Below are positions 1-34,952 of a stretch of 34,952 nucleotides of DNA, piece by piece. How positions within the stretch are numbered: the stretch's first letter is position 1; the number at the start of each line of letters is the position of its first letter. Source of the stretch: a virus; IMG/VR virus record IMGVR_UViG_3300010970_000061, positions 1 to 34,952 of that record; one strand, given 5' to 3'. A program made the position numbers and the translations under genes. A model generated the notes under the pieces. It searched no databases and was not told the origin of the DNA. It saw only the letters and a program-made list of their open reading frames with translations.

Positions 1-20
1 TCGTCTGAAGGTAATGCCAT
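1..20 (-). CDS. Partial: first codons of the 216-residue virion-associated protein
   Basis: The reverse strand reads ATG GCA TTA CCT TCA GAC from base 20 down (MALPSD), the same start as the gene at 33754-34404, with the same upstream AGGAG. The gene runs off the window edge. It is either the same gene seen again because the map is circular, or the start of a duplicate. Confidence 0.7.
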
Positions 21-55
21 TTTTAAATCTCCTAAGTGGTTAGGGTTAATTAAAA
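1..55. repeat. 55-bp exact terminal repeat, left copy (right copy 34385-34439)
   Basis: The first 55 bases are identical to 34385-34439. They hold the first codons and ribosome binding site of the 216-residue gene and the T-rich side of a terminator. From base 56 (versus 34440) the copies diverge but remain alignable to the right end of the window. An exact 55-base identity that starts at base 1 is what a de Bruijn assembler with k=55 leaves at a branch node; that is an inference, not something the sequence proves. Confidence 0.9.
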
Positions 56-86
56 GAAAAAGGGGTCAGCTTTTTGAGCCAACCCC
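51..86 (-). terminator. Rho-independent terminator after the decoration gene
   Basis: On the minus strand a 9-bp stem (62-70 with 78-86, including two G-T pairs) with a 7-nt loop is followed by a T-rich run. It lies between the decoration gene and the next gene of the same strand, so it probably limits read-through from the abundant capsid transcripts into the tail genes. The equivalent element at 34431-34471 has a different stem sequence with the same pairing. Confidence 0.75.
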
Positions 87-108
87 CTGTTTTTACTACA
101 TTTTGCTA

Positions 109-402
109 TTAAACGCTAGTTCCTGCGAACCAGCCATAATCGCCTGATGCCATTGAAGCACCTGATACATAAGTACCAGCACCCAAAGTTACTTGGAATG
201 TAGAAGCGTTAACAATGCAAGTTGCTGTAGAAGCTGCAATAGCCGCACCAGCTTGTGCAAATACATAACGCTTACCATCAGAACCAAATGTTTCTGCGCC
301 TAAAGGCCCAAAAGTTGGTACTGCTGTGCCAGCAGAGTTAGTGTTAGTAGTGGTTGTGTTAACTAAGTCAACGCCACTAATGGGGAGAGTGCTATATGCC
401 AT
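109..402 (-). CDS. Putative capsid decoration/cement protein (variant A)
   Basis: A 97-residue protein directly downstream of the major capsid gene, rich in Gly, Ala, Thr and Ser, without membrane segments. Small Gly/Thr-rich beta proteins in this position in tailed phages are usually capsid decoration proteins; the assignment rests on position and composition, not on a recognised domain. Start ATG at 402 has AAGGA about 9 nt upstream. The gene at 34494-34790 encodes a 98-residue homologue about 70% identical (69 matches counted by eye), with differences spread along the chain but the N-terminus, a central GSDG segment and the C-terminal MASGDYGWF conserved. A terminator follows at once. Confidence 0.6.
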   Translation of the reverse strand: MAYSTLPISGVDLVNTTTTNTNSAGTAVPTFGPLGAETFGSDGKRYVFAQAGAAIAASTATCIVNASTFQVTLGAGTYVSGASMASGDYGWFAGTSV

Positions 403-430
403 GATAATTTTCCTTTAGTTAGTCGGTTGA

Positions 431-1414
431 TTAAGCTGTACCTGTCAATACACCTTGCAAGAAGCTGTTTGAGCAAGTCAAGTTACCAGCCCAACCATAC
501 AACTTAACAATCGCGTCTTGATTGATAGACTGGCGTTCACCACCGATAGGTACAAAGTTGCGTTCTTTGTGTGGGCGTAGGAAGATGTAGTTTGTATTCA
601 AGAAATACATATAGTTAGCAGTTTCCTGCGCGCCATAACCACCACCTAATACCACATCAGCGGACATACCACCACCGTAGAACTTCAGGGAAGCAAAACC
701 TGCTGCGCCTTCATCTACACCAGCAATACGCTGAATAGCTTGCAAAGAAGCTACATAACGCTGATACAAAGTGTTACCAGCAACAATAATGTCAACCTTA
801 TCTGTACCACGAACTGACTTAATTGCAGCAGAAGTCATAGCTGCTTGGATTACTGTAGAAGAATCAGCACCAGTGGAAGATTGGTTTTGCCAAAATGTCC
901 AGTTAGCACGATTGATACCACCGTATGTACCAGTTGTGTTTGATGTTGGGACAGCAGCGGCCAAACCAGTGATGTTCTTACCACCGTTACCAGTACCATC
1001 GCCATACAAGTCGCCTGAAATGCGGTTAAGCAAACGGGCTTCAGAAACTTGCATACGACCATCTAACAGGTCAATGATTGCTTCTTTAGAGCTGTTTTGT
1101 AACATTTCCAAGCCAGACATTGTTACAGAGTCAGCATATTGGGTAATGCTGAACTGTGCAGCACTGATAGGGCTGTCAGGAGTAATGTTCAATACCTCAT
1201 AGCCGCTATATGAATTAGCGTTATTAGTATTTGGATCGTTGTACATGATTTCTTCAAGAATCACATTACCACCGCTGAAAGGTCGGACATTGCCCTTGCT
1301 GTTCAAGCGTTGAAGAATCGCGTTGTTTTGTGTTAAGTTGTCTGCCAATACTCCGCTACGGCTTTGAATGGTGGTAGCGATAATATCGGTAATTGCGCTA
1401 TTAGCGAATGCCAT
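431..1414 (-). CDS. Major capsid protein
   Basis: A 327-residue protein of the size of HK97-fold major capsid proteins, downstream of an acidic scaffold-like gene and upstream of a decoration-type gene, the canonical capsid order. The N-terminus (MAFANSAITDIIATTI) opens as many podophage coat proteins do; the middle carries a run of Gly/Asn-rich loops and the C-terminal part a GGERQSINQDAIVKLYGW segment. No cleavable delta domain is visible, in keeping with a separate scaffold. The last 38 residues recur unchanged at 34836-34952 although the DNA there differs at 22 of 117 bases. AAAGGAAAT precedes the ATG. Confidence 0.88.
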   Translation of the reverse strand: MAFANSAITDIIATTIQSRSGVLADNLTQNNAILQRLNSKGNVRPFSGGNVILEEIMYNDPNTNNANSYSGYEVLNITPDSPISAAQFSITQYADSVTMSGLEMLQNSSKEAIIDLLDGRMQVSEARLLNRISGDLYGDGTGNGGKNITGLAAAVPTSNTTGTYGGINRANWTFWQNQSSTGADSSTVIQAAMTSAAIKSVRGTDKVDIIVAGNTLYQRYVASLQAIQRIAGVDEGAAGFASLKFYGGGMSADVVLGGGYGAQETANYMYFLNTNYIFLRPHKERNFVPIGGERQSINQDAIVKLYGWAGNLTCSNSFLQGVLTGTA

Positions 1415-1437
1415 GATATTTCCTTTATTAAATTAAG

Positions 1438-2538
1438 TTAAACCCGACCGCCTTCTGCATCGGCTAAAGAAGCCATTAACAGGGACCGTCTATCCTTTGC
1501 ATCTGCCTTGTTTACTTGGCCGCTAGGTGTAACGGACTTTGGACTAACAGCAGTTGCTTTGGCCTTTGCTACTTGCTGTGCCTTAGATGCTTGGGTACTA
1601 GCCGATTTCAAGAGTCTATCTTGTTCTAGCTTGTAAGCTTCATCATTCATACGCACTGCTTTGGCATAAGCCGATTCTAGGTCTTGGGCTAAACCCCTCT
1701 CAAGTAATTGAGCCATATCTTCCCGAACCATATCAAAGTGCGGAAACCGCGCCTTGTCGCTACTTACACGGCTAATTTCATTACTTAACCGTGCATTTTC
1801 CTCTTGCTCCCGTATTGCCGACAGTTGTTGCACTTGCTGCTGTGTTGCTTGCAATTGCTGCATTAACTGCTGTTGGTACGGGTCAACATACGCCTGTTCA
1901 GGCATTTGTAAGCTATCTGAATTTAATTGTATTCCATAATCTGCGGCTAGTCTATGAAACATTTGCACCTTCTGCTCATAGGGTGCTTTGCTTAGAACCA
2001 TGTGGGCGCGGCCTAAGTTATTAATCCAAGCTACAGGGTGAATACCTTGCGATTGCAGTTCGGGTACAAACGGGCCAATAGCTTCTGTTAGCTGGCGCGC
2101 ATTGTCAGCTTCTGCTTTGTAGGCAGAAACACCTTTTTTGTATTCAGCCTCACGCTGGTTAGCATATTCAGCAAACTTAAAGAATTCTTGCTCACTTAGC
2201 TGCTTGCCGCCTTTTAGCTTATCCCATACTTCTACATATTCCTTTTTCCATGTAGTAGGGCGTTTTACTTCTTCTTCATTAGCATCACTAGCTTCTGCAG
2301 CCAGTTCAGGTTCTTCAGGGGTATGGTCTTGGCTACTGGCTTCTTCTTGCTTACCTTTGAAACGGCCTTTTTCGTCACGGTTACTGTTTTCTTCGCTACC
2401 TTCTTGGCTGGCGTTTTCGGCTTGGATGGGGTCGTCATTGACTTCTATTTCCTTTTCAATAGGGGCTTCTAAAGTACCTTCTTCAGCTTGTTCTAATGCA
2501 GATTCAAGCAATTCTCTACGGTCTAATTCTTCACTCAT
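1438..2538 (-). CDS. Putative capsid scaffolding protein
   Basis: A 366-residue, very hydrophilic protein immediately upstream of the major capsid gene. Residues 1-100 are strongly acidic (Glu/Asp-rich, with many Ser), the centre is mixed charged, residues about 215-245 are Gln-rich (QQQLMQQLQATQQQVQQL) and predicted coiled coil, and the C-terminal third is Ala/Lys-rich. This composition, lack of Cys and position match internal scaffolds of podophages, which guide procapsid assembly and then leave. No sequence motif is diagnostic, so the call is positional plus compositional. Confidence 0.75.
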   Translation of the reverse strand: MSEELDRRELLESALEQAEEGTLEAPIEKEIEVNDDPIQAENASQEGSEENSNRDEKGRFKGKQEEASSQDHTPEEPELAAEASDANEEEVKRPTTWKKEYVEVWDKLKGGKQLSEQEFFKFAEYANQREAEYKKGVSAYKAEADNARQLTEAIGPFVPELQSQGIHPVAWINNLGRAHMVLSKAPYEQKVQMFHRLAADYGIQLNSDSLQMPEQAYVDPYQQQLMQQLQATQQQVQQLSAIREQEENARLSNEISRVSSDKARFPHFDMVREDMAQLLERGLAQDLESAYAKAVRMNDEAYKLEQDRLLKSASTQASKAQQVAKAKATAVSPKSVTPSGQVNKADAKDRRSLLMASLADAEGGRV

Positions 2539-2548
2539 TTAATGCTCC

Positions 2549-2941
2549 TTATCTAAGTTTTGCGTATGCAAGTTCTGCAATTTGGCGTTTGCGTGATTCG
2601 TTTTCTGCCCTGCTTAAAGTGTGCTTTTTCTGTTCCATTTGCACATCATTGCCTATTTCAATACAGTTGTTGCGTTTTAGGTTTTCACGGTGGCTAGAAC
2701 GGCTGCCTACCCATTGACCATCAGCCATGCTTATATGGCCTTCAATATCAGGCATAACCATTGGGGCTTCTTTTGGGGTCATTTCCAGCTTTTGCTTCCA
2801 TGCTTCTTCAGCTTCAGGGCCTTCAAATGGTAAGTTCCAGTAAGCAAGGTACTTTTCCCTATCATCATATTGGGTTGGGTCGTATTCTTCATGGTCAACC
2901 TTGCAGTGGTGGCAGGTAACCGTAATTTTCACTAATGCCAT
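2549..2941 (-). CDS. Small protein with N-terminal Cys/His zinc-finger-like motif
   Basis: A 130-residue protein. Residues 9-17 hold CHHCKVDHE, a Cys-X2-Cys-type knuckle preceded by a short beta strand, which resembles the opening of FmdB-type zinc ribbons, although the second Cys pair is missing. The middle segment (GQWVGSRSSHRENLKRNNCIE, here split for length at residue level) contains His, Arg and Cys and looks like a conserved element found in phage proteins next to capsid genes. The C-terminus is basic and helical. It overlaps the glycosyltransferase-like stop codon by one base, so the two are translated together. Function unknown. Confidence 0.6.
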   Translation of the reverse strand: MALVKITVTCHHCKVDHEEYDPTQYDDREKYLAYWNLPFEGPEAEEAWKQKLEMTPKEAPMVMPDIEGHISMADGQWVGSRSSHRENLKRNNCIEIGNDVQMEQKKHTLSRAENESRKRQIAELAYAKLR

Positions 2942-3849
2942 TACATTCTCCTTATAAGTTCAGGTACTTTATGGTATTCATGTGGGCGTAGGGCTATAAC
3001 ACTGTCGTACCAGCGCGCATTTTTCCAACGCCAACAAACAAATTCTTCTTTAGGTAGCAAAACAATGGTTTTAACGCCCAATGCACCAGCAAGGTGGGCT
3101 GTTCCAGTATCTACAGTAACAACACCTTTACAGGCTTTTATGTGGGCTGCAGACTTAACCCAATCTTTTTGCCAGCCATCATTAGGTAATGGGTGAAATA
3201 AGCCTTCTGTTTTAGGGTTTAGGCTGTAACAGTCAGGCCCAGTTAGGGCTTCCATTTCGCGCATATCCATACTTTTGATGTAATACAGTATTTGCTTAGA
3301 AGCTTCCCAATTAACGCCAATTTTGGCTGGAATATTGCTAGGCTGGGCGTGTAAGTAGCCTTCAGAACCTACAATTTTGTCTTTTCCTAGCGGAAATAGG
3401 GCTTTTACTGAAGGGTGGGCTAAAGAAATGTAATAAGGCAGGGACATTGACCCTATCCAGTAGTCGCAAGCTTCTGCATCACCAGTGCCAATTTCATTTG
3501 TGAATACATCAACGCATTCAAGCTGGCCAAGTAGGTGGTGTAGGCTGCTTTCTTGCAAAACTACTACCTTTGCCGCGCCCATAGCCTTTAATGCAGGTAA
3601 AAAACGGGCAAATTGCAATATATCGCCAAAGCCTTGTTCCATTTGTACCGCAATAGACTTGCCAATTAAGCTTTCACCGCGCCAAACTGGTACTTTTAGG
3701 GAAGGGCCAACACCGTTTGCTTGTTCTGCAATGATTTCAGGATGCCAGCGGTATTCAAATAAACGAAAACCAGCTTCATAACGGCCAGCGTGTAAGTGGT
3801 CGTATGCCTTTTTGTATTCAGCGTGTGGGTTTAATGTAGCAGTAGAAAT
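2941..3849 (-). CDS. TPR-linked GT9-like glycosyltransferase, no standard start codon
   Basis: The reading frame is open from 3858 to the stop at 2941. It reads through a TPR-like helix pair (AYDHLHAGRYEAGFRLFEYRW), then VPVWRGESLIGKSIAVQMEQ, GFGDILQFARFLP and, near the C-terminus, VVTVDTGTAHLAGALGVKT, the hallmark of GT9/heptosyltransferase-fold proteins with N-terminal TPR. The first ATG is at 3642, after the homology has begun, and no ATG, GTG, TTG or CTG lies upstream in frame. An ATT at 3849 has GAGGA 6 nt before it and gives 302 residues; this start is my proposal. It overlaps the upstream gene by 19 bases. A -1 frameshift or a damaged gene are alternatives. Substrate unknown; virion or DNA-base glycosylation are both possible. 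Confidence 0.6.
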   Translation of the reverse strand: MSTATLNPHAEYKKAYDHLHAGRYEAGFRLFEYRWHPEIIAEQANGVGPSLKVPVWRGESLIGKSIAVQMEQGFGDILQFARFLPALKAMGAAKVVVLQESSLHHLLGQLECVDVFTNEIGTGDAEACDYWIGSMSLPYYISLAHPSVKALFPLGKDKIVGSEGYLHAQPSNIPAKIGVNWEASKQILYYIKSMDMREMEALTGPDCYSLNPKTEGLFHPLPNDGWQKDWVKSAAHIKACKGVVTVDTGTAHLAGALGVKTIVLLPKEEFVCWRWKNARWYDSVIALRPHEYHKVPELIRRM

Positions 3850-4304
3850 ACGGATTCCTCATCGTCTAGTTCCTCTAGGCGTTTGGCTTCCATATATATC
3901 AATTGCTGTTGAATAAGCAATTGTTGGTTTCTGTAAGCTACTGCCGCAAGGATGTTATCTCTTTGTCGTTCAAGGTAGCTTATAGACCGCTGTAATTCTT
4001 CTGTTTCAGCTAACGGTATATCAGCTAGAACCTCTTGTTTGGATTGTACTTTAGGTTGCTTAACTTTTGCAACAGGGTCAATTAAGTTTTTAAAGGCTTG
4101 TTTGCGTGAATCGTTAGCAGCCTTTGTAGCTTTTTCTAGTAAACGCTGCCGTTCAGCTATTTTTGCTGATAATTTGCGTAAACGCTTTAAATCTTCTTGT
4201 GTCCAGCTTGCATCATCCCCACCCCCAAGTTCAGGGGCAGGTGATGTGTTTATTTGAAATGCGTTATTTTGAAACGCATTAGCTTGAAAAGCTGTAGAAA
4301 ACAT
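3831..4304 (-). CDS. Coiled-coil protein with AFQ-repeat N-terminus
   Basis: A 157-residue protein beginning with a short repeat (AFQANAFQNNAFQ) often seen at the start of phage and prophage virion-region proteins, followed by a Gly/Asp linker and a long charged helical region (about residues 35-150) that should form a coiled coil. It begins at the last base of the preceding gene and its 3' end overlaps the open frame of the glycosyltransferase-like protein. Function unknown; position suggests a virion or assembly role. Confidence 0.65.
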   Translation of the reverse strand: MFSTAFQANAFQNNAFQINTSPAPELGGGDDASWTQEDLKRLRKLSAKIAERQRLLEKATKAANDSRKQAFKNLIDPVAKVKQPKVQSKQEVLADIPLAETEELQRSISYLERQRDNILAAVAYRNQQLLIQQQLIYMEAKRLEELDDEESVFLLLH

Positions 4305-4516
4305 TACTGCGTTGTTTCAGGCTTTAAAGATTCTTCCAAACGCTTAATAAAAGCTTCCTTGCCTACTGCTAATTGGTCAAGGTTAAACTGTGCAGAACCC
4401 ATTTTGCGGTCTAAATCTACGCAATGGTTAAACAGGGCTTGCTGTTCTTTGGTTAAATCTTCAAACAAATATTCAACTTCGTTGATGGTAATAGGGGTCT
4501 TTTTATCTTGTCCCAT
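4304..4516 (-). CDS. DUF6447-like small phage protein
   Basis: A 70-residue protein with the pattern ITINEVEYLFEDLTKEQQAL then DLDRKMGSAQFNLDQLAVG, which I recognise as a family of small phage proteins annotated DUF6447. It is predicted to be a beta-hairpin followed by two helices. It shares its last base with the first base of the next gene (stop/start overlap), preceded by AGGAG. Function unknown; it sits in the small-gene group between fibres and capsid genes. Confidence 0.65.
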   Translation of the reverse strand: MGQDKKTPITINEVEYLFEDLTKEQQALFNHCVDLDRKMGSAQFNLDQLAVGKEAFIKRLEESLKPETTQ

Positions 4517-4533
4517 GCCATTCTCCTAAAAAT

Positions 4534-4553
4534 TAACCTGAAAGCGCAGGTTA
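4534..4553 (-). terminator. Terminator-like hairpin in a 37-nt gap
   Basis: A perfect 7-bp stem (TAACCTG with CAGGTTA, 6-nt loop) is followed on the minus strand by AATTTTT, then at once by the AGGAG of the next gene. The T-run is short, so it is likely a weak terminator or an mRNA processing/stability hairpin. It may tune expression of the genes downstream of the fibres. Confidence 0.4.
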
Positions 4554-4763
4554 TTACGCTACTGCATCTTGTAGTGGCTTTAAATCTTCTGTAGTCCAAA
4601 AGTCTTTAGCCAGCATAATTTCAAGGTGTTCCTTGTTACGCTTAACTGTGTCTGCCCAATCAGCATCTTCCATGCCTTCAGGTTGTCCAGCTTCTAGCAA
4701 AGCTACAGAATCAAGGGCAGCTTTGTAGTGTTGTGCAATTTGTTCTGCGGTAATTTCAATCAT
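4554..4763 (-). CDS. Small helical protein, function unknown
   Basis: A 69-residue, acidic, largely helical protein (MIEITAEQIAQHYKAALDSV...) ending with WTTEDLKPLQDAVA. The C-terminal motif resembles segments of other small fibre-linked phage proteins and could be a domain that contacts the fibre, but this is speculation. It lies 2 bases after the preceding gene, in the same transcription unit. Confidence 0.6.
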   Translation of the reverse strand: MIEITAEQIAQHYKAALDSVALLEAGQPEGMEDADWADTVKRNKEHLEIMLAKDFWTTEDLKPLQDAVA

Positions 4764-4765
4764 TT

Positions 4766-5023
4766 TTATACTCCTGCTGGTTTGTTGGCTTCTTGCTGCG
4801 CTTTGTAAGCAGCGATAACTTCAGGTGTCCATGCTACATTGCAAATAGCTACAACATTAGCTGGTACGCCTGTTAAATCAGCTTCAGGCACAAGTGAAGA
4901 ACGATGGTAGGTTTTAGACAATTCTTTGCCATCTTCCATAATCCGTGTAGCTTCACGATACAAAACTGTGCCGTTTTCGTTTACTATAATTTGGTCTACT
5001 ACTGTTGTTTTTGTTAATGCCAT
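4766..5023 (-). CDS. Small fibre-linked protein, function unknown
   Basis: An 85-residue protein with an N-terminal beta-rich half (TTVVDQIIVNENGTVLYREATRI) and a C-terminal half ending in a helix (WTPEVIAAYKAQQEANKPAGV). Proteins of this pattern are common just downstream of tail fibre genes, which is where this one sits. AAGGAGAATC precedes the ATG. It is not a recognised chaperone family. Confidence 0.6.
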   Translation of the reverse strand: MALTKTTVVDQIIVNENGTVLYREATRIMEDGKELSKTYHRSSLVPEADLTGVPANVVAICNVAWTPEVIAAYKAQQEANKPAGV

Positions 5024-5069
5024 TTTGATTCTCCTTTAAGTGTCCGACTAACGAATCCACGCTAGTTAA

Positions 5070-7058
5070 TTAAACAAAATAAGTTCCAGAAATTACCATG
5101 TAAGAAACAGAAGTGTCCATTGACACATTACTTAAACCAGAGGCACTAGCTTGTGAGAATAGAGTAATGGATGTGTTGCCTCCATTGTTTAACGCAACTA
5201 ATGTTCCTGAGTAAGTTAGCGTTTCTGCAACTATTGAATATGAATATCTTTGTCCGCTAACAGTGTTTTGTGTAAATGGTAAACCACCGATAAGTAAAAT
5301 ACCAGTTCCAGTATGGGCAGACCAAGACAAAACTATATCAAATGTTACTTGATTTCCAATTTTAGTGTAAGTACCAGCTTGTAAACTATAAGTACCAGTA
5401 CCTGTAATTGTACCGCCAGCAGCTATAGGCGTAAAAGTACCTTCTTCATAATCATCTAGTGTATTTGCGTTAGATGAAGCGGATTGGGTTGCTGGGAATG
5501 TAATACCTGTGCCAGCTACAGGTATAGAAGAATCTAATGCAAGCGTTTGTCCGTCTGCCATTGTTATTAAACGATTGCCACCACCATCAGATATAACTGC
5601 GTAAGATGAAAGTGTGCGAATGTCTAAGCCATCTTGGTTGCCGTTATAAGCACCAATAAGGGTATTATAAGAACCTGTAGTAATAGATTGACCAGCTACA
5701 GGCCCAATAAATGTATTAACTATTCCAGTTGTAGTGTTTTGACCGCTATTTGCACCAACAAACACATTGTAAGTATTTCCTGCGGTTGGATTAGATGTAA
5801 AACCAGCTAAATAACCAATATACACATTGGCTGCACCGCCTGTGTTTGTATAACCAGCTTGGAAACCTAATATTGTGTTATTAGATGCGGTGGTGTTGCT
5901 TCTTAATGCTTCAAAGCCAATAGCCACATTTGATGCACCTGTGGTGTTTGTATATAATGAATTTGTACCTATAGCCACATTACCTGTAGCTGTAGTATTG
6001 CTATAATTGGCATAATAACCAACGGCTGTGTTGCTATTGCCAGTTGTATTAAATGACAATGCACTTGAACCAAGTGCCGTATTTCCTGCACCTGTGGTAT
6101 TAAAATATCCAGCAGCATAACCGCCAGATGTTGTACCCATAAAAGTATTGTTATAACCAGTGCTATTGCTATATCCTGAGCCAATACCTACAAAAGTTAA
6201 TCCAACACCAGTTGTATTTGAATAACCAGCTTGATAACCTACGGCTGTAATACTTCCTGTGGTGTTTGAATAGCCAGCTTGATAACCAACTGCGGTGTTG
6301 CCAGATGCAGTGGTGTTGGAGTTAAGGGCTTGCGCTCCCAACCCTGTATTAAATTGCCCTGTGGTATTAGCACCTAATGTTGTATAACCAACAGATGTGT
6401 TGTAGCCACCGCTTGAATTTCCATACAATGCTGATGCCCCTACGGCTGTATTTGCTACACCGCCAAGATTTAAATAAAGTGCTTGTGACCCTACAGCAGT
6501 TAATGATGAACCTGTGGTATTTGTATAAGCAGCTTGAAATCCAAATATAGAATTTCCTGAAGCAGTTGTATTTGAGTAAAGCGATTGCATACCAAATGCA
6601 GAATTTTGTGTTCCTGTCGTGTTTTGTTGTAATGAACCCCAACCAGTAGCTGTGTTGTATTGCCCTGTTGTATTTACCCCTATTGCATTAACACCTACAG
6701 CAGTATTGGTAGCAACAGCACCGCTTCCCTTACCAACAGTAATACCTGAAATTAAAGCATCATTAGCTAATGTAAGTGCTGTACCATTAAATGTCATGTT
6801 GGCAGAATCAGTTAACAAACCACCAGTAGTAGCGTAAGTTACACGGCCTGTTGTTAGCCCTGAATCAGTAAGGCTAGTACAAGTTACTGCGCCAAATGCC
6901 GCACTTGAACCAGTACCCAATAATTGAACTGGTGTAGTTGCCGCATTACCAACCCATAGCTTTTTGTCAGTAATGTTTACTGCTAATTCACCTTGCGCCA
7001 AGCTTGATGGGGCAGATGCCGCTGTTACGCTGTTTTTTGTCTTTAGTGTCGTTGCCAT
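5070..7058 (-). CDS. Tail fibre-like protein with about 20 17-residue NTAVG repeats
   Basis: A 662-residue protein. Residues 1-115 are an attachment-type leader (KNSVTAASAPSSLAQGELAVN, a common fibre N-terminus). From about residue 118 to 480 it consists of about 20 repeats of 17 residues, consensus NTAVGYQAGYSNTTGxx, a pattern like the head repeats of trimeric YadA-type adhesins (left-handed beta-roll). Three units depart from 17 (about 16, 22 and 20 residues). The last 180 residues are a non-repetitive Ser/Thr/Gly-rich beta domain, probably the receptor-binding tip. No S74 chaperone domain is present here. It follows another 662-residue fibre by 9 bases. Confidence 0.75.
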   Translation of the reverse strand: MATTLKTKNSVTAASAPSSLAQGELAVNITDKKLWVGNAATTPVQLLGTGSSAAFGAVTCTSLTDSGLTTGRVTYATTGGLLTDSANMTFNGTALTLANDALISGITVGKGSGAVATNTAVGVNAIGVNTTGQYNTATGWGSLQQNTTGTQNSAFGMQSLYSNTTASGNSIFGFQAAYTNTTGSSLTAVGSQALYLNLGGVANTAVGASALYGNSSGGYNTSVGYTTLGANTTGQFNTGLGAQALNSNTTASGNTAVGYQAGYSNTTGSITAVGYQAGYSNTTGVGLTFVGIGSGYSNSTGYNNTFMGTTSGGYAAGYFNTTGAGNTALGSSALSFNTTGNSNTAVGYYANYSNTTATGNVAIGTNSLYTNTTGASNVAIGFEALRSNTTASNNTILGFQAGYTNTGGAANVYIGYLAGFTSNPTAGNTYNVFVGANSGQNTTTGIVNTFIGPVAGQSITTGSYNTLIGAYNGNQDGLDIRTLSSYAVISDGGGNRLITMADGQTLALDSSIPVAGTGITFPATQSASSNANTLDDYEEGTFTPIAAGGTITGTGTYSLQAGTYTKIGNQVTFDIVLSWSAHTGTGILLIGGLPFTQNTVSGQRYSYSIVAETLTYSGTLVALNNGGNTSITLFSQASASGLSNVSMDTSVSYMVISGTYFV

Positions 7059-7067
7059 ATTTAATCC

Positions 7068-9056
7068 TTAGAATGTACCGCCATCAATTGTTCCTGTGAT
7101 TTTACTACCTGCAAGGCTAGTTATCCAAGTAGGGTCGGCATAACTTCCTGTTGTATAAACTCCGTTTGTTACTGTTGCTGCATTGCCGCTAGTGTTTACA
7201 TTGATTGTGCTTGGCAGGCTTAAAGTAACTGAACCTGTAGAAGCTGAAACAGTAACTTGGCTAGCTGTACCAGTAAGGGCTGTTACACCGCTATTGGCAA
7301 TAGTAAAGCTTGGGTATGTACCGCTAACGCTAATGCCTGTACCTGCTGTAATAGCTACGGTTTGGTCAGGGGCAGAGTTAGTAACTGTAATTACACCGCT
7401 TGCCGCATTTCCTACGCTAATACCTGTGCCAGCAGCTAAATTAGTATTTTTCCAATAACCGCTTGTAGTGCTATATGTAAGTAATTGTGCGGCTGTTGGG
7501 GTAGTTAACTGGACATTGTCATCAGTACCGCCAAGACTAGAACCGCTTTTTAACAATACTTGGAATGTACCTGAACCGCCTGAACCAGCATGGGTAATAA
7601 TGCCTAGCTGAACCTTAATATTAGGTGCTACAGGTTTAACATTGGTTGGGTTACCAGTTACAGGGTTGTACCAAATTACATCACCATCAGCCCATGTTTC
7701 ACCGTATGCCGTACCGTTAGTAGTAATTCCATGTACGCCACCATAAACAGTAATACGGCCAAATTGGTTAGTAGCTAATGCTTCTGTGGCGCAGCCAAGA
7801 ATCAGGTTTGCATCAGTAATACCAGCTACGGTAGGGGCAAAAGTAATAACACCGCTTGCACCGACTACGCCAGTTTGGTAAATAATCTGTAATGGTGAAT
7901 CGTTAATGGCGGCTGAAGCCTTGCCATAAAGCAATGTTTCTTCGCCTACTTGCTGGGTAATGTTGTTTTGTTGGAAATTAAGCGTTTCTGTGGCTGTGTC
8001 GTACCACATTGTTCCTACAGGCGTAGCGGCAGGTATTGAACCATCAAATACTAAAGATTCAACGCCTGACATAGTGCCAGCATCATTAACAACGACTACG
8101 CTGTTTTGTATCAATTTGCCTGTAGTGGTATCAAAACGGGCTAAAGCGTTATCTGTTGCGGAAGCTGGGCCTACTACATCACCACCCAAACTTGGGCTGG
8201 AATTGGTAATAACGCCAGTAGTGCTGTTATAGCTAATGCCTGTACCAGCAGATACAGAAGCCCTTGCTTTTGCTGTTGTGAAGTATTCATTTGTGCCTTC
8301 AGCAATGTTGGTCGTTGTCAGAACTACCGCACCAGTTAAACCGTTAACGCTAGTTACCGCATCTGTATTGTCTATTTTTTGCCATACAGAACCGTTAAAT
8401 ACGGCCCAATCGCCTACTAACCAATCAGTAATGCCGTTTAGGTTTGTGCTGCCTGCTACATCCACTACATAGTAGTAGCCTTTTGTGCCTACAGAACTTG
8501 TAAGGGTAGGTGTATTTGTGCTGGCATTCCATGTACCTTGATAACTTAACGCGCCCAACACTGCGGCTGGAAGTTGGCTAATTGGTACTGTACCGCTGCC
8601 ATCTAGGGTTGCTACACCTAACGCTACGCCTGCATCTTTAGTGGCTGCAGTGCCTAAACCGCTAACTGCTGTGTAAGCAATAGCTATTGGTTGGTCAACG
8701 GCAGAAGTAATTTGGCCTTGTGCATTAATAGCTAAAGTAACGCTTCTAGCATCTGTTCCATAGCTGCCAGCTACTACCGCTGTATTGGCAATAGCTAGTG
8801 TACGGTTAGCAGATAAATCACCACCACCTGTTAGCCCTGTACCAGCAGTAATTGTGGTTGTAGTAGGTACATAACCTGTAACGGCAACACCGCTAATTGT
8901 TCCACCTGTAATGGCTACGGCATTAGCGTTTTGCTCTGCCATAGTACCCAAACCTGTTAATTCATGGGTATCGTTCCAATTAGAAGGCTGAACAATTGTA
9001 GTATCGCCAGCATCAGGAATTAAGCTAACAAACTTGTGCGTTACGGTTATTGCCAT
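7068..9056 (-). CDS. Tail fibre-like protein
   Basis: A 662-residue Gly/Thr/Ala/Val-rich protein. It begins MAITVTHKFVSLIPDAGDTT, a usual opening of phage fibre or baseplate-attached proteins, and has several scattered copies of an ITAGTGLTGGG/AAGTGISVG motif (near residues 70-80, 265, 540 and 575) typical of fibre shafts. The C-terminus (TNGVYTTGSYADPTWITSLAGSK, shown here in part) is a recurrent fibre ending. Its ATG overlaps the portal stop codon by one base. The equal length with the next fibre is probably chance; the sequences differ. Which of the two binds the receptor cannot be told. Confidence 0.75.
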   Translation of the reverse strand: MAITVTHKFVSLIPDAGDTTIVQPSNWNDTHELTGLGTMAEQNANAVAITGGTISGVAVTGYVPTTTTITAGTGLTGGGDLSANRTLAIANTAVVAGSYGTDARSVTLAINAQGQITSAVDQPIAIAYTAVSGLGTAATKDAGVALGVATLDGSGTVPISQLPAAVLGALSYQGTWNASTNTPTLTSSVGTKGYYYVVDVAGSTNLNGITDWLVGDWAVFNGSVWQKIDNTDAVTSVNGLTGAVVLTTTNIAEGTNEYFTTAKARASVSAGTGISYNSTTGVITNSSPSLGGDVVGPASATDNALARFDTTTGKLIQNSVVVVNDAGTMSGVESLVFDGSIPAATPVGTMWYDTATETLNFQQNNITQQVGEETLLYGKASAAINDSPLQIIYQTGVVGASGVITFAPTVAGITDANLILGCATEALATNQFGRITVYGGVHGITTNGTAYGETWADGDVIWYNPVTGNPTNVKPVAPNIKVQLGIITHAGSGGSGTFQVLLKSGSSLGGTDDNVQLTTPTAAQLLTYSTTSGYWKNTNLAAGTGISVGNAASGVITVTNSAPDQTVAITAGTGISVSGTYPSFTIANSGVTALTGTASQVTVSASTGSVTLSLPSTINVNTSGNAATVTNGVYTTGSYADPTWITSLAGSKITGTIDGGTF

Positions 9057-11335
9057 TATTGAACCCCAATAATTTTGCCATCAGCACCGCGTACTACTTG
9101 TTTTGGCCTATTTTGGTTTTGGTTAATGGAATTTACTAAATCACCTAATGCTAGTGTCATTTGTTCATTGCTTTGGCTAATTGCATCTGCAATAGGTTTT
9201 AATGGGTGTTCCATAGAAGCGGCCATAGCTTGTTCAGTTAGGTAAGCTTCTTCCCCTGTAGATTCATCTGAACCAATACGGGCAACTTCAATTTTCGCGC
9301 CATTGTTAATATGGGCTAAAAGAACCTGTGTATTACGTTCTGTGTTCATCTTCATTTGGGCTACACGCATTTCCATTTCAGCTTGGCGTTGGTTGCGTTC
9401 ATCTTCCAAACGGAATTTAAGGTTATTTTCCTGTGCTTGGTACTCTTGCTTGGCTTTTTCCAGTTCCATTTGCATTTGCATTCTTTGCTGTTCCAAAGCC
9501 ATATCTTGCTGGGCTTTAGCTTGTGCAGCCTGCATTTTGGCTTGCTCAATTTGCATTTGCATCTGCATTTTTTGCTGTTCAGGTGTAGGCGGTTTAGGTT
9601 GGCCTTCCATCTGTTTAGCTTGCTGCCTAAACTTATCTGCTGTTTCGTCAATAAGGCCTTCCATGCCTTTACCAGCTTTAAATGCGGTTACGCCAAACTT
9701 CAGCATTTCCATAAGCAATGGGGTAAGTTCAGGGGCAGTATTAGCTACTGGCAGGGCAGTTTGCATAAACTGGCTTACTGCGGTTAGGAATTGAACGCGG
9801 TCTTGCTTTTCTTGTTCTTCATCCTGATAAATCATGGAATCCGTAGTTACTTCAATACGGAAGTTTTTAGCAGGTTCATCTTTAAGCAGTTGTAATGCTT
9901 GTGGAATTAAGGCTTGGTCTTGTGGGCTTAACTGCATTGCACCACTAATTTTTACTATGGTGTCATCAGTGAAATGCTGGCAAATAATCTGCGCTTTAAT
10001 TTGTAACAGGGCAGTAGCAAAGTCCACTACAGCGTGTTGCATAGTCTTTAAACGCCCTGAAGCGTTGTTAGACTTAATAATTTGTGCGCCTAGTGTTTCG
10101 TTAGGGTCTGTTTGGCCGCGCTGAATGTCGGCAATACCCATAATTTCATAAATTTGGCCTTTAACTTGGTCCATAGCTTGGTAGCTGCTTTGTAATGCTG
10201 CAGCAATTGGGCCAATGTCAACAAGGTTAATAGCACCAACCATACCGCCTTTTTCGCTAAAGGCTGCGTAGTTCTTAATAGGTAACAGGGCGTTGTTATC
10301 GCCTTCTGTAAACAAACGCTGCAAGCTAGGTTCTGAAGCATCGTACACGCCACGCACTTTAAGGGCTTGAATAAAGCCATCAATGCGGTCTGCCAGTGTA
10401 TCTAGCTGCCTTGCTTGGTCTTGGTATAGAACAAAGTCAGGTACAGGTATTAGGCTGTCTGTTGTTAATGTAGAAAACAATGGTTTTGGGCAAGGCCAAA
10501 AGTTTTCAAGTTGTAATGGGTCATCACGGGTGTCAAGAATTTTGCCCATGCTTTTGGATAACCATAGCACTTGGCCACTTGTTTTATCCCAAATTTCATA
10601 AACGCAGGCTTCTTTTGCGCCTTCGCCCATTTTTTCATTGAAGCTTTTAGAAGTTTCAGGTTTAGTGTCTAGCGGTATTTGGCCACCTAGTTCTTCACCA
10701 AAGCGTTCTACCAGTGCTGGGCGGCCCATATACACTTTACGCCATACAGCGGTTACTTCTTCCCATGTACGGGCAACGGTTAAGCCAAAGTCACGCCAAT
10801 GTACATAGTCAACAGGGGCGCATTCGTACTCAATGCGTTCTTCGTTTTCACGGTAAATGCCGCCTTCTGTTTCAGCTTCATCAATATCTTCTGTAATTTG
10901 GTAGCCATCATCAGGTGCGCCTTCACCCATTCCAGCTTCTTGGCCAACAATGTGTGGTTCATAACGCACCCAAGCTGTACCGCGCCCACCTAGCAAGCGG
11001 TCTTGTACGCTTTGCTTCATGGCACTGGAATAGTCCCCGTAGTGTTCAATTTCGTATTCAAGGGCGCGTTCTAGCATCATAGAAGCTACACGGCCAATTG
11101 GGTCATTGTCCCTAAATCTACGGCTTACATCAGGGCGCGGAAGCCTAGCAAATACTGCTGGGGTAATGGTTTGTACATTTGACCAAAGAATATTGAACTT
11201 GGCGTTAGGGTTGTTTCTGCTTCGGGAATCATCACGATACCGCTTGGTAATTTTGTCTGAACGGCCTTCCCATTCCTTAAAAGTGCGTTCATACTGGGCT
11301 ATGCAGTTGTACCAATCTTGGTATGTGTGTTCCAT
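9056..11335 (-). CDS. Portal protein
   Basis: A 759-residue protein right after the large terminase, the usual portal position, and within the size range of P22-type portals. The N-terminal 350 residues hold the conserved-looking core (NVQTITPAVFARLPRPDV, then DRLLGGRGTAWVRYEP, then FWPCPKPLFSTLTTDSLIPV). A segment GIADIQRGQTDPNETLGAQ near residue 410-430 is typical of this family. From about residue 570 to 690 the chain is extremely rich in Gln, Met, Lys and Ala and helical, comparable to the helical barrel of P22 portal. It forms the dodecameric DNA channel. Confidence 0.88.
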   Translation of the reverse strand: MEHTYQDWYNCIAQYERTFKEWEGRSDKITKRYRDDSRSRNNPNAKFNILWSNVQTITPAVFARLPRPDVSRRFRDNDPIGRVASMMLERALEYEIEHYGDYSSAMKQSVQDRLLGGRGTAWVRYEPHIVGQEAGMGEGAPDDGYQITEDIDEAETEGGIYRENEERIEYECAPVDYVHWRDFGLTVARTWEEVTAVWRKVYMGRPALVERFGEELGGQIPLDTKPETSKSFNEKMGEGAKEACVYEIWDKTSGQVLWLSKSMGKILDTRDDPLQLENFWPCPKPLFSTLTTDSLIPVPDFVLYQDQARQLDTLADRIDGFIQALKVRGVYDASEPSLQRLFTEGDNNALLPIKNYAAFSEKGGMVGAINLVDIGPIAAALQSSYQAMDQVKGQIYEIMGIADIQRGQTDPNETLGAQIIKSNNASGRLKTMQHAVVDFATALLQIKAQIICQHFTDDTIVKISGAMQLSPQDQALIPQALQLLKDEPAKNFRIEVTTDSMIYQDEEQEKQDRVQFLTAVSQFMQTALPVANTAPELTPLLMEMLKFGVTAFKAGKGMEGLIDETADKFRQQAKQMEGQPKPPTPEQQKMQMQMQIEQAKMQAAQAKAQQDMALEQQRMQMQMELEKAKQEYQAQENNLKFRLEDERNQRQAEMEMRVAQMKMNTERNTQVLLAHINNGAKIEVARIGSDESTGEEAYLTEQAMAASMEHPLKPIADAISQSNEQMTLALGDLVNSINQNQNRPKQVVRGADGKIIGVQ

Positions 11336-11337
11336 AT

Positions 11338-12678
11338 TTATATCCTACGATTAACTATTTTAGGGGTTTCTTTCCACATTTCGTTCAGCGTTACATCAGT
11401 TTCGCCAACGGATAAACCTTTAATTCTTGTATCTTTAAGAATAGGTGTTTCTTCATCCTTCCAAACCACTGCAAGGTAACGAAAAGCATCGCTACCGTGT
11501 GAAGTCCAATCGTGTCTTGGCTTGTCCCTAAATACTTTCTTATCTTCATCGTATTCTCTTTGGTATTGCCGCAAACATTCAATGCCTTCTTCTGTTCTAT
11601 TATCAAACCAGCAACGCATTAATGCAAGCCTTGTTGCTTGTATTCCATCCTGTAATGACAGGTTTGGCACAATTTTTAGGTGTTTTATGTCAATTTTTGC
11701 AGAAATTTGTTCAATTATGCTCTTTCCACCACTAGCTAGTGTTTTGGCCCTAGCGTCATGTGGCAGGTAATGTGTGCCATATTTGTACCCAAATTCAGCT
11801 TCTTTTTGTTCCAATAAGCCAGTGTAATAGGGTATGGCCTTGCCATTGCTTTGGTGGTAATCCAATACCCGTATTTCCCCATACACCACCTGAAACCACC
11901 ATATTGCCGTACTGTCATTAAAACCCAAGTCCCAGCTTGTATGGCAGGGAAACATAGGGTCATAGTCCACTGTAGTAATACGCTGGCTATCTGTAAGAAA
12001 ACGCATTTCTTGACCGTAAAACGCGCCTAAGATGGCAGCCTCAAAGCTACAAAGAAACTCTTGTTCGTACTGGTCAGGGGTCATGCTGCGCTGTGCATCT
12101 TCTAATTCAGCTTTAGCAAGCAAGCCTGTTTTGTCTGCTCTAAATGTGCGTGTAAACCAGTTTTGGCTTTTAGAAGCTTCGTTATATACATCATAAAAGG
12201 CGTTATGGCCTTTAGGTGTACCAATAAACACGGCCCAACCGCTTCTGTCTGATAATAACGGCCTAAGTACAGCACCCCATACGCTAGGCTTCATGTCGGC
12301 ATATTCATCCAAAATTACGCCATCTAGGTACATTCCGCGCAGTGCATCGGGGTTGTCTGCACCAAATAGCCTAATACGCGCCCCATTAACCAGTTCTACC
12401 CATAATTCACTAGCGTTATGGCGTTTATATACGGGTTCTGCATAACGCATAAGGTAATCCCAAGCAATGCTCTTGGCTTGGCTATGGTATGGGGCTATAT
12501 AAGCGTACCTAGCGTTAGGTTTGCCTTCTATGCTGGCCCTTACTATTAGGTCATTGATGCAAGCGACTGTTTTCCCTGCTCTACGGTGCGCGACAATAAT
12601 AGCCCAGCGTTCCTTGCGTTGGTGGAAGGCTTCAAATACTTCACGGGGGCGGTACTTTAGCTTTACTAGCTTACTCAT
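11338..12678 (-). CDS. Terminase large subunit
   Basis: A 446-residue packaging motor. Walker A is AHRRAGKT (residues 30-37), Walker B is VILDEYA (121-127) with catalytic Glu125, and the coupling motif is FIGTPKG (151-157). The C-terminal RNase H-fold nuclease shows SWDLGFNDSTAIWW with a metal-binding Asp, PHDARAK, and HDWTSHGSDAFRYLAV with the last acidic residue. It overlaps the small terminase by 8 bases and precedes the portal by 2. Packaging strategy (pac or cos) cannot be read off the sequence. Confidence 0.93.
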   Translation of the reverse strand: MSKLVKLKYRPREVFEAFHQRKERWAIIVAHRRAGKTVACINDLIVRASIEGKPNARYAYIAPYHSQAKSIAWDYLMRYAEPVYKRHNASELWVELVNGARIRLFGADNPDALRGMYLDGVILDEYADMKPSVWGAVLRPLLSDRSGWAVFIGTPKGHNAFYDVYNEASKSQNWFTRTFRADKTGLLAKAELEDAQRSMTPDQYEQEFLCSFEAAILGAFYGQEMRFLTDSQRITTVDYDPMFPCHTSWDLGFNDSTAIWWFQVVYGEIRVLDYHQSNGKAIPYYTGLLEQKEAEFGYKYGTHYLPHDARAKTLASGGKSIIEQISAKIDIKHLKIVPNLSLQDGIQATRLALMRCWFDNRTEEGIECLRQYQREYDEDKKVFRDKPRHDWTSHGSDAFRYLAVVWKDEETPILKDTRIKGLSVGETDVTLNEMWKETPKIVNRRI

Positions 12679-13006
12679 CTGCCCATGCTAGCTTAATTTC
12701 GCCACCATCTACGCCTGAAACTTCATTAACTTGGGTTTCTTTCCATCTAGCGCGTGTTTTTAACCAAAATATAGCGGCTGCAGTGTTGCCCTTCTTAGCT
12801 TGGCTAAACAATGTACCTGCAATAGCTGCGTTTGCATCAATGCGGCCTTCGTCTAGTTCATCTTGGTAATACTTCACCAGTGTATCTGCGCTAATTTTTA
12901 GCCTTGTTGCTATATCTTCATGTGGGCAGCCTAATGCTGACAAGCGTTTAACCTGTTCTTTTGTTTCTTCTGTAGGCTTATGGGGTGGCCTTCCGCTATT
13001 TGCCAT
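12671..13006 (-). CDS. Terminase small subunit
   Basis: A 111-residue protein directly upstream of, and overlapping, the large terminase. Residues 14-45 (TEETKEQVKRLSALGCPHEDIATRLKISADTL, cut here for reading) form an HTH of the type used to bind the packaging site. The C-terminal part (AIAGTLFSQAKKGNTAAAIFWLKTR) is the conserved oligomerisation-like helix of phage small terminases. It recognises viral DNA and regulates the large subunit. Confidence 0.85.
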   Translation of the reverse strand: MANSGRPPHKPTEETKEQVKRLSALGCPHEDIATRLKISADTLVKYYQDELDEGRIDANAAIAGTLFSQAKKGNTAAAIFWLKTRARWKETQVNEVSGVDGGEIKLAWADE

Positions 13007-13008
13007 TT

Positions 13009-13878
13009 TTATAACTCCGAAATATTAGGGTTTTTACTGCGCCCTTCATGTAGCTTAACAAGGTCTTTATTGCCTTGCATACGCTTAATGGCGCGTTCTG
13101 TAGCTTTAGATTTCATACGGGCTAATTCACCCGTTTTACATTCACAATGCTTTAGGTTCTTTAGGGTGTAGAAAACAAAGCTGTTTCTATAGCTTTTAGG
13201 GCTATGGTAGGTAATAGGGGTTACGCCATGCAGTATGTTTACGCCATCCACAATAGCTAACCATCCATCATCTTGGGCTAACGCTACCCTGTAAGCTGGC
13301 ATTACAAAGTAACCGCCTTCTGCCATTCTCTTGCTAATTAATACATTGCTAAACACTTGGCCCATGTTCCCTGCATCTACATGGTATTTAATGGCAAAGT
13401 TCTTGTTAATGTTAATAGTGCTAAATGGTGTGCCTGTTTTCATCCAATCAGAATTAATGTTGCCTGATTCTTGGGCAAAGTATTGGCTCATTTCGGGCAG
13501 TTTTGTTTGGTATGTACCCCATAGTTCTTTGGCGGCCTTGCTTAGTAAGCTAAACATTTTAGGGTCTTGCTTAGTATCACCACTGAACCTGCAGTAATCT
13601 TCCCTTAACGCTACACGGGGTAGTGCGCCAAATACAGTGCTATTAGTAACCACCCCTAGCGTTCTGCTGCTTTTCTTGCTGGTGCTGTTTGCGCTGGCAT
13701 AGTCAAGAATAACCTTAACTTCAGGGCTAACCTTTTTGTAAATACATACTAACTTATCGTTTTCGTATATTTCACATTCAAAGTTAATTACCGTGTCGTA
13801 GTCTTTGGCGGTAGGTACTTTGCCTTTATAAGCGTTATGGTCTAGCTTTAAAGGGTCTGTAATGACTATTTTCTGCAT
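13009..13878 (-). CDS. TET/JBP-family 2-oxoglutarate/Fe(II) dioxygenase
   Basis: A 289-residue protein. The double-stranded beta-helix signature is clear: FSTININKNFAIKYHVDAG with the iron ligands His166 and Asp168, GVNILHGVTPI with His217, and SYRNSFVFYTLK with Arg231 as the likely 2-oxoglutarate contact. An N-terminal FGALPRVALREDYCR segment is also typical of phage TET/JBP proteins. Known members hydroxylate 5-methylpyrimidines in DNA. Substrate here (5mC or T) cannot be told and no DNA methyltransferase is seen in the window. The gene overlaps the ParB-domain gene by 13 bases and lies 3 bases upstream of the small terminase. Confidence 0.78.
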   Translation of the reverse strand: MQKIVITDPLKLDHNAYKGKVPTAKDYDTVINFECEIYENDKLVCIYKKVSPEVKVILDYASANSTSKKSSRTLGVVTNSTVFGALPRVALREDYCRFSGDTKQDPKMFSLLSKAAKELWGTYQTKLPEMSQYFAQESGNINSDWMKTGTPFSTININKNFAIKYHVDAGNMGQVFSNVLISKRMAEGGYFVMPAYRVALAQDDGWLAIVDGVNILHGVTPITYHSPKSYRNSFVFYTLKNLKHCECKTGELARMKSKATERAIKRMQGNKDLVKLHEGRSKNPNISEL

Positions 13879-14465
13879 TTTTCTAGTACCAGTGCCATAA
13901 CAATGGTGGAAAAATCTTCTATTTCTAGTTCTTTTTGCAGTTCTTGCAGGCCGTTAACTACGCTTTCAAATTCTTGTTCGTCATAGGCTAACCGCAGTAT
14001 TTTGGTGTCCCCGTTTAAGAAGTTGTCTAGCTTTTCGTCAGGCAACAGGCCAAGTTCAGCTTCTTGTGGGGTTGTATCTAGCAGTTCGTCTAATTCGTTT
14101 TCAGTAAAGCCAAGCAATTCTAGGTTGAAATTGCCCTTTAGCAGTTCTTCCATTTCTATAGCTAATAGGTCAGCATCCCAGCCAGCATTCATAGCTAGCT
14201 TGTTGTCAGCAATAATGTAAGCTTTTTTTTGGGGTTCTGTTAAGTCGCTACAGTCAATTGTGGGTACTTGCTTTAGGTTTAGCTTGCGCGCAGCTAGTAA
14301 GCGGCCATGCCCAGCTATTACGCCAGTGCCATCTACCAATATAGGGTTTCTAAAGCCAAACTCTTTAATGCTTGCGGCAATTTGCGCTATTTGGGCTTCT
14401 GAATGGGTGCGGCTGTTCTTTGCGTAAGGTATTAGCTTATCTACCGCTACTTCTTTGATTTGCAT
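13866..14465 (-). CDS. ParB/Srx-domain protein
   Basis: A 199-residue protein. Residues 1-75 are a ParB/sulfiredoxin-type domain: VDKLIPYAKNSRTHSEAQIAQI, FGFRNPILVDGTGVIAGHGR (GxGR motif), and LAARKLNLKQVPTI, then KAYIIADNKLA. In many phages and mobile elements this module is fused to a DNA methyltransferase; here it is followed by an acidic helical tail and no methyltransferase. It overlaps the TET/JBP-type gene. Members can hydrolyse CTP or nucleotides and bind DNA; here a role in DNA modification or nicking is inferred from context only. Confidence 0.75.
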   Translation of the reverse strand: MQIKEVAVDKLIPYAKNSRTHSEAQIAQIAASIKEFGFRNPILVDGTGVIAGHGRLLAARKLNLKQVPTIDCSDLTEPQKKAYIIADNKLAMNAGWDADLLAIEMEELLKGNFNLELLGFTENELDELLDTTPQEAELGLLPDEKLDNFLNGDTKILRLAYDEQEFESVVNGLQELQKELEIEDFSTIVMALVLEKCRK

Positions 14466-14505
14466 ATATAACCAAGTAATTAGTTAATGATGCTTAATTA
14501 TAGTC

Positions 14506-14655
14506 TTACTTTACTTCTTTATCCAAGTCTTTAAGCTTGTTAGCAATAGCGGCTCTGCGTTCTAAGCGTTCACGCTGCTGCTTTTCTAATGTAGTTTCTT
14601 TGTGTGGCCGTAGCATTGCATCTTCAGGCTTGTATTTTCTGCTCATGTGTTCCAT
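14506..14655 (-). CDS. Very small basic protein (49 residues)
   Basis: An open frame MEHMSRKYKPEDAMLRPHKE... rich in Lys, Arg and Glu, predicted helical, ending DLDKEVK. Its ATG overlaps the TAA of the preceding gene (TAATG), which argues that it is translated by coupling. No known domain. It fills an otherwise uncovered 350-base gap together with the gene at 14655-14825. The short gap to 14465 contains only AT-rich sequence. Confidence 0.5.
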   Translation of the reverse strand: MEHMSRKYKPEDAMLRPHKETTLEKQQRERLERRAAIANKLKDLDKEVK

Positions 14656-14825
14656 TACATATCCTTCATTTTTTCAGTAATGACTTCTTTACGGGTTTTG
14701 GCTGCTTCTTTAAAGTCTTTAGCACTTGGCGCGCCCTTTGCCCCTGCTTTACGCATCTTTTCGCCTGAACCTTCAGCTATGCGTTCACGCTTGGCGTGGA
14801 TATTAGCGTAAAGGCCGTTTTTCAT
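14655..14825 (-). CDS. Small basic phage protein (56 residues)
   Basis: The frame MKNGLYANIHAKRERIAEGS... followed by GEKMRKAGAKGAPSAKDFK closely matches a kind of short basic protein that recurs in tailed phages of aquatic bacteria; its role is unknown. It starts in an ATGA overlap with the stop of the preceding gene and ends in a TAATG overlap with the next, so it belongs to a coupled chain of small genes. Confidence 0.65.
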   Translation of the reverse strand: MKNGLYANIHAKRERIAEGSGEKMRKAGAKGAPSAKDFKEAAKTRKEVITEKMKDM

Positions 14826-15013
14826 TCTGCGTCACGCTTACCAAGAAACTTGCCGTATGCTTCTTCTAGCTTGGCTTTGCGTTCACCTTTAGCATTGTCG
14901 CGTTCTACATTTAAAGCAATAGCTACTGCCTGTTTTTTAGGCTTTCCAGCTTTCATTTCTGCTTTGATGTTTTTACCAACAGAAGCTTCTGTTCCTGACT
15001 TGTCTAATGGCAT
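14822..15013 (-). CDS. DUF6496-like small phage protein
   Basis: A 63-residue basic protein, MPLDKSGTEASVGKNIKAEM then KAGKPKKQAVAIALNVERD, which I recognise as a DUF6496-like phage protein. Helical with many Lys. Overlaps the next gene by four bases. Function unknown. Confidence 0.7.
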   Translation of the reverse strand: MPLDKSGTEASVGKNIKAEMKAGKPKKQAVAIALNVERDNAKGERKAKLEEAYGKFLGKRDAE

Positions 15014-15015
15014 GG

Positions 15016-15375
15016 TTAAGCCTTAAATTTAAGTAAATAAATGGTTGTGTCAATTTCTTGGGCAATATTGTCAATAAGCTGGCAAATTTCAGGTTCTTGC
15101 GGTAAGTCTGGGCGCGCAGCCTTAACAAATGTTTGCAAAGACTGCAAATAAGCCAACGGTTCTTTAGGCTGGTGGTATGTAGCAGGGAATTCAGTAATTT
15201 GGCCATAGCAGCCAAAATAGGCTTCTGCCAGTTCATCTGTTAATTGCACAATCCGTTCATAAAAGCCGCCTAAAGCTTTGTGTTTAGCGTAGCTTTTGGT
15301 TGCCCAATGAAAAAAATGGGTGTTTGTGCCTGAATGCAACATGGTTGCAAGAAACAACGCCATTGACTTTTCCAT
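15016..15375 (-). CDS. DUF5856-like four-helix phage protein
   Basis: A 119-residue protein with the pattern LFLATMLHSGTNTHFFHWAT, SYAKHKALGGFYERIVQLTD, ELAEAYFGCYGQI, characteristic of DUF5856 phage proteins and reminiscent of a Dps/ferritin-like helical bundle (several His and Glu in helix positions). Ferroxidase activity is not established. An internal Met at residue 5 is an alternative start; AAGGAT lies upstream of the chosen one. It lies between the PKHD dioxygenase and the small basic genes. Confidence 0.65.
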   Translation of the reverse strand: MEKSMALFLATMLHSGTNTHFFHWATKSYAKHKALGGFYERIVQLTDELAEAYFGCYGQITEFPATYHQPKEPLAYLQSLQTFVKAARPDLPQEPEICQLIDNIAQEIDTTIYLLKFKA

Positions 15376-15383
15376 ACATATCC

Positions 15384-15920
15384 TTATCTAAAGGCAGGGC
15401 CATAGCCCCAAGTAACTGCGGAATACCTAACACCACTGGTAACAGGTGTAACCCTGTGATGCAAAAATGAAGGGAAAACCACAATATCGCCCTGTGATTT
15501 TAATACATTATCGCCCCGTTGAAAATCAAATTCAAGCGCGCCCCCTTCAAAGTCATCATTAAGCAAAATGCTTATAGAAAGCTTGCGCTGTATGTTGTCT
15601 ATAGGTGCTTTGCTGTCAATATGCCAGTCATAGTGGCCGCCTAAACCATATTCTGCTACTTGGGCCTGTTCTAAATAGGAAAGGTCGTAGTGCCATATTG
15701 TGTTGGCTTGCAGTAGGTAGTTCTTTAGTACGCAGCCTATTGGCGTTAATAAGTCTTGCCATACTACGCGGCTAATACGGGTTTCTTCCTTAACTAAATG
15801 GTCTGTACCCCTGTTTATTTCAGCGGTTTTAGCTTCTTCCCAGTTAATGGAAGCTAGTACATACTCACAAAACTCTTTAGAAAGGGCTTTTTCAAACTTG
15901 TGGAAATGGGTGTTTAGCAT
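15384..15920 (-). CDS. PKHD-type 2-oxoglutarate/Fe(II) dioxygenase
   Basis: A 178-residue prolyl-4-hydroxylase-like enzyme. YGLGGHYDWHIDSK carries the iron ligands His100 and Asp102, FPSFLHHRVTPV the distal His155, and SGVRYSAVTWGYG the 2-oxoglutarate-binding Arg165. PiuC/PKHD-type proteins occur in many aquatic phages; their substrates are unknown in that setting. It overlaps RusA by 29 bases. This is the second non-heme dioxygenase of the window, unrelated in detail to the TET/JBP-type one. Confidence 0.85.
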   Translation of the reverse strand: MLNTHFHKFEKALSKEFCEYVLASINWEEAKTAEINRGTDHLVKEETRISRVVWQDLLTPIGCVLKNYLLQANTIWHYDLSYLEQAQVAEYGLGGHYDWHIDSKAPIDNIQRKLSISILLNDDFEGGALEFDFQRGDNVLKSQGDIVVFPSFLHHRVTPVTSGVRYSAVTWGYGPAFR

Positions 15921-16266
15921 CTAGTTTTTCTATCATTACAAGGCAGCCGCCACCTTTTTTAATTTCACCGCGTTCAACCATTAATACATCAATTTGTTCA
16001 TCATTATCAAATACGCCTGCATCTGCTAGCGCATCCCATAACGCTTTAATGCGGTTGTCTATGTCTTGCTTGCGCCTGTCTTTAGGGTACAGAATTACCT
16101 TCATTTCTAACCGTTCCGCGCCCAATTTAGGTACGCGGTATTCCGCTACATAGTCGCTAACCTGTTCTTTAAACAGTACGCCAGCCTTACTTACATACCT
16201 GCGGTGGCCGTGTGTACCCCAATAATGGTTTACAGAAGGCGGCAAAGGCAGGTTAAGCACTAGCAT
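15892..16266 (-). CDS. rusA: RusA-type Holliday junction resolvase
   Basis: A 124-residue protein with the RusA pattern: LPLPPSVNHYWGT near the start, then PKDRRKQDIDNRIKALWDAL (residues 61-80) with the metal-binding Asp68 and Asp70, and ADAGVFDNDEQID (81-93) with a further acidic cluster. It cleaves branched DNA during recombination and before packaging. It overlaps its neighbours on both sides, in an operon with a Ref-like nuclease. Confidence 0.9.
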   Translation of the reverse strand: MLVLNLPLPPSVNHYWGTHGHRRYVSKAGVLFKEQVSDYVAEYRVPKLGAERLEMKVILYPKDRRKQDIDNRIKALWDALADAGVFDNDEQIDVLMVERGEIKKGGGCLVMIEKLDAKHPFPQV

Positions 16267-16546
16267 TTAACCTAGTTTCCACTTCCAAGAGTTTGTCCTC
16301 GAGGGAAAAACCCCAGTGTTTTGTAAATCCTTTAGCCCCAAGCTGGTGAACTGCATCTTTGAAATATCTATGGTGTCCAGCGCAGAGGGGCAATGCTGGG
16401 GCTTGGTCACGGGGGATTCCATATCTACGCAAGTGGTGAATTTCAACGGGTTGGTTTTCTGTGTCATATCCAAGATGGGCGCACAACACGCAGCCCAATC
16501 GTGCCAATTTAGCATAATGTTGTTTAGTTTCTTTATTAGTGGCCAT
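16253..16546 (-). CDS. Ref/HNH-type nuclease (RecA-dependent nuclease-like)
   Basis: A 97-residue protein with a Cys2-His-Cys-type HNH layout: Cys19-X2-Cys22, EIHHLRRYG with His37/His38, and LPLCAGHHR with Cys55 and His58/His59, then the HHxYFKDAVHQLG region. This spacing is that of the phage P1 Ref (recombination enhancement, RecA-dependent nuclease) family. It overlaps RusA by 14 bases, in line with a recombination role. Whether it needs RecA here is not visible. Confidence 0.8.
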   Translation of the reverse strand: MATNKETKQHYAKLARLGCVLCAHLGYDTENQPVEIHHLRRYGIPRDQAPALPLCAGHHRYFKDAVHQLGAKGFTKHWGFSLEDKLLEVETRLNASA

Positions 16547-16703
16547 TTATGTGGTCGCAGCTTAATTGTTCCAGCTTTTCTGCGCTTTCTGCAATATCTA
16601 CGCTAATTTCCAGCATAAGTACGGGGTCAGCCTTTTTAAGTGCTTCATCGTACATACGAATAAGGGTTTTTAGTATTAAGTATTCTTCTGTAAACGTAAT
16701 CAT
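16536..16703 (-). CDS. Very small acidic protein (55 residues)
   Basis: The frame MITFTEEYLILKTLIRMYDE... ending LEQLSCDHINGH is acidic and helical. Its ATG overlaps the stop of the gene at 16700 (ATGA) and its 3' end overlaps the start of the Ref-like gene by 11 bases, so coupling supports it. No recognised domain. Confidence 0.55.
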   Translation of the reverse strand: MITFTEEYLILKTLIRMYDEALKKADPVLMLEISVDIAESAEKLEQLSCDHINGH

Positions 16704-17038
16704 ACGGTAAATTTCTCCACTTGTCGGTTATTAGCTGATTCAGTTTGCCATACTTGTACACGCATTTTTGCAGCTTCAAGAGCAAATTTCATATCTTCCA
16801 CTTCTACAGTGGCTTGGCCAATTGCATGGCCTAAATTTACATATTCATCACTAGCGTATGCTTCGCGTTCTTGCGCCCCTATTGTTTGTTCCCCTGACTT
16901 TTTCATCATTATGGCTTTAAGGCTGTTTTTATATACTTCTAATTGAGCCAGCTGTCCTTTAGCTTTGGCATAAGCCCTTTTATGCGTAAGTATGTAATCT
17001 ATTGCTAAGTGTGGGTCTATTTCTCTATCTTCAGTCAT
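16700..17038 (-). CDS. Helical protein, function unknown
   Basis: A 112-residue protein predicted to be two long helices (AYAKAKGQLAQLEVYKNSLKA and NLGHAIGQATVEVEDMKFAL), coiled-coil-like. It is common in phage recombination/replication operons but uncharacterised. ATGA overlaps at both ends tie it to its neighbours. Confidence 0.65.
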   Translation of the reverse strand: MTEDREIDPHLAIDYILTHKRAYAKAKGQLAQLEVYKNSLKAIMMKKSGEQTIGAQEREAYASDEYVNLGHAIGQATVEVEDMKFALEAAKMRVQVWQTESANNRQVEKFTV

Positions 17039-17193
17039 TTTCTAAGTATTTCCTTTATGCGTTTTTTTACATCCGCTTCTGTTTTTTTGTTGCGTTCAAT
17101 TAGTTCTTTAACTACTTCCCAATTTCTATAGCGTTGAGCTATGGCTATGTAGGAATGCGCCAAGTAATTAATTCTGTCTTTATAGCTGTTCAT
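17035..17193 (-). CDS. Very small basic helical protein (52 residues)
   Basis: The frame MNSYKDRINYLAHSYIAIAQ... ends with EADVKKRIKEILRK. ATGA overlap with the next gene and a 14-base overlap with the preceding one support translation. Unknown function. Confidence 0.55.
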   Translation of the reverse strand: MNSYKDRINYLAHSYIAIAQRYRNWEVVKELIERNKKTEADVKKRIKEILRK

Positions 17194-17563
17194 CTAACTG
17201 CTTAATTTTTTGGCTAATGCGCGCCCTAAGTTGCTGCCACCCTTCCCCTGCATACGGTGTAATTCCTACTTCTTGGGCTTTTTTTAGGGTTAGTTCTTCA
17301 GTAGCGTAAAACGGTAATTCAGGCTTTTTAGTAACTATGGGTTCTATGTCTAGTTCATCAGTCCAGCGTTCTTGGTTTAAAAAGGTAGCAGGGTACGGTA
17401 TAAAGTCTTTAGCCGTTTCTTTTACCTTCCAATACTTAATGTAATTAGGCATAGCTTCAAGGCATTCTTGCTGCTGCATAGGGGTTAGCCTGTTCCAGCT
17501 TCGTTCCGCTTCTTTGCGGCCCATTTTGCGTGGGTACAGGGTATAAAAATCATTAAACGGCAT
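17180..17563 (-). CDS. Putative replication-associated protein
   Basis: A 127-residue protein beginning FNDFYTLYPRKMGRKEAERS and containing WNRLTPMQQQ, DFIPYPATFLNQERW. This FYxLYPRK...FLNxxRW pattern is frequent in phage proteins of replication modules, where it often forms the C-terminal part of replication initiator or helicase-loader-like proteins. Here it stands alone. It is the only candidate replication protein of the leftward operon; a role in recruiting the host helicase is an inference. Confidence 0.55.
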   Translation of the reverse strand: MPFNDFYTLYPRKMGRKEAERSWNRLTPMQQQECLEAMPNYIKYWKVKETAKDFIPYPATFLNQERWTDELDIEPIVTKKPELPFYATEELTLKKAQEVGITPYAGEGWQQLRARISQKIKQLDEQL

Positions 17564-17741
17564 TTACCTGCCCCCGTAACGCTTTGCATTCTTCTTCTAG
17601 CATGGCAATTTTGCCTGCTTGGTTCTTTATAAGCTTTCGCATTTCGTTATATTCTTCTTGGCTACACGGTGGCCTACAGTCAATAGTAAAAGAACCATCT
17701 TTTTCTGCGTGAATACGGTCTTGCGTGGTAAATGTAGTCAT
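17553..17741 (-). CDS. Small coiled-coil protein (62 residues)
   Basis: I choose the ATG at 17741 (MTTFTTQDRIHAEKDGSFTI), which forms an ATGA overlap with the preceding membrane-protein gene; an upstream start at 17909 would only read an out-of-frame copy of the signal-peptide gene. The C-terminal half (EYNEMRKLIKNQAGKIAMLE) is a coiled coil. It contains two Cys near CRPPC. Function unknown. Confidence 0.55.
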   Translation of the reverse strand: MTTFTTQDRIHAEKDGSFTIDCRPPCSQEEYNEMRKLIKNQAGKIAMLEEECKALRGQVNAV

Positions 17742-17839
17742 TTGTTTGTCCAAAAATAAAGTATTACAGCAAGGGCCATAAAAGCAGTAAATACAATAAA
17801 AACGCCTATTGCAAATACCGCCATTATGGTTTCTATCAT
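17738..17839 (-). CDS. 33-residue single-pass membrane peptide
   Basis: MIETIMAVFAIGVFIVFTAF then MALAVILYFWTNK: one hydrophobic helix nearly the whole length, a short charged C-terminus. ATGA overlaps with both neighbouring genes support translation. Could be a small inner-membrane modulator; no family recognised. Confidence 0.5.
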   Translation of the reverse strand: MIETIMAVFAIGVFIVFTAFMALAVILYFWTNK

Positions 17840-18123
17840 TGCAAAACTCTTGGGCTAGGCGGTGATGGTGGGCTAGGCGGTACGCTATAAGAAGGGTAAC
17901 CAATAGCACCGCCAGCAGGCGTAGTTAACTGGGTTGGGTAAACAGTAAGGGGCTGGCCTACAGTGTTGCCATTTGGCGTTAGTACATTAACGGTATTACC
18001 GTTTTGTTGAATGTAGCCCTGTACATAGCCTTGTGAATTCTGAACCGCGTAAGTTTGGGCTTCTGCGTTGCTAAAGTACAGGCCAACAGCCGCGCCAGCT
18101 AGAAAAATTAATAGTTCTTTCAT
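17836..18123 (-). CDS. Exported Pro-rich small protein
   Basis: From the ATG at 18123 the product is 95 residues: MKELLIFLAGAAVGLYFSNA is a signal peptide or membrane anchor with an AEA cleavage-like site after it, followed by a Gln/Asn/Thr-rich beta segment with short repeats (YVQGYIQQNGNTVNVLTPNG) and a Pro-rich tail (SVPPSPPSPPSPRV). It resembles small bacterial periplasmic proteins. Its role in the phage is unknown; it could act at the envelope early in infection. Confidence 0.6.
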   Translation of the reverse strand: MKELLIFLAGAAVGLYFSNAEAQTYAVQNSQGYVQGYIQQNGNTVNVLTPNGNTVGQPLTVYPTQLTTPAGGAIGYPSYSVPPSPPSPPSPRVLQ

Positions 18124-18125
18124 GG

Positions 18126-18392
18126 TTACCACTCCAGCCCAGCTTCATCCATCATGCTGGTTTGTATGTTAATTGCGTTAGTAAAAATGCCGTTAATAGC
18201 GTGTTTAGCAGTGTATTTGTTAAATTCTTCTGTTTGGGAATAGTCCCGTACTAGGCGTAACAATGCAAAAAGTTCATCAAAACCATTGTAGGCATTAATA
18301 ATGGCCCATTCTAAATTTTGTGCTTTGCGTTCTGCTAGCTGCAGCTTGGTTAAAGGTTTAACCTTTTTTACTGGGGTTTTTTTAGTTGCCAT
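18126..18392 (-). CDS. Small basic protein, function unknown
   Basis: An 88-residue protein with a Lys-rich N-terminus (MATKKTPVKKVKPLTKLQLA) and a helical body. It lies between a terminator-like hairpin and the exported protein. No recognised domain. Confidence 0.6.
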   Translation of the reverse strand: MATKKTPVKKVKPLTKLQLAERKAQNLEWAIINAYNGFDELFALLRLVRDYSQTEEFNKYTAKHAINGIFTNAINIQTSMMDEAGLEW

Positions 18393-18401
18393 TGTGTGCT
18401 T

Positions 18402-18428
18402 TCAAAAAGAAATAGCCCCCGTAGGGGC
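18402..18428 (-). terminator. Terminator/attenuator hairpin
   Basis: GCCCC-TACG-GGGGC on the minus strand (18415-18428), followed by TATTTCTTTTT. It sits in the 43-base gap after the first gene of the leftward operon, so it probably attenuates rather than ends transcription, since 40 downstream genes lack another clear promoter. Confidence 0.55.
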
Positions 18429-18435
18429 GGTTAAA

Positions 18436-18720
18436 TTACTTGTCGTGTTTGTTTGTGTAGTCGAAACGGTCAACTTCTTGCTGCTTGTTGCGTTCTTCGC
18501 GTATTACCTGTTCCATAGCAGCAGACCATTCACCCATGTTGCAAGCATTAACAGCTTTAAGGCCAAGCCAGCCACCAATGCGGCCATCTGCCAATTCGTT
18601 ATAAAGGGAATCAATGTCTAGTGCTGGTGTGCCATCAGCGTGTGTGCCAATGTGCCAGTGTTTGTTAGCGTACATAGCGCGTTTAATGGCTACTGCTGCT
18701 GCGTTAATTGTTGTATTCAT
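18436..18720 (-). CDS. First gene of the leftward operon, function unknown
   Basis: A 94-residue soluble protein (MNTTINAAAVAIKRAMYANK ... QEVDRFDYTNKHDK) with Trp/Asn-rich segments and no recognised domain. It is the first gene after the leftward operator-promoter at 18756-18785 and is followed by an attenuator-like hairpin; genes in that position in phages are often early host-takeover proteins, which is a guess here. Confidence 0.6.
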   Translation of the reverse strand: MNTTINAAAVAIKRAMYANKHWHIGTHADGTPALDIDSLYNELADGRIGGWLGLKAVNACNMGEWSAAMEQVIREERNKQQEVDRFDYTNKHDK

Positions 18721-18735
18721 TTTGTTGCCTTTCTC

Positions 18736-18749
18736 ACTTTCGTTAAAGT
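18736..18749 (-). promoter_or_regulatory. 5'-terminal mRNA hairpin of the leftward operon
   Basis: On the minus strand ACTTT-AACG-AAAGT, flanked by T and GA, starts 6 nt after the -10 box, i.e. at the expected first transcribed base. It has the same position and shape as the hairpins at 19478 and 21504 while the stem sequence differs. Confidence 0.6.
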
Positions 18750-18755
18750 AAGGCT

Positions 18756-18785
18756 AGTATAAGTTAAGTATTCTTAACTATGCAA
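18756..18785 (-). promoter_or_regulatory. Leftward early promoter with inverted-repeat operator
   Basis: Minus strand: TTGCAT (18785-18780), 18-nt spacer, TATACT (18761-18756; TTATAC with 17 nt is the alternative). The spacer is filled by GTTAAG-AATA-CTTAAC (18763-18778), a perfect inverted repeat also present in the promoter at 21469. A repressor bound there would block RNA polymerase. It serves the long leftward gene series. Confidence 0.75.
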
Positions 18786-19041
18786 GTGTTTTTTAATTTA
18801 TTTTGTAGGTATCTACCCTAATATATTTAATTAGTTGCTTTTTGGTGAACGCACCTAGCCTAACCTAAGTGCCTTCAATAGTTGCTTTTCGGAGCCACTA
18901 CACCCGTAAGACTTGCGCGGTACAGGCTCTTACTTCGCCACCTGTTTATGTGCTTTTACATCCGCTATCCCTTAGTAACACTTGTACCTTAACCGCTAAT
19001 GGTTTTGACCGCCCAGTTAAGGCCATCAAGGAATAGACAAT
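18786..19041. other. Noncoding stretch with inverted and direct repeats
   Basis: No credible gene. It contains an AT-rich part (18791-18834), a direct repeat AGTTGCTTTT(T/C)GG at 18833-18845 and 18880-18892, an inverted pair GTAAGA/TCTTAC with a 16-nt loop (minus strand, near 18908-18936), and CCTTAAC (18987-18993)/GTTAAGG (19016-19022), which carries operator half-sites in reversed order. It could be a replication origin, a regulatory site, or encode a small RNA; the sequence alone does not decide. Confidence 0.45.
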
Positions 19042-19133
19042 AAAAAAGGGCTTTATTGGTAGCTTTAGCTTGAACGGCTTTGGAAATGCCTCTTTACTTC
19101 ATTTCCGAAACCCTAAAACCACCAATAAAACCC
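19042..19133 (-). terminator. Long-stemmed terminator of the repressor gene
   Basis: Arms 19048-19060 and 19121-19133 pair over 13 positions with one mismatch; inside, GGAAATG pairs with CATTTCC plus flanking pairs. On the minus strand the structure is followed by TTTTTT (19047-19042). It follows the repressor stop by about 45 bases. It isolates the repressor transcript from the stretch upstream of the leftward promoter. The 60-nt interior is longer than normal. Confidence 0.65.
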
Positions 19134-19177
19134 TATTCTGAGTGTTCAAGTCCTCAATACAGCAAATTGTACAACAA

Positions 19178-19399
19178 CTAATTTAGTTCAGGCCAAATTA
19201 ATTTATAAGTTGTAGGAAATAAGCTTTTGCGCGTTACAAGCCCGTGTGATTCCTTTTCCAGCGTAGCAGCCAGCACTATAAGTTTGTCTTGCGGTATTTC
19301 CCCGTTTTGCCACATAGAAACGGCAGGTACGCTAACCCCTACCAGCTTGGCTATACGGGTAGGGCCACCTAAAAGTTTAATTATTGCTGTGCTATTCAT
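19178..19399 (-). CDS. YdaS/Cro-like HTH repressor
   Basis: A 73-residue protein. Residues 8-45 (LLGGPTRIAKLVGVSVPAVS then MWQNGEIPQDKLIVLAATLE) form a Cro/YdaS-type helix-turn-helix with the recognition helix around VSVPAVSMWQ. It is divergent from the rightward operon and lies between promoters sharing an inverted-repeat operator, so it is the natural candidate for the operator-binding protein. Its own promoter would give an almost leaderless mRNA, as for lambda cI. No integrase accompanies it, so it may time early expression rather than maintain lysogeny. Confidence 0.8.
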   Translation of the reverse strand: MNSTAIIKLLGGPTRIAKLVGVSVPAVSMWQNGEIPQDKLIVLAATLEKESHGLVTRKSLFPTTYKLIWPELN

Positions 19400-19434
19400 T
19401 CAGTTATCTTAACAAATATTTAGCAAAAAGACAA
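19398..19434 (-). promoter_or_regulatory. Repressor promoter with degenerate operator
   Basis: Minus strand: TTGTCT (19434-19429), 17-nt spacer, TAAGAT (19411-19406), which puts transcription start at about the ATG (19399); no Shine-Dalgarno fits. GTTAAG-ATAA-CTGAAT (19413-19398) is a half-perfect copy of the operator, overlapping the -10 box and start codon, which would allow autoregulation. Confidence 0.5.
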
Positions 19435-19442
19435 ATAAAGCC

Positions 19443-19471
19443 TTGCATTGTTATTTAAGCTGGCTTAATAT
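19443..19471 (+). promoter_or_regulatory. Rightward early promoter 1 with operator
   Basis: TTGCAT (19443-19448), 17-nt spacer, TAATAT (19466-19471). TTTAAG-CTGG-CTTAAT (19454-19469), a variant of the shared inverted repeat (its inner arms TTAAG/CTTAA are perfect), covers the spacer and -10 box. It is shifted towards the -10 relative to the other two promoters. Drives the SSB/exonuclease genes. Confidence 0.75.
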
Positions 19472-19477
19472 GTATGT

Positions 19478-19491
19478 ACCGCAAGTGCGGT
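19478..19491 (+). promoter_or_regulatory. 5'-terminal mRNA hairpin of rightward operon 1
   Basis: ACCGCA-AG-TGCGGT, a perfect 14-base inverted repeat beginning 6 nt after the -10 box. Same position and flanks (T...GA) as in the other two operons. May protect the 5' end of the mRNA; a second protein-binding site is an alternative. Confidence 0.6.
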
Positions 19492-19522
19492 GATAACTAC
19501 CCAATTAGGGTGAAAGGAATGT

Positions 19523-19759
19523 ATGAATAAAGAAGAAAGCCAAGAGCAATGGGCTGACAATGTCAAGTTGGAATACGAACTTGAAAACGCCCTAGAAGAT
19601 GCCGAGCAAGGCATTACGCTAACACTAGAGCAAATAGACACCATCCGCTTTGCTTGCGGACTCCCTGCAAAACCAAGACAAGAAAAAAGCGCATCAGGCC
19701 AAGCTATTTGGAATATGTTGCTAGACATGAATGCTGCCATTCAGAAAGGTATGAAATGA
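19523..19759 (+). CDS. Small acidic protein, first gene of the rightward operon
   Basis: A 78-residue acidic, helical protein (MNKEESQEQWADNVKLEYEL...ASGQAIWNMLLDMNAAIQKG). AAAGGAATG precedes the start. It ends in an ATGA overlap with the SSB-like gene. No recognised domain. Confidence 0.6.
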   Translation: MNKEESQEQWADNVKLEYELENALEDAEQGITLTLEQIDTIRFACGLPAKPRQEKSASGQAIWNMLLDMNAAIQKGMK

Positions 19760-20367
19760 TTATTTCCGATAGTTCTAAAGAATTTAAAATTGCCCCTGCT
19801 GGGTTACACATGGCGCGGTTGTATAGCGTTATTGACTTAGGCCACCAAGCTACAGAATGGGCTGGCGAAACCAAAATTATGCATAAGGTAGTTCTTACTT
19901 GGGAATTGCACGGGGAAGATGAAGCAGGCGGCCCATTAAAAACAGAAGATGGCAAACCATTAATTGTTTCTAAGCGTTATACCGTTTCTTTAGGGGAACA
20001 AGCCCGTTTGCGCCAAGACCTTGAAAGCTGGGGCAATAAGAAAATGACAGCAGAAGATAGAAAGAAGTTTGACCTTAAAAGCTTGCTAGACAAATTCTGC
20101 ATGGTCAATATTACGCATTCAGAAGATGGCAAATACGCCAACATTAGCGGCATTAGCCCTATTCCTACTGCTTTGCGTAATGCTATTCCTGATGGCATTA
20201 ACCCAGTAGTGCATTTTTGGTTAGCTGAATTTGACCAAGCCAAATATGATGCGTTGCCAAAGTATTACCGCGAAAAGATTACAGAAAGTAGCGAATGGCG
20301 CGGCCAAAAAGCCAAAGAAGCAGAAGAAGTAGCTAACCCAATGCCTGATGATGACATTCCATTTTAA
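19756..20367 (+). CDS. SSB-like single-stranded DNA-binding protein
   Basis: I choose the ATG at 19756 (MIISDSSKEFKIAPAGLHMA), in an ATGA overlap with the preceding gene; the longer frame upstream reads that gene out of phase. The 203-residue product has a beta-rich body (LYSVIDLG, KVVLTWELHG, VSKRYTVSLG, MVNITHSEDGKYANISGI) and ends PDDDIPF, the acidic tip by which SSB proteins recruit partners. It sits next to a RecB-like exonuclease, so a replication/recombination role is likely. Confidence 0.7.
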   Translation: MIISDSSKEFKIAPAGLHMARLYSVIDLGHQATEWAGETKIMHKVVLTWELHGEDEAGGPLKTEDGKPLIVSKRYTVSLGEQARLRQDLESWGNKKMTAEDRKKFDLKSLLDKFCMVNITHSEDGKYANISGISPIPTALRNAIPDGINPVVHFWLAEFDQAKYDALPKYYREKITESSEWRGQKAKEAEEVANPMPDDDIPF

Positions 20368-20382
20368 TAAGGACAAATAACC

Positions 20383-20511
20383 ATGAAAAAATTAATCGCT
20401 ATTGCATTACTTACCGCTTCTTTTGCTGCTGTTGCAGCTTGCCCAACTTATGCCCCATACCGCTGCGTAAGCGGTTATAACGGCAAAATGATTTGTGGGT
20501 GTGGCGTATGA
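20383..20511 (+). CDS. 42-residue Cys-rich lipoprotein-like peptide
   Basis: MKKLIAIALLTASFAAVAAC is a signal peptide with a lipobox-like VAAC; the mature part (PTYAPYRCVSGYNGKMICGC) has three further Cys. AAGGAC lies 10 nt upstream. The stop overlaps the exonuclease start (ATGA). It is an odd insert in a DNA-metabolism operon; such early lipoproteins in other phages can block superinfection, which is a guess here. Confidence 0.55.
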   Translation: MKKLIAIALLTASFAAVAACPTYAPYRCVSGYNGKMICGCGV

Positions 20512-21266
20512 TTATTAAAGAAAAGGTGGCAGAAAGTGGTCATTGGTACACCAAAGATGGAACTCCAGCCTATACAACTATCGGCAAAACTGGGGAACGG
20601 CCAACAACGCTACGGGATGCAAGAAAGCTTGACCTATTGCCTAGCGTTTCAACAATTATTGGAATGCTATCAAAAGCAGGCCTTGATACATGGAAGCAGC
20701 AACAAGTCCTGTTAGCAGCTTTAACGCTTCCACGACAAACGGGTGAACCTGAAACTGAATGGTTAAGCCGTGTAATGCAAGATTCCAAAGCTACTGGCAG
20801 GGAAGCTGCAGAACGCGGTACGGCTATACACGCCATTATTCAGGGTTACTTTGAACAAGTGTATATGCCTGAAAAGCCACCGTATGTTGACAATGTAGTA
20901 CAAGCCCTAGAAGTTAAGTACGGTAACCAGCTTTGGTTGTCAGAAAAAAGCTTTGGCCACCCATTAGGTTATGGCGGCAAATGCGACCTTATGTCTAAGA
21001 AAATGGTGGGTACTGGCGGCATTGTTGTTGACTTCAAAACAAAAGAAACCGATTTAGAAAAGGTTGATGTATATTTTGAGCATGAAATGCAGCTAGCGGC
21101 CTACCGTGAAGGGCTAGGTATTCCCAACGCGCAAGCAGCTATTGTGTTTGTCAACGGTAAAACTAACCAAGTAAAGCTAATAGAAGTGCCTGAAGAAAAC
21201 CTGCAAAAAGGTTGGGCCTGCTTCGAGCATTTACTGCGTGTTTACCAAATAAAGAACGGCTTATAA
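20508..21266 (+). CDS. RecB/Cas4-like PD-(D/E)XK exonuclease
   Basis: The ATG at 20508 (ATGA overlap with the lipoprotein gene) gives 252 residues. Nuclease signature: RGTAIHAII with His108, EKSFGHPLGYGGKCDLMSK with Asp160, VVDFKTKE with Asp175 and Lys177, and MQLAAYREGLG with Gln195 and Tyr199 (the QxxxY motif of RecB-type exonucleases). It probably works with the SSB-like protein in phage recombination or end processing. No annealing protein of the Beta or RecT type is seen. Confidence 0.82.
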   Translation: MIIKEKVAESGHWYTKDGTPAYTTIGKTGERPTTLRDARKLDLLPSVSTIIGMLSKAGLDTWKQQQVLLAALTLPRQTGEPETEWLSRVMQDSKATGREAAERGTAIHAIIQGYFEQVYMPEKPPYVDNVVQALEVKYGNQLWLSEKSFGHPLGYGGKCDLMSKKMVGTGGIVVDFKTKETDLEKVDVYFEHEMQLAAYREGLGIPNAQAAIVFVNGKTNQVKLIEVPEENLQKGWACFEHLLRVYQIKNGL

Positions 21267-21430
21267 TTTAAGTTCCTTCACGGGAACGGGGGAAAGCGTA
21301 AAGAAGTGAGTACCCCAACTTCTTTTAGGGCGTTAAGCCGCCATAGTAGGATGCAGTAATTAGGGAATTTTGCGGCTTTCTGCCCTATTGCTTGTAACTG
21401 CCAAATACTGCCCTGTGTTTTTTTACAACA
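21267..21430 (+). ncRNA. Structured noncoding stretch between the two rightward operons
   Basis: No gene. It contains GTTCC/GGAAC, AAAGAAGT (about 21299)/ACTTCTTT (8 bp perfect, 10-nt loop), AAGCCGC/GCGGCTT (7 bp perfect, about 35 nt apart) with TAGGG/CCCTA nested near it, and ends with seven T at 21418-21424. It may be an elaborate 3' UTR ending in a terminator or a small RNA. I do not recognise a known RNA family. Confidence 0.4.
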
Positions 21431-21468
21431 TATTAGGGTTTTCCTTAGAAATATTTGTGTAAATACTC

Positions 21469-21497
21469 TTGCATTGTTAAGTTGCCTTAACTAAACT
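21469..21497 (+). promoter_or_regulatory. Rightward early promoter 2 with operator
   Basis: TTGCAT (21469-21474), 17-nt spacer, TAAACT (21492-21497). GTTAAG-TTGC-CTTAAC (21476-21491) fills the spacer exactly as in the leftward promoter. Confidence 0.75.
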
Positions 21498-21503
21498 ACT
21501 TGT

Positions 21504-21518
21504 ACTGCGTGTTGCAGT
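21504..21518 (+). promoter_or_regulatory. 5'-terminal mRNA hairpin of rightward operon 2
   Basis: ACTGC-GTGTT-GCAGT, starting 6 nt after the -10 box; equivalent to the hairpins at 18736 and 19478. Confidence 0.6.
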
Positions 21519-21539
21519 GAAATAGAAAAGGAAAACAAA

Positions 21540-21818
21540 ATGCAAGCAATTAATGTAGAAATAACCAAAGTTGACCAACTAGGTATGTTGTTGGCCCAAA
21601 TTGCTGACTTGGAAGCCCAAGCAGAAGTTATTAAAAACGAATTAAAGCAGCATGAAGGCCATATTGAAGGCAGCCTATACAAAGCCTGCGTTACCCTTTC
21701 CCAACGCAACACGGTTGACAATAAAGCCGTGTACGCAGCAGCTAATGTGCCTGCAGAACTTATTGCTGCACATACTAAAACTACCGCTGTTATTACTTTA
21801 AAAGTAACAGCCCGTTAA
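21540..21818 (+). CDS. Small coiled-coil protein, function unknown
   Basis: A 92-residue protein: N-terminal coiled coil (VDQLGMLLAQIADLEAQAEV) followed by a beta-rich half (YKACVTLSQRNTVDNKAVYA). This pattern recurs in phage DNA-metabolism operons without known function. GAAAAGGAAAAC precedes the ATG. First gene after rightward promoter 2. Confidence 0.65.
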   Translation: MQAINVEITKVDQLGMLLAQIADLEAQAEVIKNELKQHEGHIEGSLYKACVTLSQRNTVDNKAVYAAANVPAELIAAHTKTTAVITLKVTAR

Positions 21819-21824
21819 GGCTAC

Positions 21825-21891
21825 GGTAGGCCAATGACACTATTCAGCTCAAGTACTCGCAGACGAACGACTAAAAAGACTTTGGCCTACC
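21825..21891 (+). ncRNA. Candidate structured RNA closed by a perfect 10-bp stem
   Basis: GGTAGGCCAA (21825-21834) pairs perfectly with TTGGCCTACC (21882-21891) around a 47-nt interior that may hold a small TCG/CGA hairpin. It starts 6 nt after a stop codon and ends 20 nt before the next ATG. No T-tract follows, so it is not a simple terminator. Not a tRNA by my reading: no T-loop or anticodon arm fits. Confidence 0.45.
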
Positions 21892-21911
21892 ACCCAATTA
21901 AGGAAAACAAA

Positions 21912-21989
21912 ATGTATAAATTTTTAGAATGGCTTGGCGTTATTGCACTTGGTATTGTTCTTGGCTGTATGTTTGCCTACGGGTTCTAA
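21912..21989 (+). CDS. 25-residue membrane peptide
   Basis: MYKFLEWLGVIALGIVLGCM followed by FAYGF: one short hydrophobic helix. AAGGAAAAC precedes the ATG and the stop abuts the next ATG (TAAATG). Small size makes the call uncertain. Confidence 0.45.
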   Translation: MYKFLEWLGVIALGIVLGCMFAYGF

Positions 21990-22502
21990 ATGGAAGAAGT
22001 TTGGATTACGCCCAAAATGCGCGAAATAGCCCATGCTAAAGCTGCAGAAATGGGTACTTTGCGTAATAGCATTTCAGGCGGTCAAGGCAATGTTATTGGG
22101 TTCTTAGGTGAATTGGCTGCTAATTCCATACTGGGCGGCAGCTTAGAAAACACCTACCAGTACGACATATTGCTAAAAGATGGCAGAACGGTGGATGTTA
22201 AAAGCAAACGCGCCAAAGTTAAGCCATTGCCGTATTACGAATGCAGCGTATCTGCCCATAACATTAAGCAAGAATGCGACTTTTACTTATTTGTACGGGT
22301 AACTAACGAACTTGACAGGGCATGGGTGCTAGGCATGATAGACAAACGCGAATACTACCAAAAAGCCAACTTTGTACCTAAAGGCACATTGGATGGCAGC
22401 AACAATTTTGAAATTAAAGGGGATTGCTACAACTTGAAAATTCAAGAACTGCAAGACCCCCGTTACATCACTAAATGTACTTTTAAACTGGGGAAAATGT
22501 GA
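21990..22502 (+). CDS. PD-(D/E)XK nuclease-like protein
   Basis: A 170-residue protein with FLGELAANSIL (Glu41), YDILLKDG (Asp59) and RTVDVKSKR (Asp69-Val-Lys71), the E...D...(D/E)XK layout of restriction-endonuclease-fold nucleases, followed by a strand-rich segment (YLFVRVTNELDRAWVLGMID). Homologues in phages are annotated only as hypothetical or resolvase/restriction-like. It may process recombination intermediates or degrade foreign DNA. Confidence 0.65.
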   Translation: MEEVWITPKMREIAHAKAAEMGTLRNSISGGQGNVIGFLGELAANSILGGSLENTYQYDILLKDGRTVDVKSKRAKVKPLPYYECSVSAHNIKQECDFYLFVRVTNELDRAWVLGMIDKREYYQKANFVPKGTLDGSNNFEIKGDCYNLKIQELQDPRYITKCTFKLGKM

Positions 22503-22702
22503 ATACACCATACAACAACGGCAAAATACAAATTGGCAAATACTACCAACCACCTAAGTATGTAGAACAAGACCCTGACATGATTGCAATACAGTCTTGG
22601 TTTATAGGTGATAACAAAGCGGCCCGTAGAAAGTACTGGGCTAACTTTGCTTACATAGTGCTGCTAATAGTAGCTTTTGTACTTATGCTATTAAGTATTT
22701 AG
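22499..22702 (+). CDS. Single-pass membrane protein, GTG start
   Basis: 67 residues; hydrophilic Tyr/Pro/Asp-rich N-terminus and one C-terminal membrane helix (FAYIVLLIVAFVLMLLSI). The GTG start is embedded in a GTGA overlap with the nuclease stop. The 3' end overlaps the endolysin gene tail-to-tail by 20 bases. Unknown function. Confidence 0.6.
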   Translation: MNTPYNNGKIQIGKYYQPPKYVEQDPDMIAIQSWFIGDNKAARRKYWANFAYIVLLIVAFVLMLLSI

Positions 22703-23273
22703 AAACCATATCTATTTTGGCTTTTCTATCAGCAATACCAATAGAACCGCCATTAATGCGTTTAGTCATAGTTTCTATATCACCAGCATCAGCAAGGGCG
22801 TTAAGCCCTTTTTTATTCCAAAACCAGCCTGCAGAAAGGGCCGCATAACGCGGTTCTTCTAATAGCTGGGGGGTAGCTAGCAGGTCAACGCCTAAAGCTT
22901 CTGTAACGGCTTTATAGTTGTCTTTGCCTGTCAATTGAATAAGTCCGCGCCCTATGTACTTTGCGCCATCACCATCTTCTGTATTGCCCATACGCCCTGA
23001 ATAAACTTTATTAGCGATTCTTTCAGGCTTTCTTGCGTATTCTTCAGCGTATTCTTCATTAGGAAAACGGCTAGGCCATGTAGCAACTAACCCTTTTGCG
23101 CTGTAATTTAGGTTTTCGCGCAAGAATTTAAAGCCGCCTGATTCGTGCATACACTGGCCAATAAAGCAGGCTTGGCGTTTAGGGGTGTTTATTTCGTATT
23201 TTTCAAAGGTTTCATTAAGCGGTTCAAGCCACTGTTCACCCAAACCTAAAGAAGCTAACTGTTCACTATTCAT
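22683..23273 (-). CDS. Endolysin, glycoside hydrolase family 19
   Basis: A 196-residue muralytic enzyme of the chitinase-like GH19 family common in phages of Gram-negative bacteria. CMHESGGF carries the catalytic Glu44, and YIGRGLIQLTGKDNY (106-120) is the family's substrate-cleft motif; GWFWNKKGLN and TKRINGGSIGIADR follow in the expected order. No signal peptide, so release depends on a holin. Last gene of the leftward late series; the 3' end collides with the rightward operon. Confidence 0.92.
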   Translation of the reverse strand: MNSEQLASLGLGEQWLEPLNETFEKYEINTPKRQACFIGQCMHESGGFKFLRENLNYSAKGLVATWPSRFPNEEYAEEYARKPERIANKVYSGRMGNTEDGDGAKYIGRGLIQLTGKDNYKAVTEALGVDLLATPQLLEEPRYAALSAGWFWNKKGLNALADAGDIETMTKRINGGSIGIADRKAKIDMVSKYLIA

Positions 23274-23484
23274 CTGATTGGCCTATCTTGATACCAGTAA
23301 TTAACCCAATAAAGCCCCCGACAATTGTCTGAAAAGCTGGGCCTACAATTTCAAAAACTTTCAAATTGTCTATTTTGTCGTGAAATAGGCCAATTAACAT
23401 AACTAAAACCATAGCTAACAAAATCATAGTTAGTGTGTAAGTGGCAAGCAAAGTTACCCGTGTAGATAGTTCGTTTCTATTCAT
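23266..23484 (-). CDS. Holin-like two-helix membrane protein
   Basis: 72 residues with two hydrophobic helices (LLATYTLTMILLAMVLVMLI and FQTIVGGFIGLITGIKIG) and an amphipathic linker. It lies between a spanin-like gene and the endolysin, overlapping the latter by 8 bases. A holin role is inferred from size, topology and location; the gene at 24412 competes for it. Confidence 0.6.
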   Translation of the reverse strand: MNRNELSTRVTLLATYTLTMILLAMVLVMLIGLFHDKIDNLKVFEIVGPAFQTIVGGFIGLITGIKIGQSDE

Positions 23485-23864
23485 TTTAAAGAATCGTATT
23501 GGTTGTAACAGGCCTCTAAACCAACCCTTATTTTGTCTGCTCGGGCAGCTTCCCTAATAAGAAATTCTGCATCAGGGGCAGAAAGGGCTGCTCCGTTGCA
23601 ATCTTGTCCATTGATGGTTTTTGTGGCACTACTGGGGCGGCTACGCAAGCTGCTAATAGCATCAACAAGCTGGGAATTAATAGCAGTAATTTGGGCATCT
23701 TTGTCTTTCCTTATTTTGTCGGCTTCAGCTTGGTATTCGTGTTCTTTTTCACGCACTACTTTTTCTTGGGCGGCTTGCTGATGTTGGCAACCAGACACAA
23801 AACCACCGCAAAATAAAACAATGGCGGTGAAAGCATAAATAACATAAAGGTTTACGCCAAACAT
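23481..23864 (-). CDS. Rz-like spanin (inner-membrane)
   Basis: 127 residues: one N-terminal membrane helix, then a long charged coiled coil (EKVVREKEHEYQAEADKIRK), and a C-terminal conserved-looking part (NGAALSAPDAEFLIREAARA) seen in many Rz-type proteins. The end of the membrane helix reads FVSGCQ, which fits a lipobox (VSGC); the protein may therefore be lipidated. No separate Rz1-like o-spanin frame was found. It disrupts the outer membrane at lysis. Confidence 0.65.
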   Translation of the reverse strand: MFGVNLYVIYAFTAIVLFCGGFVSGCQHQQAAQEKVVREKEHEYQAEADKIRKDKDAQITAINSQLVDAISSLRSRPSSATKTINGQDCNGAALSAPDAEFLIREAARADKIRVGLEACYNQYDSLK

Positions 23865-24415
23865 TACCTATAGCCGCTTATTCTTGGTGAAAATACAAAT
23901 GTAGCCTGCCATGTATCAGGCTTATTGGGTACATTATCATCCACCAAGCCAATACAATTCCAGCCAAAATTGACATAAATACAACGGCTAGTAGAAAGTA
24001 TGCGTTTGACATAACGAAACTGAAATAGTCCATTAGCGTGTACCAAACACCAGCCTTCTTTTGCATTGTCATTGTCCTTAATGGTTTTATCACCCTGTAC
24101 TTTGGTACTGTAGGGCGCGTTTAAGTAGCGCAGCGCAAAGCTGTAAGCAGGGTTACGCCATAGCCATTTAACTTTAGCCCAGTAGCTAATGCCGTTAAGC
24201 TTTTGGAAGGTTGCATCACCATCTAGCGTGTTGTCAGGCGTATTAAACCAGTTAAGCCATGAAGGTAACACTGGCCCTACTGCTTCGTAACTGTGGTTGT
24301 CGCACCACCATAGCTTTTGTACTGCAAATAAAGGCATTATGGGCGCGGTAATAACCGCAATAAGTGTAAGCAGCAGGCTAATTGGTACAAGCAGCAGGTA
24401 TATTAAATAAATCAT
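23864..24415 (-). CDS. Membrane-anchored phage protein (DUF7338-like)
   Basis: A 183-residue protein with an N-terminal membrane helix (LIYLLLVPISLLLTLIAVIT) and a soluble domain starting PSWLNWFNTPDNTLDGD, a pattern I recognise from lysis-region proteins of proteobacterial phages; the DUF number is from memory. Contains several Trp and Cys. Function unknown. Overlaps the holin-like gene by 4 bases and touches the spanin gene. Confidence 0.65.
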   Translation of the reverse strand: MIYLIYLLLVPISLLLTLIAVITAPIMPLFAVQKLWWCDNHSYEAVGPVLPSWLNWFNTPDNTLDGDATFQKLNGISYWAKVKWLWRNPAYSFALRYLNAPYSTKVQGDKTIKDNDNAKEGWCLVHANGLFQFRYVKRILSTSRCIYVNFGWNCIGLVDDNVPNKPDTWQATFVFSPRISGYR

Positions 24416-24594
24416 TGGATAGGTTCTTTAGTTATGTACCTAAGAATGGCTGTAGTTACGCCTACTGCAGCAAATACGGCACCGTAGTATTTAGGGTCAA
24501 TTATGGTTTGTAAGTAAGGCAAATAGTCTAGCAAAGCACCAAAAACAACAAGGGCTACTGAAAACCACATTGTTTTGGACTTGTAGCACTTCAT
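24412..24594 (-). CDS. Small two-helix membrane protein, holin-like
   Basis: 60 residues, two hydrophobic segments (MWFSVALVVFGALLDYLPYL and YGAVFAAVGVTTAILRYIT). Such proteins opening with SKTMWFSVAL are frequent in phage lysis modules. ATGA overlaps on both sides. Alternative holin to the gene at 23266. Confidence 0.6.
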   Translation of the reverse strand: MKCYKSKTMWFSVALVVFGALLDYLPYLQTIIDPKYYGAVFAAVGVTTAILRYITKEPIQ

Positions 24595-24824
24595 TTTTTT
24601 ATAAATATAAAGTCAGTTAAGAAGCTAATTACGCTACCAATAACACCAGCCGCGCCCATTAAGGCCCATAAGCTGCCTTTTGACCGTTCAGCCATGCTAA
24701 CCAGCTTCTTTAAATCTTCATCCATAGAATCTATTTTGCGTTCCATTGAATCAAATTTCTTTTCGTAATCTTCTACTTTTTGCCAGAGTACACCATATTT
24801 AACGGGGTCAATCTCAAACGCCAT
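24591..24824 (-). CDS. Coiled-coil protein with C-terminal membrane helix
   Basis: 77 residues from the ATG at 24824, which has AAGGTGG upstream; a TTG ten codons earlier is possible but lies inside the preceding gene. DYEKKFDSMERKIDSMDEDL is a coiled coil and LMGAAGVIGSVISFLTDFIF a membrane helix. Similar small anti-holin or holin-accessory-like proteins occur in phages; role uncertain. Confidence 0.6.
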   Translation of the reverse strand: MAFEIDPVKYGVLWQKVEDYEKKFDSMERKIDSMDEDLKKLVSMAERSKGSLWALMGAAGVIGSVISFLTDFIFIKK

Positions 24825-24834
24825 AACTTCCACC

Positions 24835-25113
24835 TTAGAAAGTTCCGCAGTCAACTATGTAGCTGCCAGTTTGCAAAAAGTTTACAGAAACCGCATCACC
24901 AATAGCTGTAGCATCTGCCACATTTTCTATGGTGTTGTTTGTCATGTTCAGGTTGCCTGTCATTGGTGTTTGGCCATCAGCAGCAATAGATTGCGTTAAA
25001 CCAGCAGCAATGTCTGAAAGTGTTGTATTGGCCCAGCTAGAAGTAATGGTTGTCCCTGTAACGACAGGGTTGCCTGCTGGCAGTGTATAAGTACCTGACC
25101 CGTTTCTACTCAT
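24835..25113 (-). CDS. Short tail fibre/appendage-type protein
   Basis: From the ATG at 25113 the 92-residue product begins MSRNGSGTYTLPAGNPVVTG, a common opening of fibre proteins, followed by SIAADGQTPMTGNLNMTNNT and AIGDAVSVNFLQ. Longer frames upstream add only a basic stretch overlapping the previous gene. It could be a fibre remnant or an independent short tail fibre placed between ejection and lysis genes. Confidence 0.65.
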   Translation of the reverse strand: MSRNGSGTYTLPAGNPVVTGTTITSSWANTTLSDIAAGLTQSIAADGQTPMTGNLNMTNNTIENVADATAIGDAVSVNFLQTGSYIVDCGTF

Positions 25114-25114
25114 T

Positions 25115-27121
25115 TTATTCTTCCTCTTTAATTTCAGGTTTTTGTGCTGTGTAACCACCTAACAAGGAATTAACTAATGCTTGGCGTTTAAGTGATTTAG
25201 GCCCAGTTCTTGCTAATTCTTCTAATTTGCTTACAGAATCAGGGTCAACCAGCATTTCTGCTAATTTCTTAGAATTGTTGCCCATTTGGTATTCTTCTAA
25301 AAACTTTGCTACCCGTGAAGGCTGTAATGGGGTAGCCATTTTGCTTAATACGCCACCGCCCATTTCTTGGCGCGCCATTTCGTTAAATGTAGTTGCGCTG
25401 TTAGCTGGCAAACGCTGGCCTTGTGCTTCCATTGTGTCCATAAACTTTTCAAAGCCTTGATACGCTTGCATACCGCTTGCTTCTGTAATCAATGTACGCA
25501 AATTGTCGCGTTGTTGCTTGTTACCAGCAATATTAGCTACAAACTTAGGGCCACCCATTTGGTTAGGTCCGCCTTGTAGGTTCTGTGCAGCTTCATTAAA
25601 GTTAGCTTCAAGCTGTTGGCGTACAAAGCTAGGTACAGCTTCGGGGTCTTTTCTACGCAACAAATCAACAGTGCGCTTAATGTCTTTTTCGTACAAAGCT
25701 ACTGGCTTGTTAGGCATTAATACTTGCGCTGCATCAGCACCACCTGCAATTTGACCTACTGGGCCTTGTGCAATAGGGTTAATTTGCTGGCCTAAAGCAG
25801 TTTGGTAGTTACCAGCACCGCGCTTATATTGCGGTGAATTTTCTTTTAGGTAGTTGCTTAATTGGTTAGCAGCTTCAGTAGTAATTGCGCTTGCACCTAC
25901 TTGTAAGCCTGTAGCACCACTCATTTGGGTTGAATATTCATCATCCAAATACTTCTTGGCTGCAATTAATGTTTCAAATGAATTAGGGTTACCGCCTTTT
26001 ACGCCATATTTAGCAGTTTTTGTTACTGCATCTACGGCTTCAGCAATTCTTGGGTTGTCAAATACAGCAGGTGCAGGGTAAACATTTACACGGCCAGCTT
26101 GCTTGTAAAGTGCATCATTGTTCCGTGTAAGGCTTTCCCTTGCGCCACCAATTAAGTCTTTAGCAGCGGTTTGCATATTAACTGGGGTAGCTGAAGTTGG
26201 GGTTGGCCCAATATTCTGTACAGAAGCTTCAAATGCTTGGCGTTGCCCAGCAGGGCGTTGCACCATAAAGTCATTCATTGTTGGCATACTGCTTTGTGCA
26301 TTTTCTACAAAACGCTGTGTGCCAAGCAATGCTTTGTTGCCTGTTACTTGTGCAATTGCTTCTGCGCCAGTAATAGGTGAACCTTGTCGGGCAGAATCGT
26401 ACTGTAATGCTTGTGCTAATTTAATTTGTTCAGGGGTTACACCACGCAAACCTTTATTGGCAATGTCTGCTGTTGTGCTACGCATAGCAAAAGGTGCGCC
26501 TGCTGCTGCTGTAGTACCGCCTGTAACTGCAAATTGAACTAATGGGTTATCTACGCCAACACTTTTTAATGCTTCTGAAGTGCTGCCGCCTACTACCCCT
26601 TGTGTACCTGTCATTGCAAACTGCTGTGCAATGTCGCGGCTTGCTTCACCTAACGGCTTATTTAAAAGGGTTTTTGCGCTTCTAGCAGGGTTAAAACCGC
26701 CACCAGTGTACATTTGGGTAGCAAAGTCAGCTACGCGCCCTACGGGGCTGTTAAATTCAGCTTCAGGCGTAAATACACCTTTTTCTGTTAAATAGGTTTG
26801 TATTGGCGCAGCAGCACGCGGTACTGGCATATCAGGCGTAGTAGCGTATTGGTATAAACGCTTAACATTTTCAGGTGCGCCTACCAATAAATCTAATGCC
26901 CCAGTAATACCTTTACCAGCACTTTGGACTAATTTACGGCCAACACCTACTTGTGGGCGTTCATACAGTACGCTTTCACCGTAGCCTTCTTGTTGCCCAG
27001 CACCTAGCTTTTGTTCTGCTGTTGCTTCGCGTAACGCTGTTTCAACAGTAGCATAGTCAGAAGTGCCTTTTTTGTCAGCGTTTTTTTCTAACCAATCTGC
27101 GTATTTTTCAGGGGCGGCCAT
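25115..27121 (-). CDS. Putative ejection/internal virion protein (largest)
   Basis: 668 residues, Ala/Gln-rich, no Cys-based domain and no clear catalytic motif. Near residue 65-100 there is a helical VGVGRKLVQSAGKGITGALD segment that could be membrane-active, and the second half is helical (TAAKDLIGGARESLTRNNDA, LRTLITEASGMQAYQGFEKF). It is the last of three consecutive genes in the position of the P22 gp7/gp20/gp16 ejection proteins. The role is inferred from location, length and composition. Confidence 0.6.
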   Translation of the reverse strand: MAAPEKYADWLEKNADKKGTSDYATVETALREATAEQKLGAGQQEGYGESVLYERPQVGVGRKLVQSAGKGITGALDLLVGAPENVKRLYQYATTPDMPVPRAAAPIQTYLTEKGVFTPEAEFNSPVGRVADFATQMYTGGGFNPARSAKTLLNKPLGEASRDIAQQFAMTGTQGVVGGSTSEALKSVGVDNPLVQFAVTGGTTAAAGAPFAMRSTTADIANKGLRGVTPEQIKLAQALQYDSARQGSPITGAEAIAQVTGNKALLGTQRFVENAQSSMPTMNDFMVQRPAGQRQAFEASVQNIGPTPTSATPVNMQTAAKDLIGGARESLTRNNDALYKQAGRVNVYPAPAVFDNPRIAEAVDAVTKTAKYGVKGGNPNSFETLIAAKKYLDDEYSTQMSGATGLQVGASAITTEAANQLSNYLKENSPQYKRGAGNYQTALGQQINPIAQGPVGQIAGGADAAQVLMPNKPVALYEKDIKRTVDLLRRKDPEAVPSFVRQQLEANFNEAAQNLQGGPNQMGGPKFVANIAGNKQQRDNLRTLITEASGMQAYQGFEKFMDTMEAQGQRLPANSATTFNEMARQEMGGGVLSKMATPLQPSRVAKFLEEYQMGNNSKKLAEMLVDPDSVSKLEELARTGPKSLKRQALVNSLLGGYTAQKPEIKEEE

Positions 27122-27123
27122 TA

Positions 27124-28398
27124 TTAATTCCCTACAATTTCGTCAGCACTTCTTGGCAAAGTAATAGGCGTTAGGCCCATAGTTTGTATGCTTGCTTGTG
27201 GCAAAGAACGCAACCTATCGTTGTAGCGGCCAACAGCGGCCCTAGCAGCGCGTTCTTGTAAGTCAATTACACGCTTAATATTGGTGTCTGTCATGTCAAT
27301 ACGGAAAGATTTAGCTTCTTGCAAGAATTTAAGGTCTTTGTCAGTAAAGCCTTGACCTGCACCCAAACCTGAACCTGCAATGCTATCAAGTGTATTGCCT
27401 GCAGCATTGGTAATAAGGGTTTGTGTATTAGCTGCTTTAGTTTTGGTATCTGCACCGCCCAAACCAAACGCATCAGCCATTTTAGCCATTTCAAGCTGTA
27501 CATTAGCAGGTGAACCGCTAAAGAACTTACCGCCTTTAAGAATGGCTTTACTTTCTGCTGCGCTTCTAAGCACATCAGGGGCTTTTTCAGCGTTAGCTTG
27601 CAATGTAGAAAACTTTTTAACTTGATCTTCTGCCAAACCGCCTGCAAAAGTCTTTTCTGCAAAGTTAGGAATATTAACTTGTGGGCTACCAGCCCTTTTC
27701 AATTCAACGGCTTTTTGGTTTACAGCGTTAAGTTCCGCTTGTGTCCATTGGGTAGATGGTTTATTAATACCTAAAAATTGTGCTGCTGCTTTTACATCAG
27801 GGGCAAGCTTCATGCCGCCTTCAGCAAACGGTTCAAACTTACCAGTACCCAAGTTAAAGCGGCCAAGTGTTTCACCTTCACCCACTTTTTGGGTTTTAAG
27901 CATATCAATTGCTTGTGCTTTAAGGTAAGCAGGTGCGTAAGGGTCCATAGCTGCAGCAAACGCAGATTTAAAGTCAGGGCCTTTAGCTTCTTGTGCTGCT
28001 ACTTGCTTGTACTGTGGGTTTAGTTCCATGTTTGGCCCGTACATATCTGCAGTAGTTTGGGTAGTTAGCCCTTGTGGGCCATAAATACCGCCTTCTACAG
28101 CAGGTTTTGGGGTCATGGAATCCATGTATTGGTTCAACAATTCAGATTCTTTAGTACGCAATGCGCCTGCCAATTTAGCTGCTTTTTCATCGCCTTTAGT
28201 AGAAAGGTAAGCACCAACTAATTGGTTAACAGGGGCATTTAGCATTTGTAATGGGCTATTAGCTACATATTGGCCTGAAACCATTTGACCTGCTGGCCCT
28301 TGCGACATTTGTTGGCCTGAAGCAAGCAACGCTTCTGCCATTTTTTGTTGGCGGTTTAACTGCTGTTTTTGCAGTTCAAATTCATCAAAAGCTGCCAT
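27124..28398 (-). CDS. Putative ejection protein
   Basis: 424 residues, helical, with a Gln/Met/Ala-rich N-terminus (LQKQQLNRQQKMAEALLASG) and a Lys/Ala-rich remainder. Lies between two similar genes, as P22 gp20 does. No recognised domain. The ATG overlaps the preceding gene by 14 bases. Confidence 0.58.
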   Translation of the reverse strand: MAAFDEFELQKQQLNRQQKMAEALLASGQQMSQGPAGQMVSGQYVANSPLQMLNAPVNQLVGAYLSTKGDEKAAKLAGALRTKESELLNQYMDSMTPKPAVEGGIYGPQGLTTQTTADMYGPNMELNPQYKQVAAQEAKGPDFKSAFAAAMDPYAPAYLKAQAIDMLKTQKVGEGETLGRFNLGTGKFEPFAEGGMKLAPDVKAAAQFLGINKPSTQWTQAELNAVNQKAVELKRAGSPQVNIPNFAEKTFAGGLAEDQVKKFSTLQANAEKAPDVLRSAAESKAILKGGKFFSGSPANVQLEMAKMADAFGLGGADTKTKAANTQTLITNAAGNTLDSIAGSGLGAGQGFTDKDLKFLQEAKSFRIDMTDTNIKRVIDLQERAARAAVGRYNDRLRSLPQASIQTMGLTPITLPRSADEIVGN

Positions 28399-28873
28399 AT
28401 CGTTTCCTTAACATTTGCGCCATTTGCTGTGGCTGAAACTCTTGTACTTGTTGCGGTTGTGTTGCATCAGGCATTTGTGCAAATGCTTGCTGTGCATTAA
28501 TCATTTTTAGTGGTTGTTGTGCAGGCATACCGCCACCACCCATAGAACCCATGCTTTTAGCAATAAGCTGTTTGCCCATATCGGCAGCAGCACCTTTTGT
28601 TGGTGCATTAGCGGCTGCTACAGTATCTAGCGATTTAGCAGCATCAATAGGGTTAGACATTGCATCAGTCATGGTGCTTAATTGGTTAACACCACCGCTA
28701 CCTAATGGCGGCATTTGTGGGTTAATTTGCCCAAAATTGCCTGCTTGTGTAGGTTGCCCAAGTGCGCTTTCAACACCAAGCTGGCCTTGTGGTTTGGCAT
28801 TTAAACCAAACTCGCTGCCACCACCGCTTTGCAATTGGCTGAAATACTTTAAAAGTTCGTCTTTGATGCTCAT
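28385..28873 (-). CDS. Small Gly/Gln/Met-rich virion-region protein
   Basis: 162 residues, low-complexity (MGKQLIAKSMGSMGGGGMPA, QQPQQVQEFQPQQMAQMLRK) with a short helical start (MSIKDELLKYFSQLQSGG). It starts in an ATGA overlap with the S74 gene. Compare P22 gp7, the small ejection protein; homology is not shown. Confidence 0.55.
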   Translation of the reverse strand: MSIKDELLKYFSQLQSGGGSEFGLNAKPQGQLGVESALGQPTQAGNFGQINPQMPPLGSGGVNQLSTMTDAMSNPIDAAKSLDTVAAANAPTKGAAADMGKQLIAKSMGSMGGGGMPAQQPLKMINAQQAFAQMPDATQPQQVQEFQPQQMAQMLRKRYGSF

Positions 28874-30414
28874 AATTTAGCGTAGTCCACCATTTTGTAG
28901 CCATCAGCACGGTTAATAATTGCTTCAGGTACAACTTGTTCAACTTCTTGAGCCATAACACCAATATGCTTGCCATAGCCAGCTTCAGCTTTAAATTCAG
29001 GCTTGTATTCGTATTCATAAACAGGCAAGCCGTTAGGTAACCAGCCAATTGCCTTAATGTTTTCTTTAGTACGAATGTCAGAAAGAATAGCTGCCGCGCC
29101 CAAAGTACCGCCCAAGCCCATTAAGCCTTGATTTGCACTAGCTTGCGCTGCTTGTTGTGCGTTGTAACCAGCCATGTTGTATTGGCCTTGCGCTTGTGCT
29201 GCGCTTAAATAGTCAGCACCAGTAGTTGTGGCTTGGTTAGCTGGGTTAACAAATTGTGCGCCTGTAACCTGTGAGCCTGAACGCACCGCATTAAGGGTAT
29301 TAAGCGGTTCATTACGCATATAGGACAATTCACCAAAGCCTTGTTGCCGCGCTTGGTTAGCCAAGTTAGCATTTTGCATTTGGTTAGCAAACTGTTGCTG
29401 TGCAATAGCATTGTTAGCTTGTTGCTGGGCTTGTTGGTTGCTATACATTTGTTGCAATGCAGGGTTATTAGCTGCTTGTGCAGCCAATTGGTTCTGATAT
29501 TGCTGTTGCATAGCTTGGTTATTAAAGCCTTGACCAGCCAACAAATTAGTGTAGTTCTGTTGTGCAGCTTGGTTAGAAAGGCCTGTATTAGCCAATTGGT
29601 TTTGATTCTGCTGGGTAAGGGCTTGGTTAGTAAACTGGCCACCCTGCAATGATTGGTTAAACAAGTTTTGGCCAATGCCTTGTGCTTGCAATTGTGCTTG
29701 GGTTAACAAGTCATTCTGTTGCATTCCAAGTGAAGCTTTGGCGCGGTTATAGGCTTCAGTTCCAGCAGCTAAACCTTGATTTGCTAACTTAGCATCCAAA
29801 GTTTTTTGCTGTACATCCATTTGTGGCTGCAAGCGTTGCATCATTAGCTGGCTTGCTCTATCCCAGCCTGCCATGCCTTGATTTTCTAAACCAGTTTGTA
29901 ACTGTGGGCCAGCACCCATACCTTGTGCTTGTTGCGCGCCCTGTACACCGTACATTTCAGGGCCTTGACCTATTGTTTGTAAATTAGCTTGGCCGCTAAG
30001 TTGTTGCAAATTTGGCTTGCCAGCAGAACTTTGCAATGCAGGTAAGCTTGATGTACTAAACGGGTTAGCCATCATTCCTTGTACATAATTTAAACCAGTT
30101 GACTGTAACTGCCCCAAGCCTTTGCTTGTAGCAATATCCATGTTGTACAGTTCTTGCTGGTCAGGGCTTAAAGACTGTGTAGCAGTCCAAGTAGGGTTGC
30201 CGTATGGGTCTGCGCCTGTAATAGCGTAGTTTAAGTTGCCATAAGGCGTAACTTGATTAACGCGGTTTGCAGCCGTAGCTTGCCGTGCAGCATCTAAGTT
30301 ACCTGAAGCAGTAGCTTGCGCTGCCGCTGTGTAATTTGGTGCTGCTGGTGCGCTAGGGGGCGAACCAAATATTGCGTTTGTAATTGGACTAAGTAAACCG
30401 CCACCGCCACCCAT
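28870..30414 (-). CDS. Gln/Asn-rich virion protein with C-terminal S74 chaperone domain
   Basis: 514 residues. After a Gly-rich start, residues 30-110 contain YTAAAQATASGNLDAARQAT, then comes a long Gln/Asn/Ala-rich repetitive coil (about 120-430; repeats of the form NQAxQQxYxNxL). The last 72 residues (443-514) are a Peptidase_S74/intramolecular chaperone domain: SDIRTKENI with Ser445-Asp446, the self-cleavage position, then GVMAQEVEQVVPEAI and DGYKMVDYAKL. Such domains usually assist trimerisation of tail spikes; here it sits on a coil protein between the GNAT gene and the ejection genes. Confidence 0.7.
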   Translation of the reverse strand: MGGGGGLLSPITNAIFGSPPSAPAAPNYTAAAQATASGNLDAARQATAANRVNQVTPYGNLNYAITGADPYGNPTWTATQSLSPDQQELYNMDIATSKGLGQLQSTGLNYVQGMMANPFSTSSLPALQSSAGKPNLQQLSGQANLQTIGQGPEMYGVQGAQQAQGMGAGPQLQTGLENQGMAGWDRASQLMMQRLQPQMDVQQKTLDAKLANQGLAAGTEAYNRAKASLGMQQNDLLTQAQLQAQGIGQNLFNQSLQGGQFTNQALTQQNQNQLANTGLSNQAAQQNYTNLLAGQGFNNQAMQQQYQNQLAAQAANNPALQQMYSNQQAQQQANNAIAQQQFANQMQNANLANQARQQGFGELSYMRNEPLNTLNAVRSGSQVTGAQFVNPANQATTTGADYLSAAQAQGQYNMAGYNAQQAAQASANQGLMGLGGTLGAAAILSDIRTKENIKAIGWLPNGLPVYEYEYKPEFKAEAGYGKHIGVMAQEVEQVVPEAIINRADGYKMVDYAKL

Positions 30415-30415
30415 A

Positions 30416-30847
30416 TCATGCTCCTTTTATCGGGGCGTTTATGTCGAGCCATCGACAATTTTCACGCCTCATTGCTAATATAACTAAATCCCCATCTATA
30501 TGGGCATCTTCGATATACGCCTTATCAATAAAGCCTAAGTGTCGGTTTAACCTTAATGCTTCTTCATTCGTTGAAGATACTGTCGCTAGTATAACCTTAA
30601 CACCTAGTTTATTAAAGGGGTAATCAAAACACGCCCACAATAAATCTTTGCTAATCCAGTTGGGTACTAATGCGCCATTGTGCATACAGCAGCTTTTGTC
30701 TTGAAAGTTGGTATATGCCACTACTGCGCCAATTTCCCCATCTATTTCTTGCCCAATACACATGGTATTGTCATCAAACTTTACGCCTAAAATGTTGCCG
30801 AGCCACGCCCTTAAATGCGGTTGGTTTTCTGTTGTAACCCTACGCAT
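30416..30847 (-). CDS. GNAT-fold N-acetyltransferase
   Basis: I choose the ATG at 30847 (143 residues), overlapping the previous stop as TAATG; an upstream start at 30892 lies inside the tail stabilisation gene. GNAT features: GAVVAYTNFQDKS in the beta-sheet, VKVILATVSSTNEEALRLNR then HLGFI (the acetyl-CoA region with the typical N-x-x-A...GF pattern). Substrate unknown. GNAT proteins at this place in podophage tail gene clusters recur and may act on virion or host proteins. Confidence 0.7.
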   Translation of the reverse strand: MRRVTTENQPHLRAWLGNILGVKFDDNTMCIGQEIDGEIGAVVAYTNFQDKSCCMHNGALVPNWISKDLLWACFDYPFNKLGVKVILATVSSTNEEALRLNRHLGFIDKAYIEDAHIDGDLVILAMRRENCRWLDINAPIKGA

Positions 30848-32847
30848 TACAGTACGCCACCCCTTTCCATAACATAATCGGTTGATGCCCAATGCAACTC
30901 AATATTTCTGCTGGCCACATTTAAGTTAATTGAACCAGCAAAACCTAAACCAGTAACACCTTGCCAGATTTTAGTAGTAATTAAGCCGCCTGACCAGTTT
31001 GCAGCATCCCAGCGTGAAGCATCCCATACGCCATCTGTTAGGGTACTTGGGTTAAATTGCACCTGCCCAAGCTGGCTTTGTGTGTCAAAGTCAACAGAAA
31101 GGCCGCAAACTACGCTAGGTACACCACCTGTAGATTGCAAAATAGGGCGAACCATCATAAAACGCTTTAACTGACCGGGACTATCAAAGTAACTGTAAGC
31201 CTGTTGTGCTGTAGCTTCTATGTTTGCGCCATTGTCTGCAAGGCTTGTGTAGAAAGTGCCTACTACGCCATCACCGCCAAAGTGCATATCTGCATCGCCT
31301 GAAACTTCCCAACAATAAGCTTGAATGCCAGTAAAACGCGCCCAAGACTTAGTAATAGTGTGCATTACATACTGTTCCATGCCCGTACTGGTAGGAATAG
31401 ACAAAATAAGCATATTTTCACCAGCAAAATAGTTAATTTGCCAGCCATTTAATGCGTAATACAGGGTTGCAGCTTGGCTTACTGCAAAGTAAATTTTGTC
31501 TGTAAGGTTTACACGGGGGTCTAAACGGCTAGATTGCAGCGCAGAAGCTAATGGCACTAAACCATCTTGCGTTAATAGCAATAAATCACCTGACCATTTG
31601 AAAAAGCATCTACGGCTAAAGGTTTGGCCCAATTGCCATACACCTTTTAATGCCCAAGTATCTACAGAATCAGGGTCAGTACCGTTATAAACAATAACTT
31701 CACCCATGCTAGTAACAAATACTGCGTAATCATCAGCACCTTGACCTGCATCCAGTGTCCAAGTACCCATTGCTTGCAAATAACCAGCATTACGGGCAAT
31801 TCCACCAAAATATAGGGGTGAAGCTGCACCGCCAATAGAATCTACAGGCAAATACCAGCAGTCTAAAGTGTCTTTTTGCGTGAAATACAGGCGGTTTTTA
31901 AACAGGTTTACATTAATAAATGTGTTGCTGTTAACGCCAGTAATACCAACCGTTGTGTAAGAACCTACTACAGTAGCATTTGTAGCTGGGGTAGAAGCCA
32001 TTGCATAGGTAAATGTGTTGCTGCCTGTAGCTTCAATAACATAAGTACCGTTATATTCTGCTGGGCTAGCACCTGTAACAGTTACGCGGTTACCATCAAC
32101 CAAACCGTGTGCAGCAGCAGTAGTTACTGTAGCTACCGCGCCCACATGGGTAATTGTGCTAATTGTTTGTGAAGTAGTGGTAGTTGCTATGTAAAACCAT
32201 GCGCTGCCATCGTAAATCATTACTGGGTCAACACCGTTACAAGCAACCATATAGTGGCCGCCAGTGTTAGTCATGTTGACGTGTTGTATTTGGTCGCTTT
32301 GAATGCCAGTAAATACAGGTACGGCAGGGTTTACTTTAGCTTCATAAATGGTATCGCCTGCAACAGCAAATAGCTTGTAAGTGCCTATTTCTGTGTAATT
32401 CATTAGCGTATTAATAGGCGTATCAATACCTATTTCATAATCGCCTACAACAGTAGCGTTACTAGCTGGCACTGCTGACATTAAATAAGTAAATGAAGTG
32501 CTGTTAACTACTGTAATGGTGTAAACACCGTTGTAATCAGAAGGTGTACAGCCTGCAATAGCTACTTGGTCGCCAGTTGCAAGGCCATGCGCTGAAGCGG
32601 TTGTTAGCGTTGCTACAGCATCTACATGGGTAATGGTGCTAATGGTTACGGCTGCATCAGGGCTTGTTAACAAGCTTACTTGTGTCCAGCCTTTACGCAT
32701 AGTTACATCAGTAGGGGTAGGAAACCAATTAACAAGCTGAACCGCATCTAAAGGGTTCATTGCCGCTTGGGAATCCCTAGCATTCCAGCCACCAATAGGG
32801 GCAGGTACGGAAGTTGTATTAGCTGAAAACTTTTTAGCTACAGCCAT
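30847..32847 (-). CDS. P22 gp10-like tail stabilisation protein with two Ig-like inserts
   Basis: 666 residues. The N-terminus (PIGGWNARDSQAAMNPLDAV then QLVNWFPTPTDVTMRKGW) is diagnostic of the phage stabilisation protein family (P22 gp10), which closes the tail hub. Two copies of a TISTITHVxAVATxTTAxAHGL ... YNGxYxI ... TNATVVGxY module of about 72 residues (near 66-138 and 227-300) interrupt it, looking like a duplicated beta-sandwich insert. The rest is strand-rich. Confidence 0.8.
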   Translation of the reverse strand: MAVAKKFSANTTSVPAPIGGWNARDSQAAMNPLDAVQLVNWFPTPTDVTMRKGWTQVSLLTSPDAAVTISTITHVDAVATLTTASAHGLATGDQVAIAGCTPSDYNGVYTITVVNSTSFTYLMSAVPASNATVVGDYEIGIDTPINTLMNYTEIGTYKLFAVAGDTIYEAKVNPAVPVFTGIQSDQIQHVNMTNTGGHYMVACNGVDPVMIYDGSAWFYIATTTTSQTISTITHVGAVATVTTAAAHGLVDGNRVTVTGASPAEYNGTYVIEATGSNTFTYAMASTPATNATVVGSYTTVGITGVNSNTFINVNLFKNRLYFTQKDTLDCWYLPVDSIGGAASPLYFGGIARNAGYLQAMGTWTLDAGQGADDYAVFVTSMGEVIVYNGTDPDSVDTWALKGVWQLGQTFSRRCFFKWSGDLLLLTQDGLVPLASALQSSRLDPRVNLTDKIYFAVSQAATLYYALNGWQINYFAGENMLILSIPTSTGMEQYVMHTITKSWARFTGIQAYCWEVSGDADMHFGGDGVVGTFYTSLADNGANIEATAQQAYSYFDSPGQLKRFMMVRPILQSTGGVPSVVCGLSVDFDTQSQLGQVQFNPSTLTDGVWDASRWDAANWSGGLITTKIWQGVTGLGFAGSINLNVASRNIELHWASTDYVMERGGVL

Positions 32848-32849
32848 GA

Positions 32850-33752
32850 TTAACTACCGTAGCCAGTATCAGGAATATTAGCCCAGCCAATAAGCACGGC
32901 ACTTGGTTGTGGTGCAAATGAAAGGGTTGCAGAACCTTTGTCGTTAGCTTTAGCTACATTTAAGTAGCGTTGGTAGTCTTGTTGCAAAGAAGTAGTGTCA
33001 AAACTCTTAATTTGGAAGTATTTAAGCTTAGTTAATATGGCTACTACTGAATCATCCAATACTGTTGTATCTGAATCGGCAGTAAAGCTGTTTTTAACTT
33101 CACCTGTTGCACTGCGTACAAAGCCTTTAGAACGGTATTCAAAGCCTAAGTATTCTTGGGTGTTATATGGTGGCCAAATTTGAAATTCGTTACCCAAAAT
33201 ACGCCAACGGACACGCGGCCCAGTTGAAATATAGCCAGACTTTAACCACTGCCATTGTTGTGCATCTACAGGCCCTAACATTTGCCAATGCTTGGTTTTG
33301 TCCCAATGTGTATTGTCTGTAATGGTTTCGTAATCAGGCGGTAGTGGGTATTTAGTTCTACTAAAAGTAACCGTTCCACCAATACTTGTAGCAGAAGCTA
33401 GTTGTGTGGTGGTAACGGTTGACCCTGTAACGCTTGAAACATAAGTATCTTGTGGAATACTTGTACCTACAATGGAATAGTTATTATCTAAACCTGTTGT
33501 ATCTGCCACATTTAGCAGGTCATAGGTGTTGTTAATAGTATCGCAAGTAGTAGTAACTGCTGTGGTGTAGAAACGGTACTCTAATTCCAATGCTTGCCAA
33601 TCATGCTCTTTTACAAGGTCGTAACCAGCACGGTTCATCAGCGCAAGAATCTGTTGCACATCTTGGCTAGTGTTACCAACAACATAAGTTGGTACGGCAA
33701 GGTTTAGTTCAGAAGTTACCTGCTGAACCAATTGGAGTAGGGTGGATGACAT
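32850..33752 (-). CDS. P22 gp4-like head-tail adaptor
   Basis: 300 residues. N-terminal helical part (LLQLVQQVTSELNLAVPTYV, DVQQILALMNRAGYDLVKEH, DWQALE) and a middle with YPLPPDYETITDNTHWDKTK are the features of the head-completion/adaptor family that joins portal and tail. A 60-residue Thr/Ser-rich insert (near 65-130) resembles the beta inserts of the next gene. Located between the 216-residue protein and the gp10-like gene, as expected. Confidence 0.75.
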   Translation of the reverse strand: MSSTLLQLVQQVTSELNLAVPTYVVGNTSQDVQQILALMNRAGYDLVKEHDWQALELEYRFYTTAVTTTCDTINNTYDLLNVADTTGLDNNYSIVGTSIPQDTYVSSVTGSTVTTTQLASATSIGGTVTFSRTKYPLPPDYETITDNTHWDKTKHWQMLGPVDAQQWQWLKSGYISTGPRVRWRILGNEFQIWPPYNTQEYLGFEYRSKGFVRSATGEVKNSFTADSDTTVLDDSVVAILTKLKYFQIKSFDTTSLQQDYQRYLNVAKANDKGSATLSFAPQPSAVLIGWANIPDTGYGS

Positions 33753-33753
33753 T

Positions 33754-34404
33754 TTAGGCTTCCTCTGTGGCTACCGTTTTCTGTTTACGGGGTTTCTTTT
33801 CACCTACAGCAGCAAGTATAGCGGCCATTTGTTCTTGCATTGCGGCCAGCTTCGCATCTGTTTCTGCCTTCATTTTAGCAGTTTCTAACTCTTTATTGGC
33901 AAGTTCTTCTTTCAAAGCGTTAATTTCTTGTTCGCGTTTGTCAGTTTCTGCTGCTGTAGTAGCTAGGTTTAAGAATGCTTTAGCTTTGTCGCGGAATGCG
34001 TAAGGGGACATACCAGCCGCCATACCCATGCGTTGTAATTGGCCATCTGAAGCACCTGCAACAGATTCTACGGTTTTAAACTTTAATGCGCGTAGTTCTT
34101 CTGCTTGGCTTTTGCTTACTAAAGGCCATTCTGATAAGGGCGTACCAACTACTTCTTGATCATCTGCGCCTACACGGTTTTGGTATTGCGCCCAGTGAAT
34201 AGGAAAACGCACTTTATGGTTATTTAACGCATAAGTGTCAATTTCGGTTAGGGTATCGCCAGCTACGCAAATGTGTACAAAGTCAAATTCTTTGTAAATA
34301 TCACGGCCAGCATCTAATGATTCTTGTTCTTGTTTAACTGCGCGCTTGTAAAAGCGTACTTGTAAGCGTGAATCCGCGCCTTGTTCGTCTGAAGGTAATG
34401 CCAT
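33754..34404 (-). CDS. Virion-associated protein with C-terminal coiled coil
   Basis: 216 residues. Residues 1-130 form a conserved globular part (DEQGADSRLQVRFYKRAVKQ, FPIHWAQYQNR, GTPLSEWPLVS, LRALKFKTVESVAGASDGQL, GMSPYAFRDKAKAFL) that I recognise from many podo- and siphophage head gene clusters without knowing its function; the GTPLSEWP and TVE..A segments are the constant ones. Residues 145-205 form a Lys/Glu/Ala coiled coil. AGGAG precedes the ATG. The first codons are repeated at window bases 1-20. Confidence 0.7.
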   Translation of the reverse strand: MALPSDEQGADSRLQVRFYKRAVKQEQESLDAGRDIYKEFDFVHICVAGDTLTEIDTYALNNHKVRFPIHWAQYQNRVGADDQEVVGTPLSEWPLVSKSQAEELRALKFKTVESVAGASDGQLQRMGMAAGMSPYAFRDKAKAFLNLATTAAETDKREQEINALKEELANKELETAKMKAETDAKLAAMQEQMAAILAAVGEKKPRKQKTVATEEA

Positions 34405-34439
34405 TTTTAAATCTCCTAAGTGGTTAGGGTTAATTAAAA
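34385..34439. repeat. 55-bp exact repeat, right copy
   Basis: Identical to bases 1-55. From 34440 on, the sequence runs parallel to 56 onward with about 80% identity where alignable. Confidence 0.9.
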
Positions 34440-34471
34440 TTAAAAAAGGGGCTACCAGTTAAGGTAACCCC
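34431..34471 (-). terminator. Terminator, variant B
   Basis: 9-bp stem on the minus strand (34448-34456 with 34463-34471, one G-T pair, 6-nt loop) followed by TTTTTTAATTTT. Equivalent to 51-86 but the inner stem differs (ACC/GGT here, GGC/GCT there), so pairing is kept while bases change. Confidence 0.75.
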
Positions 34472-34493
34472 CTGTTTTTACTACATTTTGCTA

Positions 34494-34790
34494 TTAAACA
34501 CTAGCCTTGCTAAACCAGCCATAATCGCCTGAAGCCATTGTAGTTGCAGGTGCAAGGTATGTACCAGCAGAAGCAGTAGCTACAAAAGTAGAAGCGTTAA
34601 TGGAGCAAGTTGCTGTTGAAGCTGTAATAGCCTCGCCAGCTTTAGCGAACACATAACGGAAGCCGTCTGAACCAAATGTTTCTAGTCCGAGTGGCCCGAT
34701 TGTTGGGATCGCAGTACCAGCAGAGTTCAAGTTAACTTCAGCTAAGTTAACCAAATCAATACCAGCGATAGGGAGCAATGAATATGCCAT
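34494..34790 (-). CDS. Putative capsid decoration/cement protein (variant B)
   Basis: 98 residues, homologous to the protein at 109-402 (69 identical positions counted by eye). Most changes lie at residues 15-20 and 70-85, i.e. probable surface loops, with one inserted residue. AAGGAAAATTATC upstream of the ATG is the same as in variant A. Either the allele of a co-occurring strain or a genomic duplicate. Confidence 0.65.
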   Translation of the reverse strand: MAYSLLPIAGIDLVNLAEVNLNSAGTAIPTIGPLGLETFGSDGFRYVFAKAGEAITASTATCSINASTFVATASAGTYLAPATTMASGDYGWFSKASV

Positions 34791-34835
34791 GATAATTTTC
34801 CTTTTCTATTCGGTTTAAGTTATGTTAGTGGGTAC

Positions 34836-34952
34836 TTAAGCTGTACCTGTTAACACACCTTGTAGGAATGAGTTGGAGCAAGTTAAATTGCCAGCCCAGC
34901 CATACAATTTTACGATCGCATCTTGGTTAATAGATTGACGCTCGCCACCGAT
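34836..34952 (-). CDS. Partial major capsid protein, C-terminal 38 residues (variant B)
   Basis: The frame from the window edge to the stop at 34836 gives 38 residues identical to the last 38 of the major capsid protein, though 22 of 117 bases differ, all synonymously. The gene continues past the window. Confirms that 34440-34952 is a diverged copy of 56-547. Confidence 0.8.
   Translation of the reverse strand: MGGERQSINQDAIVKLYGWAGNLTCSNSFLQGVLTGTA

Follow-up and report, generated by a model that had tools for sequence, protein, structure and literature searches.

Three promoters within one phage genome share an operator and run directly into a small inverted repeat. Do they belong to one control system, and does the repeat act as DNA or as RNA? 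The sequence analysed here in full (the window) is a 34,952-base virus record, whose terminase resembles those of HTVC010P-like podoviruses, including Methylophilales phage Venkman and Rhodoferax phage P26218. Sequence comparison indicates that the promoter, operator and hairpin form a cassette that is a real, conserved part of the control system of a large group of freshwater phages.

Promoters, operators and hairpins of the window

Exactly three copies of TTAAG-N4-CTTAA are present in the window (18764, 19455 and 21477). Each copy sits between a −35 (TTGCAT) and a −10 in a sigma70-type promoter, and all three promoters are followed by a hairpin of the form TAC-stem-loop-stem-GTGA. P1 is directed into a long leftward block that includes the terminase, and P2 and P3 drive a rightward block that holds an exonuclease-like protein; all three are presumably early promoters. 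Their elements and first genes are:

18756–18785, minus strand: P1 promoter
18780–18785, minus strand: P1 −35, TTGCAT
18763–18778, minus strand: P1 operator, GTTAAG-AATA-CTTAAC, half-sites as in the P22 c2 operator
18756–18761, minus strand: P1 −10, TATACT (spacer 18; predicted +1 at 18749 by the +7 rule)
18736–18749, minus strand: P1 5′-terminal hairpin, ACTTT-AACG-AAAGT, then GA (assigned by motif, folding and covariation)
18436–18720, minus strand: first gene of P1, 94 aa, no assigned function
19443–19471, plus strand: P2 promoter, TTGCAT-N17-TAATAT
19454–19469, plus strand: P2 operator, TTTAAG-CTGG-CTTAAT
19478–19491, plus strand: P2 5′-terminal hairpin, ACCGC-AAGT-GCGGT (predicted +1 at 19478)
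19498–19512, plus strand: P2 second, internal hairpin, UACCC-AAUUA-GGGUG, then A and the SD AAAGGA
19523–19759, plus strand: first gene of P2, 78 aa, no assigned function
21469–21497, plus strand: P3 promoter, TTGCAT-N17-TAAACT
21476–21491, plus strand: P3 operator, GTTAAG-TTGC-CTTAAC
21504–21518, plus strand: P3 5′-terminal hairpin, ACTGC-GTGTT-GCAGT (predicted +1 at 21504)
21540–21818, plus strand: first gene of P3, 92 aa, no assigned function, conserved in 138 IMG/VR stretches

The first-pass annotation had described these three promoters with their TTGCAT, shared operator and hairpin; all are present, and the coordinates were verified. The distance that it gave from −10 to hairpin needs a minor correction, the first stem base being the 7th nucleotide after the −10 when that of P1 is read as TATACT. 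It listed one hairpin per promoter and missed the second, tandem hairpin of P2 (19498–19512), which adjoins the SD. Only two other TAC-stem-GTG hairpins of the same form occur in the window, neither of them at P1, P2 or P3. In folding, the P1 hairpin is weak (−1.2 kcal/mol), and its +1 nucleotide is unpaired with a probability of 0.62. No Rfam family matches over the hairpins, even at E ≤ 10, the gathering score not being reached; the sole Rfam match in the window is RF02932, elsewhere (18902–19023). A terminator-like stem lies downstream of the first P1 gene.

Conservation and covariation of the hairpin

Relatives were taken from 153 IMG/VR loci, collected by two protein-based scans and picked regardless of promoters; they carry the same cassettes with many different stems. 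Counting overlapping loci, the −10 is followed at 7–8 nt by the start of a stem in 95% of operator promoters (290 of 305), versus 6% of promoter-like sites lacking the operator (9 of 153). Among distinct operator promoters, window included, the stem is at this place in 136 of 156, and most of the 20 exceptions are, by eye, fortuitous hits, the cro operator read on the opposite strand, wrongly placed spacers or, in one case, a sub-threshold stem. A separate IMG/VR scan used promoter and operator only, with no hairpin demanded; among the matches listed, the hairpin is at the same place in 75 of 123, and the remainder are mostly seemingly unrelated phages, together with a few that resemble the cassette promoter and lack the hairpin (L174, L176). 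The tandem form seen at P2 recurs in 23 distinct leaders.

The position of the hairpin is rigid with respect to the promoter. Of the operator promoters whose stem has the form AC...GT, 258 of 278 have the first paired A exactly 7 nt past the −10, at the +1 predicted from promoter geometry only. The distances from hairpin to SD (mostly 5–10 nt) and from hairpin to ATG (mostly 14–41 nt) are both variable, which argues that the transcription start, rather than the ribosome site, fixes the place of the hairpin. When 187 leaders were folded, the +1 nucleotide was paired (probability >0.5) in 96%, versus 12% of shuffled sequences, and the SD was open, with a mean unpaired probability of 0.88. An extension of the pairing to bases before +1 was considered and set aside: position −1 does not vary, and position −2 has just a modest pairing excess (98 versus 76 expected).

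That the stems differ and always pair, as had been claimed from the three copies of the window, is borne out by compensatory changes across distinct hairpins of relatives. We selected 57 distinct hairpins only by [TC]AC at the expected place and a downstream GTG, disregarding the inner positions. Stem position 3 is paired in 56 of the 57 and position 4 in all 57; Watson–Crick pairs account for 56 and 53, respectively, against shuffled means of 26.3 and 23.6. In an alignment of 30 distinct hairpins, hand-picked for diversity, 98% of pair cells form (27–52% in slid controls), and the covariation score is 0.757 (0.161 shuffled, 0.06–0.17 slid); the alignment contains 42 double changes, and the signal is gone when the partner is slid. 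Because these 30 were picked for diversity, the test on 57 hairpins and the comparison of operator with non-operator promoters are less biased. Around the variable core, the hairpins of relatives keep a constant UAC/GUGA frame, loops that mostly start with A, and a conserved GA after the stem; the AC/GT outer pairs are nearly constant, and the rest of stem and loop varies widely. A chance origin of the cassette is ruled out by the uniqueness of the operator sites in the window, by the 95% versus 6% difference and by the covariation. Loss of paired stems in relatives had been named beforehand as one outcome that would overturn the idea, and across many relatives the stems are kept and covary.

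Among annotated phages, a diverged version in the Manatee Spring podovirus MW202674 keeps the operator and the hairpins, that of P1 being AUGGC-AAUAAC-GCCAU. Limnohabitans phage DC33 and phage zth2-2 encode a homologue of the 92-aa protein and, by hairpin filter and by eye, have no recognisable cassette upstream of that gene. Eight matches in a genome collection, considered as cellular or prophage copies, were all chance-like. Searches of one literature library for an HTVC010P promoter with stem-loop, a Betaproteobacteria-1 RNA and a Limnohabitans stem-loop found nothing.

A probable Cro-like repressor and a second upstream element

Between P1 and P2 lies a small gene whose product is the likely repressor, with an operator of its own:

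19178–19399, minus strand: cro-like gene, 73 aa, P22_Cro/YdaS family by Pfam and profile matches
19398–19413, minus strand: degenerate operator over the cro start codon, GTTAAG-ATAA-CTGAAT
19406–19434, minus strand: predicted cro promoter, TTGTCT-N17-TAAGAT (predicted +1 at the A of ATG)

The 73-residue protein scores above the Pfam P22_Cro cut-off (32.7 versus 30.2 bits), and all 20 orthologues examined match P22_Cro at E ≤ 0.001. A profile built from these 20 finds solved Cro proteins, including P22 Cro (8co2, 8c7k and 1rzs among the matches), at E ≤ 1e-4, and P22 C2 weakly (0.026); the 73-residue sequence alone, used without the profile, matches neither solved P22 Cro nor C2. The operator in the P22 c2 crystal structure 2R1J, CATTTAAGATATCTTAAATA, contains TTAAG-N4-CTTAA (PMC9976882), and the half-sites of the window operators are the same. 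YdaS of prophage CP-933P, which belongs by name to the same Pfam family, is a Cro analogue that binds its own promoter region (PMC8630535). The 73-residue protein probably binds the operators of the window and represses from them.

The degenerate operator that had been noted over the cro start is present in the window, and an operator within 2 mismatches lies over the start in 95 of 104 distinct cro orthologues. In the window, the −10 (TAAGAT) lies inside the left half-site behind a 17-nt spacer, which places the predicted +1 at the A of the ATG; the cro mRNA is thus predicted to be leaderless, and it has no hairpin. In one lineage (L043, L046, L050, L060, L066 and others), the recognition helix reads VQAVCQWR in place of VPAVSMWQ, and the promoters carry TAAAG-N4-CTTTA. 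Over the loci, 157 of 157 with helices of the VPAVSMWQ group have TTAAG, and those with the second helix have TAAAG in 15 cases, 2 being undecided; the switch of helix and operator may be a single evolutionary event. This lineage retains the hairpin at all three promoters, adding ACUAAC/GUUAGU and ACCGA/UCGGU, among others, to the range of stems; operator and hairpin are thus separable.

A second element lies upstream of P1 and P3, on the strand of each promoter:

18806–18821, minus strand: upstream element of P1, TTAGGGTAGATACCTA, TAGGG starting 35 nt upstream of the −35
21433–21448, plus strand: upstream element of P3, TTAGGGTTTTCCTTAG, TAGGG starting 35 nt upstream of the −35

The general form, TAGGG-N3-6-CCYTA, precedes the −35 of 108 out of 143 distinct P1/P3-type promoters, at distances of only 15–16, 24–27 or 35–37 nt, which are spaced by one helical turn of DNA. 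It is at those distances in 2 of 79 P2-type promoters, and anywhere in 117 of 5000 random windows. The helical phasing suggests a bound protein. Since this element accompanies P1/P3-type promoters and is missing at P2, Cro is probably not the sole regulator. The earlier proposal that one small repressor runs all of this transcription is supported by the Cro family match, the P22 half-sites, the operator at the cro start and the joint difference of helix and operator, and is incomplete with respect to P1/P3-type promoters. We note that this phased element and the tandem hairpins of P2 are new in the present analysis.

Proposed functions of the hairpin and comparison with known systems

On balance, we lean towards a reading that combines a single cassette, repression by the 73-residue Cro and protection of mRNA 5′ ends by the hairpin. 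The repeated unit would be a promoter of the sigma70 type whose −35 and −10 enclose a Cro operator like that of P22, joined to a hairpin of 4–6 bp beginning at the first transcribed base. The Cro-like protein would be made from its own predicted leaderless mRNA, a weaker operator overlapping its promoter and start codon; as it accumulates, it would occupy all four sites and turn down the P1, P2 and P3 units and itself. Homology, the operator match and the co-variation of recognition helix and operator point to this repression step. The hairpin would work at the RNA level by giving a nascent mRNA without unpaired 5′ nucleotides, from which RppH could not remove pyrophosphate and whose 5′ end RNase E could not use. 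The leadered phage mRNAs would then be long-lived, and the leaderless cro mRNA would decay faster. RppH and RNase E require single-stranded 5′ ends, the accepted reason for stabilisation by 5′ structure (PMC3997798), and T4 gene 32 provides a stabilising 5′ hairpin (PMC8948821). Given the anchoring to the start, the free sequence of stem and loop, and the missing hairpin on the leaderless mRNA, 5′-end protection is the most economical explanation and, as far as sequence comparison can tell, the most likely function.

Some features argue against protection alone: the constant UAC/GUGA frame, the A-first loops and the conserved GA are not needed for it, the second P2 hairpin has the same form and is not at a 5′ end, and the P1 hairpin is weak. 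The frame and the loops would also suit a nascent-RNA site in the style of lambda nut or HK022 put, at which a phage or host protein, or RNA polymerase itself, alters elongation, termination or translation. Such a site would fit hairpins placed directly after the promoter on the divergent P1 and P2 units and on P3, the tandem P2 copies, which recall the two stem-loops of put, and the terminator-like stem after the first P1 gene. However, loop and stem sequences vary widely, nut or put needs no strict anchoring to +1, terminator-like matches are not commoner than in shuffled sequence, and no antiterminator was recognised among the scanned proteins; we consider this reading rather unlikely. The hairpin, with its UAC/GUGA frame and P2 tandem, could be a new RNA signal recognised in trans by RNA polymerase, the ribosome or a phage protein, one that coordinates all Cro-controlled transcripts after initiation. 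We offer this idea with considerable doubt; if it were true, each leadered phage mRNA would carry the phage's own mark at its 5′ end.

A role in translation, with the hairpin insulating or presenting the ribosome-binding site (as a standby site, GUGA being complementary to the 16S rRNA end) and the A-rich SD region open, seems improbable. The SD mostly 5–10 nt past the hairpin and open in folding, the second P2 hairpin next to an SD, and the leaderless cro without a hairpin would agree with it, whereas the loose SD and ATG spacing beside the rigid spacing to the start would not. Least of all do we expect the inverted repeat to act as DNA, as a second operator or a promoter-escape element: its fixed distance to the promoter and almost constant AC/GT outer pairs would be in keeping with this, but the inner positions change together with only pairing kept, through four pair types at position 3, unlike sequence-specific DNA binding.

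The hairpin seems to have outlasted changes in its stem sequence, in the operator and in the specificity of the repressor. The cassette thus offers many natural variants for studying 5′-end structure against mRNA lifetime, and these bear on whether phages outlast host mRNA and on how Cro operator specificity switches.

Like P22 Cro/C2 and YdaS of CP-933P, the window pairs a small HTH protein of the P22_Cro/YdaS family with sites on divergent promoters, including its own, and the half-sites TTAAG...CTTAA are those of the P22 c2 operator. The window departs from P22 in having one operator within each of its separate promoters and one across the start codon of cro. No repressor of the CI type was recognised in its regulatory region, and by its terminase it resembles HTVC010P-like phages. 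Coliphage N4 likewise has short hairpins at its promoters. In N4 the hairpins form in single-stranded DNA and are read by its giant virion RNA polymerase, whereas the hairpins of the window lie downstream of sigma70-type hexamers, and its longest ORF has 759 aa. Lambda nut and HK022 put share small hairpins just past divergent phage promoters, with the P2 pair in tandem; the window hairpins differ in starting at the predicted +1 and in having many loop sequences in place of a conserved loop or sequence, with no antiterminator identified. The stem-loops of ompA, papA and T4 gene 32 sit at the very start of the mRNA or close to it, as predicted for those of the window, and are likewise followed by an open SD. 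Such stabilising 5′ hairpins were previously known from single mRNAs, whereas here an abundant freshwater phage clade seems to equip almost all leadered operator promoters in its regulatory circuit with one, as a conserved, covarying unit at the predicted first base.

Structured RNAs around cro

Two elements lie on the minus strand near the operator promoter P1 (18756-18785) and the gene cro, which encodes a likely repressor of the P22_Cro/YdaS family:

18902-19023, minus: match to Rfam RF02932, Betaproteobacteria-1 RNA (92.6 bits), near P1
19030-19142, minus: long, very stable hairpin immediately 3' of cro, with a U tract

The first is a phage-borne member of the Betaproteobacteria-1 RNA family, which is also found in three of 14 relatives' loci (L099, L028 and L049). 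The second folds at -44.4 kcal/mol (z -6.1) and, with its U tract, is probably the cro terminator.

Elements flanking the operator promoters

18806-18821, minus, and 21433-21448, plus: second shared inverted repeat, TAGGG-N-CCYTA, upstream of P1/P3-type promoters
21270-21412, plus: noncoding stretch between the exonuclease gene and P3, with conserved blocks in relatives

In the P1/P3-type promoters of the relatives, TAGGG-N-CCYTA is helically phased, at 15-16, 24-27 or 35-37 nt from the -35, and it hardly ever occurs at P2. Comparison with relatives reveals strongly conserved blocks in the noncoding stretch (GGGCGTTAAGCCGCCA, AGTAGGATGCAGTAA and GCGGCTTTC), for which an Rfam search at gathering gave no match and single-sequence folding was not significant. 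Three related loci carry a hairpinless operator promoter immediately 5' of an ATG (MIETIMTVF...; L030 2100, L031 2476, L040 580 (minus strand)), the transcript of which would apparently be another leaderless one, besides that predicted for cro.

Observations on gene content and classification

At 13009-14465 (minus), a Tet/JBP-family oxygenase adjoins a protein whose ParB-like N-terminal domain scores just below the Pfam cut-off, a pair possibly involved in DNA base modification. The 39 kb record of Limnohabitans phage DC33 (PQ492659) is placed under Inoviridae; its size and the genes it carries point to a tailed phage.

Follow-up and report, generated by a model that had tools for sequence, protein, structure and literature searches.

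What does it mean when a virus record ends on a second version of its own beginning? The window studied here is the whole of IMG/VR record IMGVR_UViG_3300010970_000061 (G000; 34,952 bp). Direct comparison and a repeat scan both find bases 1-55 identical to bases 34385-34439, a 55-base exact match. The 513 bases that remain after 34439 repeat 56-547 in a diverged form, and the alignment of 1-547 with 34385-34952 gives 75.4% identity. The second copy contains a terminator-like hairpin, a small structural gene and the C-terminus of the capsid gene, in the same order as the left copy. Below, the shared 55-mer is called V, the version found at the left end variant A and that at the right end variant B. 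The features at the two ends are as follows.

1-55, strand not given: first copy of V, at the contig start; exact match to 34385-34439.
62-87, minus strand: terminator-like hairpin of variant A, after the small structural gene; fold -18 kcal/mol, z -2.98.
109-402, minus strand: small structural (decoration-like) gene, variant A, 97 aa; an ORF that follows the capsid gene in relatives.
431-1414, minus strand: major capsid gene, complete, 327 aa; phrog_9953 major head protein, E 6.7e-95.
32850-33752, minus strand: p300 tail protein, next gene after p216; phrog_6013 tail protein, E 6.8e-41.
33754-34404, minus strand: p216, which follows the small structural gene in relatives; phrog_20268, E 2.9e-18, and relatives' order.
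34385-34439, strand not given: second copy of V, where the path would leave the first variant; exact match, with an identity step at its edge.
34448-34472, minus strand: terminator-like hairpin of variant B, different stem at the same place; fold -20 kcal/mol, z -3.51.
34494-34790, minus strand: small structural gene, variant B, 98 aa; an ORF matching phrog_26298 virion structural protein, E 0.0008.
34836-34952, minus strand: second capsid allele, C-terminal 38 codons and stop by translation, cut by the contig end; 95/117 bases identical to 431-547.

V is the sole exact 55-base stretch common to both variants in the overlap. On the minus strand, its first copy carries the leader, the ribosome-binding site and the first 20 bases of p216. 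One other exact match of at least 25 bases is found between the two window ends (34 bp, 81-114 identical to 34466-34499). Each hairpin has a GC stem followed by U's, with the shuffle z-scores listed above. The small structural proteins of the two copies are 70% identical (tblastn). The 22 base changes between the capsid ends are all silent, and both ends translate to the same 38 residues and stop (38/38). A sequence-only reading of this DNA had described the exact repeat, the common order followed by divergence, the protein identity of about 70% and the silent capsid changes, and all of these are borne out by the comparisons above. It had also pointed out that the match starts at the very first base. 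This is true, with the refinement that the match begins at base 1 because the contig begins there, and the identity may extend further to the left.

The portal and the large terminase were also recognised in the window (PHROG; Terminase_6N in Pfam). Variant A of the small structural gene gave no PHROG or Pfam match. The name "decoration gene" used in the earlier reading is suggested by the place and size of the gene and by the one weak PHROG match, which concerns the right copy only. The nearest named phages found are Myxococcus phage Mx8 and Stenotrophomonas phage BUCT555, whose capsid proteins are 51-52% and whose portals are 32-34% identical to those of the window. Both are distant from the window and served only for placing genes. 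The capsid scan of genome contigs gave 3 distant relatives (48-69%) and no prophage of the window's phage group. A Betaproteobacteria-1 RNA (RF02932) is present on the minus strand at 18902-19023, with 92.6 bits for a cut-off of 49.4, and hints at a betaproteobacterial host.

The arrangement of these genes was compared with that of related phages. A capsid scan of viral contigs gave at least 591 confirmed stretches, the best 80 of which were used as loci. In 76 of these 80 best loci, the capsid gene, the small gene and p216 occur in this order, once each, and p300 comes next in most. The remaining four (L007, L066, L071 and L079) stop before p216. Two further scans yielded 246 loci with a complete small gene and p216, corresponding to 135 distinct sequences. 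Among the matches listed, one small gene is found at all 135 distinct small-gene/p216 junctions and a single p216 match at 134 of them; at the remaining junction, in L063, one p216 is broken into neighbouring pieces. The gap between the small gene and p216 is 77-103 bases in relatives and 86-89 in 81 of the 135, again among the matches listed. According to the ORF coordinates, the gap in the window is 89 bp at the right end (variant B) and 88 bp when the circle is closed on variant A.

Closure of the window as a 34,384-bp circle restores the relatives' order of capsid, small gene, p216 and p300 with a normal gap, and this order runs across the closed ends. The circular map of about 34,384 bp suggested earlier is therefore supported, since only the wrapped window gives the single-copy order of the relatives and the 88-bp closure gap lies within their 77-103 range. 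No exact match to a 34-base word from the variant A branch was found in the viral contigs, from which records very near the window may be absent. Closure on variant A is thus without confirmation from an independent identical contig.

The second lap belongs to a variant that exists in other contigs. Variant B is about 95-97% identical to L003, L006 and L008 (96.2-96.7% for the small gene and spacer) and 90.8% identical to L014, and its small structural protein is 94-99% identical at the amino acid level to those of L003, L006 and L014. An exact 34-base word across the variant B branch was found in 3 viral contigs. Binned by 55 bases, the identity of the right copy to L003, L006 and L008 amounts to 96-98% in the sequence immediately preceding V and 98% within V, then drops to 75-76% immediately beyond it. 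The p216 genes of these three loci are 99.2-99.5% identical to one another, and that of the window is 84% identical to them. Together, the identity step at V and the 84% value of p216 place the two sides of V in different lineages. Few start positions in the window body (330 of 34,330) begin an exact 55-base word that also occurs in any of 300 loci; for the tail, the count is 180 of 514. The capsid ends do not appear to share the lineage split seen at V. Within the final 117 bases of the capsid gene, L003, L008 and L014 match the left copy better (89.7-90.6%) than the right one (80.3-84.6%), and L006 alone is closer to the right copy. The identity of p216 alone does not settle the variant: its four nearest relatives (92% at the amino acid level) all carry B-type small genes, yet the nucleotide identity is only 84%.

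We propose with great confidence, on the strength of these comparisons, that the record would be one 34,384-bp circular lap followed by V and 513 bases of a co-occurring second variant, the whole being an effect of assembly. Bases 1-34384 would go once round a phage genome with a circular map, and a de Bruijn graph built with k = 55 would branch at V. The contig would start at V on variant A and circle back to V. From this second V, the path would exit on variant B and end in the conserved capsid gene. We infer both the value of k and that the assembler, rather than the phage, made the jump. The metaSPAdes default stops at 55, and 123 is a MEGAHIT setting used at JGI. Against k = 55, the exact end repeats of relatives measure 98-127 bp, though they come from other samples. 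Since read pairs spanning 55 bp would normally guide the assembler, it may have taken variant B after p216 because the two are really linked.

That 55 bases is a common assembler k-mer size, as the earlier reading had remarked, agrees with an extended-data legend of CheckV, where end repeats are described as clustering at 55, 77 and 99 bp, likely assembler k-mers from broken circular templates (PMC8116208). In the COBRA paper, contigs broken at repeats are described as carrying end sequences of length maxK (PMC10914622). As in the CheckV "DTR" contigs (PMC8116208), the window has an assembler-like repeat length (55), a circular map and an arbitrary break point. It differs from them in that 513 bases of a diverged copy separate its repeat from the right end, which is why an exact end-repeat test misses this record: the end overlap of the window itself is 0, the 55-mer recurring inside the right end. 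As in contigs broken by strain variation in COBRA (PMC10914622), a shared word at the contig end marks a variant branch, with the difference that the window comes to one and the same branch point at its start and again when a lap is complete. With the concatenated genomes of IMG/VR (CheckV Extended Data Fig. 9 legend), the window has in common more than one genome lap per contig. As that legend describes them, these repeat the same genome, whereas the second lap of the window makes up about 1.6% of the record and is a different variant.

Related records show comparable ends. Thirty-two of them, picked mostly for length (14 + 18), were read whole. Exact end repeats were found in six (G005, 99 bp; G006, 123 bp; G013, 123 bp; G014, 127 bp; G016, 123 bp; G024, 98 bp), near-identical end overlaps of 124-180 bp at 96.7-99.4% in five (G004, G017, G018, G021 and G022), long diverged overlaps in two (G008 and G015) and a 24-base match near the end in one (G011). 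An end overlap is absent in 18 of the 32. The end positions could be placed in five of the six exact-repeat records, and they fall in five different genes or gaps of one circular order: in p216 (G005), near p662a (G006), in the portal gene (G013), before p514 (G014) and between portal and scaffold (G016). Because relatives have one circular order and ends at varied places, the window, with p216 at the right edge and the small gene at the left, can be read as a circle cut at V.

The two long diverged overlaps are overruns. G008 (45,505 bp) has a lap of about 35 kb and an overrun of 10.2 kb; 35061-39717 matches 27-4713 at 75%. A match at 92% joins its last 618 bases to 9628-10242, and the record closes with an exact 127-bp word that is also present at 10116-10242. 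With its exact word at the end, G008 is the mirror image of the window, which has the exact word at the start and the diverged part at the end. G015 (37,031 bp) has a lap of about 30 kb and an overrun of about 6.4 kb; its first 2.8 kb matches 30586-33415 at 67-70%, and a capsid N-terminus lies at 2-142 in addition to the capsid gene at 29493-30727. This record overruns into a more distant phage. The window is the third overrun case, so that three of the 33 records of the group, window included, enter a diverged variant, and an exact end-repeat test reports none of these overruns. The single-copy order of relatives, circular closure, these two other overruns and the occurrence of variant B in other contigs all support the view, already favoured by the sequence-only reading, that the right end is an assembly variant.

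That reading had also considered a true tandem duplication of the capsid and small structural genes in one phage, later diverged. The open frames of both copies, their hairpins and the purifying pattern of the capsid ends (38/38 residues, 22 silent changes) would suit such a history, but no relative has a second copy (0 of 135 distinct junctions, among the matches listed), the contig ends within the second copy with no unique DNA after it, and L003, L006, L008 and L014 carry variant B as their only copy. The duplication is thus not supported and we regard it as highly improbable. Natural terminal redundancy of packaged phage DNA deserves hardly more than a mention as an explanation of the whole. 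Headful packaging would agree with a circular map whose ends vary in place; the redundant ends of one molecule are, however, identical copies, and the 75% identity of the window past the first 55 bases refutes terminal redundancy as the cause of the diverged part.

A rival of another kind holds that the p216-variant B join belongs to a real recombinant phage, small-gene variants being exchanged by homologous recombination in conserved flanks like V; the record would then mix two real recombinant genomes. We consider this rather unlikely, although the sequence may fit either an assembler path switch or a natural recombinant joined at V. More generally, and tentatively, the small gene after the capsid gene might be an exchangeable cassette, with alleles differing at some 15-40% of bases that swap between co-circulating phages. 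Its flanks would be V and the capsid gene end, and there is some chance, a minor one, that the right end of the window caught such a swap and that p216-variant B is a real genome. Linkage was analysed in 94 records (4371 pairs) with capsid, small gene, p216 and p300 each covered to at least 93% in one piece, duplicates removed; this set leaves out capsid genes with inserts. Small-gene identity shows almost no linkage to that of p216 (Spearman 0.07) and a weak one to that of the capsid gene (0.17), for comparison with 0.50 between p216 and p300 and 0.52 between capsid and p300. Natural swapping is kept as a candidate because of this near absence of linkage between the small gene and its neighbours. 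Individual cases point the same way: L042 compared with L056 and L058 shows 96-97% in capsid, 98-99% in p216 and 96-97% in p300, but only 85-86% in the small gene, and L003 and L014 are 100% identical in V and 84% just after it. The B-type small genes of the four nearest p216 relatives would also fit a genuine p216-B linkage. On the other hand, every swap-like case is a metagenome contig that could be a path switch itself, the pairs are not independent, and faster divergence of the short small gene lowers the correlation. Close pairs stay linked, since 49 of the 64 pairs of the 94-record set with small genes at least 95% identical also have p216 at least 95% identical. Natural recombination would refine rather than replace the overrun view, because the circular map and two strains are still needed.

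With an overrun of the assembly into a sister strain as the preferred reading, a false tandem duplication is removed from the record, which should be flagged as an overrun rather than a gene duplication and probably comprises a complete lap of the genome with 568 bases added. As a finding on this phage genome, this is ordinary. It offers a simple screen for overrun records, in which the first bases recur exactly near the contig end and sequences then diverge. Should natural allele exchange be shown, surface variation would have a hot spot in the small structural gene that is open to testing.

Several relatives carry interruptions of their own. The major capsid gene of G015, G017, G020, G022, G024 and G029 is interrupted by inserts of about 230-285 bp (examples are L285 11974-12256, L272 1754-1998 and L277 2210-2454). 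They are located at codon 53/54 and/or codon 71/72, with both sites occupied in G029; the insert of G015 is not cleanly placed by the alignment. Cleanly placed inserts follow a T and end in G. In a lax search, the L285 insert matched Rfam Intron_gpI with 43.6 bits (E 4e-10, cut-off 50). Lax searches over the whole inserts of L277 and L272 found no group I intron, and Rfam at the gathering threshold gave no match in the six loci with capsid inserts. The T/G boundaries and the L285 match give the inserts the appearance of small group I introns. Phages LittleE and Tuc2009 are known to have introns in their capsid genes (PMC3706429). A third capsid interruption, of about 190 bp near codons 295-309, is seen in L136 (1669-1862) and L181 (282-475). 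The 4.7-kb contig L007 has a second fragment of a scaffold-like gene (3-236 and 2620-3714). Finally, a reversed 166-aa ORF lies between p216 and p300 in L024 (4878-5378) and L060 (12019-12519), and L068 has a gap of similar size at this place. From its look, the ORF of L024 and L060 may be an HNH-type homing endonuclease.
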